This document shows, one piece after another, positions 1 through 62,011 of a stretch of 62,011 nt of DNA (the first letter of the stretch is position 1; each line of letters starts with the position of its first letter). The stretch is from assembly GCA_937922045.1 (NCBI GenBank), contig CAKZXA010000025.1, forward strand, positions 1-62,011. Reading direction: 5' to 3'. The position numbers were made by a program, and so were the translations under genes. A model generated the notes under the pieces. The model was not told the origin of the DNA and made no database searches. It saw only the letters and a list, made by a program, of their open reading frames with translations. Origin of the DNA: an uncultured Acidimicrobiales bacterium (lineage in GTDB: Bacteria > Actinomycetota > Acidimicrobiia > Acidimicrobiales > SZUA-35).

Positions 1-118
1 CCACGGCCAGCGGTGCACTGGCCGGGTTGAAGTCCGAACAGCCGCTGGCGTCCGAGCAGCCGACTAGGAACACCGAGGTTGCCAACGCTCGGGCCACGAG
101 CGCATGCTGAGATCCCAT
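1..118 (-). CDS. Lipoprotein, N-terminal part only (runs off window)
   Basis: An ATG at 118 opens a minus-strand frame that stays open to the window edge. The 39 visible residues form a lipoprotein signal: a hydrophobic stretch ending in a lipobox-like LVGC, then a Ser/Asp/Cys-rich start of the mature chain. It begins 9 nt after the stop of the DMGDH-like gene, so it is probably the next gene of the same operon, for example a binding protein or an associated lipoprotein. The mature domain is outside the window, so no function can be given. Confidence 0.55.
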   Translation of the reverse strand, partial: MGSQHALVARALATSVFLVGCSDASGCSDFNPASAPLAV

Positions 119-127
119 CGACCGAGC

Positions 128-2695
128 CTAACCTCGCATGCGTTCCCCGTTCGGGTCCCACAAGCAGCCATCGACCAGGGTGGCGGGGCGGCGAACGCCG
201 AGCACTTCGATCTCGAAGCCGGCTGACTCGGCAGCCAGGGTGGCAGGCACGTAGCCCATGGCTACCGACGCCTCGCTGAAGTGTGAGTAACCACCGGAGG
301 TGACCCAACCAACGACCTCACCGTTGTGCCAGATCGGCTCGTCGCCGATCACGTCGACAGCCTCGTCGCCTTCGGCCCCGGTGCCGGTTTCGATCGTCCA
401 GGTCAGCAGACGGCGCTCGGGGCCGGTCGCCGCCCGCTGCTCAAGGCCAGGGCGTCCGACGAAGGGGCCCTTCGCCTCATCAAGCTTCACGAAGCGGCCG
501 AGACCGGCTTCGAACGGATCATAGATCGGACGATACTCCCGGGCCCATGAACCGAAGCTCTTGTCGAGCCGAAGCGAGTCGAGGGCCTGCAGGCCGAAGA
601 GGCGCACACCAAGATCAGCGCCTTCGGTCATGATCGCATCGAAGACAGCTCGCTGGGCGCTGGCCGGCATCCAGAACTCATAGCCGAGGTCGCCGGTGAA
701 GCTGACCCGGCCGCACCACACCGGCGACAAGCCGATGTTCATCTGACGAAAGTCCATGAACCGGAATGCCTCGGCCGACACGTCCTCGGTCGTGAGCCGC
801 TCCAGCAGGCGGCGAGCATCCGGCCCAGCAATCGACAAGCCACAGGTTTGCCAGCTCAACGTCTGATAGCGGACAGAGCCGTCGTCGGGAAGATGCTGGT
901 CGAACCAGCGCTCGTAGAAACGCTCGACGATCCCGGAGCCGAACACCACAAAGGTTTCGAACTCGCCCCGGTTCTGGGTCGCCCCACCGGTCGGCGTCCA
1001 CGCTGGACCCTCGGCCACGCCAGGCGTCGGCCCGAGGCAGGCCACGGTGAGGTCGCCGATCAGGAGACCCTTCTCGTTGACCATGGGGGCCAAGGCCATA
1101 CGGCCGGGCTTCGGCATGCGGTTGGTGATCAACCCATCCAGAAAGGCGCGGGCGCCATGGCCGCCGAACAGAAACTTGGAGAAACCGGTGGTCTCCATCA
1201 CGCCGACACCGTTGCGCACCGCCAGCGTCTCCTCTCGCACCGGCTCCCACGAGTTTGACCGGCCGAAGGTGATGTCCTCGGTCGGTTCCAAACCAGGTCG
1301 CTGGAACCAGAGGGCCGACTCCAACCCGAAACCGTCACCCCACACCGCATTGGCGTCGACCAGCCGGTCGTAGATCGGCGAGGTGGCCAGCGGACGACCG
1401 GCCGGCAGCACCTCGTTGGGGAAGGTGATGCGGAACCGGCGCGAGTAGTTCTCCCTCACCTTGGCGTTGGTATAGGCCAGGGTGGCGTAGTCGCCGTATC
1501 GGGCGACGTCCATGCCCCAGATGTCGAAGCCGGGGTCGCCGTCCACCATCCAGTTGGCCAGCGACAGGCCAACCCCTCCCCCTTGGGAGAGCCCGGCCAT
1601 CACCGCGCACGCCGTCCAGAATCCGGGCAGGCCGCGGATTGGGCCGACCAGTGGATTGCCATCTCCGGCGAAGGTGAACGGCCCGTTGATCACCTGCTTG
1701 ATGCCGACCTCGGCGAAGATCGGGAAGTGTTTGAAGCCAACGTCGAGCGACTCGGCGATGCGCTCGAGATCCGGTTCGAGGAGCCGCATGCCAAAGTCCC
1801 ACGGTGTCTGCTCGGGCGACCAGGGTTTGCCATTGCGTTCATAGGTACCGAGGAGGAGCCCCTTGCCTTCCTGACGCATGTAGATCTCGCCGGCAAAGTC
1901 GATGCAGTGCATCAGCTCGCCGTGCTCGGCGTTGAAGGCAGCCAGGTCGGGGATCTCCTCGGTGAGCAGATACATGTGTTCCATGGCCAGCAACGGCAGC
2001 TCCAGCCCGACCATGCGACCAACCTCGCGAGCCCACAGTCCGCCACAGTTCACCACATGTTCGGCCTGGATCGTGCCCTGGGTGTCTCCCGATCCACTGT
2101 CGATCACCTCTACTTCCCAGCGGGCGTCTGAGCCACCGCCAGTAGCGGAGTCGGGTAGACGGTGAATCGATCGCACCCAACTATTGCGGTAAATCTCGGC
2201 CCCGTTCTCGCGGGCGCATTGGGCGTAGGCGTGGGTGACGCCGGAGGGGTCGACGTGGCCTTCATGGGCGTCGTACATGGCGCCAACGAAGTACTTCTCC
2301 TCGAGGAAGGGGTTGCGGCGCTTGGCTTCAGCCGCTGAGATCAGCTCGGTGTCCATCCCGAGGTAGCGGCCTCGGGCGTGGGCCATGCGAAGCCAGTCCA
2401 TGCGTTCAGGGGTCTCGGCCAGCATGAGACCGCCGGGGAGATGGATCCCACAGTCACGACCGGAGGCCTCCTCGATTTCCTTGTACAACTCGATCGTGTA
2501 CTGCTGGAGCTTGGCCACATTGGGATCACCGTTGAGAGTGTGCATGCCACCGGCCGAGTGCCAGGTCGACCCAGCCGTAAGCTCGGTGCGCTCCAGCAAC
2601 ACGACATCGGTCCAGCCGAGTTTGGTGAGGTGATAGAGGACGCTGCAACCAACAACGCCACCGCCGATGACGACGACCTGTGCCTGTGGCTTCAT
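128..2695 (-). CDS. FAD-dependent dimethylglycine/sarcosine dehydrogenase-like protein
   Basis: An 855-residue two-domain enzyme. The N-terminal half is a DAO-type FAD domain with the dinucleotide motif VVVIGGGVVGCSV near residue 8 and STWHSAGGM near residue 43. The C-terminal half is a GcvT/aminomethyltransferase-type folate domain (SGDLGYEFW- and GLQALDSLRLDK-like segments). This length and order are those of dimethylglycine and sarcosine dehydrogenases, which oxidatively demethylate N-methylglycines and pass the C1 unit to tetrahydrofolate. The exact substrate is inferred. The gene lies 97 nt downstream of an MttB-like gene and an IclR regulator, which fits use of betaine-derived methylated amines. 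Confidence 0.85.
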   Translation of the reverse strand: MKPQAQVVVIGGGVVGCSVLYHLTKLGWTDVVLLERTELTAGSTWHSAGGMHTLNGDPNVAKLQQYTIELYKEIEEASGRDCGIHLPGGLMLAETPERMDWLRMAHARGRYLGMDTELISAAEAKRRNPFLEEKYFVGAMYDAHEGHVDPSGVTHAYAQCARENGAEIYRNSWVRSIHRLPDSATGGGSDARWEVEVIDSGSGDTQGTIQAEHVVNCGGLWAREVGRMVGLELPLLAMEHMYLLTEEIPDLAAFNAEHGELMHCIDFAGEIYMRQEGKGLLLGTYERNGKPWSPEQTPWDFGMRLLEPDLERIAESLDVGFKHFPIFAEVGIKQVINGPFTFAGDGNPLVGPIRGLPGFWTACAVMAGLSQGGGVGLSLANWMVDGDPGFDIWGMDVARYGDYATLAYTNAKVRENYSRRFRITFPNEVLPAGRPLATSPIYDRLVDANAVWGDGFGLESALWFQRPGLEPTEDITFGRSNSWEPVREETLAVRNGVGVMETTGFSKFLFGGHGARAFLDGLITNRMPKPGRMALAPMVNEKGLLIGDLTVACLGPTPGVAEGPAWTPTGGATQNRGEFETFVVFGSGIVERFYERWFDQHLPDDGSVRYQTLSWQTCGLSIAGPDARRLLERLTTEDVSAEAFRFMDFRQMNIGLSPVWCGRVSFTGDLGYEFWMPASAQRAVFDAIMTEGADLGVRLFGLQALDSLRLDKSFGSWAREYRPIYDPFEAGLGRFVKLDEAKGPFVGRPGLEQRAATGPERRLLTWTIETGTGAEGDEAVDVIGDEPIWHNGEVVGWVTSGGYSHFSEASVAMGYVPATLAAESAGFEIEVLGVRRPATLVDGCLWDPNGERMRG

Positions 2696-2715
2696 AACTC
2701 TTGTGTGCTCCGTTC

Positions 2716-2752
2716 TTACGGCTGGTACTTACAGCTGGTTTTACGGCTGGTT
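2716..2752. repeat. Three tandem ~12-13 bp repeats in the MttB/DMGDH gap
   Basis: Units at 2716-2728, 2729-2740 and 2741-2752 share the core TTACGGCTGGT, with one A/G change in the middle unit. They lie between the end of the MttB-like gene and the start of the DMGDH-like gene, just upstream of the latter on the minus strand. They could be a regulator-binding array or simple slippage repeats. Confidence 0.6.
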
Positions 2753-2792
2753 CGGCTAATCCGGATCGGGCAGCGACCCACGAAAAATCCGA

Positions 2793-4388
2793 CTAGAAAT
2801 CTGTTTCGACGCCACCCTCAGCTACTCGTCGGGCGACGAACTCGTCGATAGCGGCCCTTCGGTCGTCGGGCAACGGCGGCTGTTCGTATTCGGCCAGCAG
2901 TGTGGGCACCAGCTCGGTCGCCTTCTGGTCCGCGGTCGGCGACCCGGCCTCCTCCCACGATTCGAAGTTGCGCCAGTCGCTGATCATGGGAGCGAAAAAG
3001 GCATTGCGGTAGCGGTCTTGTGTGTGCTGCACACCGAAGAAGTGGCCGCCGGGGCCTACCTCGTCGATGGCCTTGATCGCTAATGCGTCCTCGTCGGTGA
3101 CCAGCGGGGTAAGGAACTCGGCCACCATATTGATCAGATCGGTGTCGAGCACCATCTTCTCAAACGAGGCCCTCAGTCCACCCTCAAGCCAGCCTGCACC
3201 ATGGAACACCAGGTTGGCGCCGCCCATGATGGCGCCCCAGAGAGAGAACACCGACTCGTAGGCGGCTTGGGCATCGACAGCGTTGGCCGCGTTCACATTC
3301 GACGAACGGAACGGAATGCCGTAGCGGCGGGCCAGCTGCCCACCGATCATGGCCGACTTCATGTACTCGGGCGTACCGAAAGCCGGTGACCCTGACTTCA
3401 TGTCGACATTGGAGGTGAAACCGCCATACATCACCGGAGCGCCGCGCCGCACCACCTGGGTGAGGGTGAGCCCGGCCAGCGCTTCAGCGTTTTGCAGGAC
3501 GAGGGCCCCCGCCACCGTTACCGGCGCCATAGCCCCGGCCAGGGTGAAGGGGGTGACGATGATGCATTGGTTGCGGCTGGAGTATTCGACGATGCCGGTG
3601 CACATGGGAAGGTCGAGCCGCAGCGGCGATGACACGTTGATCACGCTGTGCACGATGGTGTGCTCGTCGACCTCGTCTTCGGCTAGACCGTGAGCCAAGC
3701 GAATGATCTCGAGAGCGTCGCGGTTGCGGTCTGCGCCGAGGCTGTAGGCATTGAGCGCCTTGTCGGTGAGGGTCACGATGTCGTCGATGGCGTGCAGATG
3801 GCGAACCGAGGCGTGCAGATCCGACGGCTCCACCGGGTAGCCGCCATTGGTTTGAATGGCGCTGAGATGTTGGGTGAGTCGAACCAGGTTCTTGAAGTCG
3901 TGATGGTTGCCGGTGCGCCGACCTCCGGCCGTGTCGCTCACGTTTGGTGGGCTGGCAACCGAACCGAACACCACATTGTCGCCGCCGATGGAGAGATTGT
4001 GGTTTGGGTTGCGGGCCTCGATCACGAAGTCGCTTGGCGCGCTGGCGATGTAGTCGGCCACCATTTCGGGATCGAAGCGGACTCGTTCGTCGGTTATCGA
4101 GCACCCAGCGTCGGCCAGCATCTGGCGGGCCTCGGGCAGCAGCACGTCGATGCCGGTGTCGCTCAGCACCTGGAGCGAGGCCTGGTGGATCGACTCCAAC
4201 TCATCATCGGACACAAGTCTGGTCGGTTCGAAGCTACGCCGATGGTTGCGGAACGGCGGCTGCGGGATCGCTGATTGGGCCGTGGCCTGCCCCCGCTTGC
4301 GGCGGCCCCTTCGACCCCCGTTGGCGGGCGCTTCGCTCGGTGGGGGTGCATCGCCCAGTGGCGGCGGATCGAGCGGTGAATCAGTCAC
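2793..4388 (-). CDS. Trimethylamine methyltransferase (MttB) family protein
   Basis: A 531-residue MttB-superfamily protein with a basic, low-complexity N terminus (GRRGRRKRGQ) before the barrel domain. It is full length with no in-frame TAG, so it is a non-pyrrolysine member like the glycine betaine and other quaternary-amine methyltransferases. I chose the GTG at 4388, not the longer upstream frame, because it overlaps the end of the IclR gene by 8 nt and has an AAAGGA box upstream. The extra N-terminal frame is the shadow of the IclR gene. Its neighbours are a regulator and a DMGDH-like enzyme. No corrinoid protein or corrinoid reductase gene is visible nearby. Confidence 0.85.
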   Translation of the reverse strand: MTDSPLDPPPLGDAPPPSEAPANGGRRGRRKRGQATAQSAIPQPPFRNHRRSFEPTRLVSDDELESIHQASLQVLSDTGIDVLLPEARQMLADAGCSITDERVRFDPEMVADYIASAPSDFVIEARNPNHNLSIGGDNVVFGSVASPPNVSDTAGGRRTGNHHDFKNLVRLTQHLSAIQTNGGYPVEPSDLHASVRHLHAIDDIVTLTDKALNAYSLGADRNRDALEIIRLAHGLAEDEVDEHTIVHSVINVSSPLRLDLPMCTGIVEYSSRNQCIIVTPFTLAGAMAPVTVAGALVLQNAEALAGLTLTQVVRRGAPVMYGGFTSNVDMKSGSPAFGTPEYMKSAMIGGQLARRYGIPFRSSNVNAANAVDAQAAYESVFSLWGAIMGGANLVFHGAGWLEGGLRASFEKMVLDTDLINMVAEFLTPLVTDEDALAIKAIDEVGPGGHFFGVQHTQDRYRNAFFAPMISDWRNFESWEEAGSPTADQKATELVPTLLAEYEQPPLPDDRRAAIDEFVARRVAEGGVETDF

Positions 4389-5148
4389 GTGTGTCGGTTC
4401 CTTTGGGTCGGCCGGTCCAGCCCAAGACTGCACTGATGGCGGCTGCCCGCTCAGCCGCGAGGGCACCGATCTCGTCGTGTTGGCCTTCGGTTGGGAACCG
4501 ATAGGACGGGCCATAGATGTGGAGAGAGCCGACGGCCGAGCCCTTGCTGTCGCGAAGCGGGGCCGCCACTGTTGCCACCCCTGACGCGTATTCATCGGTG
4601 GTCCACAACCAGCCTCGCTCACGGATTTCCTCAACCCTGGACCGGATGATCTGCGGGTCGGTCACGGTGTTCGGGGTGAGCTGTTCGAGATCGCCTTCGA
4701 GGTAGGCGTCGATCTGGGCATCGGCCCAATGGGCCATGATCACGAAGCCGATGGCACCGTGATGCACCGGCACGCGGGTGCCTGTCCAGTCCTTCACGGT
4801 CACGTCACGTTCGGCAGTGAGCTGAGCGAGGTGAAGGGTTTCGGGCCCGATGGCTTCGGCCAGACCTGCGGTTTCGTTCGTGAGCGCTACGAGCTCGGAC
4901 AGATGACCGGTGGCGATCGAAATGAGGTCATAGGCCGCCGAATCGCCAGCCAGCTCGGCGATGGCGGGGCCAATGCGATACCGCTTTTTGGTACGGGACA
5001 AGGCGCCGAGCTGCTCGAGCGTATTCAGCAGGCGAGCAGTGGTGGCCAACGGCAACCCGGTCTCGACCGATAGAGCGCTCACCGTGTCCGACCCCCCGCC
5101 AACAGCCCGCAGAAGGAGAAAGGCTCTATCGACCGATGTCACCGACAT
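4381..5148 (-). CDS. IclR-family transcriptional regulator
   Basis: About 255 residues. The N-terminal winged helix (SVDRAFLLLRAV, then LPLATTARLLNTLEQLGAL) is followed by an IclR effector domain (TGTRVPVHHGAIGF, DEYASGVATVAAPL). It probably controls the downstream MttB-like and DMGDH-like genes, since its stop overlaps the MttB start. A GTG at 5166 would add six residues. I prefer the ATG at 5148 because a -35/-10 pair ends only 8 nt before it, so a transcript from that promoter would lack the upstream GTG. Confidence 0.85.
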   Translation of the reverse strand: MSVTSVDRAFLLLRAVGGGSDTVSALSVETGLPLATTARLLNTLEQLGALSRTKKRYRIGPAIAELAGDSAAYDLISIATGHLSELVALTNETAGLAEAIGPETLHLAQLTAERDVTVKDWTGTRVPVHHGAIGFVIMAHWADAQIDAYLEGDLEQLTPNTVTDPQIIRSRVEEIRERGWLWTTDEYASGVATVAAPLRDSKGSAVGSLHIYGPSYRFPTEGQHDEIGALAAERAAAISAVLGWTGRPKGTDTRD

Positions 5149-5156
5149 GCGGACCG

Positions 5157-5184
5157 AGATTACCACTATCTAATAATCTGTCAA
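5157..5184 (-). promoter_or_regulatory. Promoter of the IclR gene, apparently leaderless
   Basis: On the minus strand TTGACA (5184-5179) and TAATCT (5162-5157) are separated by 16 nt. The -10 box ends 8 nt before the ATG at 5148, so transcription should begin at or next to the start codon. This is the only strongly sigma70-like pair seen near a leaderless start in this window. Confidence 0.7.
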
Positions 5185-5340
5185 TTTTTCCACATAGCGA
5201 GAACCACAGTGAGAACATCGCAGACACCTCAGTCGCGTAGGGAGGCGAGCCCTATATCGGCGGCCGGCGTTTGTTCGCTACAGCGGCTAGGCCGTAGCTC
5301 TGAGGTGGCTGCCATTGGCGTCTGAACTATCCTGATTCGG

Positions 5341-5673
5341 GTGACTGAGGAAATGGTCGAGCACACCCTTACTGGACAGATCATCGGTGCTGGCGGGAAC
5401 ACCGACGTCGCCGACGTGTTGGTGTGGTTCGCCCATCTGCCTGTTGGTGGCGAGCCGGAAAGCGATGGCCGCCGAGTGGAGACGCGAACCGACTCCAACG
5501 GCGAGTTCGTGTTCGATCTGCCGCTCGAGCCAATTCAACGAGCAAGCGTCGGTGCCAACCTCGATGGCACCGAGGCTGTTGATCTCGAGGCCGACGGCGA
5601 GGTTCTGGAACCTGGTGACGTAATCATCATGGTCGATGACATCGTGCCGTCCCATCTCCGCAACGCAGGCTGA
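5341..5673 (+). CDS. Small carboxypeptidase-regulatory-like (transthyretin-fold) protein
   Basis: A 110-residue protein with no signal peptide. The pattern (TLTGQIIG, then DTRTDSNGEF-like RTDSNGEFVFDLP, then DVIIMVDDIV at the end) resembles single carboxypeptidase-regulatory-like or prealbumin-like beta-sandwich domains. No catalytic residues are apparent. The GTG start at 5341 is preceded by TATCCT (5328-5333) at 7 nt, so the mRNA is probably leaderless. The gene is divergent from IclR and has no obvious partner; its function is unknown. Confidence 0.65.
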   Translation: MTEEMVEHTLTGQIIGAGGNTDVADVLVWFAHLPVGGEPESDGRRVETRTDSNGEFVFDLPLEPIQRASVGANLDGTEAVDLEADGEVLEPGDVIIMVDDIVPSHLRNAG

Positions 5674-5908
5674 TCTCAGGTTTCACCGAGCCGAGATCGT
5701 GCCCCGCGGGGGCTACCGGAATACGCCCGAAATCCGCCACTCAGATGCTGACCGGCCGACCGAGATTGCCGGTTGTCTGCGACCGCAAGAGAACCATTGG
5801 CCGCTGTCACCAAGGATCCGAGCGCCGTTCATTGCTTTATAGGCGCCTCGCCGTGAGCTGGAAGCGATCAGACGTGTAGTGGTGAGCGCAAACATCTTGA
5901 CATTGACG
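5674..5908. other. Intergenic stretch with no gene seen
   Basis: Between the small beta-sandwich protein and the lysozyme-like gene no frame has coding character and no RNA gene is recognisable. The only structured part of the gap is the ECF-type promoter that follows it. Confidence 0.5.
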
Positions 5909-5937
5909 GGAACTTTTCCGGGCTGAGCGGTAACTCC
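5909..5937 (+). promoter_or_regulatory. ECF-sigma-type promoter (GGAACTTTT / CGGTAACTCC)
   Basis: GGAACTTTT (5909-5917) and CGGTAACTCC (5928-5937) are separated by 10 nt, which places GGAAC and GTAAC 16 nt apart, as in many ECF sigma promoters. The same two boxes with the same spacing precede the beta-helix gene on the other strand (15203-15175), while the bases between the boxes differ. The ATG at 5978 has its own Shine-Dalgarno (AAGGAG). Confidence 0.7.
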
Positions 5938-5977
5938 TCTACGCCGACATGACCGCCGTGTCGGAGCAAGGAGAACC

Positions 5978-7801
5978 ATGAAACAGCGAGCTATGAAGCA
6001 GCCAAGAAGATGCCTGCCCGTGCGCAGCCGTCTCGCCGCGCTCTGGACGAGCCTGGCACTCGTCGCCACCTTGTTGCTTACGGTCGGGCCTCCCGCCTCG
6101 GCCGCAGGTTCCGGATGCAACCCCGGTCCCGAAAACGTATTCACCGATTCGCTGCAACCACCCTGGTACCCGGCCTCCTGGGCCGGAACCACGGTGGATG
6201 CATCAAGCGGCGCCAACGAACTGACCTTCCCCAAACGGTGGAGCGCGTTTTCGGTGATGACCAACGACGCCATCGACGTCTCCGGATGTGACAGCGTCAC
6301 CTTCACCATCTCGACCACCGCACCAAACCCGAAGCTTCTCCTTCGCCTCAACGACGGTGATCGCACGGCGGCTGGCAGCCACATCATCAACAATCCCGAC
6401 TACGTCAGCGACGGGACCATCGGCTCACAAGCCAAGACGGTCACGGTTCCGCTCGGCGACTTCACGCTGAATGGTGAGGTGTCTCGCTTCACCATCATCA
6501 ACAACAGTGGGACAGCCGGAATCTCCGTCACCGTTGACGACATCAACTTCACCAACGGGATCATTCCGCCGCCCCCACAAGGCGACTGTGAAATCGTCTA
6601 CGACGATGCGCTTCGCGGCACCTGGCAGCCGGCTTCGTGGACAGTCGCCGGTGTTAGCTACTCGGCGGGCAATGCACCAGAAGGTTCAGCCCAGATAGCT
6701 GCTACCTTCCCCCAGCGTTGGGGCGCACTCTCACATCTGTCCCAACCTGCTGTTGACATCTCCGGATGCGAGGCGGTGACGTTCCAAATAAAGGCATCAA
6801 CCTCCGACGCTGCCGTCGATGTTCGGCTCAACAATCAAGGCGGCGAGCCTGCCGGTCCAGATCAGCGCATCAACGTCGGCACCTCCTACCAAACGGTAAC
6901 GATCGACCTGTCGGCCTGGGGTTTGCTTAACGGTCAGGTTTCGCGTTTGTCGATTCTGAACAGGAGCGCTTCGACCGGAGTAACCATCTTCGTCGATGCC
7001 TTGAAGTTCACCGGCGGTGCCGGCGGTGGCGGTGGCGGTGGCGGTGGCGGTGGCTTCGACGACGTTACCCTCCCGCCGGGCAGCGCTCTGCCGACCGGCG
7101 CCGAGTGTGCAGCCAACGTCACCGCCACGGCCGAGACGGTCCCGGAGAACACGCCTTGGAACCAGCGCGTCGGCCGATCGGTAGCCGGTGAAACCTACAT
7201 CTACGATCAGGCCTGGGTCGATCCAGCCGTGGTCGGGATCGAGGCCCGCGTCGACGGCAACTTCACGGGCACCACCGACGAACTCATCCAATGGGCTGCG
7301 TGTAAATGGGGCTTCGAGAGCGATCTGGTTCGCGCCCAGGTGTACACCGAAAGCTCATGGTTCGCCGGCAAGCTCGGCGACTGCAACGAAGAGACCCAGC
7401 CCCGCACCGGCGGGTCAGGCGGTTGCGCCAGCACCGGCTTGTTGCAGGTTCGAAGCGCGGGACTACCAAACCCCGTGCATCCCGGTACCTGGCCAATGGC
7501 CTGGGACAGCAGCGCCTTTGGCCTGGACTACGCCCTCGCCGTCGAACGCCTCTGCTTTGAAGGTTTCGAGGTGTGGCTTGCCACTACCGGCCCGTATCAA
7601 GCCGGCGACCTGCTCGGTTGCATGGGCCGCTGGTTCTCTGGTCAATGGCGAGACGGACAAGCGCTGAACTACATCAACGTTGTCAATCAGAATCTGAACG
7701 CCCGAGCGTGGGAGAACGCGGCCGGTCGCGGCTGCCCAACCTGGGAGCAGGCCTTCTACTGCAGCGGCATCGACCGCAACGCCGATGGGAGCCGCCGCTA
7801 A
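5978..7801 (+). CDS. Exported lysozyme/transglycosylase-like protein with two tandem binding modules
   Basis: A 607-residue protein with a signal peptide (hydrophobic core at residues 20-40, PPASAAG cleavage region). Two homologous modules of about 145 residues follow (about 47-190 and 203-347). Each starts at a Cys and carries a WxPASW motif, an FPxRW motif and a closing VD(D/A)-x-x-F. A poly-Gly linker joins them to a C-terminal domain of about 245 residues with YTESSWF (Glu458 candidate acid) and STGLLQV, as in lytic transglycosylase/lysozyme-like folds. It is probably a cell-wall or exopolysaccharide hydrolase. The linker is a GGTGGC microsatellite (about 7018-7056), which may vary in length. 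Confidence 0.7.
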   Translation: MKQRAMKQPRRCLPVRSRLAALWTSLALVATLLLTVGPPASAAGSGCNPGPENVFTDSLQPPWYPASWAGTTVDASSGANELTFPKRWSAFSVMTNDAIDVSGCDSVTFTISTTAPNPKLLLRLNDGDRTAAGSHIINNPDYVSDGTIGSQAKTVTVPLGDFTLNGEVSRFTIINNSGTAGISVTVDDINFTNGIIPPPPQGDCEIVYDDALRGTWQPASWTVAGVSYSAGNAPEGSAQIAATFPQRWGALSHLSQPAVDISGCEAVTFQIKASTSDAAVDVRLNNQGGEPAGPDQRINVGTSYQTVTIDLSAWGLLNGQVSRLSILNRSASTGVTIFVDALKFTGGAGGGGGGGGGGGFDDVTLPPGSALPTGAECAANVTATAETVPENTPWNQRVGRSVAGETYIYDQAWVDPAVVGIEARVDGNFTGTTDELIQWAACKWGFESDLVRAQVYTESSWFAGKLGDCNEETQPRTGGSGGCASTGLLQVRSAGLPNPVHPGTWPMAWDSSAFGLDYALAVERLCFEGFEVWLATTGPYQAGDLLGCMGRWFSGQWRDGQALNYINVVNQNLNARAWENAAGRGCPTWEQAFYCSGIDRNADGSRR

Positions 7802-8047
7802 ACAAGGGCTTTCATTCAAAGGCCGCGACGGTGGTTGCCAGCGGCAACCACCGTCGGCAGAAGGAGAACCTAGATCCGGCCGCCGCAAAGGGCATGACAG
7901 TTGACACACATTCACCTGCATCTAGACATGAGCAACGAAACGTAAATCAAGGAGACTGCCCAGCCAAACGAAACCCCAGGTCAACGTTGACGGACGCCGT
8001 GCCGTCCCCGGGTTCTGTCCGTGCGTCAGCGTCAAAGAAGTCTCCCC

Positions 8048-10162
8048 ATGAAAATCGATCATCTGCTCGACACACTCGCCGCATCATCCCAGATCGTTCC
8101 CTTGCTCAGCTCATCAGCTGAGCTTGCGGCCATGACCAAGCAGACAACGAACCCCAAGGTTCTGCTCCACCGCCTCGACGCCCTGGCCGGCTTCGACGAG
8201 TTCGCTGTCCTCGCAGCGATCGAGTCGCTGGCAGCGTTGCGCCACACCAGCGCCGATGATCGACTGCTCGTCTACCTCGATCACCCCGTCGAACTCATCC
8301 GTCGGCACGCAACATGGCGGCTCCGGCATCGTCCGGCGAACGCTGCTGCCTACCGGCCGCTCGTGCGGCAAGTCACGATCGGTGGGATCACGACTATGCA
8401 CGCTCACCGGACGCTCCGGGCCTGGGCTCCTCACGACGAGGTCGCGCTTGCATCGATCATCATCGAGGAACTCGAGACGACTCCATCGGCTGCGGCCAGA
8501 GCCCGCCTTGTCGACACCCTCGGTGTTATCGGTGGTCCTGCGGTCGACGAGTACCTTCGCAGGATGGCGAGCGACTCGGCCGAACACGACCCGGCGCGCA
8601 TCGCCGCCATCGGTGCACTCAGCCAGCGGCCTCAAGCGAACGCCACGATGATGCTGCGTGGCCTGGCCCGCGTCGACAATGATCTCGGTACTCACGCCGC
8701 GCTCGCCGTGGACGACTTGGAAGCATTCGAGCGTGCACCACAGAGGGCTCGCTCCGGCAGTGGTCTACGCGTGAGCCAGCTGAGCCTGACCGGCCAGCTC
8801 GACCCCCAGCTCAGTCGGGGCGGTCAAGGAGACACCGGTGGTGTCGCCAGCCTGCTCGTTTCAGTCGGGGAGGCTTTGGCGAGTCGAGACGACGTTGATC
8901 ACGTGCTCACGATCGGTCGAGGTTCGCTGACCGATGCGGTAGCAGCCCAACTTCTACCCGATGACGGAAATCTCGCCTACGGCGTTCTTGCCGTCGGTGA
9001 TGATGCCCGCCCCGCCGACGAACCGGCGGCAACTTGGGAACACCTGCCCGCCATCGAGCGTGGCATCCTGCGAGTGCTTCGCAATCGAGTTGGCGTTGAT
9101 ATTCTGCATCTGAGAATGGCCGACGTCGGCACGTTGGCCGGGGCGCTGGCGGCTAAGGAACTGGGCGTCGACACCTGTTTTAGCCTCGCCGGCGATCCCC
9201 ACAACGTCATCCAATCGCTGCAAGATCAGGGCCACGTCGATCGCAACTCGTTTATCGATTCGTCGACCACGAACAACTTCTGGTTTCGGGCTCGGATGGT
9301 CGAGGGTTTGGCCCGAGAGGCCTCTCGGCTAGCTCTCTTCCCCCGCTCGGGGAAACACCGCCTTGCCGACAGAGAAACTCCCTCAGAGAATCCGCCGTCA
9401 GATGGATCAGGGCCTCGCTCTGCTGTGGTGTCCGAAGGAATTGACCTGACCCTTGTCAGGCGGGCTGAGCAAGAACTCGGTCGCCACACCAACGGTGCTT
9501 CCCCCCGCCCCGAGGTGCTCGCCAAGCTCGCGATGCGGATCCCTCCTCACCGTCGACATCTTCCCCTGCTCATCTCCGTCGGCCGGCTCAACCCGATCAA
9601 GGGCATGGACCGGGTTGCTGCTGCCTGGGCCTCAGATCCTTCGCTGTACGAAAACTGCACGCTGGTCATCGTCGGCGGTTCACAGCTCGACCCCACGCCA
9701 ACCGAACAAGGGGTACTCGCGGCCATAGACGAAGCGGTCCCCCACGGCACACCAGCGCGAGCCGGCCTGGTCTTGTTCGGCGGTCGATCTCGACCAGACG
9801 TTGCCCTGCTCCTCGCCGCGGCCGCTGATGGGTTGGACGACTGTTGGGCCCCCGGTGGCACCTATGTCGATGGGGCCTACAAGGAAGAGTTCGGCCTCGC
9901 GGTGATTGAAGCCCTGGCCGCTGGCCTGGTCGTGATCGCTCCAAACGTTGGAGGGCCGCCGACCTACGTAGAACATGGCGTGACCGGGGTGCTCGTCGAC
10001 CCAGCCGACGATCTCGCATCAGGGTTGCAGCATGCCTTCACCCTCGTCGAGGTGCCGGGTCGGCGACGGCGAGCTTTCGAGCTCGTGGAGGAGCGGTACT
10101 CGGTGGCCGCTATGGCCGAACAGTTGGTAGACCTCTACCGTCCACAACCAGCCCTCCTATGA
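8048..10162 (+). CDS. HEAT-repeat N-terminal domain fused to a GT4-type glycosyltransferase
   Basis: About 704 residues. Residues 1-230 are alpha-helical repeats of HEAT type (for example SADDRLLVYLDHPVELIRRHA). The rest is a GT-B glycosyltransferase: GGQGDTGGVASLL in the N-terminal Rossmann half, then LISVGRLNPIKGMDRVA and EFGLAVIEALAAGLVVIAP, the E-x7-E motif of family GT4. It has no signal peptide, so it is cytosolic. I prefer the ATG at 8048 to a GTG at 8021, although neither has a strong ribosome-binding site. Its stop overlaps the next glycosyltransferase by 4 nt. The sugar acceptor is unknown. Confidence 0.8.
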   Translation: MKIDHLLDTLAASSQIVPLLSSSAELAAMTKQTTNPKVLLHRLDALAGFDEFAVLAAIESLAALRHTSADDRLLVYLDHPVELIRRHATWRLRHRPANAAAYRPLVRQVTIGGITTMHAHRTLRAWAPHDEVALASIIIEELETTPSAAARARLVDTLGVIGGPAVDEYLRRMASDSAEHDPARIAAIGALSQRPQANATMMLRGLARVDNDLGTHAALAVDDLEAFERAPQRARSGSGLRVSQLSLTGQLDPQLSRGGQGDTGGVASLLVSVGEALASRDDVDHVLTIGRGSLTDAVAAQLLPDDGNLAYGVLAVGDDARPADEPAATWEHLPAIERGILRVLRNRVGVDILHLRMADVGTLAGALAAKELGVDTCFSLAGDPHNVIQSLQDQGHVDRNSFIDSSTTNNFWFRARMVEGLAREASRLALFPRSGKHRLADRETPSENPPSDGSGPRSAVVSEGIDLTLVRRAEQELGRHTNGASPRPEVLAKLAMRIPPHRRHLPLLISVGRLNPIKGMDRVAAAWASDPSLYENCTLVIVGGSQLDPTPTEQGVLAAIDEAVPHGTPARAGLVLFGGRSRPDVALLLAAAADGLDDCWAPGGTYVDGAYKEEFGLAVIEALAAGLVVIAPNVGGPPTYVEHGVTGVLVDPADDLASGLQHAFTLVEVPGRRRRAFELVEERYSVAAMAEQLVDLYRPQPALL

Positions 10163-11418
10163 CCGTTCTCCTCGTCAGCCCGGATTATCTTTCGCACTAT
10201 CTGCCCCTATCGGTTCTTGCCCAGGCAGCATCGCTCGCAGGAGAGAGGGTCGTCGTGGCGACCGGACCAGGCCTTCGCAGCCGGGTGATCCAGGAAGGGT
10301 ACGAATGGCGAAACGTAAAGCTGGGGCCAGCCTCAAACACCGGCATCGTGGCCGACGATGCGGCGACGAAGAACTTCCTCGCCGCCACGGCGAGGGGACC
10401 GTTGGCTACCATCCGTTTCCAGGCCGAGAAACGTCAACGAGATCTGCTTTGGCAACCGGACCGAATCATCCGCGACATCGACGTTCTGTTGCGAGAACTC
10501 GACCCGAAGGCAGTCTTCGTCGACCATGTTTCATTCGGGTCGACGCTGGCGATGTACGCCAGCGGCCGCCCGTTTTCAACGGTGGTGCCCGGACACCCCA
10601 GCCAGCTTCCGGTTGGCGAGGAGCGCTATGGTGTGCCTCCTTCCTGGCCGACCAGCATGCAACCAGACCCATCCGAGCGTGCCAGCGTAGAGCAGCTCGC
10701 CGACCGGGTCGCACGCTCATTCACCGATCGTTGGAACCAGGCGCTAACCACCTCGGGTTCAACCCAACCGCTCGTCGACGACGCCTACCGGGTGTACGGA
10801 AGGCACGTGCATTTCAACAGTGTTGCCACGCTCAACGACCCGACCCGCAACACTCTGCTTCCACCCAGCCATCAATTTGTTGGACCGTTGGTGCGAACCG
10901 AAACACTGCCAGAGGAGTTCAGGACGTGGGCCGATCGCAGCGACGATCAGCCACACGTCTACGTTGCTCTTGGGACCTTTCTTTCCAATCGAGCCGACGT
11001 GTTAGCCAAGATCGCCGCCGGGCTTCGTCAGGTCGGAGCGCGGGCGGCGATCGCCACCGGTCCGAGCTCAGCTGAAGCCCTCGGACCCGTGCCACCCGAC
11101 TGGATCGTCAGGCCAACACTCCCCCAGGTCGGGATGCTCCCGGCAGCCGATGTCATCATTCACCACGGTGGCAATAACAGTGTGCAGGAGGCACTTGCCA
11201 CCGGAACCCGTCAGATCGTATTGCCGTTCTCGACCGACCAGTTCGCCAACGCCAGCGATCTCGAAAACCGGTACCAAGCCCCGGTCTGCGCTCCAAACGA
11301 GGCCACCGCTTCCTCCTTGGCCGCGGCCGTAGAAGTTGCGTTGAACCAGAAAGAACCGGTGGCAGCCCAGCCCCTCACCTCAGCAGAACTCGCGGCTCAG
11401 ATCCTCAACTCGCTTTAG
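10159..11418 (+). CDS. GT1/MGT-type glycosyltransferase
   Basis: A 419-residue GT-B enzyme of the UDP-glycosyltransferase/macrolide-glycosyltransferase type. It has an N-terminal VLLVSPDYLSHYLPL, a central VYVALGTFLSNRADV, and the C-terminal donor motif IIHHGGNNSVQEAL followed by LPFSTDQFANA. It starts inside the stop of the HEAT-GT4 gene (ATGA overlap), so the two are translationally coupled and probably build the same glycoconjugate. It converges with the alcohol dehydrogenase gene, their stop codons overlapping at 11415-11418. Confidence 0.8.
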   Translation: MTVLLVSPDYLSHYLPLSVLAQAASLAGERVVVATGPGLRSRVIQEGYEWRNVKLGPASNTGIVADDAATKNFLAATARGPLATIRFQAEKRQRDLLWQPDRIIRDIDVLLRELDPKAVFVDHVSFGSTLAMYASGRPFSTVVPGHPSQLPVGEERYGVPPSWPTSMQPDPSERASVEQLADRVARSFTDRWNQALTTSGSTQPLVDDAYRVYGRHVHFNSVATLNDPTRNTLLPPSHQFVGPLVRTETLPEEFRTWADRSDDQPHVYVALGTFLSNRADVLAKIAAGLRQVGARAAIATGPSSAEALGPVPPDWIVRPTLPQVGMLPAADVIIHHGGNNSVQEALATGTRQIVLPFSTDQFANASDLENRYQAPVCAPNEATASSLAAAVEVALNQKEPVAAQPLTSAELAAQILNSL

Positions 11419-12524
11419 TCGAACACGATGATGCCTCGCAGGTTGGCTCCGGCGTGCAGATCGTCGTAGCCCTCGTTGATGTCTTCCAGTCGGTACCGAG
11501 CGGTGATGAGGTCGTCGAGCACCAGCTGGCCCGACTGATACAACGTCAACATGAGCGGGATGTCGATCAACGGGTTCGATGCGCCGAAGACCGCCCCCTG
11601 AATGCGTTTCTGGTAGAGGGTGAGTTCTCGTGCGTTCACGGCGAGGTCGAGGTCGGCGTGACCCAGGCTGGTGACCACCACCGTGCCAGCCTTCCGGATC
11701 GAGGCGAAGGATTCGCTCACGTCTTCGGCTTGCAGCACACCGGTGCACACGATGGCCGAATCAGCTCCCTGCCCATTCGTCACCGATTGGGCGAAGGCGG
11801 TGGCCTCAGCCATTGTGGCAAAAGTTTGGGTGGCGCCGACCTTGGCCGCCATCGCCTGCTTCGAGGCCAGAGGATCAACGGCGATGATATGGGTCGCTCC
11901 GGCATGGCGGGCGCCCTGCACGGCGTGGATACCGATCCCACCGATCCCCATCACGATCACGGTCTGACCCGGCTGTACCTCAGCCGAATACACCGCCGAA
12001 CCCCAGCCGGTGCCAACACCGCAACCGGTCAGGCAAACCGAGGCCAGGTCGAGTGAAGGGTCAACCTTGATGGCGGCGGCCACGTCGACCAGCGTGTGAC
12101 GGCTAAAGGTGGCCAAACCGCACATCTGAGCCGCCGGGCGACCGTCGAGATGCATGCGGTAGGTGCCGTCCGAACGGGCGCCGGTGCGCAAAAACTGACC
12201 CATGTCGCACAGGTTCTGCTGCCCGGTCGAACACCATCGGCAACGGCCACACACGGGCAGGAACGACAGGACCACATGGTCTCCAACCTCCCAGCCCGGC
12301 GTGTTCGGCCCAACCGCAGCGACCACCCCCGCCCCCTCGTGGCCTCCAACGAAAGGTAGAGACTCGACCGAGGTGTCGCCCTTGGCGTAGTGATCATCGG
12401 AATGACAGAGCCCGGCCGCTTTCATCTCAAGCAACAACTCACCTTGGCGTGGTTCCTCCACGGTGAGGGTGGCCAGCTCCCAGCGGCCGGGGATGTCGTG
12501 CAGTACCGCTCCTGTGGTCTCCAT
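11415..12524 (-). CDS. Zinc-dependent alcohol dehydrogenase, NDMA-dependent family
   Basis: A 369-residue medium-chain dehydrogenase. It shows the catalytic-zinc ligands GLCHSDDH and GGHEGAG, the structural-zinc cysteines CGRCRWCSTGQQNLC, and the NAD motif GIGGIGIHAVQGA. The overall pattern (METTGAVLHD start, GCGVGTGWGSA) matches the nicotinoprotein/NDMA-dependent alcohol dehydrogenases of actinobacteria. I chose the ATG at 12524 because the longer open frame overlaps the beta-helix gene and lacks family similarity. Substrate unknown; it lies between glycan genes. Confidence 0.85.
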   Translation of the reverse strand: METTGAVLHDIPGRWELATLTVEEPRQGELLLEMKAAGLCHSDDHYAKGDTSVESLPFVGGHEGAGVVAAVGPNTPGWEVGDHVVLSFLPVCGRCRWCSTGQQNLCDMGQFLRTGARSDGTYRMHLDGRPAAQMCGLATFSRHTLVDVAAAIKVDPSLDLASVCLTGCGVGTGWGSAVYSAEVQPGQTVIVMGIGGIGIHAVQGARHAGATHIIAVDPLASKQAMAAKVGATQTFATMAEATAFAQSVTNGQGADSAIVCTGVLQAEDVSESFASIRKAGTVVVTSLGHADLDLAVNARELTLYQKRIQGAVFGASNPLIDIPLMLTLYQSGQLVLDDLITARYRLEDINEGYDDLHAGANLRGIIVFD

Positions 12525-12556
12525 ACCCCATTTTGGTTGGAGCGGAAGGCCGCTGT

Positions 12557-15142
12557 CTAGTACGGGGTAGCCTCCCGGATCGGACCGAGACGGGACGACG
12601 CTGGAATCGTACAGTCGGTGTTGACACTGCCTGAGCGGTTCTGAAGGACACCGTTCGACGCTCCAAAATACGACTGTGGTAGCTGAGCGAAGTCGGCCGG
12701 GGCGGTCGCCCCCGATCCAGCATGCCAATTGGCGAACACCTCATTGCCAGCGTCGGGCCCGATCAGGTCTAGAACGCCGTCGGTACCGAACAGGTTCGGC
12801 GTGTTGTAGACGTTGTAGGGCTTGGGCGCCGTCGTACCGTCAAGGTCGTTGAAGCCCGGCATCCGATCAGCGAGGAGCAGATCGCGGTCGGTGCCATACA
12901 TGGCGTTGCCGATCACGAACTCGTCATAGGCCCGATTGGCCAGTGTGAGCGGTGCTGCGGTCAGGCAGTTCCGGAAGATGGCGTTATGTGGACCGGCCAG
13001 GTCGGCATCAGAAATCATGATGCGCTCCACCACGTTGTTCTCCACCAGATTGGCCGCAGCAAACCCGTGGAACGAGATGTCGGTTGGGCCACCGTTTGGA
13101 TAGTTGGGGTGAAACGGCTCCCGGCTGTGATTGAAGGCCAGAACATTGGCCGTAGCGCCCACGTGCAGCAGCATCGAATGGCGAAGCCGACGGAAGCTGT
13201 TGTCAGACACAAGACAATTGCTGGTGCTGTTAGCCAGGTTCACGCCATAGCCACGACCACCATCGCCATGGGTGTGAGCGTTGTCGAAGAAGCTGCCGGT
13301 GACCTCACAGCGATACGACCGGGACACGGCGACATGTTGGAACCGAGGCAGCTCGCTCACCACGTTGCGAACGAAAGCATCCGCCGTCTGATTGAGGTTG
13401 ACCATCTGGCTCACCAGGGCGGCCGAGTCGGTGGTCCGAAGGCGCACGTTTTGCACGCCGGCACCCTCGCTCAACGGAATGGTGGCAAGGGTGAACGCTG
13501 CGTCGTAGTCCAACCCGGCCGGGCGTTCCAGCGTCACCACCGTTGCGTTTGCCTCCTGGGCGACATCGACGATCTTGACCATCTGACCGGCGGTCGAATC
13601 GAAACTGCCGGAGGGATTGTCGATCACGGCATAGTCGCCGGCGGTAAAGGCCGACGTGGTCGCCACTCGTAGCCGGGTCGAACCGACCTCGCCCGAGAGA
13701 ATGCTGACCTGCGAACCCGAACCCTGGCTGAACCCGAGGGCGATGCCAGCGCGAGCTTGAGTCGAGCCGCCGAACGTGCCGTCGGCTCGGTTGCGGAAGG
13801 TGATCGTGGTTTGGTTCGACCCGGCACCACTGATCACAACACGGTCTCGCAGCTGAAGGGTTTCACTCACGTGCCACTCACCGGCTGGCACCCGAACAAT
13901 GCCCCCACCAGCCGCAGCCGCCTTGGCCAGCGCCGCCCGGAACCCGGTGCTGTCATCGACGCCATCGTTAGGAGCGACTCCCGGCTCAGCGCTCACCCAA
14001 AACTCCTGACCAGACAGGGAGGCATCGATCGTTCCAGGCACACCCGGATCGTCGCCCCAGTTCATCCCAAGGCCGGTCGGGTCGGAGCCGCCGCCACCCC
14101 CGGAGCCGCCGCCGCCGACAAATCGAATGTTGTCCAGACTCAAACGCACCCCTTCGACCCCACTCTTGTTGAGGAACACGATCCGTCGAATCGAACCGTT
14201 GGCTGGCACACCCGAAGCAAGCGAAACCGAGATCGGTGCCGCAACAACACCAACCGAAAATGTCTCCGTGGCATTCGGGTAGTCGACGGTTGAACCATCG
14301 GCCCCGACCAGGCGGACCTGTATCGCTGCGGATCGGTCGGCGCTGGCGGTGAACTGCAGACTCGTGCAGGCAGAAACGTCTACCGCCGAGCTCGACGATG
14401 TAGAGAGCGCTCCCCAGCGACGAGGGAAGGTTGCGCTGAACGTGCCGCTTGTTACCTGATCGGCGACCGTCCACGACGACGGATACCAGGGGGAGACAAG
14501 GGCATCATCAAAGACGGGGGCGCAAAGCGTCGTCTCTCCTCCCGGCGTTCCATCGTCTTCAGGGTCGACAAACGAGATGTCATCGAACACGGCGCTCATC
14601 CCGGGCTGGCCCTTGTTGATGAACGAAACTCTGATGGCCTGACCGGCGCTCACCGCATCCGAGCCGAGATCCAGTTCAAGGCGTGTACCGGCCACGGTGG
14701 CGTCGGTGAACTCGAGCGTCGAGCGGGTTCCGTCGGCATAGTTGACGCGAGCCTTCAGCGCGGGATTGTCGACCGAGGTGGCGACCGAGAACGACAGGTG
14801 GGTACAGCCCACGATCGAAACCGGGTCGGACGACATCGACAGGGCGCTCCACCCCAAGGGAAAGACCACCTCAGCCGCGCCCGAGCTGGTGTCGAGCTGG
14901 GTACCTGACCACGACGAGTTGTTCCAGCCGGGAGCGAAGCTACCGGAGAAGACAGGAACCGGCCCTGCCCCGCAGCCATCTCCCGACGCAGCGACGGCTT
15001 GCGCCCTAGCCGGTGACGCAGTGGCGCTCACCGTGATTGCGGCCACGGTAGACAACACGGCGAGAACCCCAGCGCCCAAAAGCGCCGAGGATCGCCTTCT
15101 GAATCTTCCAAAACGACTGACTTGCACTTCCGACAAACGCAC
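12557..15142 (-). CDS. Exported right-handed beta-helix (pectate-lyase-like) protein with two binding modules
   Basis: An 861-residue exported protein. After the signal peptide (SATASPARAQA region) come two modules homologous to those of the lysozyme-like protein at 5978: Cys start, SSW, FPLGW/FPRRW-ALS, ending FDDISF and LDNIRF. A Gly/Ser linker leads to a C-terminal domain of about 500 residues with pectate-lyase/parallel-beta-helix features (GVDDSTGFRAALAKAAAAGG, RVPAGEWHVSETLQL, VVISGAGSNQTTI). It is probably a polysaccharide lyase or hydrolase, or a surface polysaccharide-binding protein. The GTG start at 15142 has a strong AAGGAGG 7 nt upstream. Confidence 0.75.
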   Translation of the reverse strand: MRLSEVQVSRFGRFRRRSSALLGAGVLAVLSTVAAITVSATASPARAQAVAASGDGCGAGPVPVFSGSFAPGWNNSSWSGTQLDTSSGAAEVVFPLGWSALSMSSDPVSIVGCTHLSFSVATSVDNPALKARVNYADGTRSTLEFTDATVAGTRLELDLGSDAVSAGQAIRVSFINKGQPGMSAVFDDISFVDPEDDGTPGGETTLCAPVFDDALVSPWYPSSWTVADQVTSGTFSATFPRRWGALSTSSSSAVDVSACTSLQFTASADRSAAIQVRLVGADGSTVDYPNATETFSVGVVAAPISVSLASGVPANGSIRRIVFLNKSGVEGVRLSLDNIRFVGGGGSGGGGGSDPTGLGMNWGDDPGVPGTIDASLSGQEFWVSAEPGVAPNDGVDDSTGFRAALAKAAAAGGGIVRVPAGEWHVSETLQLRDRVVISGAGSNQTTITFRNRADGTFGGSTQARAGIALGFSQGSGSQVSILSGEVGSTRLRVATTSAFTAGDYAVIDNPSGSFDSTAGQMVKIVDVAQEANATVVTLERPAGLDYDAAFTLATIPLSEGAGVQNVRLRTTDSAALVSQMVNLNQTADAFVRNVVSELPRFQHVAVSRSYRCEVTGSFFDNAHTHGDGGRGYGVNLANSTSNCLVSDNSFRRLRHSMLLHVGATANVLAFNHSREPFHPNYPNGGPTDISFHGFAAANLVENNVVERIMISDADLAGPHNAIFRNCLTAAPLTLANRAYDEFVIGNAMYGTDRDLLLADRMPGFNDLDGTTAPKPYNVYNTPNLFGTDGVLDLIGPDAGNEVFANWHAGSGATAPADFAQLPQSYFGASNGVLQNRSGSVNTDCTIPASSRLGPIREATPY

Positions 15143-15174
15143 GGTGGTGCCTCCTTATCGAGATTGTTCGATAG

Positions 15175-15203
15175 GGAGTTACCGCCCGGGGCACAAAAGT
15201 TCC
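15175..15203 (-). promoter_or_regulatory. ECF-sigma-type promoter of the beta-helix gene
   Basis: On the minus strand GGAACTTTT (15203-15195), a 10-nt spacer, then CGGTAACTCC (15184-15175). Both boxes and the spacing are identical to 5909-5937. It lies 33 nt before the GTG start at 15142. Confidence 0.7.
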
Positions 15204-15369
15204 GAAGAATCGCAAAAGGCACCGCCGTTTCATAGTTAACCCTTGCGGTCGGGGTGGGCGAGCTCCGTCGCCATGGTCAACGCATCAGGTAGCCATAGGA
15301 CCGCCTAATCGCACGAAGCTCGGCCCGCTTACTCGATAGTGGGAGGTACCACTAGTATCCCTATGCATA

Positions 15370-15945
15370 GTGACATTTTGGAGCTTCAATCAGCCTTCCA
15401 CTGAGAGCCCTTCGACACCCACAATCGCGGGTGTCGACATCGGCTCGACGCACCTTGTGATCACCGGCCCTATGGGTGTTGGCAAATCCACCTTGGGTGC
15501 CACGTTGAGCGCCCGGCTCGGGCGCCGACATCGAGACTCCGATGCAGACATCACTCGCTTGTTTGAGGCGGCGGGCTCAGCCATCGCGGCCCGCCACGGT
15601 GTGCCTTACCTCCACGAACTTGAAGGTGGCGTTCTGCTCGGAGCGCTCGCCGACCCCGAGCCTCTCGTCATCAGCGCTGCGGCGTCGGTGGTTGAACGCC
15701 CCGCCGTTCGTGAGGCCTTGACAACCACCGCCTTTGTCATTGTTCTGCACGCTCCGGCAGATGTTCTGGCGAGCCGCCAGCAAGCCGATCTGGCCAGATC
15801 TAGCCATCGCCGACCGGTCGACCTCGACCAGCTGGAAGCCCTGATCGCCAGGCGGGAGCCCTTGCTGGCCCAGGTCGCAGACCTTCAAATCGACGGGACC
15901 AACCCCACAGCATCAATCGTCGACGAGTTACTCATGCCCTCGTAG
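15370..15945 (+). CDS. Small P-loop kinase (shikimate/gluconate-kinase-like)
   Basis: 191 residues. A Walker A motif GPMGVGKST lies at about residues 33-41, followed by RRHRDSDADI, the DxD-type substrate segment of shikimate-kinase-like enzymes. Later come VIVLHAPADVLASR and a lid region rich in Arg (RSSHRRPVDL). It is probably a small-molecule kinase, but the substrate cannot be assigned and no aro genes are near. The GTG at 15370 lies 11 nt after a TAGTAT box (15353-15358). A 13-codon frame from the ATG at 15363 overlaps the start and may be accidental. Confidence 0.65.
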   Translation: MTFWSFNQPSTESPSTPTIAGVDIGSTHLVITGPMGVGKSTLGATLSARLGRRHRDSDADITRLFEAAGSAIAARHGVPYLHELEGGVLLGALADPEPLVISAAASVVERPAVREALTTTAFVIVLHAPADVLASRQQADLARSSHRRPVDLDQLEALIARREPLLAQVADLQIDGTNPTASIVDELLMPS

Positions 15946-16061
15946 ATCACGTCGGCCCGTGCCCGAACTACAAAGGGGACACGGACCGATCGGGATGGTG
16001 GAAGACAATGGAAGATGATGGCTAGGGGATCTGGAGCATCTGTGAGTTCGTCATCCTTCGA

Positions 16062-17540
16062 CTATTCCTCGAGCCCGGCGATGAGGCGGCGAGCGCGAGC
16101 ATTGATGCGAACACCGAGATCCTGAAACGGGAGCTTGCGATCGGGACGGCCCTTTTTCGCCATGGCCGCGACCAGCTCAGAATCTTCTCCTGAGATGAAC
16201 TCGGCGAGCGTCTTGCCGCTGACCGTGCCTCGAGCGATGCCAACACCATTGTGTACCACGGTGCCGAAAACCCCAGGACGGAGCTCACCCCACACCGGTT
16301 GACCGTTGCGGGTCAACGCCATCGCCCCTCCCCATGAATGCTCGAACGGCACGTCTCCTAGCTCGGGCCAGCGTCGCTCGAAGCTTTGGCGATGGGTCTT
16401 CGTCGCCCACGCCTTGCGGCTCACAAAATCGGAGCGGCGGCTAAAGGAAAAGATGTTGCGAACCACGATTCGGTTCGATTCTGCTGTTTCTACGCGTCGA
16501 TTTCGACGCGTGGGAACAGCAGAACCCGGGGTTGAGAGGGGCGAGGCCAGCGAGAGGGGCGAGGCGGGAGAGCCTGGCGAGATCCTGCGGACCGAGGTTC
16601 CCGCGGGATGGGCGGCGATGATGCCATAGCTCGAAGCGCCCCCTATGCGGTTCGACTCAGCCTCGGTCAGCTCACGGGTCATCGAACCCCACGTCATAAT
16701 CGGAATCAGGTGGCGCTGATAGAACCCGAAACCCTCGATGAAGCCGTTGGTGGCCAACACGAGACACGGTGTCACTACCGAGCCGGCCTCGGTGTTCAAA
16801 CGATGGGGAGACGCCGCTCCCGTGCCATAGGTAACCGAGGTGACCATCGAGTCCTCGAACACCGTGACGTTCGACGGCATCGTGTCGGCCAACCCTCGCA
16901 CCATCGCTGCCGGCTGGGTCAGATACGAGTGCGGGGCGTGCACGGCCCGACGGTAAAACGTGGAACCGAAGATGGCCTGGCACTCGGCGGCGTCAACCAG
17001 GGAGTAGTCCTCGCCCATCGCGTCCAAGCTTTCGGCGAAGGCGTTGAGCATTCGCTCGCCGCGGTCGGTGGCTGCAGCGTGATACTTGCCCTCCTGCACC
17101 CAACCGCATTCGATGCCGTTGATCGCGATCGTCTTGTCGAGATAGTCGAGCCCAGCCCGATTTAGGGCGATCTCCTGCAATGACGCAGCCTGCGCCTCGG
17201 GGCCAGCATCGGCAAAGTTCTTGGCCCGAAGATTGTGCGCGTGATCGATGGCGAAACCCGACGATCGCCCGGCGGCATTGTTGCCGATGCGGCCACCGTC
17301 GATCAGATACACCGAAGAGTCGGGGTTGAGTTCGGCCAGGCGGCGGGTGGCCGACAATCCCGAATAGCCGCCACCGATCACCACATAATCGGCCTTGTGT
17401 TCGCCAACCAGCGTTGAGGCCGGGCCAATCTCACCCGCAGCGTCCATCAGTTCAAACCAGCCATTCGACCGGTCATAGCTCGGCTTCAGATCAACCCGAT
17501 GGCGCCCTGTCTCAGGCTTGAACGTTCCGATGTCGATCAC
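16062..17540 (-). CDS. DAO-type FAD-dependent oxidoreductase carrying an in-frame palindromic insert
   Basis: A 492-residue enzyme with the FAD motif YVVIGGGYSGLSATRRL near residue 50 and a C-terminal NGVGIARGTVSGKTLAE segment, like gamma-glutamylputrescine and other D-amino-acid-type oxidases. Between RRIS and NRIVVRN, continuous in most family members, lie about 33 extra residues (roughly 321-354) rich in Ser/Pro and then Arg. The last 15 of these are encoded by a 46-bp palindrome seen twice more in this window. The frame is kept, so the protein may still fold if this is a surface loop. The GTG start overlaps the ALDH stop (GTGA). Confidence 0.8.
   Translation of the reverse strand: MIDIGTFKPETGRHRVDLKPSYDRSNGWFELMDAAGEIGPASTLVGEHKADYVVIGGGYSGLSATRRLAELNPDSSVYLIDGGRIGNNAAGRSSGFAIDHAHNLRAKNFADAGPEAQAASLQEIALNRAGLDYLDKTIAINGIECGWVQEGKYHAAATDRGERMLNAFAESLDAMGEDYSLVDAAECQAIFGSTFYRRAVHAPHSYLTQPAAMVRGLADTMPSNVTVFEDSMVTSVTYGTGAASPHRLNTEAGSVVTPCLVLATNGFIEGFGFYQRHLIPIMTWGSMTRELTEAESNRIGGASSYGIIAAHPAGTSVRRISPGSPASPLSLASPLSTPGSAVPTRRNRRVETAESNRIVVRNIFSFSRRSDFVSRKAWATKTHRQSFERRWPELGDVPFEHSWGGAMALTRNGQPVWGELRPGVFGTVVHNGVGIARGTVSGKTLAEFISGEDSELVAAMAKKGRPDRKLPFQDLGVRINARARRLIAGLEE
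16479..16524. repeat. 46-bp palindromic element, copy 1, inside a coding sequence
   Basis: Two 21-nt arms (from TTCTGCTG to CGCGTCG) flank a 4-nt loop. It matches 42 of 46 positions of copy 3 (45371-45416). Two of its differences leave G-U pairs on the plus-strand transcript, and one removes the arm mismatch found in the other copies. Next to it (16534-16565) are two copies of GAGAGGGGCGAGGC, which also encode part of the extra protein segment. Confidence 0.9.
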
Positions 17541-19018
17541 GACAAGTCGATCCAGATGGTCTTCAGCTCGGTGTACTGATCGTGGGCGTGCAAGCTCTTG
17601 TCCCTCCCACCGAAGCCCGACAGGCCGAACCCGCCGAATGGTGTCGTGGCATCGCCTTCGCCGTAGGTGTTGACGGTGATCGTGCCAGCCTTGATCGTCC
17701 GCGCCGCCAGGTGGGCGGTGCGAAGATCGGCGGTGAACACCGAGGCGGCCAGACCATAGTCGGTGTCGTTGGCCAAACGGATCGCGTCCTCGGGCTGGTC
17801 GAACGTCATCACGGCCAGCACCGGCCCGAACACCTCGTCGGTGGCGAGGCGTGAGCCGGGGGCGACGCCGTCGAAGATCGTGGGCTCAACGAAGAACCCA
17901 CCCGAGTCGGCCCGCACCCGGTTGCCACCGAGCACACAGTTGGCCCCGTCTTCACGTCCGGCGGCAATGTTGCCCAGCACCTTGTCGAGATGCTCGGCCT
18001 CGATCATGGCCCCAATGCGAGTCGCAGGATCAAGCGGATCCCCGACCACCCACTCCTTGGTCTTCTCCGCCACCAGGGCCATCAGCTCATCCTTGATCGA
18101 ACCGTGCACGATGAGACGCGAATTCGACGAGCAGTTCTGTCCACCGTTCCAGTAGATCGAGGTGACCATATGTTCGGCCACCGAATCGAGGTCGTCGGCA
18201 TCGGCGAACACCACGAACGGGTTCTTGCCGCCGCACTCGAGCAGCACCCGCTTGAGGTTCGACTCGGCCGCGTAGTGGAGGAACCGGCGGCCGGTTTCGG
18301 TGGAGCCGGTGCAGGCAATGGCATCCACATCGGGGTGGCGGCCCAGCGGTTCACCGGCCGACGGACCATCACCCGGCACCACATTGATCACACCGTCGGG
18401 GATCCCAGCTTCGGTGGCCAGCTCGGCCAGGCGCAGGGTTGTCATCGAGGTCTGCTCGGCTGGTTTGAGCACACACGTGTTGCCGGTGGCCAGGATGGGG
18501 CCAAGCTTCCAGGCCGCCATCATCAAAGGAAAGTTCCAGGGCAGAACAGCGCCGACCACGCCGATCGGCTCGCGCACCACCATGGAGACCACGCCTCCCC
18601 CGGTCGGGGTCAGCTGATCGTTTATCTTGTCGGCGGCCTCGGCGTGCCAGCGCAAGGTGGCCGCCGTGTCGGGCACATCAATCCCGGCTGTGTCGGTGAT
18701 CGGCTTGCCCCCTTCGAGCGATTCGAGGGTGGCCAGTTCGGTGGCGTTGGCTTCGATCAGGGTGGCGAAGCGTTGCATGAGCAGCTTGCGATCGGCCGGG
18801 CTCGTCTTCGACCATGGCCCGTCAAACGCTCGACGGGCCGCGGTAACGGCACGGTCTATGTCTTCGGCCGACCCGGCTGCAACCTGAGCCAGCTCGACCC
18901 CGGTCGCCGGGTTAATCGTGGCAAACGTTTGGCCGGTGGCCGACTCGGTGGCGCGGCCACCGATCATGGCCTTGGTCGGTAGACGAAGTGTGGCGGCCAG
19001 CGCCGCGGCGTCGGTCAT
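17537..19018 (-). CDS. Aldehyde dehydrogenase (NAD(P)-dependent)
   Basis: 493 residues with all ALDH landmarks: NFPLMMAAWKLGPILATGN, the glutamate motif LECGGKNP, the catalytic cysteine segment GGQNCSSNSR and EVFGPVLAVMTF. It oxidises an aldehyde to the acid. The ATG at 19018 overlaps the stop of the DapA-like gene by 4 nt, and its own stop overlaps the oxidase start by 4 nt. The three enzymes are therefore tightly co-translated, and the aldehyde is probably the product of one of the other two. Confidence 0.92.
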   Translation of the reverse strand: MTDAAALAATLRLPTKAMIGGRATESATGQTFATINPATGVELAQVAAGSAEDIDRAVTAARRAFDGPWSKTSPADRKLLMQRFATLIEANATELATLESLEGGKPITDTAGIDVPDTAATLRWHAEAADKINDQLTPTGGGVVSMVVREPIGVVGAVLPWNFPLMMAAWKLGPILATGNTCVLKPAEQTSMTTLRLAELATEAGIPDGVINVVPGDGPSAGEPLGRHPDVDAIACTGSTETGRRFLHYAAESNLKRVLLECGGKNPFVVFADADDLDSVAEHMVTSIYWNGGQNCSSNSRLIVHGSIKDELMALVAEKTKEWVVGDPLDPATRIGAMIEAEHLDKVLGNIAAGREDGANCVLGGNRVRADSGGFFVEPTIFDGVAPGSRLATDEVFGPVLAVMTFDQPEDAIRLANDTDYGLAASVFTADLRTAHLAARTIKAGTITVNTYGEGDATTPFGGFGLSGFGGRDKSLHAHDQYTELKTIWIDLS

Positions 19019-20073
19019 TGTGCTGTGCCTCCAGGCTCGTTGCTTGTGGTCGATCGGGTGAGCCAATCCTGCTCATCATCCCATTCCCGCCACCGCAACC
19101 TCGACCTCTCGACACCATTGGTCGGAAGCGTCGAAAGCGCGGCTTCGATGGCGGCCCGTCCGGCTCCGGTCACCGGCATCTGTGGTCTGCGCAGCGCGCC
19201 CATTTTGCGGCCAACCATTTCGGTGGCGGTCTTGACGCCGGGCAGGAAACCGATGTCGAGTTCGTTCTCCCACATGAAGGCGTTGACCGGCCACATCTTG
19301 GCCCATAGTTCAAAGGCCTCGTCGTAGCGTTTGGCCGCGATGTGTTCGACCAGGGCCACGCACTCATGTGGCATGATGTTGGCGCAACCCCATATCATGC
19401 CGACGGCGCCAGCTTGCAGGGCGTAGGGAGCGAGTGGGTCTACACCGCACAGCACCTTGGCGTTGGTGCCTTTGCTGATCGCAACCAGTTTCTGGATGCG
19501 AGCCAGGTCGCCTTGGGAGTCCTTCATGTAGCGAATGTTGTCGATGGCGACGAGCTGGCGGTACATGGCCGGGGTGATCTCGACCCCGCTGGCCGCCGGC
19601 GTGTTGTAGAGCACGATCGGCGCTGACACCGCTTGAGCCACGCGCTCGTAGTGGTAGAGCACACCCCGTTCGAACGGCGATTCCAGCCACGGAGGCAGCA
19701 CCATCAGCGCGTCGGCGCCATGGTCAACGGCGTGCTTCGATGTGTCGATCGTGTCGGTCAGCGACATTTCTGAGCTCTGCACCATCACCGGCGTGTCGGG
19801 TGACTGACTCCTTATATGAGGTAGGCAGAGCTCGACCACGCGGCGCTTCTCCTCCGGGCGCAGATAGGCGTACTCACCGGTGCCCGACAACACGAGGATG
19901 CCGTGGACGCCGGCGCCGAGAAGCCAATCGATGTGATCGAGCAAAGCCGACTCGTCGATGGCCTCGCCCGCATCTTTCATAGGCATGGCCAACGCAACGA
20001 TCACACCGTGAAAGTTGCGGGGGAAGTCACTGCTCCCGTTGGGTGCGGAACCGCTGTTCAACCGCTCGCTCAT
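19015..20073 (-). CDS. Dihydrodipicolinate synthase/N-acetylneuraminate lyase superfamily protein
   Basis: A 352-residue class I aldolase-type barrel. The Schiff-base lysine lies in IRYMKDSQGD and the catalytic tyrosine in IVLYNTPAASG. The C terminus is longer than in DapA. The ATG at 20073 is the most family-like start. It is the first gene of an operon with an aldehyde dehydrogenase and a DAO-type oxidase. One known pathway with this set is hydroxyproline degradation (D-Hyp oxidase, a DapA-type deaminase, 2-oxoglutarate-semialdehyde dehydrogenase), but the epimerase is absent here, so that reading is only a hypothesis. Confidence 0.82.
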   Translation of the reverse strand: MSERLNSGSAPNGSSDFPRNFHGVIVALAMPMKDAGEAIDESALLDHIDWLLGAGVHGILVLSGTGEYAYLRPEEKRRVVELCLPHIRSQSPDTPVMVQSSEMSLTDTIDTSKHAVDHGADALMVLPPWLESPFERGVLYHYERVAQAVSAPIVLYNTPAASGVEITPAMYRQLVAIDNIRYMKDSQGDLARIQKLVAISKGTNAKVLCGVDPLAPYALQAGAVGMIWGCANIMPHECVALVEHIAAKRYDEAFELWAKMWPVNAFMWENELDIGFLPGVKTATEMVGRKMGALRRPQMPVTGAGRAAIEAALSTLPTNGVERSRLRWREWDDEQDWLTRSTTSNEPGGTAQ

Positions 20074-20200
20074 GCACGCAGTTTGTCGGATCGCCCGCCA
20101 TGACGTCAAGTCATGCGAAACATCACGCACCATTTGAACCTGTCATGTTCATCCACCGCAAGCGCTTACACGACGGCCCGATGACCCTCTTGGGGAACCG

Positions 20201-20830
20201 CTAACGGGCGCCTTCGAGAGGCTTGGCCTCTGGCACCTTCCAGTCATCGGGCATCTTGGTGAAGTCGAAGAAGGGGGCATCGTCGCCAGACTCGACGGCG
20301 TCGGCCACCTGGTCATAGAAGCCCTTCCCGGTTTCGGCGGCAAAGGTGATGTTCACCTCTTCGGCGCTATCGGCGTTGGGGCGTTCGACGTATTCGGGGA
20401 AAGAAGTTTCATCCGCGGCGCCTTGGACATAGCCCCGCGCGAACATCTGCTTGAGCACGCCAAACCCGTCGTTGCGTACAAGTACCTCGCCCCGGGGTGA
20501 GCCACCCAAACTCTTCATGTGGTTGATGAAGGCATCGAGATCGTAGGTGTCGAAGGCGACGTGCTGCACAGCGTGATCGCCGTGGCGGTCGACGAAGGCG
20601 GAGACCTGGCTCTTGCGGTCCCGGTCGATGCCCTCGATCAGGGCAACACCGAACTCGCCGTAGTCGATGCACCAGATTTTCATGCTGTCATCGGGATCGT
20701 CGGGGCGAACATCGTCGATGCGGTTGATGAGCTGCCCGCCTTCGACCTCGATATGGAACCACGCCCATCGTTCGATCGTTCCAGCGGCACATGCGTAGGT
20801 GATGTGATCAACACGTTTGAGATGCGACAT
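20201..20830 (-). CDS. VOC-family, 4-hydroxyphenylpyruvate-dioxygenase-like protein
   Basis: 209 residues. VDHITYAC near the N terminus and DHAVQHVAFDT in the middle carry the histidines expected of a vicinal-oxygen-chelate metal site, and the order resembles half of an HPPD-type dioxygenase. The ATG at 20830 has GGAAGG upstream. The chain is shorter than full HPPD (about 350 residues), so it may be a related dioxygenase or a glyoxalase-type enzyme. It is divergent from an Lrp regulator across 108 nt, which probably controls it. Confidence 0.65.
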   Translation of the reverse strand: MSHLKRVDHITYACAAGTIERWAWFHIEVEGGQLINRIDDVRPDDPDDSMKIWCIDYGEFGVALIEGIDRDRKSQVSAFVDRHGDHAVQHVAFDTYDLDAFINHMKSLGGSPRGEVLVRNDGFGVLKQMFARGYVQGAADETSFPEYVERPNADSAEEVNITFAAETGKGFYDQVADAVESGDDAPFFDFTKMPDDWKVPEAKPLEGAR

Positions 20831-20938
20831 GAGGGGTGCCCTTCCTGCTTCTGTGAACCATCCCAGCGTCCGCGATTCGCTACGCTGATTCAAGTCCACC
20901 TTGCACTTTGCTCACCTATCGGCAAGTTCGGAATCGAA

Positions 20939-21415
20939 GTGAACAGTCCAAGCTATGAACTCGACGACACCGACCGCGCCTTGATCGGTGCGCTCCGACA
21001 GAGCGGGCGGGCCTCGAACACCGATCTAGCTCATCGGCTCGGCCTGTCCCGAGGCACCGTCCAAATGCGGCTGGCTCGCCTGGTCGACGCTGGCATCATC
21101 ACCGGTTGGGGCCCAGACCTTAACCCCCGATCGACCGACCATCGCGTCACCGCCTTCGCCACCCTCTCGATCGCCCAGGGCACCCACGATGAAGTAGTGC
21201 AGAGCCTCAGAGATGTGCCCGAGGTGCTGGAGGTACATGTCATCACCGGGGCTGGCGACCTCCTCTGCCGGTTGGCCGCCGCCAGCAACGACCACCTCCA
21301 CGAACTGATCCAGCAGATTGTTTCGCTCGATGGCGTGCTGCGAAGCGAAAGCCAGCTCGCCCTCCTGTCGCCCGTGCAACGAACACTGGCCGATCTGGTC
21401 GGACGAGCTGGCTAG
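20939..21415 (+). CDS. Lrp/AsnC-family transcriptional regulator
   Basis: 158 residues: an N-terminal helix-turn-helix (DTDRALIGALRQSG, then SNTDLAHRLGLSRGTVQMRL) and a C-terminal RAM/ligand-binding domain (VLEVHVITGAGDLLCRLAA). I chose the GTG at 20939 because the family domain begins there; the much longer open frame upstream is antisense to the VOC gene. Lrp proteins sense amino acids, which agrees with the amino-acid/amine catabolic genes on the other side. Confidence 0.85.
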   Translation: MNSPSYELDDTDRALIGALRQSGRASNTDLAHRLGLSRGTVQMRLARLVDAGIITGWGPDLNPRSTDHRVTAFATLSIAQGTHDEVVQSLRDVPEVLEVHVITGAGDLLCRLAAASNDHLHELIQQIVSLDGVLRSESQLALLSPVQRTLADLVGRAG

Positions 21416-21444
21416 CTCTAACGAGGGGTGGTTGCTAGGAGCAT

Positions 21445-24273
21445 TTAGCGGCCGTCGAAATAGGCCTGCTCGGCTGCAACGTAGGCTTGGGAAAGCTCCA
21501 ACAACTCGTTGGGGTTGCTAACGCCGGGGCTTCCATCTCGCCAACCGGCTGATGCGTTGAGCACGATGGCAACCGCGCCCTGCGCCTCGACATACTCCAC
21601 GATGTGCGCAACATTGGCCACAAAGTCTTCCGGAGAAACGCGCTGGGCGTAATCGTTGGTACCAACGATGAGCCACACATAGTCGACGCCTCCGCCAGCG
21701 GAAGCAACGTCGGCGACGAGGGCGTTCTTCACGTCCTGGGCCGTTCTCCCACCGATGGCCCGGTTGGTGGCCTGGATGGCCCCATTCCCGCTGAGCAGGG
21801 TGGTGAGCCGATCGCCGAGCCTGCCGTTGTCGGCCGCCCCCGCCTGCATCCAGCTATCACCCAGGAAGAGGTGCTTCTTGGTGCCCATCGCGTCGATCTC
21901 CTGGGCATCGAACTGCCGGAGCACGAAATCGCCGAGGGCCGCATACCCCCGCTTGTTCGGATGGGCACCATCACCGTAGAGGCTCCAGAACTCCTGACGA
22001 GAGGCTTGAGCGGCCCCGATCGGCGGCGTGAAGGTGGCCGAACCACCCGACACGCCCGTAACCCGGCTGACGAAATGCTCGCCGTTCGTTCCCCGATAAA
22101 CGATGAGTTCGCCGTAGTCGAGGGCGGTGCCAGCCGAGACGGGTTCGAAGCTGACGTTGGCTGACCCAGCCGCCACCGATTGGGTGAACCGGAACGTTTG
22201 GACGAGCTGGTCAGCCGGGTCCAACGAACCCTGGTTCTGGTTGTACGACGTCCACACATGGTTCTGACCGAGGAGGAAATCGTTGTGCATATCGATGAGG
22301 CGACTCGCGCCACCAGACACCACATCGGAAGCGGATCCATAGACCTCGACCTCTTCCGGCACCAACCAGTTGCCGGAGATGAGTTCGAACGTCAGCCCCC
22401 GGCCTTGAGCGCCTGCTGGCAGTTCGATCTCGGCGAAGACGTTCTCGCCTGCTGGCGAGGTCCAACCACTGAAGACAACATCACCATCGAGGGTGATCCG
22501 AATGTTGCGGCTGTAGTCGTCCTGATAGCGGATGCGTGAGACGGTGCTCGTTTGACCGAGGTCGAGGGTGAAGTTGGCGTTCGCTGCCGAACCATTGTTG
22601 GACCACGCCGTGTTCGGGTTGCCGTCGACGATGTTCGACGCGCTCTGTCCGTTGACCGGCGCCGTGGCCACGATTCCGGAAAGCTGGGTTTCGCCAGCAA
22701 CCGTGATCGGACCCATCTCGTACCAGTCACCATCGTTGCTGTTGGTGATCGCCAGCGGCATCTTCAGATTGACGTCGTCGACGTGGGCGACGGCGATGTC
22801 CAGCGTGTAGTCGCCGCTTTCCAACGAGGCCGGAATGGCGAGTGTCGACGTTTTTGCTACAAGGTTCGAACCGGTGGGCAAAAGCCCCTTGAGCGAGGTG
22901 TCGGTTCGGATGACCGTGGTCGCTCCCGAGGCAGAACGCAGCCGGTAGGTGACTCGGAAATCACGGTACAGCGGGGCCGAGCCACGGTTGCGCCATGTGG
23001 AGGTGATCTGGGTTTGATCACCGGCGCTCACCTCATCGCTCATCGTCAACTGGTCGAGCACCATACGAGCACCCATCCAGGTTGCGAGATGGCGCATATC
23101 CCGCTTGGACGTGTCTGGGTCGTCCACAAAGTTCGCAGGGATGCCTGTGCGCTTGTTGTGGGCCAGCGAGCTGTGCCAGTTCAGGGCGTCGGTAACAACC
23201 GTGTCGATTGGCAACACCCGCTGATACCCGGTCTGCGTGAAACGAGCAGGCCATTCGTTCATGATGCCCGTGACCTCCATGGCCACCGGCCCCGTCTTCC
23301 AAAGGTCACGGTTGGCGAGATGGATTGGTCCGTAGTCGTCGATGTGGTGACCCGATCCACCCCAGCTGTCGCCGCGCCAGCCGAAGCGTCCCTCATAGTT
23401 GTCATAGAGGTAGTCGGCGATAGTGGGATCACCGTTTATCTGGTTCTTGAAGATCTGGGCCAACGCCACAAGCGACGATTTCGGGAACGAGGTGGCGTAG
23501 AGGTCGATGATCTCCTTGCGTCGAGCGTTGCTCGGCATCAGCTGAGCATCGTTCGGGTAGGTATGCCACTCGCCCCAGAACCCAACCGACCCAATATCAA
23601 CCGAGTTCAGCCGAGGGTTGTTGGCATAGCGTGCGCCGATCGCTCTCACCAGCTGGGCGTGATCAGCACGAATGGTGGCGTCTTCCCAGTCGGGAACATA
23701 GGTGGCGGGAATACCACCAACACCGTTGTGTTCCAGCTCCCTCACACCCTTGCGGACAAGCCAGCACGGGAGGGCGTGATCGATGTTGTCGTTCTCGTTC
23801 GGATCGTTCCAGCAATTCTTGTCGCCGGCACCCGGCCAGGAAACCATCAACCGAAAGTCGACGGTTTGATTTCGTTGCTCGGCGCACTCGAAGAGCCGGT
23901 CGAGCAATGGCCAGGCGTACTGGCCCTCAACCGGTTCCAGGTCACGCCACAACAGACGAACGTAGAGCGAGCCACCCTTGAGGCCTGAATTCTCCACGCT
24001 CGTGTCGTAGCTGCAGGTAGCGAGCTGGTTACTGGTCGGGACTTCGGCGACAAAGTCCTGGAACCCGATCCCGGGCGAGACCATCAGCTCGAAGTGTTCG
24101 GTTGGGTCGATCGTTACCGTGTCTGCCGCGGCGGCATCGGGGTTGATCCCGATCAGGCTGGCCACGATGAGCAGGAGCGCTACGAAGGCAGCCGATGGTT
24201 GGCGCATGGCCCCCATCGGCGGCTTCCAGGCAACCGCTTCTCCCGGTTCGGATCGTTGTTTTTGGTGGAACAT
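21445..24273 (-). CDS. Large exported DUF4832-like protein with CBM32-like and permuted SGNH-hydrolase domains
   Basis: 942 residues from the ATG at 24273 (GAGG 6 nt upstream). A signal peptide ends near DAAAADT. The first half resembles DUF4832/glycosidase-barrel proteins (LLWRDLEPVEGQYAW, GFWGEWHTYP). A discoidin/CBM32-like sandwich follows (NIVDGNPNTAWSNNG, LDLGQTSTVSRIRY). The C-terminal third has SGNH-hydrolase blocks in unusual order: DGAHPNKRGY (Asp768, His771) precedes GDSW (Ser807), AIGGRT and GTND (Asn873), and no DxxH follows. It probably acts on extracellular glycan or its acyl groups. Confidence 0.72.
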   Translation of the reverse strand: MFHQKQRSEPGEAVAWKPPMGAMRQPSAAFVALLLIVASLIGINPDAAAADTVTIDPTEHFELMVSPGIGFQDFVAEVPTSNQLATCSYDTSVENSGLKGGSLYVRLLWRDLEPVEGQYAWPLLDRLFECAEQRNQTVDFRLMVSWPGAGDKNCWNDPNENDNIDHALPCWLVRKGVRELEHNGVGGIPATYVPDWEDATIRADHAQLVRAIGARYANNPRLNSVDIGSVGFWGEWHTYPNDAQLMPSNARRKEIIDLYATSFPKSSLVALAQIFKNQINGDPTIADYLYDNYEGRFGWRGDSWGGSGHHIDDYGPIHLANRDLWKTGPVAMEVTGIMNEWPARFTQTGYQRVLPIDTVVTDALNWHSSLAHNKRTGIPANFVDDPDTSKRDMRHLATWMGARMVLDQLTMSDEVSAGDQTQITSTWRNRGSAPLYRDFRVTYRLRSASGATTVIRTDTSLKGLLPTGSNLVAKTSTLAIPASLESGDYTLDIAVAHVDDVNLKMPLAITNSNDGDWYEMGPITVAGETQLSGIVATAPVNGQSASNIVDGNPNTAWSNNGSAANANFTLDLGQTSTVSRIRYQDDYSRNIRITLDGDVVFSGWTSPAGENVFAEIELPAGAQGRGLTFELISGNWLVPEEVEVYGSASDVVSGGASRLIDMHNDFLLGQNHVWTSYNQNQGSLDPADQLVQTFRFTQSVAAGSANVSFEPVSAGTALDYGELIVYRGTNGEHFVSRVTGVSGGSATFTPPIGAAQASRQEFWSLYGDGAHPNKRGYAALGDFVLRQFDAQEIDAMGTKKHLFLGDSWMQAGAADNGRLGDRLTTLLSGNGAIQATNRAIGGRTAQDVKNALVADVASAGGGVDYVWLIVGTNDYAQRVSPEDFVANVAHIVEYVEAQGAVAIVLNASAGWRDGSPGVSNPNELLELSQAYVAAEQAYFDGR

Positions 24274-24535
24274 GAGAAACCTCAACGTTCTGTGGTGGTG
24301 ATGGCGTGGAAATCAACGCCAGGTGGAGGGGCAACGTACGCCGCCTCGCCGATCGGCGTCATTGGCAAATCCGTCAGAACCCGCTTGCCAACTGTGACAA
24401 CCGCTGACAATTTCCTACACTGCGAGCACGGCAACACTGGTCATCACGACCGAACCCCATCACCCGCCCCGCCGCTCCTAGCCATGTTTCAACGACGGAC
24501 TAGGACATCAAGGAGACTCGAACGTTGATCGAACG

Positions 24536-25696
24536 ATGACGACATCGGTAACAGACAACCAACCGTGGGGCGACGTACTACGTGGTTACCGGCAGCGAAC
24601 CGGGCTCACCCAAGGCCAGTTCATAGAACAGCTGTCGTTTCTCGTCGCCCACATCGACAGCAACGATCGCTCAGCCCTCGAACAGATAGCGGTGTTCGAC
24701 GAGGCTGCCATCTACTTCAGCGGGGTCTTAGACTCGCCAACACTGAGCCGCCTGGAGAAGGGGAGCCGAAGCCTCAACTCCCGCCAGCGGTGTATCGCCC
24801 TCATCTGGGGGTTGAATCGACTCGACGTGCTCGACGGGCTCGATGAGGCCAACACCTTCCTTGAGCTGGCGGGTCACGGAAACCTGACCAGCGCAGAATC
24901 GGGTGCCGTGCTCGGTTTGGTCGAGCCCGAAGCCAATGCCGGACCTGACACCAAGCCTGCGACCGAAACCGCGCCTGAATCTGCGGCCGGGTCTACTTCT
25001 GTCGCCGGTGACCACCCCGGCACCGGCGGTGAATCGGGTGCGCCTCGCCGGAAGCTGAGATCCGTGCTCCTCGCGGGCGGAGCTGTTGCCATGCTTGCCA
25101 TTCTCGCCGTCGCAGTCACCGTGAACGCTGGCGACGGTGGAGGCGATGCGGAAACCCAGTCCGATCCTGCCGGGCCGGGTCTGCAATCTCATGTATTGCT
25201 GGTCGATGAGCTTCAGTCGGCGACGGGGGAGCTCGGCAACGGACAGACCCTTGTTGGTCTACACGAGCAGGATCAACGAGGCACGAGCGATATCTGGCCG
25301 CAGTTCGTAAAGTTCCTGGCCGATGACACTGGCGATTACCTGGGCTATCGCGCCTATTACTTGCCGGAGCATATTCCGACAGGGTCGATTACCGGCATCC
25401 GCCTCCAGCTACATTACCGGGGGCCCGACTACGAGACATCGCCGTGGGTGTGGGAAGTGCAACAAAGCGACGCTGCCGGCCTCGTCCGTTTGGGCGACAA
25501 CCGCGATTCGTTGTGGTGGCAGGACTGGACCGAAGCGAGCTTCGCCTTCCCGGCTGACGGCGACGGGTTCGACGCCTCTCGTTATCTCCAAGACGGTCAG
25601 ATCTGGGTATCGCTCAGCGGGAGCCAAGCCTTCGACACCCTCGACGTGGACTACGAAGCCCTCATCGTTGAATGGACCGAGCCAGTCCCCAACTAG
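24536..25696 (+). CDS. Membrane-anchored XRE-type protein with an external beta-rich domain
   Basis: 386 residues in three parts. Residues 8-115 contain a helix-turn-helix (YRQRTGLTQGQFIEQL, then LDSPTLSRLEKGSRSL) with an unusual insert between its helices. A Pro/Ala/Thr/Glu-rich stretch leads to one membrane segment (about 176-197). Residues 200-386 are external and Trp/Asp-rich (YLGYRAYYLPEHIPTGSI, SLWWQDWTEASFAFP). This resembles RodZ-like or one-component membrane regulators, but the external domain is not one I recognise. It is divergent from the DUF4832/SGNH gene across 262 nt. Confidence 0.6.
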   Translation: MTTSVTDNQPWGDVLRGYRQRTGLTQGQFIEQLSFLVAHIDSNDRSALEQIAVFDEAAIYFSGVLDSPTLSRLEKGSRSLNSRQRCIALIWGLNRLDVLDGLDEANTFLELAGHGNLTSAESGAVLGLVEPEANAGPDTKPATETAPESAAGSTSVAGDHPGTGGESGAPRRKLRSVLLAGGAVAMLAILAVAVTVNAGDGGGDAETQSDPAGPGLQSHVLLVDELQSATGELGNGQTLVGLHEQDQRGTSDIWPQFVKFLADDTGDYLGYRAYYLPEHIPTGSITGIRLQLHYRGPDYETSPWVWEVQQSDAAGLVRLGDNRDSLWWQDWTEASFAFPADGDGFDASRYLQDGQIWVSLSGSQAFDTLDVDYEALIVEWTEPVPN

Positions 25697-25767
25697 CTGG
25701 CCTCGCCTGGCGGCTTCGTCTCGGTGGAACAGGCACGCATGCTCAGGTCCAACATCACAACAAAATC

Positions 25768-25781
25768 ACAATCGATTGCAT
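25768..25781. promoter_or_regulatory. LacI-type operator, upstream site
   Basis: CAATCGATTG (25769-25778) is a perfect 10-bp palindrome with a partly conserved extension. Its centre lies 65 bp (about six helical turns) from the second site, a spacing compatible with looping by one repressor. Confidence 0.6.
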
Positions 25782-25830
25782 GATTCTGGGTTTGGTTCCA
25801 CTCAGAAGGCACCCAGCAGGAGCCATCCAT

Positions 25831-25860
25831 TTGCAATCGATTGCATCATCTTGCTAGGCT
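25831..25860 (+). promoter_or_regulatory. Promoter overlapped by a perfect LacI-type operator
   Basis: TGCAATCGATTGCA (25832-25845) is a perfect 14-bp palindrome of the LacI/GalR type. It covers the proposed -35 box TTGCAA (25831-25836). After 18 nt comes TAGGCT (25855-25860). Bound repressor would block this promoter, which would drive the truncated SDR and, originally, the sugar transporter genes. The LacI regulator at 31339 is the likely ligand. Confidence 0.6.
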
Positions 25861-25907
25861 CATTCTCAGATTCGCAGAAACCAGGCATCGAGAGAAATGG
25901 GACAGAC

Positions 25908-26324
25908 ATGGGATCTATGACGGGACGCTCCTGTATTGTGACCGGCGGGGCTCAGGGCATCGGCCGAGCCATCGGCGAAGCCCTACCCGAAGAGGGTGGC
26001 GACGTATGTTTCGCCGACCTCAACGGCACGAAGGCGGCTGAGGCCGCAGCCGCCAACGAGGCCCGAGCAGCTGACGGTGGTGGCAAGGTGATGTCGGCTG
26101 AGGTCGACGTGACCGAGCGTGATCAGGTAAAGGCCATGATCGCCAGGACCGTCGAAACCTTTGGCAAGCTAGATGTGAAGTTCAACAACGCCGGCGTAAA
26201 CAAGCCGGCTCGGGCGCGATCGTGGCCGGTGCCGCCGACGGTGCAAGCGTTATCGGCGTCGACCAGGACGAGTACTTCACCACCTTTGCAGGCGGCGCCG
26301 AGCCCTACTCCGAACATCTTGTGA
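25908..26324 (+). pseudogene. Truncated short-chain dehydrogenase (N-terminal part only)
   Basis: The frame encodes a normal SDR start: TGGAQGIGRAIGEAL as the NAD-binding loop, a DVTERDQV segment and FNNAGVNKP. It loses similarity at about 26205 and ends in 40 unrelated residues at 26324. The catalytic Ser, Tyr and Lys are missing, so it is inactive. The switch coincides with the appearance, one frame over, of the C-terminal part of a different protein, so this is a join and not a simple frameshift. Confidence 0.8.
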
Positions 26325-26545
26325 CCTCCGCGATCAAACGCGTCGACCTCGGTGTCTTTCTCACTCTGGCCAGTATGAGCGCAGGCGAGGTTGAGGGCGG
26401 CAACTTCCTGCTCGATGCCGCCAACGGAGGCGTCACCTACGCCCCGTTCCACCAGGCGGATGTTCCAGCCGAGGTGGCGACAAGGCTGGAGCAGCTGCGC
26501 GTCGACTTGGCTTCCGGCAAGCTTGATGTGAAGCTGGCCGAGTGA
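26204..26545 (+). pseudogene. C-terminal fragment of a BMP/PnrA-family ABC substrate-binding protein
   Basis: In this frame the sequence begins with GSGAIVAGAADGASVIGVDQDE and runs through LVTSAIKRVDLGVF and ANGGVTYAPFHQADVP, the closing third of basic-membrane-protein (PnrA-like) nucleoside/sugar-binding lipoproteins. Signal peptide, lipobox and two thirds of the fold are absent. It abuts the SDR fragment at about 26204-26210, where a few bases fit both reading frames. Confidence 0.75.
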
Positions 26546-26576
26546 CCGCTGCAGCGGGATTGGGAGCCCGCGAGTG

Positions 26577-27950
26577 ATGCGCCATCTCTGGCGGTCTGTC
26601 CAGAACTGGAGCCTGCTCGCCAAGTTTGGGATCATCTCACTCGTGGCGATTGCCTTGATCGGCTTCACCCTTGGGCGCATGTTGCGGACCTCGGTAGAGC
26701 GGCAGGTGCTCGCCGGTTCGATCGCCGAGGCCGAAGTGGTTTCGCGGCTCGGATTACAGAACTCGATTGGACCCAGCGAGCTAAAGAACGGTCTGCCTCC
26801 CGATCGAGTGCGAGCCCTCGCGCTTGCCGTCAGATCCGACTTTGCCCGAATCGATGTGGTCGACGTGGTGCTTTGGAACCTCGACAAGACCGTCGTGTTC
26901 GCCACCGATACGAGCGCTATCGGACAGGCCGCCACCCCATCGCCAGCGCTCGATCAGGCCGCCGACGGGGAGCCCGTGGCGCGCATCATCGACGTGACCT
27001 CCATCGACGGTGTCGACCGGCTCCTGCTTCGGCATGGGACGGTCGTGCAGGTCTTCCAACCGGTCAAGTTCGGTTCACTCGACAGCGGCGAGACCTCGGG
27101 CGTGTTGCGGACATCGATTCCGTTCGGACCGGTAGCCCAGACGATCAAGAACGAAACCCGCAGGTTGTACCTCGTCCTCATCGGTTCCCTGCTCCTGCTC
27201 TACGCCGTGCTCTTCCGGCTTGTCGCCAATGCCTCATCCGAGCTGCGCCGTCGAGCCGACGAGAACGAACAACAAGCGAGACATGACGCCTTGACCGGCT
27301 TGCCCAATCGAACCCTGTTCGCCGAGGAAATAGACGCCAGGCTGGAGAGCAACGGGCCGGGTTCTTTGGCCGTGGTACTCATCGACCTCGATCGTTTCAA
27401 GGATGTCAACGACACCCTTGGTCACCACCACGGCGACCTTCTGCTGATCGAGATTGGTCGGCGACTCAGGGCAACCTTGCGACCGAGCGACAGCGTGGCC
27501 AGGCTCGGCGGGGACGAGTTCGCCCTGATGCTGACAAATGTCAGTAACGCCGCGTCTGCGCTTCGAGCTGCCGATCGGTTTGTGGCCGCCATCGAGGCGC
27601 CCTTTGAGGTGCAAGGTCTCCGACTCGACGTTGGCGCCAGCCTTGGCGTAGCCATTGCTCCTGGTCACGGGACGGATCTCCAGACCTTGCTCCAACGGGC
27701 TGACGTGGCGATGTATCAGGCCAAGCGATCCGGTATCGGGTGCGCGATCTACAACCCGGTCGATGATCACAACAGCCGTCAGCAGCTGGCCTTGGCCGGA
27801 GAGCTGCGACGCGCTATGAACGACGAGTTGATCGTGTCCTACCAGCCGACCTACCCGAACTGCTCGAACTGTCCGACATCATCCATGTGGTGCGCGACGG
27901 TCGCATCGCTGGCACCTTGGCTGGCGCCGACGCTGATGAGAAATCAGTGA
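26577..27950 (+). pseudogene. Membrane GGDEF protein truncated at the start of its EAL domain
   Basis: Membrane segments lie near residues 18-35 and 200-217 around an external sensor region. A complete GGDEF domain follows (DALTGLPNRTLF, LDRFKDVNDTLGHHHGD, active site RLGGDEFAL). The EAL domain begins (ELRRAMNDELIVSYQP) and is then lost at about 27846. The last 33 residues are out-of-frame reading of an ABC ATPase gene. The cyclase part could still make c-di-GMP, but the phosphodiesterase half is gone. Confidence 0.8.
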
Positions 27951-27991
27951 TGTCACTGGCAGCCGGTGAGGGGCAGGTGATGGCATCATGA
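27848..27991 (+). pseudogene. C-terminal remnant of a sugar ABC transporter ATPase (RbsA/MglA type)
   Basis: The last 47 codons of an ATPase of the ribose/galactose type: DLPELLELSD, then VVRDGRIAGTL, then SLAAGEG. Its TGA overlaps the ATG of the following permease (27988-27991), the normal arrangement in such operons. The Walker motifs are missing, so the transporter has no ATPase encoded at this locus. Confidence 0.78.
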
Positions 27992-28989
27992 CCAACAACA
28001 TCGCCGTTGGCACCCCGGCTACGAACAACGACCTGCTCGAACGCAACAACAACATCCTGGACTGGCTCTCACAGAGCGGCATCTTCGTCTTCACCTTCGT
28101 ACTGATACTGGTCGCATCGGTGGCGATCGACGGGTTCGCTTCCTTGGCCAACATCACCGACGTCTTCAATCGGGCTGCGCCGATCGGCATCGTCGCCGTC
28201 GGTATGACGTTCGTGGTAATCAGCGCCAACTACCTCGATCTTTCGGTGGTTGCCCAAGTCGCCACAGCGGCCGTGGTCTTAATCGGGATGAGCAATGAGT
28301 ACAACATCATCGCCGCCTTCGCCCTGGCGATGCTCATCGCTTTTGCCTACGGCCTCGTCAACGGGCTGGCCGTCGGCGTGTTCAAAGCAAACGCCGTGAT
28401 CGTCACACTGGCCACCACCTTCATCGGGCTCGGGCTGCTTCGCTGGCTGACCGGAGGCAGCATCTATTTCGGGCCACCAGAGAGCCTCATACGAAGCTTC
28501 GGCACCACCAAGATCGGACCGTTCCCGCTCTCGATGCTGGTGCTGATCATCATGGCCCTCCTCTTGTCGCTGGTTTTGACTCGAACCAACTTCGGTTTCC
28601 TCGTCCGCTCCTACGGGTCCAACCGGGACGCCACCCGGCTGGCTGGCGTCAACACCGCCCTCGTGGTGATCGGCGCCTTCATGATTTCGTCCTTCGGGGC
28701 GATGATCGGCGGGTTCGTCTTGGCCGCCTTCTCCAATACGGCGGTCTCGTCCATGTCGACCGGCTACGACTTCGAGGCGCTCGCCGCCATCATCGTCGGC
28801 GGCACCAGCGTCTTCGGTGGACGAGGCAGCGTGATGCGCACCGTGCTCGGCGTCGTCTTCGTCAGCGTGCTCACCAACATCATGGTTCTTTCCGGTTTGG
28901 GCTTCGGCTACCAGCAGATGGCGATCGGTTCGTTGATCGTGGCCGCGGTCGCTATCGACGCACTGGCCAGGAAGGCAACGGCCCTATGA
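27988..28989 (+). CDS. Sugar ABC transporter permease (RbsC-like), first copy
   Basis: 333 residues, almost entirely hydrophobic helices. It has the branched-chain/ribose permease signature around GIVAVGMTFVVISANYLDLS, and a C-terminal GGTSVFGGRGSVMRTVLG typical of RbsC/XylH-type permeases. It overlaps the second permease by 4 nt. The two permeases probably form a heterodimeric channel for a monosaccharide or related compound delivered by the lipoprotein downstream. Confidence 0.9.
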   Translation: MTNNIAVGTPATNNDLLERNNNILDWLSQSGIFVFTFVLILVASVAIDGFASLANITDVFNRAAPIGIVAVGMTFVVISANYLDLSVVAQVATAAVVLIGMSNEYNIIAAFALAMLIAFAYGLVNGLAVGVFKANAVIVTLATTFIGLGLLRWLTGGSIYFGPPESLIRSFGTTKIGPFPLSMLVLIIMALLLSLVLTRTNFGFLVRSYGSNRDATRLAGVNTALVVIGAFMISSFGAMIGGFVLAAFSNTAVSSMSTGYDFEALAAIIVGGTSVFGGRGSVMRTVLGVVFVSVLTNIMVLSGLGFGYQQMAIGSLIVAAVAIDALARKATAL

Positions 28990-30035
28990 CCGCGCTGAAA
29001 TCACCGATCAAGAAACCCAACGTCGCAAGCCAGGGTGGCTTGGCTGGCTTCGGACGCCAGTTTCGAACAGTCATGGCCCGCCGCACTGAGGGCCGGGCTC
29101 TCGCTCTGCTCCTCGTCGTTGGGATCATCGCCGCCATCTTCGAACCCCTCGTGTTCACCTCCTATTCTGCGACGCTGGGCCGCATCGCCTTGATCGGCCT
29201 GGTCGCCCTAGGGCTCGCCGCCGTGATTCTCATGGGCGAACTGGATCTCAGTGTTGCCAGCACCCTGGCCGTCGCCGGAGTGGTCATGGCCAGCATCGAC
29301 AGCCTCCCCCTCGGCATCGCGGCCGCCCTCCTGGTTGGGCTCGTCATCGGCGTGGTCAATGCCTTCTTCGTCATGGGGTTTGGTATCAACTCGTTCATCG
29401 CCACGCTCGGCATGTTGTTCTTCCTGCGCGGTTCGGCCTTCGTACTCTCAGGTGAAGAACCGGTACGCCTAACCAACCGTGATGCGGGCATAGCGTTCGG
29501 CAAGCCCCTGATCGGCCCCCTCACACCCCGCATGTTGCTCTTCATCCTGGCCTTCATCATCCTCCAGGTTTTCGTTACCAGAGTTCGGATCGGTCGAGAG
29601 TTCTACGCGGTCGGCGGCAACCGCGAGGCCGCCCTCGACGCTGGCATACCGGTAACGCGGCGGATCTTCACCGGATTCATGATCTCCGGGTTCGTGGCCG
29701 CTCTGGCCGGGGTGATCAACACACTCGAACGAACCGCGGCCGATCCAACCGCAGGCTCCACCGTGCTTCTGGCCAGCTTCGCCGCTGCCATCATCGGTGG
29801 TGTGCTGCTTACCGGCGGCCGAGGATCGATCTTCGGCACCCTGCTCGGCGCAACATCGCTCGGGATTCTTCAAGTCGCGCTGACGCTCTCAGGAGTGCAG
29901 GTGGATGTGCAGAACATTGTGATCGGCCTGGTTCTGCTCATCGCCGTCATCACCGACCCCAACAGTCTCCGAGCGGTTGCCGGCAGTGCGCGATCGTTTC
30001 TTCAACGTCGCTCAAGATCCCAAGCGGGAGGTTGA
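28986..30035 (+). CDS. Sugar ABC transporter permease (RbsC-like), second copy
   Basis: 349 residues. After a basic cytosolic N terminus, hydrophobic helices contain LVALGLAAVILMGELDLSVAST and a late GGVLLTGGRGSIFGTLLGA, the RbsC-family pattern. It starts inside the stop of the first permease (ATGA). The binding-protein gene follows after about 60 nt with its own Shine-Dalgarno, which would allow higher expression of the binding protein. Confidence 0.9.
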   Translation: MTALKSPIKKPNVASQGGLAGFGRQFRTVMARRTEGRALALLLVVGIIAAIFEPLVFTSYSATLGRIALIGLVALGLAAVILMGELDLSVASTLAVAGVVMASIDSLPLGIAAALLVGLVIGVVNAFFVMGFGINSFIATLGMLFFLRGSAFVLSGEEPVRLTNRDAGIAFGKPLIGPLTPRMLLFILAFIILQVFVTRVRIGREFYAVGGNREAALDAGIPVTRRIFTGFMISGFVAALAGVINTLERTAADPTAGSTVLLASFAAAIIGGVLLTGGRGSIFGTLLGATSLGILQVALTLSGVQVDVQNIVIGLVLLIAVITDPNSLRAVAGSARSFLQRRSRSQAGG

Positions 30036-30096
30036 AACTGGCTGCATCGACAGAGTTCGCAAGCGTGAAAGAAATCGAAAGAACCAAGGGGAACAC

Positions 30097-31107
30097 ATGA
30101 AGAGGACTATGAGAAAACAACTTCCATACAAACTGGCGCTGCTCCTAATCGGCGCCCTCGCCTTTGCCGCTTGCGGCGGAGATGGCGACTCAGACTCTGC
30201 CGATGGCGGAGCCTCCGGAGACGGTGACTATCAGGTTTACGCCCTGCTCCCGCAGGGCAATGACCAGCCCTATGGCACCACCTACCTGCCACCGATGGAA
30301 GCCAAGGCGAAAGAGCTTGGCATCGAGTTGACCATCACCAACTCGCAATACGACGCCGACAAGCAGGCCAGCGAGTGCGAGGTCGCCGTGGCGGCCAAGC
30401 CCGACCTGATCATCCTGTGGCCGGCCATCGGCGACACGGTTCGTCCCTGTCTGGAAGCGGCCAAGGACGCCGGTATTCCGGTGACCGCAACCAACTCGGA
30501 TGTGAATCCGGAAGACAAGGACCTGATCAGGGGGTACTCAGGCCCAGACACCTACGGTCAGGGCAAGGCGTCAGCCGAAATCATGTGTGACCAGGCTGGC
30601 GGTGCCGACATTGGCATCATCGTGGTCAACGGTCTCACCGGTAACTCGACGGCCATCAACCGTCGTGACGGTTTCGTCGAGCACGTCGAAGGTAACTGTC
30701 CGAACATCTCCATCCTGGCCGAACAGCCGGGCGACTGGAATAAGGACACGTCACAGATCGCCGCTTCCGAAATGATCACCGCCGTCGGAGCGGAGAACAT
30801 TCAGGGCGTCTACGCTGCTGATGACACGATGGTGGCTGGCGCGATCGATGCCCTGAAGTCACGCGATATCGATCCCTCCGGTCTCATCATCACCTCGATC
30901 GGCAACACCCTCCTCGGCAACCCGCTGGTGATCTCAGGAGAGCTGGATGGCACCATCTTCCAGTCCTCCTCATGGGATGGCGAGAACGCGGTGGTCTTGG
31001 CCCATGATGTGCTCACCGGCAAAGACGTCGAGGCCGACCTCTTCATGCCTTCGGTGAAGGTGACGGCTGACAACGCAGAAGCCGCCGACGTCGCCCCGGA
31101 GTGGTAA
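30097..31107 (+). CDS. Sugar-binding lipoprotein of the ABC transporter (RbsB-like)
   Basis: 336 residues from the ATG at 30097 (AAGGGG upstream). A lipoprotein signal ends in LAFAACGG, then a Ser/Asp/Gly-rich tether. The mature part is a type I periplasmic-binding fold of the ribose class (NDQPYGTTYLPPMEAKAKEL, QYDADKQASECE, GIPVTATNSDV, GVYAADDTMVAGAIDAL). It captures the ligand for the two upstream permeases. The ligand cannot be named from the sequence. Confidence 0.88.
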   Translation: MKRTMRKQLPYKLALLLIGALAFAACGGDGDSDSADGGASGDGDYQVYALLPQGNDQPYGTTYLPPMEAKAKELGIELTITNSQYDADKQASECEVAVAAKPDLIILWPAIGDTVRPCLEAAKDAGIPVTATNSDVNPEDKDLIRGYSGPDTYGQGKASAEIMCDQAGGADIGIIVVNGLTGNSTAINRRDGFVEHVEGNCPNISILAEQPGDWNKDTSQIAASEMITAVGAENIQGVYAADDTMVAGAIDALKSRDIDPSGLIITSIGNTLLGNPLVISGELDGTIFQSSSWDGENAVVLAHDVLTGKDVEADLFMPSVKVTADNAEAADVAPEW

Positions 31108-31180
31108 GCCGCCCTGGCGAAGTACTACCTCAGAGAACACCTCTCTATAGAACACCTCCTCATGGGTGTAGTTGATGGCA

Positions 31181-31210
31181 AGTCCCGGGTGGTTCGTGCC
31201 ACCCGGGACT
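31181..31210 (+). terminator. Hairpin terminator after the binding-protein gene
   Basis: A perfect 12-bp stem (AGTCCCGGGTGG / CCACCCGGGACT) with a 6-nt loop is followed by TTGTCT. It lies about 75 nt after the stop and separates the transporter operon from the LacI gene. Confidence 0.75.
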
Positions 31211-31338
31211 TTGTCTATTCGCCGTAATGACCGAACTCGCACGGCCAGCGCGGTAGTCTGCCAACCATTCGGCGCTGTGAAACAACGTTGAATTCCTAGT
31301 CCAATGAACGAGCGATGGCATACCACCGAAGGTTCTAG

Positions 31339-32358
31339 ATGGCCCGAGTGACCCTCAAAGATGTCGCAGAGTACGTCGGCGTAAACGTGTCTACGGCTTC
31401 GCGGGCCCTCAGCTCCGATCGAAGTTCGCTCGTCAGCCCCTCGACCCGTCGCCGCGTAACCGAGGCCGCTGAAACCTTGGGTTACCGAGGCAACTCGCAA
31501 GCCTCGGCCCTACGCCGCGGGCGCACCGGCACCATCGGTGTCATCGTGGCCGATATCAGCAACCCCTTCATCGGACCGGTGCTGCGCGGCGTAGCCAACG
31601 CCCTGAGCGGACGCGGCCTGCTGCCGATCATGACCGAAACCCGAGACTCTTCAGAGGAACTCGCTCAGGTGTGCAACAAGCTGCTGGCCCAGCGGGTCGA
31701 CGGCATCATCACCACCGCAGGACGTTACCGAGATCGGGCATTGCTGAAGAAGATTGCGTTGGAGGGGCCAATCGTTCTCGCCGTGCGTCAGCTGCCGGGC
31801 AGCGGCATCCCCGCCATCGCTCACGACGACGTCGCCGGCGGGCGACTGGCGGCCGAACACCTTCTGGAGCTCGGCCACACCCGGCTTGCCCAGCTGGAAG
31901 GGCCAGAAGATATCTGGTCGTTTGAGAGTCGGGCCACCGGCTTCCGCGAAGCGGTAACGAAAGCCGGTGGAACGTGTATCGATATCCAGGCGGCGGTGAG
32001 GCTACCGACCTTCGAGGCTGGGCGCGAGCTCGCCTCGAAGCTACTCGAACACGACGGCTCGATGCCGACCGCTGTCTTCGCCCACAACGACAGCATTGCT
32101 ATCGGTGCGCTCAGCAGGTTTAGGGAACACGGCCTGCGCTGCCCCGACGATGTTTCGGTCGTTGGGTTCAATGACGTTCCACTCACCGATCAGCTGAACC
32201 CACCGCTCACAACGATCCGTCTGCCTGGTTATGAGCTCGGCCGGCTCGCGGCCGAACTCGTCGTCACCAGCATCGATGGAACGGAATCCACGACCAAGAC
32301 CGTGCTGCTGTCACCCGAGCTCATCGTCCGGGAATCCACTGCTCCCCCGGCGTCGTAA
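31339..32358 (+). CDS. LacI-family transcriptional repressor
   Basis: 339 residues. The N-terminal helix-turn-helix (VTLKDVAEYVGVNVSTASRAL) and hinge lead to a periplasmic-binding-like effector domain (GVIVADISNPFIGPVLRG, HDDVAGGRLAAEHLLELGH, VVGFNDVPL). It is the natural regulator of the upstream sugar transporter and the likely ligand of the two CAATCGATTG operators at 25769 and 25834. A CAACGTTG palindrome at 31283-31290, 49 nt before its own start, may give autoregulation. Confidence 0.88.
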   Translation: MARVTLKDVAEYVGVNVSTASRALSSDRSSLVSPSTRRRVTEAAETLGYRGNSQASALRRGRTGTIGVIVADISNPFIGPVLRGVANALSGRGLLPIMTETRDSSEELAQVCNKLLAQRVDGIITTAGRYRDRALLKKIALEGPIVLAVRQLPGSGIPAIAHDDVAGGRLAAEHLLELGHTRLAQLEGPEDIWSFESRATGFREAVTKAGGTCIDIQAAVRLPTFEAGRELASKLLEHDGSMPTAVFAHNDSIAIGALSRFREHGLRCPDDVSVVGFNDVPLTDQLNPPLTTIRLPGYELGRLAAELVVTSIDGTESTTKTVLLSPELIVRESTAPPAS

Positions 32359-32555
32359 TTCGTTTCAACAACCTCAAAGAGCCTCTTGCAAGCCCCCGCA
32401 GGGTTTGCTTCCGCGACGGCGCGATGCAACAGACACATCTTCCGGGCTCACTTCTCGACGACAGACCCCCAAGGTTGCCAATGGTTGTACTTTGAATGAA
32501 AACCAGATGCCGAATGCTGCTTGCTAGCCATCAATATCCCTGCTATCGATTCATT

Positions 32556-32575
32556 GCATCCTCGGGAAAGGATGC
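32556..32575 (+). other. Short hairpin upstream of the exported-protein island
   Basis: GCATCCT (32556-32562) and AGGATGC (32569-32575) form a perfect 7-bp stem with a 6-nt loop. It lies 34 nt before the ATG at 32610 and is followed by the AT-rich GCATAAATAACTG. It may belong to the promoter or 5' leader of the island. There is no U-tract, so a terminator is unlikely. Confidence 0.35.
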
Positions 32576-32609
32576 GGCATAAATAACTGTTTGGGACGGA
32601 GGATCATAG

Positions 32610-33653
32610 ATGATTTACAAGGCTTTGCGCGCCACAAGCGTGCTCATCGCCCTACTCATGGTTATGACACTTGGATTGCCAGGTGCCAACGCCGAAGAAG
32701 TGGAGCGAGATGATGCGGTAGGTTTATCGAGTCGATACACCAACGAGGTCAAATCGTCGGCGTTGATTTGGAAGGCTGGACTACTACCTGGCGAACTACA
32801 GCATGAATCCACTCTTGCAAGCTTGATTGATATTGCAGCAGAGGATTTATCGACCTCTCGCGCCATGGCACCAGCCGATCTGGCTGCATACACTGTCATA
32901 ACGGGTGATGAGAGCATTGAGCTAGTTCCGACTAGCGAGGTTGAACAACAGGATGTTGCTGCTATAGCACACGTCCCGAATATGTACGGCTATACAATTA
33001 CCACCAATGACTTGCGCGAGATCGGCAACCCTCTCTACAAAAAGGCGAGCTGCTATCGAAAGAAGTCTTGGAATAGCGCCACAATGCGTCATGATATTTG
33101 CTACTGGAAATACCGTATCGATGAGGAATCCGGAAGCTATGACTACTGGCTTTATGGGAACGAGCTGGTATCAACAGTCACAAGGACACATCGAGGAGTA
33201 CCTGATCCTTACGTAAAATACGCCAAGGTCGCCCAACAGTTGGGCTACTCAGAGCGTACAAACTATATGACATTTGGACGGTACGACACGGTAAAAACCC
33301 ACGCTCCCCGTGGTTCGCACTACGGCAACTGCCAAACAATTGATATAAGCAGCTCCATCTCAGCTGAGAAATCAGGCGTGGGTGGCACTGTCGGAATATC
33401 TGCGCCGTTAGAGATCTGTAGTCGAATAACCGAGTACATCAACCAGGGGAACACCTACAAACGTGCAACATACGTTCATGAGGACAACCTCTGGGGTTCT
33501 AATAGGCGCAAGACCGCTGCAATCGTTAGTCAGACGATTATCAAGTTGAAGCAGCGTCCTTACGGCTCCTGGCAGCCGTACTGGTCGGATACGGCTGAAA
33601 CGAAGATCGGCTGTTGGCAGCAATGGCCATGTCGCGACTATACGTTTAAATAG
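32610..33653 (+). CDS. Exported protein of unknown function
   Basis: 347 residues; ATG at 32610 with a strong GGAGG. The signal peptide (about residues 1-28) ends at GANAEE. The N-terminal quarter is acidic, and the rest is rich in Tyr, Lys, Thr and Ser with scattered cysteines (SCYRKKSW, HDICYWKY, GNCQT, EICSR, GCWQQWPC) that could form disulphides. I recognise no domain. Codon use and base composition are clearly more AT-rich than the flanking genes. It is the first of four exported proteins read in one direction. Confidence 0.7.
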   Translation: MIYKALRATSVLIALLMVMTLGLPGANAEEVERDDAVGLSSRYTNEVKSSALIWKAGLLPGELQHESTLASLIDIAAEDLSTSRAMAPADLAAYTVITGDESIELVPTSEVEQQDVAAIAHVPNMYGYTITTNDLREIGNPLYKKASCYRKKSWNSATMRHDICYWKYRIDEESGSYDYWLYGNELVSTVTRTHRGVPDPYVKYAKVAQQLGYSERTNYMTFGRYDTVKTHAPRGSHYGNCQTIDISSSISAEKSGVGGTVGISAPLEICSRITEYINQGNTYKRATYVHEDNLWGSNRRKTAAIVSQTIIKLKQRPYGSWQPYWSDTAETKIGCWQQWPCRDYTFK

Positions 33654-33666
33654 ATAGAGGTTTGCT

Positions 33667-34608
33667 GTGAACACTCTCCGACAATGTAAAAACTGGGTTT
33701 GGCTGATCGCTGGGATCTTAACCTTGTCATCATGTTCGAGCCCGGCACAGTTGTCGGAGAGCGAGGCTGAGAACGCAGCACAAGTTTTACTTGATGAAGC
33801 GTCTTCCGGTGGGTCGGCGGCTGCAACCGACGATTCACCGGAAGACACCTCAGGCGCCGAGTTGGTCTACCTTGACGAGGTTGCGCGCTGCATGAGAAAC
33901 GATGGTTTCGAGTTCGTCGCACAAATGGAGCAGGCTGTGACCTCAGATGATGACTCGCCGTATGGGATCACATCGTCGGCAGTAGCAGGACCGTCTACCG
34001 ACCCTAACGAGCAGATTCTCTCGGGTCTCTCGCCTCAGGATGAAAAGGCCTACCTAGTTGCGCTTTGGGGCGACCCTGCCGATGAGTCAGTCGTCGGCTG
34101 CGCTGATTCTGTTTTCGACGAAATCGTCGATCCGGCGATCTTCGAGTCTGAAGAGGAAGCCGAAGTATTCTTGGACCGGCGTATCGAGTCGTTACGGTTC
34201 GAGGTCGAGTCCAAAGCCATAGCACGATCTGATGTCATCGACGCTGTCGCTGTGGCGGAAACATGTGTTGTCGACAAGCTGGGCGAGGAGGCGCAGGATG
34301 GGCCATTCGATTTCGTGACACACGCCGAACGACGTGTGGCTGCTGTCATTGATCCTGATGCAGCCTTGGAAGGTGCAACCTTGTTCGATCTGATGGAGAG
34401 CAGCGACGAGGCGCTTGAATTCGGTCCCGACACCATCGAGTCGATGCTTGCCGCCGAGCAGTTCGTCTGGCAGACAGAGGTGGAGTGTCGACAAGGGATT
34501 CAAGACGTGCTGGACGCCGCATTCGCCGACGAGGCATCGAAGCTGCTGCTCGATTCTCCGGAGTTGGGGCAGGCTCTTCTCGATGCAAGTGAACTGAATC
34601 GTGGCTAG
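33667..34608 (+). CDS. Lipoprotein of unknown function
   Basis: 313 residues from the GTG at 33667, 13 nt after the preceding gene. The lipobox is TLSSCSS. The mature part is very acidic (about one residue in four is Asp or Glu) and largely helical, with cysteines in VARCMRNDGFEF, VVGCADSVF, AETCVVDKL and EVECRQGIQ. The spacing suggests two repeats of a Cys-containing helical unit. No known family is recognised. Its last codons overlap the next gene by 8 nt. Confidence 0.7.
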   Translation: MNTLRQCKNWVWLIAGILTLSSCSSPAQLSESEAENAAQVLLDEASSGGSAAATDDSPEDTSGAELVYLDEVARCMRNDGFEFVAQMEQAVTSDDDSPYGITSSAVAGPSTDPNEQILSGLSPQDEKAYLVALWGDPADESVVGCADSVFDEIVDPAIFESEEEAEVFLDRRIESLRFEVESKAIARSDVIDAVAVAETCVVDKLGEEAQDGPFDFVTHAERRVAAVIDPDAALEGATLFDLMESSDEALEFGPDTIESMLAAEQFVWQTEVECRQGIQDVLDAAFADEASKLLLDSPELGQALLDASELNRG

Positions 34609-35887
34609 ATTCTGGATCGGCCTCGTTTGTGCAATCAGTTTGCTGCTGGCTGCCTGCTCGTCGGCAGAGCTGTCAGAGTCGGTTTCGTGTACAAAGCGGG
34701 ATCTACATTTTCTTTGCAGTGGCGACGGACTCCAGTACCTCGTCTCAGACCCTGCCGAGTCGGCCACGCCGCATGGCCTGGTAATCGTCGACCCCGGTGG
34801 GCCCGGCTTCGATGTGTTAGGTGAGGCACGACCAACTTTCGAGGCACTAAAGGTCCTTTGGCCTAGCGCTCGTCTCGTTCTTCTGGTCGAGCCATGGCAA
34901 TGGGAGCCCGTGTCGGGCACGTGCACAGATCAGCTGTCTGCCTATATTGAAATGGTTCGACTGGACATCCAGCCCACAGAACCTCAAGCGGAATGCATCG
35001 AGGCCCGATGGTCTTCGGACACCTTGGCAACCGCCTACAAAGCGATCATTACGAAGGAGCGGATAGAAGAGACTTCGACACTTCTCGTAGGTCTTTCATT
35101 TGGCGCACATCGAATTGCACCAATTATTGATGAACTCGCAGTACTGGATGACCAAGTCAGTATCTTGTTGGATAGTCCTCCAGAGATTGGCACGACAGAT
35201 GCCAAGAAACACTTCGACAGTCGGGTCGCAAGAATCGGACACCTGATGGATGCTACACCGGGGGTCGAATACGACACCCTCCTTGACTGGGCTGGTGCCG
35301 TCATCCCTACCGATACAGACACCGATGCTCGGTCAACCTTTCTGTCGCGCCACGATCCTGCTGCGTCCTTACTATTGCTCGCACAAAACCTCCCGCAGAA
35401 CGAGACCTTCCTCTCCGACCTAGCAGACACAAAGGTCACCTCGGTTTCTCCAAAGGAGATGGACGTCTCGATGAGTCGAGCTGCCGATAACTTTTTTCGG
35501 CGGACCACCGGTGGTCGATATGACTCATCATGGGCAGGGTACTTTGCTGAGTTTTGCCCTACGTTCAGCGAATGGCCTCAAGCCACCGAGGACGACGATC
35601 CTCTTCTGGAACTTCTCGTCGAGCTACATCAGGTTTGCGAGTTAGCCAACTTCTCTGATGAGGGTCGTTCTCCGGATCGAGACATATCACTCGATGTTTG
35701 TGTAATTGAACGAGATCGCGATCCGAATGGCCCATTGATCGACAATGATTGGCTTCTGTCACCCCGAGTCATGCATGCCACGATAGAAGGTGGCCATCGA
35801 CCACTGACCGGCCTCTTCTCAAGGAGTATTATCGATGAATATCAAGCGAATTCTATTTGTGAATCTGCTCGGACTTCTAGTTCTTAG
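34601..35887 (+). CDS. Lipoprotein with an alpha/beta-hydrolase-like fold
   Basis: 428 residues from a GTG that overlaps the previous stop. The lipobox is LLAACSS. DPGGPGFD resembles the oxyanion-hole GGPG of tripeptidyl-aminopeptidase-type hydrolases, and VGLSFGAHR is a nucleophile elbow (G-x-S-x-G) at the expected distance. The catalytic acid and histidine are less clear; EGGHRPL near the end is the best histidine candidate. It may be a surface-anchored esterase or peptidase. Its 3' end overlaps the next lipoprotein gene by 53 nt. Confidence 0.65.
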   Translation: MARFWIGLVCAISLLLAACSSAELSESVSCTKRDLHFLCSGDGLQYLVSDPAESATPHGLVIVDPGGPGFDVLGEARPTFEALKVLWPSARLVLLVEPWQWEPVSGTCTDQLSAYIEMVRLDIQPTEPQAECIEARWSSDTLATAYKAIITKERIEETSTLLVGLSFGAHRIAPIIDELAVLDDQVSILLDSPPEIGTTDAKKHFDSRVARIGHLMDATPGVEYDTLLDWAGAVIPTDTDTDARSTFLSRHDPAASLLLLAQNLPQNETFLSDLADTKVTSVSPKEMDVSMSRAADNFFRRTTGGRYDSSWAGYFAEFCPTFSEWPQATEDDDPLLELLVELHQVCELANFSDEGRSPDRDISLDVCVIERDRDPNGPLIDNDWLLSPRVMHATIEGGHRPLTGLFSRSIIDEYQANSICESARTSSS

Positions 35888-36320
35888 CTCATGTGGTATT
35901 GCTGGTTCCGACGAGAGAACTGATCGTGAGGTTGAGCGCGAAGAATTTGATGAAGTTGTCGCAGAAGCCGAAGCTCTCAGTTTGGTTCCGAGCCTGCCCG
36001 CAGGCTCACAGACGCTCGGGTTTTCACAGCGAGAACCGGGCGTCTACGCGGTCACACTAAACAAATTCGAATGGGCAGATCAGAAGCTATTTGCACAGGA
36101 TGTAGGCCTGGTGTGCGTTTCTCGAAGCAGGTCCGACCTTGCCGAATCGTGCGAGAACCAAGGACTCAAGAGTCACTACGAGCAGGATGGCGATGTCCAC
36201 ATCTTTATTGGGTCGGCCGCTAGCGACATCAGCTTGGACGTAGCCGTAGGATCAGACAGCACGTCGCTACGCCAAGCCTTTGAGGCCGGATGGGATAGCT
36301 GGATTGACGCAGCAGGTTGA
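35835..36320 (+). CDS. Small lipoprotein of unknown function
   Basis: 161 residues; ATG at 35835 preceded by AAGGAG, which supports this start despite the 53-nt overlap with the hydrolase-like gene. The lipobox is LVLSSCGI. A short acidic helical stretch is followed by a compact, probably beta-rich domain with two cysteines (LVCVSRSR, ESCENQG). No family is recognised. It closes the four-gene exported island. Confidence 0.68.
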   Translation: MNIKRILFVNLLGLLVLSSCGIAGSDERTDREVEREEFDEVVAEAEALSLVPSLPAGSQTLGFSQREPGVYAVTLNKFEWADQKLFAQDVGLVCVSRSRSDLAESCENQGLKSHYEQDGDVHIFIGSAASDISLDVAVGSDSTSLRQAFEAGWDSWIDAAG

Positions 36321-36714
36321 CTCAAGATCTGACAACTCAGGCGAAGTCTCAACAACTGAATCGGTTCACATACCAGCCTTGAGCCCGGTTCGGCTCGTCG
36401 CTGTGCTTATCATGAACCGTCGGACTTGACCGCAGCTCTCAACCGTAGACCTCAGGTCCAAGCATTTGATCGAGAGAGCGCATCACTGGCTCGGCGTCGC
36501 TGGAGGTGCTCGATGTCGCCGTGTGATCCGGCCGCTTCGCCCGGGTGCGAGCTCGGGCAACAAGCCCCGGTATCAAAGCTCACAAGCCGCACCATCGAAG
36601 CGGCGGCCCAGCAGTCGATCTGTTTGGCGTCCGTCAGGCTCGACCTGTGCCAAGCCCTGCTCAGTAGACTTCGCAGGGCAAGTGACGAAGCCGACGAAGA
36701 ATTGGAACCGGAAG
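36321..36714. other. Intergenic stretch with no recognisable gene
   Basis: This 394-nt gap separates the AT-richer island from nicX. Open frames exist (for example 36426-36722) but read as basic, low-complexity protein without family character. I see no tRNA, terminator or clear repeat. Base composition rises back to the genome level within this gap. Confidence 0.5.
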
Positions 36715-37752
36715 ATGCGTGAATCGCTAGAACCCAAGTGGATCGATTGCTTCGAGGAATTCTTTCGTCTGTCCGGGGTAGACAAAGGCGACCTGATCGG
36801 TGTGCTGGCCGAGTCGACGAGCCGCGAGATTCTCGTCGAACTCTCCGAACATGCCCTGCACCGCATTGGTGCCCGACCGGTTCGGATCACGGTGCCAGCA
36901 CCCCCGCTACAAGACCCGCTTCCGGTGCGATCCACCGGCGCCACCTACGCCTACGACACCTACCCTGAAATCATGCGAGCGCTCGGCGCCTGCAGCCTCG
37001 TGGTCGACTGCACGGTTGAAGGACTGCTGCACAGCAAGGCTCGCCAGGAACTCCTCGGCGCAGGCGGGCGGGTTCTCATGATCTCCAATGAACACCCCGA
37101 GGTTCTGGAGCGCTGCCGCCCCGATCCCGACACACACAAGCTGGCCCTCAACGCTCTCGGCATCCTCGACGCTGGCTCGACTATGCGGGTCACCTCGGGG
37201 GCAGGGACCGATCTCGCCGTCGACATCACGGGGGCGCCCAGTCGAGGTGGTGGTGGGATTCTCGGCCCGAACGACAAGATCGCCTACTGGCCGGCCGGGC
37301 TCGCCCTGTGCTTCCCCTTGCCCAACACCGTGTCGGGCACCATCGTGTTGGACGTGGGCGATCTCAACCTCACCTTCAAGCGCTACTTCCAAGGCCAGGT
37401 TACGCTAACGCTTCAGAACGATCGCATTACCGACATCGCTGGGTCCGGCCTCGACGCCCAACTCCTCACCGACTACTACGCCGGCTGGGACGACCCCAAC
37501 GCCTACGCCGTCTCCCACGTTGGGTGGGGGGTCAACCCAGACGCCCGCTGGGACGCCCTCACCATGTACGACCGAAACGACATAAACGGAACCGAGATGC
37601 GAGCGATCGCCGGCAGCTTCCTGTTCTCCACCGGCGCCAACGAGTTCGCCGAGCGTTTCACCGCCTGCCACTTCGACTTTCCCCTGCGCAACTGTGATGT
37701 CTTCGTCGACGGCACCCAGGTGGTTGCCAACGGCACCGTCGTTCACGGCTAG
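36715..37752 (+). CDS. nicX: 2,5-dihydroxypyridine 5,6-dioxygenase (NicX-like)
   Basis: 345 residues. The C-terminal half closely follows NicX: FKRYFQGQVTL, DYYAGWDDPNAYAVSHVGWG, MYDRNDINGTEMRA, GSFLFSTGAN and CHFDFPLRNCDVF, which include the likely iron-binding His and His/Asp residues. NicX is a non-haem iron enzyme related to M29 peptidases. It opens 2,5-dihydroxypyridine to N-formylmaleamate in nicotinate breakdown. I chose the ATG at 36715 because the longer frame adds non-family residues. The next gene, 7 nt away, encodes a suitable deformylase. Confidence 0.82.
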   Translation: MRESLEPKWIDCFEEFFRLSGVDKGDLIGVLAESTSREILVELSEHALHRIGARPVRITVPAPPLQDPLPVRSTGATYAYDTYPEIMRALGACSLVVDCTVEGLLHSKARQELLGAGGRVLMISNEHPEVLERCRPDPDTHKLALNALGILDAGSTMRVTSGAGTDLAVDITGAPSRGGGGILGPNDKIAYWPAGLALCFPLPNTVSGTIVLDVGDLNLTFKRYFQGQVTLTLQNDRITDIAGSGLDAQLLTDYYAGWDDPNAYAVSHVGWGVNPDARWDALTMYDRNDINGTEMRAIAGSFLFSTGANEFAERFTACHFDFPLRNCDVFVDGTQVVANGTVVHG

Positions 37753-37759
37753 GCGGCTC

Positions 37760-38593
37760 ATGGCTGGCAACTACCGAACCGAAACGGTTCGTGTTCCGGG
37801 CAAGCCAGGGCTCACCTGTTCGGTGACGGGCCGCGGTCCCGCCGTTTTCTTTCTCCATGGGGTCGGGGGGCGCCGCCAAAACTGGTCAAGCCAGATCGAC
37901 GCTGTGGCCGATCGGTATACCGCCATTGCCTGGGATGCCCGAGGCTACGGCGACTCCGACGACTACGACACACCGCTCACCTTCTCCGACTTCGGCGACG
38001 ATCTTGCACGCGCCCTCGACCACCTCAACATCGACAACGCCCACCTCGTCGGCCTGTCGATGGGGGCCCGAATCCTGCTCGACTTCTTTCCCCGTTTCCG
38101 AGACCGGGTGGCCACCCTCACCTTGTGCGACGTTTTCTACAGCTACGAGCATGCCTTGTCGCCGGCGAAGCAGGAGGAGTACATCGCTCTTCGCGAACGC
38201 CCGTTGCGGGAGGGCAAGACCTTCGCCGATCTGGCCCCTCGACTCATCGAGTCGCTCGTTTCACCGTCGTGTTCCGAACCGGTCAGGGCTGAACTCTACG
38301 AGAGCATCGTGGCCCTTCGCGTCGATTCGTATCTGAAAACGATCCGCGCCGCGACAACCTTCGACCAGTCGTCGTCGCTCGAAGCCATCGACGTACCGGT
38401 CCAGCTCATCTACGGCGCCGAGGACACCCTCACGCCCCCCTCGGTTGGCGAAGAAATGAACGCTCAAATCCCCGACGCCCAACTGGCCGTACTCGACGGG
38501 GCTGGGCATCTGAGCAATCTCGAACGCCCCGAGGCGTTCAACCGCGTGCTCACCGCGTTTCTGGACAACCATGCGTCAGCCAGCAGCGCCTAG
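37760..38593 (+). CDS. nicD: Alpha/beta hydrolase, probable N-formylmaleamate deformylase (NicD-like)
   Basis: 277 residues. The alpha/beta-hydrolase landmarks are VFFLHGVGGRRQNW (oxyanion hole), VGLSMGAR (nucleophile Ser), YGAEDTLTPP (acid) and DGAGHLSNLERP (His). NicD, the enzyme after NicX, is this type of hydrolase and releases formate from N-formylmaleamate. The 7-nt gap to nicX supports the assignment, which rests on context as much as on sequence. The alternative is a general carboxylesterase. Confidence 0.68.
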   Translation: MAGNYRTETVRVPGKPGLTCSVTGRGPAVFFLHGVGGRRQNWSSQIDAVADRYTAIAWDARGYGDSDDYDTPLTFSDFGDDLARALDHLNIDNAHLVGLSMGARILLDFFPRFRDRVATLTLCDVFYSYEHALSPAKQEEYIALRERPLREGKTFADLAPRLIESLVSPSCSEPVRAELYESIVALRVDSYLKTIRAATTFDQSSSLEAIDVPVQLIYGAEDTLTPPSVGEEMNAQIPDAQLAVLDGAGHLSNLERPEAFNRVLTAFLDNHASASSA

Positions 38594-38668
38594 ATCAAAA
38601 ACCGGAAACTTGGGCCAATAACCTGCCGCTGGGCATAAAGTCGCAACCGGATTTTCCGATTGTCACCT

Positions 38669-40138
38669 ATGACAACGGCTGCCCTCGACATCGACCTTCG
38701 ACCGCAACTGGAAGCGGAGCCGCCGACGGTGGCGACAGCCCAGCATGTCCTCTTCGCCAGCGCCGAGTACGGACCAGCGGTGAAGGTCGGAGGTTTGGGC
38801 GAAGCATCGAACGGTCTGGTCAGCGGACTTCGTCTGGCCGGGGTTGAAGTCTCGGTCGTGATGCCCGACTACGGACTCATCGATCTTCTCGACGCGACCG
38901 AGCGCCAGATCGGTCAGCTTCCCTCGTGGTGCCCGCCGGTAACAGCCCGTACGGGATGGGCCCCGACGGTGGGGAAACTCACCCTGCTCCACTACGAGGG
39001 CTCGATCCGGCCGCACCCCTACAACGATCCTGAGACCGGCCTGGGCTGGCCCGACAACAATGAGCGCTTCATGATCTTCAGCGCGGCGGTGGCCGCTCTC
39101 GCCATCGAAATCAAGCCCGATGTCGTCCACCTCAACGACTGGCATACGAGCGCTGCTACCGCCCTGCTCCCTGAAGACATGGCAACCGTCTTAACTATTC
39201 ACAATCTCGCCTACCAGGGTGTTGACGACGCCACCTGGGCCACTCGGTTCGGAAAAGCAGCATCCACGTTCATCCACGACGACGCCTTCAATCCGCTTGC
39301 CGCCGGCATCACCCTGGCTGACGAGGTGGTCATGGTCAGCAAGTCCTACGCCAACGAGGCCATGAGCGAGGAGGGTGGCTGTGGTCTCCATCATCGTCTT
39401 CTGGAGCGAGACACCGCGATTCGTGGCATTCGCAACGGCATCGACTTGGATCTCTGGAGCCCGGCAGATGACGTCTACCTACCGGAGAATTTCGATGCAA
39501 AGCAGCTGGGTGGCAAGGCCACCTGTCGAGCTGAGTTGTTAGAGCGAACAGGCCTTGAAGGCGAGCGGGGGCCAGTGATAGGTATGGTCGCCCGGTTCGT
39601 TCATCAGAAGGGCATCGACCTAGCCCTGGATCTGGTCCCCTACCTCTCGACCATCCGAGCCAAGTTCATCTTGATGGGATCGGGGGCTCCAGCGATCACG
39701 GCCAAAGCTCAAGAGGTTGCCGCCCTCTACCCGGAACAGTTCGCCGTGTTCGCCGGATACGACGAGAAGACCGCTCATCTCATCGTGGCCGGAAGTGATC
39801 TGTTCCTCGTGCCCAGCCGATTCGAACCGTGCGGGCTTACCCAGATGCAAGCGATGACGTGCGGCACGATACCGGTGGTAACCGGGGTCGGCGGTCTGCG
39901 AGACACCGTGATCGACACCGACTCGCGGCGACGAGCCGGTACCGGCTTTGTGGCCGCCGAACCAACGCCACTCGCCATCCTCGATGCCCTGCACCGAGCG
40001 GCTCGAGGCTGGTCGACGGCACGACGGCGGCAAGCCATTCAGCGCCGGGGCATGACCGCCGATTGGTCGTGGGCCGGACCAGCCCGGCGCTACCTCAGCG
40101 TGTACGAGGACGCGATCAGCACACAAGCCCACGTATGA
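38669..40138 (+). CDS. glgA: Glycogen/starch synthase (GT5)
   Basis: 489 residues from the ATG at 38669. The N-terminal ADP-glucose-binding KVGGLGEA lies at residue 39, followed by VHLNDWHTSA, NGIDLDLWSP and SRFEPCGLTQMQAMTCGTIPV (E-x7-E) with a conserved GTGF-like end. It transfers glucose from ADP-glucose to alpha-1,4-glucan. No other glg genes are near, and the gap to the hydrolase gene suggests its own promoter. Confidence 0.88.
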   Translation: MTTAALDIDLRPQLEAEPPTVATAQHVLFASAEYGPAVKVGGLGEASNGLVSGLRLAGVEVSVVMPDYGLIDLLDATERQIGQLPSWCPPVTARTGWAPTVGKLTLLHYEGSIRPHPYNDPETGLGWPDNNERFMIFSAAVAALAIEIKPDVVHLNDWHTSAATALLPEDMATVLTIHNLAYQGVDDATWATRFGKAASTFIHDDAFNPLAAGITLADEVVMVSKSYANEAMSEEGGCGLHHRLLERDTAIRGIRNGIDLDLWSPADDVYLPENFDAKQLGGKATCRAELLERTGLEGERGPVIGMVARFVHQKGIDLALDLVPYLSTIRAKFILMGSGAPAITAKAQEVAALYPEQFAVFAGYDEKTAHLIVAGSDLFLVPSRFEPCGLTQMQAMTCGTIPVVTGVGGLRDTVIDTDSRRRAGTGFVAAEPTPLAILDALHRAARGWSTARRRQAIQRRGMTADWSWAGPARRYLSVYEDAISTQAHV

Positions 40139-40232
40139 CGTAGAGTCATAAGTATTGTTCCAACCCAGCAACCTATGTCATACTTCGTTTGGAGGGGCTC
40201 GGACGTAGGGCTCCAAAGATGAGGTTGGACCG

Positions 40233-41090
40233 TTGAAGCTGGACGTTGAATCGTTACGGGCGCTCAAAAAGGTGGTAGAGACCGGCACGTTCACCGAGGC
40301 CGCGGCGCAACTCGGCATGACCCAGAGCGCGGTCAGCTGGAAGATCAAGCGGCTCGAAGAACGGGTTGGCTTCGAGCTGGTCAAAAGAGGCAGCGAGATC
40401 GAGGCCACCCCCGACGGGCGCGACCTGTTGCTCTACGCCGAACGCATCATCGACGCTCACGACGAAGCCGTTGAGCATCTGAGTCGCTCCGATCTTGAAG
40501 GCATCATTCGGCTCGGTACCAACGAGGACCTGCGAGGCGGTCAGCTCGCCGACGTTCTCGCCCGCTTCGGCCGCATGTACCCACACATCAGGCTCCACGT
40601 ACGGGTGGATCTGTCGGGCCGAGTGCGAGAATGGCTCGAAGACGGCGAGGTCGATCTAGCCCTGCTTCAGATCCCCGTCGACGAGGTCGCCCCCGGCGAC
40701 ATCGTCTTGTGGCAGGAGCCGCTCATGTGGGTTCACGGGGTCGATCAAACATTCGACCCGGCCGACGAGGTGCCGATCGTTACCTTCGGGCCCGGGCTGG
40801 TCTACCTCGATGTTTCCGAGGAAGCACTCCGCATCGGAGGACTGCGGTGGCGGTATGTCTTGGAGTGTCCCATGCTCAATGGTGTGCAGGCCGCCGTCGA
40901 TGCCGGACTCGGGCTGGCCGCTCTCAACCCGCGAAATCACACCACAACCATGGTCACGTGGGAACACAACGACCGCTACCCAATGGCCGATCTGTGCGAA
41001 GTGATACGCACCGGGTTAGACGCCGACCCTGAGATCCTCGACGCCCTCCGTGACGCTCTGGCCTCGGCCCTGCACGAACGCCAGCCCTAG
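40233..41090 (+). CDS. LysR-family transcriptional regulator
   Basis: 285 residues. The N-terminal helix-turn-helix (LRALKKVVETGTFTEAAAQLGMTQSAVSWKIKRLEERVGF) is the LysR type. The effector domain follows (IIRLGTNEDLRGGQLADVLARF). The TTG at 40233 with GAGG upstream gives the usual LysR start. It is read in the same direction as, and ends 7 nt before, an MttB-like gene, so it probably controls the MttB/SDR/SDR unit. Confidence 0.82.
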   Translation: MKLDVESLRALKKVVETGTFTEAAAQLGMTQSAVSWKIKRLEERVGFELVKRGSEIEATPDGRDLLLYAERIIDAHDEAVEHLSRSDLEGIIRLGTNEDLRGGQLADVLARFGRMYPHIRLHVRVDLSGRVREWLEDGEVDLALLQIPVDEVAPGDIVLWQEPLMWVHGVDQTFDPADEVPIVTFGPGLVYLDVSEEALRIGGLRWRYVLECPMLNGVQAAVDAGLGLAALNPRNHTTTMVTWEHNDRYPMADLCEVIRTGLDADPEILDALRDALASALHERQP

Positions 41091-41097
41091 GAGACAC

Positions 41098-42642
41098 ATG
41101 AATCCTCCCGCTCCCCAGACCAAACGGCGCGGTCGATCCGCTCGGCGTCAGGCCGATCGCAACAAGCCGCTGGCCTGGTTGCCCGAGCTCGATCGAGGCC
41201 TGCCCACCTTCGACATCGTGCCCCACGAGCAGTTGCTCAGGATCCATGACGCCTCCGTTACCCTGCTGGAAGAGGTGGGTATCGAGTTTCGCGATGATGA
41301 GTCGATCGCTCTGTGGAAGGCACTCGGCAACGATGGGGTACACATCGACGGCTACCGCGTCCGACTCGACCGCGAGCTCGTGATGGAACTCATCTCCACC
41401 GCGCCCGAGTCCTACACGATGACGGCCCGCAACCCTGAGCGCTCCGTCACCCTGGGGCGCAACAAGACCGTGTTCACACCCTCGTATGGCGCACCGTTCG
41501 TGCTCGACTTCGACAACAAGCGCCGCCATGCCGTGCTGGAGGATTTCAACAACTTCGCCAAGCTCGCCTACCTCGAGCCCGCCCTTCACATGACCGGTGG
41601 CGTGCTGGTCGAACCAATGGACGTTGCCGTTCCCTACCGACACCTGGAGATGACCTACAGCCTCCTGCGCTACAGCGACAAGCCGCTGATGGGTTCGGTT
41701 ACGTCGAGGGAACGGGCCGAACAGTCGCTCCACATGATGGGCATCGTGTTCGGCCAAGACATCGTGGCCGACACCACGGTTTCCACGTCGCTGGCCAACT
41801 GCAACTCACCCCTCGTGTGGGACCAGACAATGCTCGACGCGGTAAAGGTGTATGCCGCATCCAACCAGGCCATGCTGTTCAGCCCCTTCGTGTTGGGCGG
41901 CGCTTCAACCCCGGCCTCCACCGTGGGAGCGGTTGCTCAGCTCAACGCCGAAGCTCTGGCCGGTGTGGCCTTCATGCAGATGGTTCGGCCCGGTTCGCCT
42001 GCGGTGTACGGTCAGTGGACGGCAACCGTGGCCATGAACTCGGGCGCTCCCCTCGCCGGCACCCCGGAGATCGACCACATCAATATGTTGGTCGGCCAAC
42101 TAGCCCGCTATTACAAGCTGCCGTGGCGCTGCTCCGGCGGTTGTTCATCATCGAAACTGGTGGACGCCCAAGCTGGCTACGAATCGGCCCGCAACCTCTA
42201 CGGCGTGCTGATGGCAGGCGCCAACTTCGTCCTGTCCACCACCGGCTATCTCGAAAGCGCACTCTGCCAGAGCTACGCCAAGGCCATGCTCGACGGCGAA
42301 CAGCTGCGCATGATGTATCGCCTCGGCCAGGGGGTGAACATGGACGAACTCGACCCGGCGATGGAAGCGGTGCGAGAGATCGAACCCGGCGACCACTACC
42401 TCGGCACCCAACACACCCTGGCCAACTTCAAAACCGCCTTCTTCATGCCCGAGCTTATGGATGGAGAGTCGTTCGAAAACTGGAACGTCAACGGTGCCAG
42501 CGATGCCAACGATCGGGGTTTAGCCATGGCCCGCAAGCAGCTGGCCGACTATGAGGAGCCCTCGATGGATGACGGCATTCTGGCCGAGCTCGAAGACTAC
42601 AAGGAACGCATGAAGACCGAGATCCCCGAGACTATCGAATGA
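41098..42642 (+). CDS. Trimethylamine methyltransferase (MttB) family protein, second copy
   Basis: 514 residues from the ATG at 41098 (AGGAGACAC upstream). The basic N terminus (KRRGRSARRQ) and the barrel (LYDASVTLLEEVG-like RIHDASVTLLEEVGIEF, SPLVWDQTMLDAVK, GAMYGQWT-like PAVYGQWTATVAMNSG) mirror the MttB paralogue at 2793. There is no in-frame TAG. Here its partners are two short-chain dehydrogenases and a LysR regulator, so the methylated substrate is likely different. No corrinoid protein is seen. Confidence 0.85.
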   Translation: MNPPAPQTKRRGRSARRQADRNKPLAWLPELDRGLPTFDIVPHEQLLRIHDASVTLLEEVGIEFRDDESIALWKALGNDGVHIDGYRVRLDRELVMELISTAPESYTMTARNPERSVTLGRNKTVFTPSYGAPFVLDFDNKRRHAVLEDFNNFAKLAYLEPALHMTGGVLVEPMDVAVPYRHLEMTYSLLRYSDKPLMGSVTSRERAEQSLHMMGIVFGQDIVADTTVSTSLANCNSPLVWDQTMLDAVKVYAASNQAMLFSPFVLGGASTPASTVGAVAQLNAEALAGVAFMQMVRPGSPAVYGQWTATVAMNSGAPLAGTPEIDHINMLVGQLARYYKLPWRCSGGCSSSKLVDAQAGYESARNLYGVLMAGANFVLSTTGYLESALCQSYAKAMLDGEQLRMMYRLGQGVNMDELDPAMEAVREIEPGDHYLGTQHTLANFKTAFFMPELMDGESFENWNVNGASDANDRGLAMARKQLADYEEPSMDDGILAELEDYKERMKTEIPETIE

Positions 42643-43427
42643 GCGGTCGATCAAGCGTTCAATCCCTCACCGATCGTGTCGCCATCGTGACCGGAGCGAC
42701 CTCTGGTATCGGTGCGGCGACAGCCGAAGCGTTCGCTGCTGCCGGGGCCCGCGTTGTCGTATCCGGGCGTCGGGCCGAAGCGGCCGAGGCTACTGCAACC
42801 GCGGTAGCCGAGGCTGGTGGTACGGCCCACGTCGTCTTGGGTGACATCGCCGACCCAGCCTTCGCCGATCACCTCGTGGCCGCCACCATCGATCACTTTG
42901 GACGACTCGACATCGTGGCCAACGTCGCTGGCACCATCACCCGGGGAGACGCAACCGAGACCACCGACGATGAGTGGTACCAGAACTTTAGGGTCAACAC
43001 CGACTCGGTCTTCTTCGTCTCGCGATCCGCGATCAGCGCCTTCCGCCATCACGGCGACGGAGGCGTGATCGTGAACCTGGCCTCCAATGTTGGCCTGGTG
43101 GGCAGCGCTGGCCTGCCCGCCTATTGCGCCTCGAAGGGTGCGGTCGTCCTGCTGACAAAGGCCATGGCGCTGGACCACGCGGCCGAAGGCATTCGCATCA
43201 ACGCGCTCTGCCCCGGAGCGGTCGACACCCCGATGCTGGTGTCGGCCCACCACAAGACCGGGCGATCGCCAGAGGAGGTGCTGTCCTCCAACATCGCCTC
43301 GATCCCCCAAGGCCGGATCCCAAAGCCCGACGAGATTGCAGCCGCAATGGTGTTCCTGGCCTCCGATGCTTCCGCCCACATCACCGGTATCGCCCTGCCG
43401 ATCGACGGAGGCTACATTGCTGGATAA
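42639..43427 (+). CDS. Short-chain dehydrogenase/reductase
   Basis: 262 residues with the classical SDR motifs: VTGATSGIGAATAEAF, NVAGTITRGD, NLASNVGLVG (Ser region) and YCASKGA (catalytic Tyr and Lys), ending in the usual GIALPIDGGYIAG. It overlaps the MttB stop by 4 nt. It forms one translational unit with the next SDR and may oxidise an alcohol derived from the methylated compound. Confidence 0.9.
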   Translation: MSGRSSVQSLTDRVAIVTGATSGIGAATAEAFAAAGARVVVSGRRAEAAEATATAVAEAGGTAHVVLGDIADPAFADHLVAATIDHFGRLDIVANVAGTITRGDATETTDDEWYQNFRVNTDSVFFVSRSAISAFRHHGDGGVIVNLASNVGLVGSAGLPAYCASKGAVVLLTKAMALDHAAEGIRINALCPGAVDTPMLVSAHHKTGRSPEEVLSSNIASIPQGRIPKPDEIAAAMVFLASDASAHITGIALPIDGGYIAG

Positions 43428-44184
43428 ACAGCTGGATGAGCGCTTGGCCGGGCGAGTCGCTCTCGTCACCGGCGGGGCTCGAAGTATCGGCGCCGCCATC
43501 TCCCAACGGCTCGCCGCGGCCGGTGCCGTCGTGGTGGTCGGCGACCTTGTCGAGTCACCTGCCCACCCTGGGCTCCGTCTCGATGTGGCCGACGAAGCTT
43601 CGGTCGAAGCAGCGGTGGCCCAGGTGGTGACCGACCACGGGAGGCTCGACATCGTGGTTAACAACGCCGGGATCATGTTCGAAAACCCGATCGCCGAGCA
43701 AGACCTCGCCTCGTGGAACCGGATGATGGCGATCAACCTCACCGGCCCGATGCTGATGATCAAGCACGCTGCACCCCATCTGGCCGCTAACGGTGTCGGG
43801 TCGGTCGTCAATATCGGCTCCATCGAAGGCGATCGCTGCAACCCGGCCCATGCCGCGTATGCCGCAACGAAATCCGGCGTTCATGGGCTTACTCGGGCGG
43901 CGGCGGTTGATCTCGGCCCGGTCGGGATCCGCTGCAATGCGATCGCTCCGGGCTGGATCGACACACCACTGAACGCGGGATACGTCGACACCCACCCCGA
44001 TCGGGAAGCCGTTCTCGACGCTCTGGCCAAACTTCACCCAATCGGTCGGGTCGGCGCCACCAGCGACGTCGGCGACGTGGCGGTGTGGCTCGCCTCAGAC
44101 GAGAGCCGATTCGTCACCGGCCAGGTAATCACCGTCGACGGGGGCCGAACCGCCCGCCCATCACTCCCCGACATCCTCGCCTAA
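43417..44184 (+). CDS. Short-chain dehydrogenase/reductase, second
   Basis: 255 residues. VTGGARSIGAAISQRL, NNAGIMFENPI, NIGSIEGDRCNPAHAAYAATKSG and TGQVITVDGGR are classical SDR motifs. I chose the TTG at 43417, since GGAGG lies about 8 nt upstream and the first SDR-like residues follow directly. The longer open frame is a shadow of the first SDR. It overlaps that gene by 11 nt. Confidence 0.88.
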   Translation: MLDKQLDERLAGRVALVTGGARSIGAAISQRLAAAGAVVVVGDLVESPAHPGLRLDVADEASVEAAVAQVVTDHGRLDIVVNNAGIMFENPIAEQDLASWNRMMAINLTGPMLMIKHAAPHLAANGVGSVVNIGSIEGDRCNPAHAAYAATKSGVHGLTRAAAVDLGPVGIRCNAIAPGWIDTPLNAGYVDTHPDREAVLDALAKLHPIGRVGATSDVGDVAVWLASDESRFVTGQVITVDGGRTARPSLPDILA

Positions 44185-44200
44185 CGTCAACACCCCACCC

Positions 44201-44239
44201 CAGCCACCGCACCTAGCCACCGCACCCAGCCACCGAACC
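44201..44239. repeat. Three 13-bp tandem repeats beside palindrome copy 2
   Basis: Units at 44201-44213, 44214-44226 and 44227-44239 share AGCCACCGCACC with single changes. They end 10 nt before palindrome copy 2. Palindrome copy 1 also has a short tandem repeat beside it (16534-16565), although of a different sequence. Confidence 0.8.
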
Positions 44240-44249
44240 CGATCTCGCG

Positions 44250-44295
44250 TTCTGCTGTTCCCACGCGTCGTTTTCGACGCCTGGGAGCAGCAGAA
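44250..44295. repeat. 46-bp palindromic element, copy 2
   Basis: Identical to copy 3 at 45 of 46 positions (one C/G change at 44281, which breaks one arm pair). The following bases CAGACGG are also shared with copy 3 but not with copy 1. It lies between the end of the second SDR and the end of the DUF559 gene, 46 nt beyond the latter. Confidence 0.9.
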
Positions 44296-44341
44296 CAGAC
44301 GGTCACAGCTGGTCACGGCGCGTTCACGGCGCTCGAGCTGT

Positions 44342-45304
44342 TCAGGCGACCGACGATGTTTGTAGGCGCTGATCGACAACCGCTGCAATCGAGGCTGCGG
44401 TAGCCGCTGGGCGTTGGGTCACCTCAGCCCATGTGACCCGAATCGCCACCCAGCCATGGGCCGCCGCCAACCGATCGCGTCGGCGATCATCGGTCATCTC
44501 CTGATCGCGCTGATGCCAACGGCGACCGTCAGCTTCGAGAACAACCTTCGCCTCCCCATGGGCGAAGTCCACGATGCCTCGTCGACCATCGAACCAGGGA
44601 GGGCGCACCTGGCGACCAAACCCCGTGATCCCCTGGGTCGCCAGCAGCGCCCAGACCCGTGCCTCAAGCTCTGACCCCTCGAGGTCTGATCCCTCACCCC
44701 CAGACGCATCGCCTAACAAATCAACCACGAGACGGCGAAGCTTGAGCACACCAGGCACACCCTGGCGTGCCGTAGCGTCGAAGCAGGACTGCAGCTCGAC
44801 GGCTCCCGGCTTGGCGTCACGCAACTGCGTTTGGACGATATGGCGAAGCCTCGCTTTCCCTACTACACCAGCGAGATCGACAATCGTTCGAGCGGGCGAG
44901 GTGCACGGCACGCCATCTACCTCGACAATGTCGAAGCTCGACAGGGTGCGGCTCGGGTGAACAACAACACCACCCACCCGCCGATGCACTCCGTTTGGCA
45001 CGATCACGTGAACTACGTCCTCGCGGACATCGACCGGGAACCGATGAAGGGCTGCCGCGGTGTGATGAGCCAACACCGATCCCGGCACCGCCGCCAGCGC
45101 CCGGTAGGAGGGCGTCGACCGGTCACGAAGTGCTTCGATGATGTAAACGCCGCGACATACAGAGCTGAGTACACCCTGTCGAAGCCGCCGATCGATGCTC
45201 GAACGGCCGAACCCGGCGTCGAGCAGCGCAGTTCGCGTGCAGACCCCACCCGAGGTCGCCGCTAGCGCATGGAGAAGCGCATCATTTTCAATCGATCCCA
45301 CCAT
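44342..45304 (-). CDS. DUF559 / AbiEi-antitoxin-like protein with a Vsr-type endonuclease fold
   Basis: 320 residues. The N-terminal winged helix (LHALAATSGGVCTRTALLDAGF) and central part (CTSPARTIVDLAG) resemble AbiEi-type antitoxin-domain proteins common in actinobacteria. The C-terminal domain (SELEARVWALL, GRRGIVDFAHGEAKVVLEADGRRWH) is DUF559, related to Vsr and other PD-(D/E)xK nucleases, with the Asp and Glu-x-Asp positions kept. I chose the ATG at 45304. Its function is unknown. It sits exactly between palindrome copies 2 and 3 and is read against its neighbour SDR genes. Confidence 0.75.
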   Translation of the reverse strand: MVGSIENDALLHALAATSGGVCTRTALLDAGFGRSSIDRRLRQGVLSSVCRGVYIIEALRDRSTPSYRALAAVPGSVLAHHTAAALHRFPVDVREDVVHVIVPNGVHRRVGGVVVHPSRTLSSFDIVEVDGVPCTSPARTIVDLAGVVGKARLRHIVQTQLRDAKPGAVELQSCFDATARQGVPGVLKLRRLVVDLLGDASGGEGSDLEGSELEARVWALLATQGITGFGRQVRPPWFDGRRGIVDFAHGEAKVVLEADGRRWHQRDQEMTDDRRRDRLAAAHGWVAIRVTWAEVTQRPAATAASIAAVVDQRLQTSSVA

Positions 45305-45370
45305 GCCACAAGTCTTGCGCCAGCGTGTGACGTCGAAGGTTGATGCTGGCCCCATCGACTATTTCCTCGG

Positions 45371-45416
45371 TTCTGCTGTTCCCACGCGTCGTTTTCGACG
45401 CGTGGGAGCAGCAGAA
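45371..45416. repeat. 46-bp palindromic element, copy 3
   Basis: The best-formed plus-strand copy: 21-nt arms pair at 20 of 21 positions (the remaining pair is T-G) around TTTT. It lies 66 nt upstream of the DUF559 start and 7 nt beyond the GFA stop codon, so in RNA it might also act as a terminator-like hairpin for the GFA gene. Confidence 0.9.
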
Positions 45417-45423
45417 CAGACGG

Positions 45424-45858
45424 CTAGGTTTCGGCCGCCTCGCTGTTGCCGGCGAACTGGGGCACATCGGTCAAGGGCGTGTTGTGGAGCTGGGCCTCGT
45501 CAGCGAACCAGATCTCGCCCAGGGGTATGCCGGCGTCATCGTCGAGGGCGCCGACCATCACACTGGTTCTGTCCTCGTGTTCGGCGGCGACGAAGAACAG
45601 GGTCGAGCCGCACCCACGACAAAACCCGTAGCGAGCGTAGGGGAACCGATGCCAGTCGAGACGACCTTTGGGGTCGGCAACATCCAGATCCTCGTTCGAG
45701 ACTCGCGCCGCGGCCACGAAGTTACCGGAGATGCGTCTGCAATTCTCACAATGGCAGTGCAGCACCTGTTCCAGCGGAGCGCTGATCGTCAGGCTGATAT
45801 CGCCACAAAGACAATGCCCGGTCTGGGTTTCATCATGGATTTCGGCCGCTTCGTTCAT
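45424..45858 (-). CDS. GFA/CENP-V family zinc protein
   Basis: 144 residues with the GFA zinc cysteines: GHCLCGDI, HCHCENCRR and YGFCRGCGSTLF. Members were named after a glutathione-dependent formaldehyde-activating enzyme, but most have no proven reaction. I chose the ATG at 45858, which has a TACGCT box (45870-45865 on the minus strand) 6 nt upstream, so it is probably leaderless. It is divergent from an isochorismatase-like gene. Confidence 0.85.
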   Translation of the reverse strand: MNEAAEIHDETQTGHCLCGDISLTISAPLEQVLHCHCENCRRISGNFVAAARVSNEDLDVADPKGRLDWHRFPYARYGFCRGCGSTLFFVAAEHEDRTSVMVGALDDDAGIPLGEIWFADEAQLHNTPLTDVPQFAGNSEAAET

Positions 45859-45967
45859 GGCCAGAGCGTAGTCGTGCTGGACCGGGCCACAGCCTCCCCG
45901 TCGAGCTGATACCCAAGCCCAGGCATCGTCGGCTGATCCGTGAGGCACCCAACGCTAGTCTTAGACC

Positions 45968-46615
45968 ATGTCTGCTTCGGTGCCTGTTTCCGCACATCCC
46001 CTCATCGTTGGTCGACCGGTGTTGATCGTCATCGACATCCAAGGTGGCGCCGCCGTCGACGCACCCTCGAACGGCGAATCCGAATCCGCCATCCCGTTTA
46101 TGGACGGCTACAACGAGGCGATGGAGAAGGCTCCTGCCCTCGTCGAACACGCCAGGGCTTGCGGTGTTCCCATCGTGTTCTTTCAAGAGGCACACCGCCG
46201 GGATCTGGTCGATTTCGGGCGAGAGTTGGATGGGGCTGAAGGCATCCATCTCCTCGAAGGCGATCCAGGCACCGCAATCCACCCCGATCTGGGCGTAAAG
46301 CCTGACGACTACGTGATCCGCAAGCGTCGCTATTCATGCTTCTTTGGCACCGAGCTCGAGATTCTCCTCAAAGGCCTTAAGGCTGACACCCTCATCCTCA
46401 TCGGCGGTCACACCGATGTGTGTGTTCACTACACCTTTGTCGACGCCCACCAGCACGACTATTACTGCCGGGTTGTAACCGACGTGGTTGCCGGCTCTGC
46501 TCAAGAAGCTCACGACGCGTCACTGCGGGCGATGGAGTATCTACAGACCGGAGCGTGCACAAAACGAGCCGAGGTGATGGCGGCCTTCGACCAGCACGCC
46601 CTCGTCGCTCCCTAG
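45968..46615 (+). CDS. Isochorismatase-like cysteine hydrolase
   Basis: 215 residues. LIVIDIQGG supplies the Asp, YVIRKRRYSCFFGT the Lys, and IGGHTDVCVHYTFVDAH the nucleophilic Cys of the family, which includes nicotinamidases, N-carbamoylsarcosine amidases and maleamate amidase NicF. A NicF role would fit nicX and the nicD-like gene 8 kb away, but this is only suggestive. TAGTCT (45956-45961) lies 6 nt before the ATG, indicating a leaderless mRNA. Confidence 0.8.
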   Translation: MSASVPVSAHPLIVGRPVLIVIDIQGGAAVDAPSNGESESAIPFMDGYNEAMEKAPALVEHARACGVPIVFFQEAHRRDLVDFGRELDGAEGIHLLEGDPGTAIHPDLGVKPDDYVIRKRRYSCFFGTELEILLKGLKADTLILIGGHTDVCVHYTFVDAHQHDYYCRVVTDVVAGSAQEAHDASLRAMEYLQTGACTKRAEVMAAFDQHALVAP

Positions 46616-46632
46616 GTCGAGAAGAGCCCTCG

Positions 46633-47778
46633 TCAGACGAGGGCGGGCATGCGCCGAGCAATGCTCAAAAGCACGATCGACGCCACGGCTGCTACCGCCG
46701 ACAGGGCCGCCGGGCCGGTGATTCCCGACGCGGCGTAGAGCACCCCGCTCAGCGAAACCCCGATGCCTCGAAAGAGGGTACCGAAGGCATTGTTAGCGGC
46801 GAGGACTCGGCCGCGGGCCGACGGCATCGCTTCGCTGACGATCGAGAACGAGGTGACGATGGCGAATTCGAAGCCGAGAAAGAACACCATCAATCCAACG
46901 CCGCCGACAACAAGCGACGAGCCGGCTTGCGTCATCACCGCCAACCCGACCAGGACCAGCAGCAGAGCCGCCAGCGTCGAACGGACCGGGCCGACTCGGT
47001 CGGCGAGGACAGCCGAGGTGGACGAGGCGGTCAGCTCGGCGAAACCGAAGGCGATCGCTACGAGGCCGACACCAGCGGTTGAGACACCGAGCGCTTCGTC
47101 CAGCCACGTCCCGGCGATCACCACGGTGGCCAGACCGGTGATGGCGATGGTGGCCGACCCGGCGATAGTGACCCAGGCCTTGGGCGTCAGCGATCGGCGG
47201 GCATCGCCGCCGGCGGCGTCGTCGAGCAGTTTCGAGTCGTCATCGGATCGGATCACCAGCACAGCGATGACCGCCGCACCCACGCCATAGGCGATAAAAG
47301 GCGCCCGCCAATCAAACCATCCGATGAGCACAGCCGCAATCGGCGCTCCGAGGAGAAGGCCGAAGGCCCACGACGTCTCGAAAATGCCCAGCGCTTTGGC
47401 TCGTCGATTGAAAAGTACTCGACGGCTCAGGTAGGAATGGCCACCCACCGTGCAGAGCGAGACACCAATGATGAGCACAAAGTAGGCGACAGCAAAGGTT
47501 GAGAGGCGGCCGATGATGGCAACAAACGAGCCGACGACGATGAGGCCGAGCGAGGTCAGAATGGCGAGTCGCTCTCGCCCCTTGTCGAGCTGGCGGCCGA
47601 TGAGCAAGGTGATGAGGCCGGCCATCTCGCCGAGACCCAGAATGAGGGTCATCTGTTCGGTAGAGCTCTGAAAGGCGGCGACCAGAACCGGCAGGAAGAA
47701 CGGCACCCAGCGGATCGACATGTTCGTGATCGACTTGGCTGCCGTAAGCAATGCCAGCCGAGCGTTGGAGACGTTCAC
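46633..47778 (-). CDS. MFS transporter
   Basis: 381 residues with about 12 hydrophobic segments and the loop motif LIGRQLDKGRERLAI (G-x-x-x-D-x-x-G-R-x-R-like) after helix 2, repeated less clearly in the second half (LADRVGPVRSTLAA). It is a major-facilitator secondary transporter. Substrate unknown. The GTG start at 47778 follows TAGCCT by 6 nt. It converges with the isochorismatase-like gene. Confidence 0.88.
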   Translation of the reverse strand: MNVSNARLALLTAAKSITNMSIRWVPFFLPVLVAAFQSSTEQMTLILGLGEMAGLITLLIGRQLDKGRERLAILTSLGLIVVGSFVAIIGRLSTFAVAYFVLIIGVSLCTVGGHSYLSRRVLFNRRAKALGIFETSWAFGLLLGAPIAAVLIGWFDWRAPFIAYGVGAAVIAVLVIRSDDDSKLLDDAAGGDARRSLTPKAWVTIAGSATIAITGLATVVIAGTWLDEALGVSTAGVGLVAIAFGFAELTASSTSAVLADRVGPVRSTLAALLLVLVGLAVMTQAGSSLVVGGVGLMVFFLGFEFAIVTSFSIVSEAMPSARGRVLAANNAFGTLFRGIGVSLSGVLYAASGITGPAALSAVAAVASIVLLSIARRMPALV

Positions 47779-47879
47779 CTCGCGAGGCTAGCGCCGCCGC
47801 TGATCCATGCTCGCCGAGGTGAGTCTTCGATTCGACCGCATGCTCGGCTATACGGGCCGCCAGCCGTAAGGAGCAGCCC

Positions 47880-48122
47880 ATGACCAGCAGCAATCGTCCC
47901 ACCGTGGACCCGGCCACGTGGCGCCAAGCCCGAGCCGAGTTCATGGAACGGGAGAAGGCTTTTACCCGCGAGCGTGACGCCTTAAGCGCCGCTCGACGGG
48001 AACTGCCATGGCTCAAGATCGACGACATCTACAACCATGGCACGTCGCCAGCCCATGGCGAGGAGATGCCCGGCATCAGCACGTTCGTGCGGCGGGGCGA
48101 CGACGCCTACCCCGCAAGCTAA
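47880..48122 (+). pseudogene. Internally deleted DUF899 (thioredoxin-like) gene
   Basis: 80 codons with a good AAGGAG start signal. The first about 50 residues (WRQARAEFMEREKAFTRERDAL, RELPWLKID) match the N terminus of DUF899 proteins, which are usually 220-260 residues. The next part (YNHGTSPAHGEEMPGISTF) matches the C-terminal third, so the thioredoxin core with its Cys motif is missing. It also ends early, at DAYPAS, where family members continue as HTYS. It is either a decayed gene or a very reduced version. Confidence 0.6.
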
Positions 48123-48149
48123 GCACCGGCCCGGGTTAGAGTGCGCCGG

Positions 48150-49052
48150 GTGACCGCACTCCTCGCCCTGGCTGGCGCCCTTATCGTTGGTGCTTCCGAC
48201 TTTGTCGGCGGCCTAACGTCGCGAGATAACCCGACCTACCGGGTGGTGGCATGGATCCAGGCATCGAGCCTGGCCATGACCGCCCTCGCCGTGCTCCCCA
48301 TCGGTTGGGTCGCGGTTAGCCAGCGCGATGTGGTCGCCGCCATCGTCGCCGGACTTTCCAGCTCATTCTCCTTTATCGCCCTCTACCGGGCCTTCACCTT
48401 GGGCTCGATCTCGGTTCTCGCACCGACGGCCGCCGTCTTGAGCGCCATCATCCCAACGGTTGTTGGCTGGTGGCGAGGCGAATCGCTCTCGGCTCTCAAC
48501 GTGGCCGGGCTGGCGATCGGGCTCGTGGCCATCACCCTCGTAGCCCAAGATCGCTCAGCCAGATCGGGCAAGGCGGCCAAACCGAGCGAAGCGGGCGCCG
48601 AGCCGCAAGCCAACGCGAAAACAGGCAAGCCGCCCACCTTCACGATCGGCGCCTTTGGACTGGCCGCTCTGGCCGGTGTCGGGTTCTCCATTTTCTTTCT
48701 CGCCCTGGCCGAAACGTCGCCCGACGCCGGGCTCTGGCCTCTGGTCCTAGCCCGGCTCGTCTCGGTACCCGTGGTCTTCGCTCTGGCCGTCGGCTTTACC
48801 GGCACGCTGGCCGTTACTGCGGGCAGCCCCCGCCTGCTGCTTCTCGGCGGGTTCGGTGAGGCGACAGCAAACCTGTTCGCCATGATGGCCTATCAGCGAG
48901 GACCGTTGGCGGTCGCGGCTGTGCTCAGCGCTCTGTTCCCGATCAGCACCGTGCTGTTGGCCCGCCTTGTGCTGGCCGAACGATTGCAAACAATCCAGTG
49001 GGCAGGCGTCGGCCTCGCCATGGTGGCGATCCCCCTGGTGGTTTGGCCCTAG
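48150..49052 (+). CDS. EamA/DMT-family transporter
   Basis: 300 residues and ten hydrophobic helices in two EamA repeats (ALAGALIVGASDFVGGL at the start; LVLARLVSVPVVF and LFPISTVLLARLVLAERL in the second repeat). Probably a small-metabolite exporter. I prefer the GTG at 48150 to the one at 48141, because TAGAGT (48137-48142) lies 7 nt before it and overlaps the earlier codon. Confidence 0.85.
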   Translation: MTALLALAGALIVGASDFVGGLTSRDNPTYRVVAWIQASSLAMTALAVLPIGWVAVSQRDVVAAIVAGLSSSFSFIALYRAFTLGSISVLAPTAAVLSAIIPTVVGWWRGESLSALNVAGLAIGLVAITLVAQDRSARSGKAAKPSEAGAEPQANAKTGKPPTFTIGAFGLAALAGVGFSIFFLALAETSPDAGLWPLVLARLVSVPVVFALAVGFTGTLAVTAGSPRLLLLGGFGEATANLFAMMAYQRGPLAVAAVLSALFPISTVLLARLVLAERLQTIQWAGVGLAMVAIPLVVWP

Positions 49053-50146
49053 CCCTGCTCCATGACGGCTCGGACCCCAGCGACGAAGGCATCGACATCT
49101 TCGGTCGTGGTATCCCAAGCCGTCATCCACCGAACCTGGTTGATGGATGGGTCCCAGTCCCAGAAGAAGGTCCAGTCCTGGAGAGGCTTGATGGCGTGCG
49201 CCGGCAGGATCGGAAACATACTGTTGACGGCCGGGGCAGGACCGGCGTCGAGTCCGTCAACGCCAGCGGCAATCTTCGCCACCTCGGCATGGAGATAATC
49301 GGCGGTTTCGTTGGCCTGAGCTCCGAGGCGCAACCACAGATCGTCGCTTAGCAAGGCCAGAAACTGAGCGGCCACGTAGCGCATCTTCGACGGCAGCTGG
49401 GTCACCTGCTTACGCACGAACTCGGAGCCAGCGGCACATGCCGGATTAAGAAAGACGACGGCTTCGGCACTGACGGCACCAACCTTTGTGCCGCCGAAGC
49501 TGAGCGCATCAACACCGGCACCGATCGTCATGGCCCGCAACGTCTCCACATCGCCGCCCAGTGCCGCGGTGGCGTTGGGGATTCGAGCTCCGTCGAGGTG
49601 CACAAACATGTTGAGCTCATGGGCGGTGTCGCAGAGAGCAGCAATCTCTTCGATCGTGTAGAGCGTGCCGAGTTCGGTTGACTGAGTGATCGAAACCACA
49701 CCGGGTTGGGCGTGGTGCACATCGCCCTGGAGCCAGGCGATGCCGTGCAATTGCTCGGGAGTAATCTTGGCATCGGTGGTGGGTAGGTCGATGAGTTTGG
49801 CCGAGAGAATGCGCTCAGGAGCGCCGGTCTCGTCCACATTGATGTGGGCCCAGTCAGAGCAGACGACGGCCTGATACGGGCCTGGCTTTGACGCCATCAT
49901 CGTGGCCAGGGCGACGATGTTTGCACCCGTGCCATTGAAGGTGAGCCGAGTGATCACGTCGGCATCAAACAGCTCCGAAAATCGCTGTTCGCAACGGGCG
50001 GTGAGTGGGTCTTGACCATAGGCGAGTGCATGGCCTGCGTTGGAGGCGGCCATTGCTTCGATGACGAGGTTGTGAGCGCCTGCCGCGTTGTCGCTGGCGA
50101 ACGAACGAGCGGGGGCCGAAAGCTGGCCGAGAGGGTTTGCAGACAT
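49049..50146 (-). CDS. Low-specificity threonine aldolase / beta-eliminating lyase family
   Basis: A 365-residue PLP enzyme. ARSFASDNAAGAHNLVIEAM begins the fold, LDGARIPNATAALG is the Asp-containing PLP segment, and DALSFGGTKVG contains the PLP lysine. The family cleaves L-threonine and allo-threonine to glycine and acetaldehyde. TAAGGT (50158-50153) lies 6 nt before the ATG. It converges with the EamA gene, overlapping by 4 nt. Confidence 0.87.
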   Translation of the reverse strand: MSANPLGQLSAPARSFASDNAAGAHNLVIEAMAASNAGHALAYGQDPLTARCEQRFSELFDADVITRLTFNGTGANIVALATMMASKPGPYQAVVCSDWAHINVDETGAPERILSAKLIDLPTTDAKITPEQLHGIAWLQGDVHHAQPGVVSITQSTELGTLYTIEEIAALCDTAHELNMFVHLDGARIPNATAALGGDVETLRAMTIGAGVDALSFGGTKVGAVSAEAVVFLNPACAAGSEFVRKQVTQLPSKMRYVAAQFLALLSDDLWLRLGAQANETADYLHAEVAKIAAGVDGLDAGPAPAVNSMFPILPAHAIKPLQDWTFFWDWDPSINQVRWMTAWDTTTEDVDAFVAGVRAVMEQG

Positions 50147-50181
50147 CGTGACACCTTATCGACGACCAGACTCCAGGCAGT

Positions 50182-50223
50182 GTTCGTCCAGCTCGGTTCA
50201 TCCAGCCCGGTTCGTCCAGCTCG
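50182..50223. repeat. Three 14-bp tandem repeats in a divergent promoter region
   Basis: Units 50182-50195, 50196-50209 and 50210-50223 (GTTCGTCCAGCTCG, with two changes in the middle unit) lie between the divergent aldolase and MFS genes. Because the period is near 1.4 helical turns, the units would face different sides of the helix. This argues somewhat against a simple operator array. Confidence 0.75.
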
Positions 50224-50272
50224 CCGGATCTCGCTCCATTCGTTTCGACCAGAGTTGTGTAGGGTCGTGCTC

Positions 50273-51460
50273 GTGACAGAAAACGTCGTGCGCCCAAGCG
50301 GCGTTTTGACCACAACGATCGATCGACGCGCCCTGCTGGCGGTGGCCACCCAGTTCTTCGTCAACGGCGCCATGTTCGCCTCCTTTCTCCCCCGCCTGCC
50401 AGAGATCAGAGACCGGGTAGACATCACCGTGACCCGAGTCGGTCTCCTGCTCTCGATCGCTGGCCTCTTCGGCCTCGCGGGCAGTGCCGTCGTGAGCCCT
50501 GCCATCAGCCGGTTCGGAACCAGAACCGTCATGCTTTGGGCTGCGACGATCGTGGCGTTCTCCCTCCCGATCATCGGATTCGCTCAAAGCGAGCTGGTCT
50601 TGATCGTTGGGCTGGCCGGCATGCTCGCCTTCGATGTTCCTGTCGACGTTGCCATGAACATGCAGGGCTCATGGCTCAGCGAACGCCGATCTACCCCGGT
50701 GATGAGCCGCCTCCACGGGCTCTGGAGTTTGGGGGCGATGGTGGGCGGCATCGCCTCGTCCCGTCTGGCCGCGGCCGGGGTGCCCATAGCCGTTCACCTC
50801 CTCGGGGCGAGCGCCGTTCTTCTCGTGGTCATTGTCTTGCTTAGCCGCGGGCTGCTCCGGGTCGATGAGGTTCCTTCGTCAAGCCGTACCACATCGGGGA
50901 CATCGCCGACTCGACGATCGTCGATCCTCGCCCTCTTTACCGTGGCCGGCTTCTGCGCTCTCGCTATCGAATCCACCTCGATCGACTGGGCCGCCTTCCG
51001 GTTCACCGACGACTATCTCACCACTCCCGGGTTCGCCGCCTTGGGCTATGTGGCGGTGACGGCGGGTATGACGATCGGTCGTTTCGGGGGCGACTGGGCC
51101 ACCGTGCGACTCGGCCGCGACCGGCTCGGGCATGCCGCAACCGCCCTCTCCGCTCTGGGCCTCGCCGCCGCAACCCTTATCGACGTGCGCGCCATCAACC
51201 TCGGCGGCTACGCTCTGGCCGGCGTGGGTATCGCAACCATGTTGCCCACCATCTACGACCAGGCGGCAAAGCTACCCGGCCCTCCGGGAGCTGGCCTCGG
51301 GGCTCTGACGGCCGGGCTTCGTACGTCGAGCCTGACCGTGCCGATCCTCGTCGGTGTCCTGGCCACCTCGCTTACGGTCGGTCAGGCCATCGCCGCGGTC
51401 ACTCTGCCGAGCGTGGCCGCTTTTGCCCTGCTCACCCGTGCCCTATCGTCTCGGCAATAG
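50273..51460 (+). CDS. MFS transporter, sugar/fucose-permease-like
   Basis: 395 residues from the GTG at 50273. Twelve hydrophobic segments include FASFLPRLPEIRDRVDI after helix 1 and DVAMNMQGSWLSERRS in the middle, a pattern of FucP/YbjJ-like members of the major facilitator superfamily. TAGGGT (50260-50265) lies 7 nt before the GTG, suggesting a leaderless mRNA. The long open extension upstream is antisense to the aldolase gene. Confidence 0.85.
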   Translation: MTENVVRPSGVLTTTIDRRALLAVATQFFVNGAMFASFLPRLPEIRDRVDITVTRVGLLLSIAGLFGLAGSAVVSPAISRFGTRTVMLWAATIVAFSLPIIGFAQSELVLIVGLAGMLAFDVPVDVAMNMQGSWLSERRSTPVMSRLHGLWSLGAMVGGIASSRLAAAGVPIAVHLLGASAVLLVVIVLLSRGLLRVDEVPSSSRTTSGTSPTRRSSILALFTVAGFCALAIESTSIDWAAFRFTDDYLTTPGFAALGYVAVTAGMTIGRFGGDWATVRLGRDRLGHAATALSALGLAAATLIDVRAINLGGYALAGVGIATMLPTIYDQAAKLPGPPGAGLGALTAGLRTSSLTVPILVGVLATSLTVGQAIAAVTLPSVAAFALLTRALSSRQ

Positions 51461-51638
51461 AGCCACAAGACAGCCTCAACCACTTTGCTAGTCTCTCGTT
51501 GTAGGAAGGACGGATGGTAGAGACTGATCGCTCAAAAGACGCCCGGCGGTCATCATGGTGACGGTTGGTGGGTTGACCGCCTTTGCCGCCTACCTGATGT
51601 TTCGCCGCCTCGACCTCGCACTACTGCGGACCGATTAG

Positions 51639-53027
51639 CTACCTCGGCGGGACGAAAAGCGAGGCCACGGTTCCACCGTCAGCGTGGTCGTCGAGGCGGA
51701 CCTGACCACCGTGCTCGTCGATTATCGACGTGACGATCGACAGTCCGAGCCCGGAGCCGGGCTGGGCGCGCGCTTCGTCCGAACGGTAGAAGCGGTCAAA
51801 GACACGATCCCGATCCTCAGCGGCGATGCCCGATCCTCGGTCGGCCACATGGAGCCAGCCATCGCCGGGCACGTCCACGGTGATCATCGTGCCATCTGGG
51901 CTGTACTTCTCTGCATTGGATAGCAGGTTCGACACCGCTCGGATAAGTCCTTCTCGATCTCCAAGGATCGATGTCGGTGTGAGGGAGGCCACAACGGTTC
52001 GACCCGTGCGAAGCTGGAATCGTTCAACCGCGTCGCCGGCGAGCTCGGCCAGGTCGGTCTCGACCTGGTGCGCGGCCGCGGCCCGGTCAGCGCTTTGCCC
52101 CTTGGCTGCCACAGTGACGATCTCATTGACCAGCAGGGTGAGCTCGCGCAATTCCAGTTTCAAGCTTTCCATCATCTGGCTGCGTTCCTCTGGCGGGAGG
52201 TCTGTGGCGATCGACAAGAGGTCGACGTTGGCCCGGATGCTCGTGAGCGGTGTTCGGAGCTCGTGGGCAACATCCTGCACCAGCTGGCTCTGCTGCTGTT
52301 CACTTTCGGCCAAGCTGTTGAGCAAGTCATCAAATCCTGCGGCTAGTCGACCCACCTCGTCGGTGCCGGTGACCTCGATCGGGGTGGAGAAGTCTTTCGT
52401 TGCGGCCACATCTCCAACGGTGGCGGCTAGGGAACGGATCGGTGCAGTAATCCGTCGAGCGAGTAGAGCACCGAGTAGTCCGGCCACAATGCTGGCGGCC
52501 AAAATCGTGACGAGTAAACCCGAACGGAGGGCCGAAACCAAGCTCCTCGATTCGGTGAGGCGCCGGGCTACCTGAATCGCTCCCCCGTCAGGAAGGGGAG
52601 CGGTGATCATCCTCAATTCGTCACCGTCGATCTCCACCGTGCGCAGGATCGATGTCTGCTTTCGTCCTTGCGCTATGTCTCTGTCAGCGTCGGCGATGGG
52701 AAGTTCTAGATCGGTGGTGATGGAGATAGACCCGTCTCCGTTGAGGATCTGGGCGATGGAGTCGGCGTCAACCGAGCGGTCGCCGCCCTCCGAGGCGCCC
52801 CTTCTTCCTCCTGTCGATCGATCTCGAAAGGTGTTGCCCTGCTGCTGGTTTTGTGGTCGCGACCTGCGGCCTCCGACGATGTCGGTCGCTCGGTCCTGCA
52901 GAAAGGCGTCGACCTGTCCGTTTACCTGTCGCTGGGTGGTGACGTAACCGGCCGCGCCGAACATCAGTCCGGCCAGGGCCACAACGACGGCGAAGGCCAC
53001 GGCAAGTCGGGCGGTTAACGAACTCAT
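51639..53027 (-). CDS. Two-component sensor histidine kinase
   Basis: 462 residues. One N-terminal membrane helix (about 8-30) and a second (about 169-190) enclose an external region rich in Arg, Gln and Asp. A HAMP linker (191-243) leads to the phospho-acceptor His255 in QDVAHELRTPLTS. The ATPase domain has the N box (LLSNAEKY), a G1 box (VADRGSGIA) and a G2 box (GSGLGLSI). It lies 26 nt downstream of its response regulator. The ligand is unknown; an exported acidic protein is encoded upstream. Confidence 0.92.
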   Translation of the reverse strand: MSSLTARLAVAFAVVVALAGLMFGAAGYVTTQRQVNGQVDAFLQDRATDIVGGRRSRPQNQQQGNTFRDRSTGGRRGASEGGDRSVDADSIAQILNGDGSISITTDLELPIADADRDIAQGRKQTSILRTVEIDGDELRMITAPLPDGGAIQVARRLTESRSLVSALRSGLLVTILAASIVAGLLGALLARRITAPIRSLAATVGDVAATKDFSTPIEVTGTDEVGRLAAGFDDLLNSLAESEQQQSQLVQDVAHELRTPLTSIRANVDLLSIATDLPPEERSQMMESLKLELRELTLLVNEIVTVAAKGQSADRAAAAHQVETDLAELAGDAVERFQLRTGRTVVASLTPTSILGDREGLIRAVSNLLSNAEKYSPDGTMITVDVPGDGWLHVADRGSGIAAEDRDRVFDRFYRSDEARAQPGSGLGLSIVTSIIDEHGGQVRLDDHADGGTVASLFVPPR

Positions 53028-53053
53028 CTCAGCACGCCTGCATCTTGCCGGGC

Positions 53054-53758
53054 CTACTGGCCCGGCCGCATGACGAAGCCAACGCCACGGACCGTCTCGA
53101 TGAGGCGTTCAGACCCTGCGGCTTCGAGCTTTCGGCGTAGATAGCCGACGTGCACGTCCAACGATCGTGAGTCTCCGTCGAAGTCATAGCCCCAGATCCG
53201 GTTGTAAATCTGCGAACGTTCCAACACCAGATCCACGTGCCGCATCAAGAGCTCCAGGATCGAGAACTCGGTGCGGGTTAGGTCGACAGTGAATCCGGCC
53301 ACCGTCACCTTGTGCCGTGCCGCGTCCAGCGAAACCGGACCGACCTGGAGAACATCGCCTGGTTCGGCCACACTGCGGCGCAGCAGCGCCCGTATTCTGG
53401 CCAACAACTCGTCCATCTCGAACGGCTTCGCCAGGTAGTCGTCGGCGCCGGCGTCGAGACCGGCCACCTTGTCGGAGGTCTCGTGACGGGCGGTCAGGAT
53501 AAGAATCGGGGTCGCATCACCGCTCTCGCGCAGCTTGCGGCACACCGTAAGCCCATCGACGAAGGGCATCATCACGTCGAGCACCGCCAAATCAACGTCG
53601 GCGCTGTTCATTGCATCGAGAGCAGCGGCACCATCGTTCACGGTTATAACCGTGTAATCCTCGAAGCGCAGGATGCGTTCAAGCGCTTGGCGGATTTCAG
53701 GATCATCTTCGGCAACCAGAATCGAAGCTGCAGGGCCTGACGGCGACGTGTTGTTCAT
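53054..53758 (-). CDS. OmpR/PhoB-family response regulator
   Basis: 234 residues. The receiver domain has acidic residues EDD near position 17, the phosphorylated Asp60 in LAVLDVMMPF, and a conserved Lys in LAKPFEMDEL. The C-terminal winged helix ends RSLDVHVGYLRRKLE and LIETVRGVGFVM, as in PhoB-type regulators. It is paired with the kinase directly downstream and may control the exported protein gene 136 nt upstream. Confidence 0.93.
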   Translation of the reverse strand: MNNTSPSGPAASILVAEDDPEIRQALERILRFEDYTVITVNDGAAALDAMNSADVDLAVLDVMMPFVDGLTVCRKLRESGDATPILILTARHETSDKVAGLDAGADDYLAKPFEMDELLARIRALLRRSVAEPGDVLQVGPVSLDAARHKVTVAGFTVDLTRTEFSILELLMRHVDLVLERSQIYNRIWGYDFDGDSRSLDVHVGYLRRKLEAAGSERLIETVRGVGFVMRPGQ

Positions 53759-53894
53759 TGACGTTCGTCCTCGGGGTTGGACTGCTGAAACCCTAACGCC
53801 CGCTACTCCGGACAGCGACCGAATCGGCGAGTGCCGGTTTCGGAGCCGTCCAGAGCATGGGGCGGAGGGAGAGTCGGTTGCGGTCTGGCGAGTG

Positions 53895-54461
53895 CTAGGC
53901 CTCGGCGTCGGTGCTGGCGCCGTCGTCGTTCATTTCGGCCCGGTCGCCTCGGCGACCCTTGTGGCCCCTGCGGTCCTCCTGCTCACCGGTGTTGTTTACC
54001 CGGTCCTCGGCCCGCTCCGTCACCGCGGCCAGCTTCTCTTCGGCGTCGGCCTCGCTGATCGCACCTTCTTCGACTTTGGCTTCGACGCGTTCAGTTGCGT
54101 CGGCCACGAGCTGGTCGACCAGGACCTGGGGATCGACACCGTTGGCCTCAGCGATGTCGGCCAGCGTGTTGCCAGCCTCAATCTCGGCCTTAACTTCGTC
54201 GGTGCTTAGCCCGAGGAGTTCGGCGATGGCTTCGTGCTTGTCGCCGCAGTCGCCGCCTCGGTGGCCGCGCTTGCCGTCTCGATCACCGCTGGTCTCGCCT
54301 TCGGTGCTGTCGGCGTCCTGGGATTCGGTCGAGTCGGACTCCAAGGTGGGGGACTCGTCGTCGGCCTGAGCTGAGGCGATCGCCGTGAAGCCCAATCCGC
54401 CGAGCATGATGCCGGTGGCTGCTCCAACAATGGCCAGTGATTTCTTCAGTGTGTCACTCAT
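53895..54461 (-). CDS. Exported, highly charged protein next to the two-component system
   Basis: 188 residues from the ATG at 54461 (AGGAG upstream). The signal peptide ends near AIASAQADD. The mature chain has a low-complexity Asp/Glu/Ser/Thr segment, a His/Gly/Arg patch (RGHRGGDCGDKH), then helical repeats with LGLSTDEVKAEIEAGNTLADIA, a motif found in small exported proteins of Gram-positives, and a coiled-coil-like Glu/Ala region. A periplasmic metal- or stress-related partner of the adjacent two-component system is possible. That role is inferred only from position. Confidence 0.65.
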   Translation of the reverse strand: MSDTLKKSLAIVGAATGIMLGGLGFTAIASAQADDESPTLESDSTESQDADSTEGETSGDRDGKRGHRGGDCGDKHEAIAELLGLSTDEVKAEIEAGNTLADIAEANGVDPQVLVDQLVADATERVEAKVEEGAISEADAEEKLAAVTERAEDRVNNTGEQEDRRGHKGRRGDRAEMNDDGASTDAEA

Positions 54462-54587
54462 CGTTTGTTCTCCTGTGGGGGGTTTGTTTGATGAGTTCAT
54501 AATCGGGGTGCGGTTGTAGGACATCTGTAGGGAAACGGCAAGACTCTGACAAGACGCGAAAGAGGGTTTCCCTATCCGAGCAGCAGG

Positions 54588-55625
54588 TTAGGCAAACAGC
54601 TGCTCGCAGCCAGTGCCAGACAAGATGCCGTCAACCGAGATGCGATCGGCCTGACTCAACGCTTCGTAGCCCTCGCGCAGCCAGCCCAAGCATTTGCCCT
54701 GGTATTTGAATGCACCCTGGCGATACTCCTGGCCATCTATCTCACAGACCACCTCGCCGGATCCGGCCTGGAGCGCCTGGGCGTTGGCCACCATGAAAGG
54801 GGCGTAGGTTCGGCCAATCTCTACCAACAGGTCACCTACCGACCCGAGATCACCCGTCCCAGACCAGCCGTTCGTCGCATCGGCCTCGCCGGGCACCTCC
54901 AGCCAGGACAGATCGTCGAGCCGGTGGACCCAGTTGACCACCTTGGGAGCCCGCTCACTCGCGATCGACATCGGCGTTGGGTCCCAGCCAGCAAGTTGGC
55001 TGAGTTGGCCGTAAAGGCCGAAATCTCCTCGCCCCGGTCGATCGCCGAGCAGGAAGTCGCCTCGGTCGAAGCTGGTGGACAGGGTATCGAGCACTCGCTT
55101 GTAGGAGTCTTCGATAATCGACTGGTTGGCTTCGGTTGAACCGACCAGCGGCCGCCGGCCGATCTGTCGGTTGGTGATGAAGTCATAGCTCCTGGCCGCC
55201 TCTTCGGCACCCATTTGCAGATCGCTAGACAAGGGCAAGAGCTTTCCGGCCTTGTCGATGTCGGCCTCATAAGCCCAGCGATAGTGATACATCGGCTTGG
55301 TCAGCCATTCGTCGGCGAAGTCCTCGATGAGAGCGTCGATGAAGGCCACCGCCGGCTCCGGCGGCACGATGCTTCTCCCCTTGTACACATCTTCGAGCCG
55401 CATGATCTGAGGCGACGAATCGACCATCACCCGGGCTGCATCATCCGCGCCCTCGGGCAAGACGATCACCGGAATAATGCGTACCGGCACGTCGGGGATG
55501 GTGTCCCATTTGGAATCTCGTAGAACCCACCGGAAGGGGATGCGGCGATAGCGGAGTACGGCTCGCATCTTCAAGCTGTACGGCGAGCCAAACTGACCGG
55601 CGAGGATGACATGATCAGGGGTCAT
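54588..55625 (-). CDS. Glutathione S-transferase-like protein
   Basis: 345 residues. The N-terminal thioredoxin-like part (ILAGQFGSPYSLKMRAVLRYRRIPF, then a cis-Pro-type VRIIPVIVLPEG and SSPQIMRLED) and a helical C-terminal domain (GDRPGRGDFGLYGQL) match GST-like proteins. It is longer than a standard GST (about 210) through a C-terminal extension (ALQAGSGEVVCEIDGQEYRQG). I chose the ATG at 55625 because AAAGGA lies 8 nt before it. Thiol partner unknown; actinobacteria normally use mycothiol. Confidence 0.75.
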   Translation of the reverse strand: MTPDHVILAGQFGSPYSLKMRAVLRYRRIPFRWVLRDSKWDTIPDVPVRIIPVIVLPEGADDAARVMVDSSPQIMRLEDVYKGRSIVPPEPAVAFIDALIEDFADEWLTKPMYHYRWAYEADIDKAGKLLPLSSDLQMGAEEAARSYDFITNRQIGRRPLVGSTEANQSIIEDSYKRVLDTLSTSFDRGDFLLGDRPGRGDFGLYGQLSQLAGWDPTPMSIASERAPKVVNWVHRLDDLSWLEVPGEADATNGWSGTGDLGSVGDLLVEIGRTYAPFMVANAQALQAGSGEVVCEIDGQEYRQGAFKYQGKCLGWLREGYEALSQADRISVDGILSGTGCEQLFA

Positions 55626-55663
55626 GACGGCCATCCTTTCGCGGGTTCAGCCCGGAGTCCACA

Positions 55664-55699
55664 CCGGGCCGGGACTCCCATCAGGGAATCCCGGCCCGG
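55664..55699 (-). terminator. Strong hairpin after the 5'-nucleotidase gene
   Basis: 16-nt arms (CCGGGCCGGGACTCCC at 55664-55679 and its partner at 55684-55699) with a 4-nt loop. The only mismatch becomes a G-U pair in the minus-strand RNA, which favours a role downstream of the minus-strand nucleotidase gene. There is no U-tract, so it may be a stability hairpin or an atypical terminator. Confidence 0.55.
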
Positions 55700-55730
55700 C
55701 CGGATTACGAAACTCTGTGCTGCTCGCTTG

Positions 55731-57425
55731 CTAGTTGATTCGGTTGATCCGGTCCTGTGGGCCAGGGGCAACCGGTGAATTGGCACCGAAGTAGGCGACC
55801 AGGGCGTCGAGGTCGACCTCGCCACCGAGGCGGTCGGTGCCCTCGGACAAGACGGTGAAGTTGTCGCCACCATCAGACAGGAAGCTGTTCACCGTGATCC
55901 GGTAACCAGCGGCCGGATCGACGACAACACCGTCGATCGTGATGGTCGACGGGTCAACCTTTGAACCGGTGGGCGCTGCCGCGTCCCAGGTGTAGCTGAA
56001 GCCTTCCGAGACTTGAAGGATCCGGTTGCGACCGGCCTCTGGGTTGTCGAATTGCTGCTCGAGCAGCGCATCGATCTGGGCGCCGGTCAGCGTCATCGTG
56101 ACCAGGCTGTTACCGAATGGCTGAACCCCGAAGGCTTCGCCGAAGGTGAACTCGCCGTCGGCCTCAAGGCCTTCCGACGCAAAGAAAATGTCGTTGCGGA
56201 TACCGCCAGGGTTCATGAAGGCGACAACAGCCGAACCGGTGGCATCACTCGAGGTGGCGGCCAGCTGGGCATCAGCGATGATGTCGCCGAGGGCCGATTC
56301 ACCGGCGTCGGTTGCTTCCTCGGTGATATCGACGGTGACGGTACCGATGACCTGATTGGCCAATGGAGCCGACAGCTCGTCGTAACGATCGATCAAGGCC
56401 GTGACCTCAGCGTCGGGGGTAACCCCATCCTGCAGGTTCGGCACGTTGTTGATGGCCTTGACGGTCATGTCCTTGGTGCGACGATCGAGGGTGACGTCGA
56501 TGTCGGTGAACAGACGACCGCGGTTGTCGGCCATGGTTACCCATTTGCCGTCGATTTCACAGATGAACTCATCGTTGGTGTGACCGGCGATGACCACATC
56601 GACGGCATCGTCGAGACCAGCGGCGATCTCGGCGATCGGGCCCGTGAGACCGGTGCCACAATCGTTCTGGCCTCCGTCGGAAATGCCACCCTCGTGGAGG
56701 AGCACAACGATCGACTCGATGTTCCTGCGCTGCAGATCGGCGACCAAAGCGTTGGCGGTCTCGACCTCGTCGTTGAAGGTGAGCCCGGCGACACCGGCGG
56801 GGGTGACGATAGAAGGCGTGCTTTCAAGGGTCATACCGATGAAGGCCACCCGTACACCCTGGTAATTCTTGATCGAGTAGGGAGGGAACACCGTGTCGCC
56901 AGTGGCGTCGTCCACCACGTTGGCGGCGAGGAACTGGAAGTCTGCGCCATCGAACGGCGTGCCGTCGAGATCGCCGTCAACGGGGTGTGAGCCACCGTTC
57001 TGCATGCGGAGCAGCTCGGCGGCGCCCTCGTCGAACTCGTGGTTTCCGACGGCGTTCAGGTCGAGGCCGAGAAGGTTCATTGCTTCGATCGTCGGCTCGT
57101 CATGGAACAGGGCCGAGATGAGCGGTGAGGCGCCGATGAGGTCGCCAGCCGACACAAAGATGGAGTTGTCGGCGTCAGCCTCGGCCGCAGCGATGTTGGC
57201 AGCGAGGTAGTCGGCTCGCCCGACGCCGCCGAACGAACCTGACGACGTAGCGATGTTGCCGTGGAAGTCGTTGATGGCCAAGATTTGAAGCTCGACCGGG
57301 GGCGGCCCATCGCCCTTCTTCGGCTTGGCTGCCACAGGGGCAGTGCTAGCGGCGATGATCATCGCCAGAGCGGTGAACGCTATGAAAAGCAAACGCCGGG
57401 ATTTCGTCACAATGGGTCCAGCCAT
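55731..57425 (-). CDS. Exported 5'-nucleotidase / UshA-type metallophosphatase
   Basis: 564 residues with a signal peptide ending near APVAAKP. The metallophosphoesterase motifs are LAINDFHGN, FVSAGDLIG, AVGNHEFDEG and VVIAGHTNDEF. The C-terminal 5'-nucleotidase domain (MNPGGIRNDIFFA, TFGEAFGVQPFGNSLVTM) binds the substrate. It hydrolyses extracellular nucleotides or UDP-sugars to recover phosphate and nucleosides. It is complete and stands alone. Confidence 0.92.
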   Translation of the reverse strand: MAGPIVTKSRRLLFIAFTALAMIIAASTAPVAAKPKKGDGPPPVELQILAINDFHGNIATSSGSFGGVGRADYLAANIAAAEADADNSIFVSAGDLIGASPLISALFHDEPTIEAMNLLGLDLNAVGNHEFDEGAAELLRMQNGGSHPVDGDLDGTPFDGADFQFLAANVVDDATGDTVFPPYSIKNYQGVRVAFIGMTLESTPSIVTPAGVAGLTFNDEVETANALVADLQRRNIESIVVLLHEGGISDGGQNDCGTGLTGPIAEIAAGLDDAVDVVIAGHTNDEFICEIDGKWVTMADNRGRLFTDIDVTLDRRTKDMTVKAINNVPNLQDGVTPDAEVTALIDRYDELSAPLANQVIGTVTVDITEEATDAGESALGDIIADAQLAATSSDATGSAVVAFMNPGGIRNDIFFASEGLEADGEFTFGEAFGVQPFGNSLVTMTLTGAQIDALLEQQFDNPEAGRNRILQVSEGFSYTWDAAAPTGSKVDPSTITIDGVVVDPAAGYRITVNSFLSDGGDNFTVLSEGTDRLGGEVDLDALVAYFGANSPVAPGPQDRINRIN

Positions 57426-57572
57426 CTAGATTCCCACCTTCTTCCTTGTTGGGTTTGTTTCTAGAACGTTCTAAACCATAGTCGGTGTCGTCGCCAACGA
57501 CCTCAGGTTCGAGCCAGAAGAGCGGAGAACGGTGGTCTTGCGTAGGCGCGGCCAGGGCGCAACAATCGAACG

Positions 57573-58541
57573 ATGAGCGAGCTGAGCGACCTAACCTTGG
57601 TAGTGGACGAGACCCATGGGGCTGTGCTGTCGATCTTGCCCCACGATCTGTTGGACCTGAGCGACATAGAGCGTTGTCGAACCACCATCGACGGTTTCAT
57701 GGCCCAGATGCCAGCTCCAGAACTGCCGACCACCGTCACCATCAGCGATGTCATGGTTCCTGGCTACGGCGACGAACCGGAAGTTCGGGTCAAGGTCTAC
57801 ACCCCAAACAGCGGTTCCGGCGGTGTGTCCCGCGCGATGGCCGCCCTCTGTTGGATACACGGGGGCGGCATGGTGCTCATGAATGCTGACGGTGACGACG
57901 ACCGTTGTGCTCAACGGGCCGCCGAGCAAAACATGGTCGTGGTCTCGGTCGACTACCGCCTCTCGCCCGAACACCCTGCTCCCGCCCTGGTCCACGATTG
58001 CTACGCCGCCTTGACCTGGATGGCATCCAACGCCGAAGAGCTCGGCATCGACCCTGAGCGCATCGCCATCGGTGGGGCCAGCGCGGGCGGAGGGCTGGCC
58101 GCAGGAACCGCCCTCTTCGCCCGCGACAACGACGGCCCCAGCCTGGTGGGACAGCTGCTCGTCTACCCGATGCTCGATCACCGCAACGAAACGCCGAGCA
58201 GTCATGCCATCACCGACCCCCGCGTCTGGAACCGAACGGCCAACCATCTGGCCTGGGAGGCCTACCTGGGTGGCGCTGAGCCGACACCCTACGCTTCGCC
58301 TTCGATCGCAACCGACCTTGCCGGGCTACCGCCGGCCTATATCAACGTTGGCCAATTCGACCTTTTCCTCGATGAAGACATCGCGTATGCTCAGGCGCTG
58401 CAGCGCGCCGGGGTGGCAGCCGAGCTTCACGTCTACCCCGGGGCCTTCCACGGTTCCAACAGCTTCGTACCCGATCACCCCACCTCGGTTCGGTGGCGAA
58501 CCGAGGAAGACGACTTCCTGCGCCGGGTTCTCGGCACCTGA
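57573..58541 (+). CDS. Alpha/beta hydrolase of the HSL (hormone-sensitive-lipase) family
   Basis: 322 residues. CWIHGGGMVLM carries the HGGG oxyanion motif, VSVDYRLSPEHPAPA follows, and GGASAGGGLAAG is the nucleophile elbow with the catalytic Ser. The catalytic Asp and His lie in the C-terminal NVGQFDLFLDED and VYPGAFHGSNSF. Probably a carboxylesterase for short acyl esters. It is cytosolic, with no signal peptide, and convergent with the selenoprotein gene. Confidence 0.88.
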   Translation: MSELSDLTLVVDETHGAVLSILPHDLLDLSDIERCRTTIDGFMAQMPAPELPTTVTISDVMVPGYGDEPEVRVKVYTPNSGSGGVSRAMAALCWIHGGGMVLMNADGDDDRCAQRAAEQNMVVVSVDYRLSPEHPAPALVHDCYAALTWMASNAEELGIDPERIAIGGASAGGGLAAGTALFARDNDGPSLVGQLLVYPMLDHRNETPSSHAITDPRVWNRTANHLAWEAYLGGAEPTPYASPSIATDLAGLPPAYINVGQFDLFLDEDIAYAQALQRAGVAAELHVYPGAFHGSNSFVPDHPTSVRWRTEEDDFLRRVLGT

Positions 58542-58586
58542 TCTGCGACGGGCGCGGCCAGGCAACCGAGAACGAGACGCGAGGGC

Positions 58587-59225
58587 TTAGGGCCGGTCGG
58601 GAAAGACGGGATCTTCGGTTCTGGTGCGCTTCAGCTCCCAGAATCCGTCCATCGTCGCCATCTTGACCATGGCGTCCCACAGTTCAACAGCGTCGTCACC
58701 GGGCGGGATCCGACTGATAACCGGACCAAAGATGCCCTTGGGTCCTGACGGGGTGTCGAAGGCGATGATGGGCGTGCCAACATCGTTGCCGACCAGAGCC
58801 AGACCGGCATCCATACGTTCACGGATAACCGCGTCCCATGACTCATCGTCGAAGGCGTCGTTGTACGAGGCATCCAGACCGGCCGCCTCCAGGAACGGGG
58901 TAGCGTCGCCAGCCATCACGGTGGCCGCATCAACCTTGCCGTCGGCTCGGTCGTGGTGGAGCACAGCGCCGCACTCCCAGTAGAAGCGACGGCCAGCCTC
59001 GTTGCCTTCAGCCTTCTTTACCGCTTCCATTACGCGAAGAAGGTTGTGGGTGAACGCAGATGCGCTGTGGTAGGGGCTACCTGGCTCCGGCTCGTTCTTG
59101 AAAAGCAGACTGATCGGCTCCCAGGTTATTTCCAGATCGCGCTCGGGTTGTACCACGTCGACGGCCCAACGGGCCGTCATCCAACACCACGGTCAAAGAG
59201 GGTCAACCCAAAACGAAACGTTCAC
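58587..59225 (-). CDS. Rv2466c-family DsbA-like oxidoreductase, probable selenoprotein (UPWC)
   Basis: With TGA read as selenocysteine, a frame of 212 residues runs from the GTG at 59225, which has GAAGGG about 9 nt upstream. It begins VNVSFWVDPL-U-PWCWMTARW, where the TGA (59195-59193) takes the place of the first Cys of the CPWC active site of mycobacterial mycothiol-dependent nitroreductase Rv2466c. The remainder follows that family to its end (NDVGTPIIAFD, IFGPVISRIP, ELKRTRTEDP). Without recoding, translation could start only at the ATG at 59180, which removes the active site and the first strand. A SECIS-like hairpin follows the TGA. Role inferred: thiol/selenol redox enzyme. Confidence 0.8.
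59160..59178 (-). promoter_or_regulatory. Candidate bacterial SECIS element
   Basis: On the minus strand GACGGCCC and GGGCCGTC form a perfect 8-bp stem with a GTT loop. The stem begins 14 nt and the loop 22 nt after the TGA. A guanine is the first loop base. Published bacterial SECIS models ask for a G in the first two loop bases and roughly 16-37 nt between UGA and loop, so this fits. Confidence 0.7.
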
Positions 59226-59307
59226 AGAACAACACCCTTCACTTGTCTAGTCGAGGGCACTCATCGTATCCGGCGATCGATCCTCGTTGTTCGCCCCTAG
59301 CAGATGA

Positions 59308-59922
59308 CTAGCCGTTGAGCTGGTTGAGAACGCCGTCGATATCGCAGCTCTGCCCCTTGTTGTACGGGAGCTTGCCGAGCACCCGGGCCATGGCGCAGGT
59401 GTTGGAAACCGCCGAGAAGGTGAGGCCGGCGCCGATGGCTCCAGCGAACCATTTGGCTGGCGGAAATACGAGACTGGCAAGAATGCCGGTCAGCGTCAGC
59501 GAGCCTGCGACCAGTCGGACCTGGCGGTCCATGGCCCAACGCTCGTTCTCGCCTCGGGTCACGTCGCCACCGCTTGATTCCCAGGCCGCCATGCCACCTT
59601 CGAGAATGTGCAGTCCGCCTTTGCCCGCGCTTTCGAGCTTGGCGTGGGCCTGCGTGGCCCGAGCCCCAGACTGACAGACGAGCACAACGGGATGACTGAC
59701 GTTGGCCAGGTCACGTGCATGCTCGGCCAGCGTGTCGAGCGGCACGTTGTAGGAGCCGGGGATGTGGGCTGTCTCAAACTCTCCGCCGGTGCGGACGTCG
59801 AGAATGCGGATGCCGGGATCATCACTTCGTAGCCGGTGAAGATCAGAGGTGGTAATGGTCCCGCTGCTGATGCTGTTACCAGCGTGGCTGTTGATATCGC
59901 TGTTGGAAATGGTCGTTGACAT
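59308..59922 (-). CDS. Rhodanese domain fused to a DUF2892-type membrane domain
   Basis: 204 residues. The rhodanese part has ILDVRTGGEFETAHIPGSYNVPL and the active loop CQSGAR (Cys83). A C-terminal region with two hydrophobic segments (about 133-165) and SNTCAMARVLGKLPYN is the DUF2892 type. It probably moves sulfane sulphur at the membrane. It lies 82 nt upstream of the selenoprotein gene in the same direction and may be co-transcribed with it. GAGGAG precedes the ATG. Confidence 0.87.
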   Translation of the reverse strand: MSTTISNSDINSHAGNSISSGTITTSDLHRLRSDDPGIRILDVRTGGEFETAHIPGSYNVPLDTLAEHARDLANVSHPVVLVCQSGARATQAHAKLESAGKGGLHILEGGMAAWESSGGDVTRGENERWAMDRQVRLVAGSLTLTGILASLVFPPAKWFAGAIGAGLTFSAVSNTCAMARVLGKLPYNKGQSCDIDGVLNQLNG

Positions 59923-60046
59923 CGCTACCTACTCCTCGAAGTGTCGCTCAGGCCGTTAAGCCTCTACTCTAAATGTACGTACATATTGGAGAACTTGCAA
60001 CTTGAGTCCGTTTGTCACCGCTCGGAAGCTCGACAATGCTTGGGCG

Positions 60047-60787
60047 ATGGATCTCAATCTAACCGGCCGCACCGCCTTCGTTACCGGTGCCTCCAGCGGC
60101 CTCGGACTTTCGTGTGCAAAGGCCCTGGCGGCAGAAGGGGCGAAGGTGGCTATGGCCTCCCGAACCCGGGATCGCATCGATGCCGCAGCCGCCGATGTGC
60201 CAGGCGCCCTCGCTCTCGTGGCCGACGTAACCGACCCCGATGCTCTGAACGCCGCTATCGAAGAGGCTGAGGCCACCCTCGGCCCGATCGACATACTCGT
60301 GGCCAACGCCGGTGGCCCTCCGCCCGGCACCTTTGCCTCAACCGACGTCGATGCCTACGCCGAAGCTTTCGCCCTCAACCTGCTGCCAACGATCGCCATG
60401 TGCAAGCGGCTCGTTCCCGGCATGCAGGAGCGAGGTTGGGGCCGGGTCGTGGCTATCACCTCAATCTCGGTCCGCCAACCGATAGACGTGCTGATCCTGT
60501 CGAACACGGCCCGCTCCGGACTCACGTCGTTCCTGAAGACCACGGCGACCGAGGTGGCCGCCGACGGGGTCACCGTCAACAGCCTCCAACCCGGCTCACA
60601 CCTCACCGACCGGCTTCGCAGCATGCAATCGAACCTGGACGCCACAGCGAAGGCGGTTCCGACCAGGCGCCTCGGCGACCCCGACGACTTCGGCCAGATC
60701 GCCGCCTTCCTCTGCTCCGACGCAGCCAAGTTCATCACCGGCGCTTCGATACCCGTCGACGGTGGCGCCTCAAAGGGTCTGCAGTAA
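60047..60787 (+). CDS. Short-chain dehydrogenase/reductase
   Basis: 246 residues from the ATG at 60047. VTGASSGLGLSCAKAL is the NAD(P) loop and NAGGPPPGTF the central motif. The usual YxxxK is altered: the region reads SNTARSGLTSFLKT, so the catalytic Tyr is absent while Ser-containing ITSISVRQP is kept. This lineage of SDRs (3-oxoacyl-ACP-reductase-like FabG homologues with SNTARAG) is known among atypical members. The activity is uncertain. Confidence 0.82.
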   Translation: MDLNLTGRTAFVTGASSGLGLSCAKALAAEGAKVAMASRTRDRIDAAAADVPGALALVADVTDPDALNAAIEEAEATLGPIDILVANAGGPPPGTFASTDVDAYAEAFALNLLPTIAMCKRLVPGMQERGWGRVVAITSISVRQPIDVLILSNTARSGLTSFLKTTATEVAADGVTVNSLQPGSHLTDRLRSMQSNLDATAKAVPTRRLGDPDDFGQIAAFLCSDAAKFITGASIPVDGGASKGLQ

Positions 60788-60921
60788 CCTCCGCGAAGTG
60801 GGCGCGATTCGGTGTCACTATGACACCTCAGCGCGCCGACCTCGTCACGCTCGTGGCCGTCTAGCCAGTTCCGACACTGCGGTCTACGCTTGGACTGCGG
60901 GACGATGGTAGGAGAAGCGTG

Positions 60922-61764
60922 ATGGCAACGGATATCAAGATCGACAAGATCACCCCAACCATCGGCGCAGACGTCTCCGGCGTCGACCTCAACACCTTGG
61001 ACGACGACACCTTCGCCCTCGTCCACGCCGCCCTGCTCGATCGAGGTGTGCTCGCCTTCCGCGACCAGGACCTCGATCCCGAAGCCCACCTGGCCTTCGC
61101 CCGCCGCTTCGGCGACATCGACCAGTACCCATTCAAGAAAGGCAACGCCCACTTCTCGCCTCACCCCGACGGCGTTGAAGGACTCGTCCGCCTGGAGCAC
61201 GACGAGAAACACCCCGGCTACGAAAACCAGTGGCACATCGACATGACGTGGCGAGCCGAACCACCTCTGGGTTCCATCCTCAAGGCCATCGAGTTGCCAG
61301 CTTCGGGGGGCGGCGACACGATGTTCTCCTCGCTTGGCGCGGCGTATGAGTCGATGGACGAGCACTCCCAACAACTGGTGGCGAACTGCACCCAGGACCA
61401 CGACTGGTTGAAGGTATTCGGCCGGAACCTCGACCCCGCCGAGCTCGGCGCCTTCCGCGCCGACCTACCAATGGTCAACCATCCAGCTGTCCGCACCCAT
61501 CCCGATACCGGCCGAAAAGGGCTGTTCGTCAATGAGGCGTTCGGTATCGGCCTGCGCGACCTGCCCCAGGTTCACGCCCGGCAATGGCTAAGCCATCTTT
61601 ACGGCGTGATCGCCACCCCTGAGTTTCACTGCCGCATCAAGTGGGAACCGGGCACGGTGGTGATGTGGGACAACCGAGCGGTCGCCCACTATGCCGTCAA
61701 CGACTACTACCCCGAACGGCGGGTTATGGAACGAGTAACCGTGGCTGGCGACAAGCCGTTCTAG
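60922..61764 (+). CDS. TauD/TfdA-family 2-oxoglutarate-dependent dioxygenase
   Basis: 280 residues. Iron ligands are the H-x-D of QWHIDMTW and the distal His in RAVAHYAVNDY. The 2-oxoglutarate-binding Arg lies in YYPERRVMERVTV. The family hydroxylates taurine, alkyl sulfates, 2,4-D and similar acids. The neighbouring sulfatase end makes a sulfur compound attractive, but that gene is on the other strand. The start may also be the GTG at 60919. Confidence 0.88.
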   Translation: MATDIKIDKITPTIGADVSGVDLNTLDDDTFALVHAALLDRGVLAFRDQDLDPEAHLAFARRFGDIDQYPFKKGNAHFSPHPDGVEGLVRLEHDEKHPGYENQWHIDMTWRAEPPLGSILKAIELPASGGGDTMFSSLGAAYESMDEHSQQLVANCTQDHDWLKVFGRNLDPAELGAFRADLPMVNHPAVRTHPDTGRKGLFVNEAFGIGLRDLPQVHARQWLSHLYGVIATPEFHCRIKWEPGTVVMWDNRAVAHYAVNDYYPERRVMERVTVAGDKPF

Positions 61765-61801
61765 CCGGTGGCACCGCGGGTGATCCCGCTTCGTAGTACA
61801 A

Positions 61802-62011
61802 CTAGCTTGGTGCTGGTCGATACGGGTCGGGGGTTCCCGGCGGGATCGGAGGGTGGTCGACCAGGGTGGCATTGAAGGCTGCAACCGCCGCCATCGTCGG
61901 TCGCTGCAGCCAGGTGTTGTCGGGGAGGAAGATGTCGTGGCGCTCCCGAGGGTCCTCGTAGAGGTTGAAGGCTCGCGGAATACTGAGTTCGACGGGCGGG
62001 TCCAGCATGTA
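61802..62011 (-). CDS. Arylsulfatase-like protein, C-terminal part only (runs off window)
   Basis: The visible C-terminal residues (AFNLYEDPRERHDIF, then LQRPTMAAVAAFNATL and PPIPPGTPDPYRP) match the closing segment of type I sulfatases of the arylsulfatase A group. The catalytic Cys/Ser site and metal ligands are beyond the window. It converges with the TauD-like gene across 37 nt. Confidence 0.7.
   Translation of the reverse strand, partial: YMLDPPVELSIPRAFNLYEDPRERHDIFLPDNTWLQRPTMAAVAAFNATLVDHPPIPPGTPDPYRPAPS

Follow-up and report, generated by a model that had tools for sequence, protein, structure and literature searches.

Rv2466c of Mycobacterium tuberculosis is a cytosolic mycothiol-dependent oxidoreductase (PMC11841060). 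In Rv2466c and in NCgl2478 of Corynebacterium glutamicum, the first Cys of the active site is the nucleophile (Cys19 in Rv2466c) and the second one resolves; the electrons come from mycothiol, and for NCgl2478 also from thioredoxin, and both genes are induced by SigH under oxidative stress (PMC8280269, PMC11841060). Rv2466c itself has been studied largely for activating antitubercular prodrugs (PMC11841060). Selenocysteine (Sec) has been described in DsbA-like proteins. Nine sequences with UxxC were found in the Sargasso Sea and assigned to COG2761 (PMC1088965); the Global Ocean Sampling (GOS) data contained DsbA 1 (UxxC, 63 sequences), DsbA 2 (UxxC, a weak pfam01323 match, 18 sequences) and also DsbA 3 (PMC2398784). 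A 2026 review states a coverage of 119 selenoprotein families or subfamilies and lists two DsbA-like forms with PF01323 (PMC13188914). The bacterial SECIS model given there has a loop of 3–9 nt, a stem of 4–16 bp, a G in the first two loop positions, a UGA-to-loop distance of 16–37 nt and an MFE of at most -7.5 (PMC13188914).

The window, i.e., the whole 62,011-nucleotide stretch of DNA analyzed, from an uncultured Acidimicrobiales bacterium, contained a complete Rv2466c-like (PF22234) gene on the minus strand (58587..59225), identified by translation and profile match, with 212 residues, one in-frame TGA and a UPWC active site. The frame ran from GTG 59225 to TAA 58589-58587 as VNVSFWVDPL-U-PWCWMTARW... 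and included only this TGA (59193..59195, minus strand), at residue 11, which is the first position of UPWC and the predicted Sec. The codon of the second active-site Cys, residue 14 and the last position of UPWC, was located at 59184..59186 (minus strand), and this Cys is presumed to be the resolving one by analogy with Rv2466c Cys22. Upstream of the TGA, the frame is closed by a TAG (59249-59247), and GTG 59225 was the sole ATG, GTG or TTG in this interval. A Shine-Dalgarno-like GAAGGG, read directly from the sequence, was found 9 nt before this GTG (59235..59240, minus strand). The conventional ORF list placed the gene at 58587-59180, from ATG 59180, and the active site was lost. An earlier sequence-only reading had described an in-frame TGA at 59195-59193 inside an otherwise complete Rv2466c-like protein, a GTG start with a Shine-Dalgarno sequence, and ordinary gene calling that starts at 59180 and drops the active site; all three were confirmed. 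It is very probable that the gene encodes a genuine selenoprotein (UPWC) of the Rv2466c family. The case is computational and consists of the reading frame, codon conservation, a hairpin, the Sec machinery, co-occurrence and the predicted fold.

The read-through protein matched the Pfam Rv2466c-like model PF22234 with 124.9 bits (cut-off 27). Its match to PF01323 was weak (24.4 bits, just under the cut-off of 25.6), although UxxC was present, and NCBIfam gave no match at E 0.001; up to E 10, only a thioredoxin model was returned (E 0.17). In the three printed alignments with M. tuberculosis Rv2466c structures, the TGA fell on the first Cys of CPWC without a gap, which agreed with the proposal that it replaces this residue. 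A fourth structure-sequence match, with the M. leprae entry 4wkw, spanned residues 4-208. U-P-W-C is the Sec variant of the C-P-W/F-C active site of the family (motif as given in PMC8280269), and Sec at this position fits the chemistry since the first Cys is the nucleophile in Rv2466c. The AlphaFold model had a mean pLDDT of 94.7. Compared with the re-aligned top chains from Foldseek, it gave Z 24.1 for 4wkw, 23.8 for 4zil (Rv2466c), 22.3 for 4nxi and 22.2 for 5xur, and the first structure outside those Rv2466c-type chains was Deinococcus DR2335 (7dk9, Z 18.2).

Relatives were picked by similarity from the window's family, from named assemblies (mostly Acidimicrobiia, Acidimicrobiales and Acidimicrobiaceae; the best 80 of 532 confirmed relatives), from a phylum sample and from further stretches. 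For the codon count, an alignment had to start no later than residue 11 and reach at least residue 14; in the second batch, only the condition on the start was applied. The codon at the active-site column was TGA in 116, TGC in 41 and TGT in 9 of the 166 places read, and nothing else was found, a recurrence well above anything expected by chance; these places are not independent, as L134 and L164 represent a single gene, the window gene is included as L021 and some organisms may be represented in both the family and the named-assembly sets, and the hairpin statistics were therefore calculated on unique 48-mers. The sequence-only reading had suggested aligning homologs across the TGA, and the column was indeed Cys or TGA in every place, with conserved flanks. 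The similarity that it had noted on both sides of the TGA was also recovered among the aligned relatives, where W6, D8, and P9, all before the TGA, were invariant in 19/19 rows.

In the window's family, a relative was matched in 38 of 39 genomes, and the 30 loci taken from them carried TGA (26), TGC (3), or TGT (1). The phylum sample comprised 396 genomes, with a match at E 1e-30 in 93; twelve rows were flagged as having one TGA, and at the column four of these had TGA (three genomes, all from the window's own order) and eight had TGC. The marine actinobacterium MedAcidi-G3 (L081) also carried the TGA form. On a tree of 153 rows, six changes between Sec and Cys were needed, and the starred branches forced at least four; the tree was quick, with long branches, and left out L021, L164, rows shorter than 150 residues and identical rows. 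The Sec form was probably gained once and reverted to Cys several times, with the direction being a reading of this quick tree. Three loci (L087, L111, and L117) contained both a TGA gene and a divergently oriented CPFA paralog of the same family, with starts ~1.4 to 1.5 kb apart.

Downstream of the TGA, a bacterial SECIS hairpin was predicted at 59160..59178 (minus strand) from fold, conservation and covariation, with an 8-bp stem GACGGCCC/GGGCCGUC and the loop GUU. The hairpin GACGGCCC-GUU-GGGCCGUC had an energy of -14.9 kcal/mol and a z of -4.29, and 0/200 shuffles were as stable, whereas the wider stretch of 46 nt from the TGA had a z of only -1.77, with 10/200 shuffles as stable. Counting from the nucleotide that follows the TGA, the loop started at nt 23 (22 nt between), with G followed by U. 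Its loop, 8 bp, 22-nt distance and energy were all within the published limits for bacterial SECIS elements as given in PMC13188914.

Among the 91 unique TGA sequences, all eight pairs were formed in 74, seven in 16, and six in one (mean 7.80). The mean was 3.92 of 8 for the 50 unique Cys sequences and 4.93 for the 14 of these with at least 45% identity. All eight pairs were kept in one of the 50 Cys sequences (L138) and seven pairs in two, so the hairpin by itself is not enough to tell the TGA class from the Cys class. When synonymous codons of the TGA set were randomized, the mean was 6.31 of 8 pairs and the largest of 300 set means was 6.58, which indicated that the pairing comes partly from protein conservation; the mean energy was -13.1 kcal/mol observed vs. 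-7.6 kcal/mol randomized. The pair n18-n30, with third codon positions on both sides, was GC in 73 of the 91 sequences, AT in 7, CG in 4, GT in 3, TA in 2, TG in 1 and mismatched in 1. The sole mismatch was L178 of the divergent g5 clade (L176-L178), in which TARWVV was changed to TSRWLV and most of the stem was re-formed by different pairs. The loop was GGU instead of GUU in 22/91 unique TGA sequences. The hairpin is strong but non-exclusive evidence for Sec.

The genome of the window (4.88 Mb, 128 contigs, 96.87% complete) was searched for selA, selB, selD and tRNA-Sec, as had been proposed with the first reading, and all were present above curated cut-offs: tRNA-Sec with 67.1 bits (cut-off 47; ARAGORN SeC, anticodon TCA), selB with 253.5 (242.25), selA with 400.3 (267.9), and selD with 359.9 (125). 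The genes selA and selB were adjacent, with an ATGA overlap (G000:C103:7273-10268, L165; profile matches). The TGA of this ATGA is the stop codon of selA and its ATG the start of selB, which showed that the genome also uses UGA as a normal stop. The selD gene (G000:C14:85125-86042, L019 and L166; profile match) contained an in-frame TGA (GAGUAAKLG), and SelD is therefore itself a probable selenoprotein; it is an established selenoprotein family (PMC13188914, Table 1).

A pattern search of the order for D-P-x-U-P-W-C-W found the TGA motif in 103/397 genomes, and the reversed control pattern gave no matches among the rows listed in the same order-wide search. A selA match (E at most 1e-40) was present in 237/397 genomes of the order: 98 of the 103 with the TGA motif and 139 of the other 294, leaving 5 and 155 without it. 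The co-occurrence was significant by Fisher's test, ignoring shared ancestry (p 1.5e-20). The five genomes with the TGA motif and no selA match at E 1e-40 were G577 (83% complete), G692 (93%), G703 (74%), G718 (76%), and G764 (73%), and missing contigs would be the simplest reason. In the window's family, G017 and G018 had no selA match, and their single relatives carried TGT and TGC. In G016 and G037, selA was present and the best relatives carried TGC, which shows that a genome with selA need not use Sec in the Rv2466c-like gene.

The window genome contained another Rv2466c-like gene, identified by alignment, that also had TGA at this column and the hairpin (G000:C68:7674-8285; L134, and L164 at 2175-2786). 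In ordinary ORF calling it was likewise shortened, with the start at a GTG downstream of the TGA and a length of 190 aa. Two further PF22234 paralogs without TGA (G000:C32:49682-50302, L167; G000:C76:9335-9925, L168), with the motifs CPFA and CPWA, were more distant from the window gene than the C68 copy. These motifs keep one Cys, and thus both redox positions occurred only in the two Sec forms, of the four family members found. The reading of the TGA as Sec was supported by the machinery, the TGA/Cys column, the covarying hairpin, the co-occurrence with selA and the second Sec paralog.

Directly upstream on the same strand was a gene for a rhodanese domain plus a YgaP-like transmembrane domain (59308..59922, minus strand; domain match), which is regarded as a neighbor only. 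Among 75 TGA loci with flanks (ORFs of at least 110 aa, the 25 largest clusters), no neighbor was widely conserved; apart from the gene itself, more than 20 of the 75 loci were reached only by two clusters consisting mostly of antisense frames that overlap it, and the idea of a conserved operon was dropped. A UshA-like 5′-nucleotidase gene was found at 55731-57425 (minus strand). Some UshA-like proteins are selenoproteins. As a candidate second selenoprotein in the window, this gene was set aside because it looked ordinary: it reached 45 bits with NF041198 (cut-off 275), and the stop codon of its frame is not TGA.

We infer the actual incorporation of Sec, the thiol partner, the substrate and the physiological role as follows. 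The hairpin at 59160-59178 would guide SelB with its bound Sec-tRNA-Sec, and Sec would be inserted at the UGA. The Sec would take the place of the nucleophilic Cys in U-P-W-C, with the second Cys resolving: the selenolate would attack a disulfide, and Cys14 would resolve via a selenenylsulfide. The enzyme might then be re-reduced by a low-molecular-weight thiol, probably mycothiol, and its most likely task would be the reduction of disulfides or mycothiolated proteins in the cytosol under oxidative stress.

Four other explanations were considered. The first is that the protein belongs to the selenoproteins already described as DsbA-like (Sargasso COG2761, and GOS DsbA 1 or DsbA 2, with UxxC), so that the family is not new. 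This is quite possible, if somewhat short of probable. Such selenoproteins are listed in PMC1088965, PMC2398784, PMC1794560, PMC5029168, PMC9312934, and PMC13188914, and the weak PF01323 match (24.4 vs. 25.6 bits) resembles that described for DsbA 2. The marine MedAcidi-G3 has the present form, and some published marine DsbA-like sequences may thus be the same family under another label. However, the Sargasso set was assigned to COG2761, Rv2466c and mycothiol were absent from the main texts of PMC13188914, PMC9312934, PMC12013277, PMC5029168, and PMC1794560, and Rv2466 was not found in the available text of PMC2398784. Table 1 of PMC13188914, in the form available, contained no family named Rv2466c, PF22234 or mycothiol-linked, and the accessible part of PMC4531530 did not mention an Rv2466c-like selenoprotein family. 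A literature search, with most subscription journals outside its reach, returned no paper joining a selenoprotein with Rv2466c. The sequence-only reading had regarded a Sec version of this enzyme as outside the standard selenoproteins; this stands insofar as the family is unnamed in the available parts of the selenoprotein lists examined, and does not stand insofar as Sec-containing DsbA-like UxxC proteins are already in print. The novelty is moderate: the find is a lineage-wide Sec subfamily and not a new mechanism, and the decoding mechanism itself is standard.

The second explanation accepts the selenoprotein and gives it a thiol other than mycothiol, with a role unlike that of Rv2466c (thioredoxin-driven, a peroxidase or a detoxifying reductase). 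We regard this as possible but rather doubtful. The best MshC-like gene in the window genome scored 417-418 bits and the best MshA-like gene 377.3 bits, both under the curated cut-offs (485.1 and 462.5, respectively); NCgl2478 of C. glutamicum is also reducible by thioredoxin (PMC8280269), and the 75 loci had no widely conserved neighbor that could point to a role. On the other side, the MshC-like gene preferred MshC over CysS (417 vs. 345 bits) and a second gene showed the reverse (CysS 382 vs. MshC 278), while the MshA-like gene was far above the next glycosyltransferase (377 vs. 110). By analogy with Rv2466c, a mycothiol-dependent function of the window enzyme is somewhat favored.

The third explanation, that UGA has been reassigned throughout the genome (e.g., to Trp) or that a selenium-independent suppressor inserts Cys there, would also restore the frame by reading TGA as an amino acid. 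It is very improbable and was rejected: the column was otherwise Cys only and never Trp in the 166 places, UGA works as a stop, e.g., at the end of selA, and the complete Sec set is present, with the complete hairpin tracking the TGA forms. The least probable, with hardly any chance of being correct, is that the TGA is a genuine stop or was introduced by a sequencing error, the gene being a pseudogene or starting at ATG 59180, as the standard ORF list (58587-59180) and translation table 11 would have it; it was rejected, because TGA recurs at the same column in 116/166 places and in many separately assembled genomes, the protein is conserved on both sides, and truncation would delete the catalytic motif in dozens of genomes in which the preceding codons are nevertheless conserved.

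Returning to the gene as a predicted Rv2466c-type selenoprotein, we propose, tentatively and with close to even confidence, that the Acidimicrobiales possess a selenium branch of mycothiol redox control. A Sec-Mrx2 would have been gained once, would exist in two copies in some genomes, and would have been retained, along with the Sec machinery, in a large part of the order, with repeated reversion to Cys. If this is true, no Rv2466c/Mrx2-type selenoenzyme would have been named as such before, and the use of Sec would be tied to mycothiol metabolism. Its recognition adds a named Sec subfamily of a redox enzyme, which can stay hidden wherever it is present since its active site is removed when genes are called in the usual way. 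The natural Sec and Cys orthologs, including those of G017 and G018 without a selA match, offer material for studying what makes a lineage retain selenium in a single enzyme.

Compared by description only, the published DsbA-like selenoproteins (Sargasso COG2761; GOS DsbA 1, 2, and 3; forms 1 and 2 of the review) are likewise bacterial and mostly UxxC; however, they were assigned to PF01323 or COG2761 and not named Rv2466c-like in the available descriptions. SelD in the window genome shares the in-frame TGA, but it is a selenophosphate synthetase. Deinococcus DR2335 (7dk9) and FrnE (5xwh and 5cnw) are Cys enzymes. They share the DsbA-like fold but score lower (Z 18.2 and 12.7 to 12.9, respectively) than the Rv2466c-type chains, and they are 15 to 20% identical to the protein here. 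The closest system is Rv2466c of M. tuberculosis (Mrx2 / DsbA-Mrx1 cluster), which belongs to PF22234, aligns with the model at Z 23.8 (4zil, 37% identity over 195 aligned residues) and carries CPWC at the same place as UPWC here. In Rv2466c the nucleophile is Cys19, whereas in the window gene this position is a predicted Sec, and the gene contains a SECIS-like hairpin.
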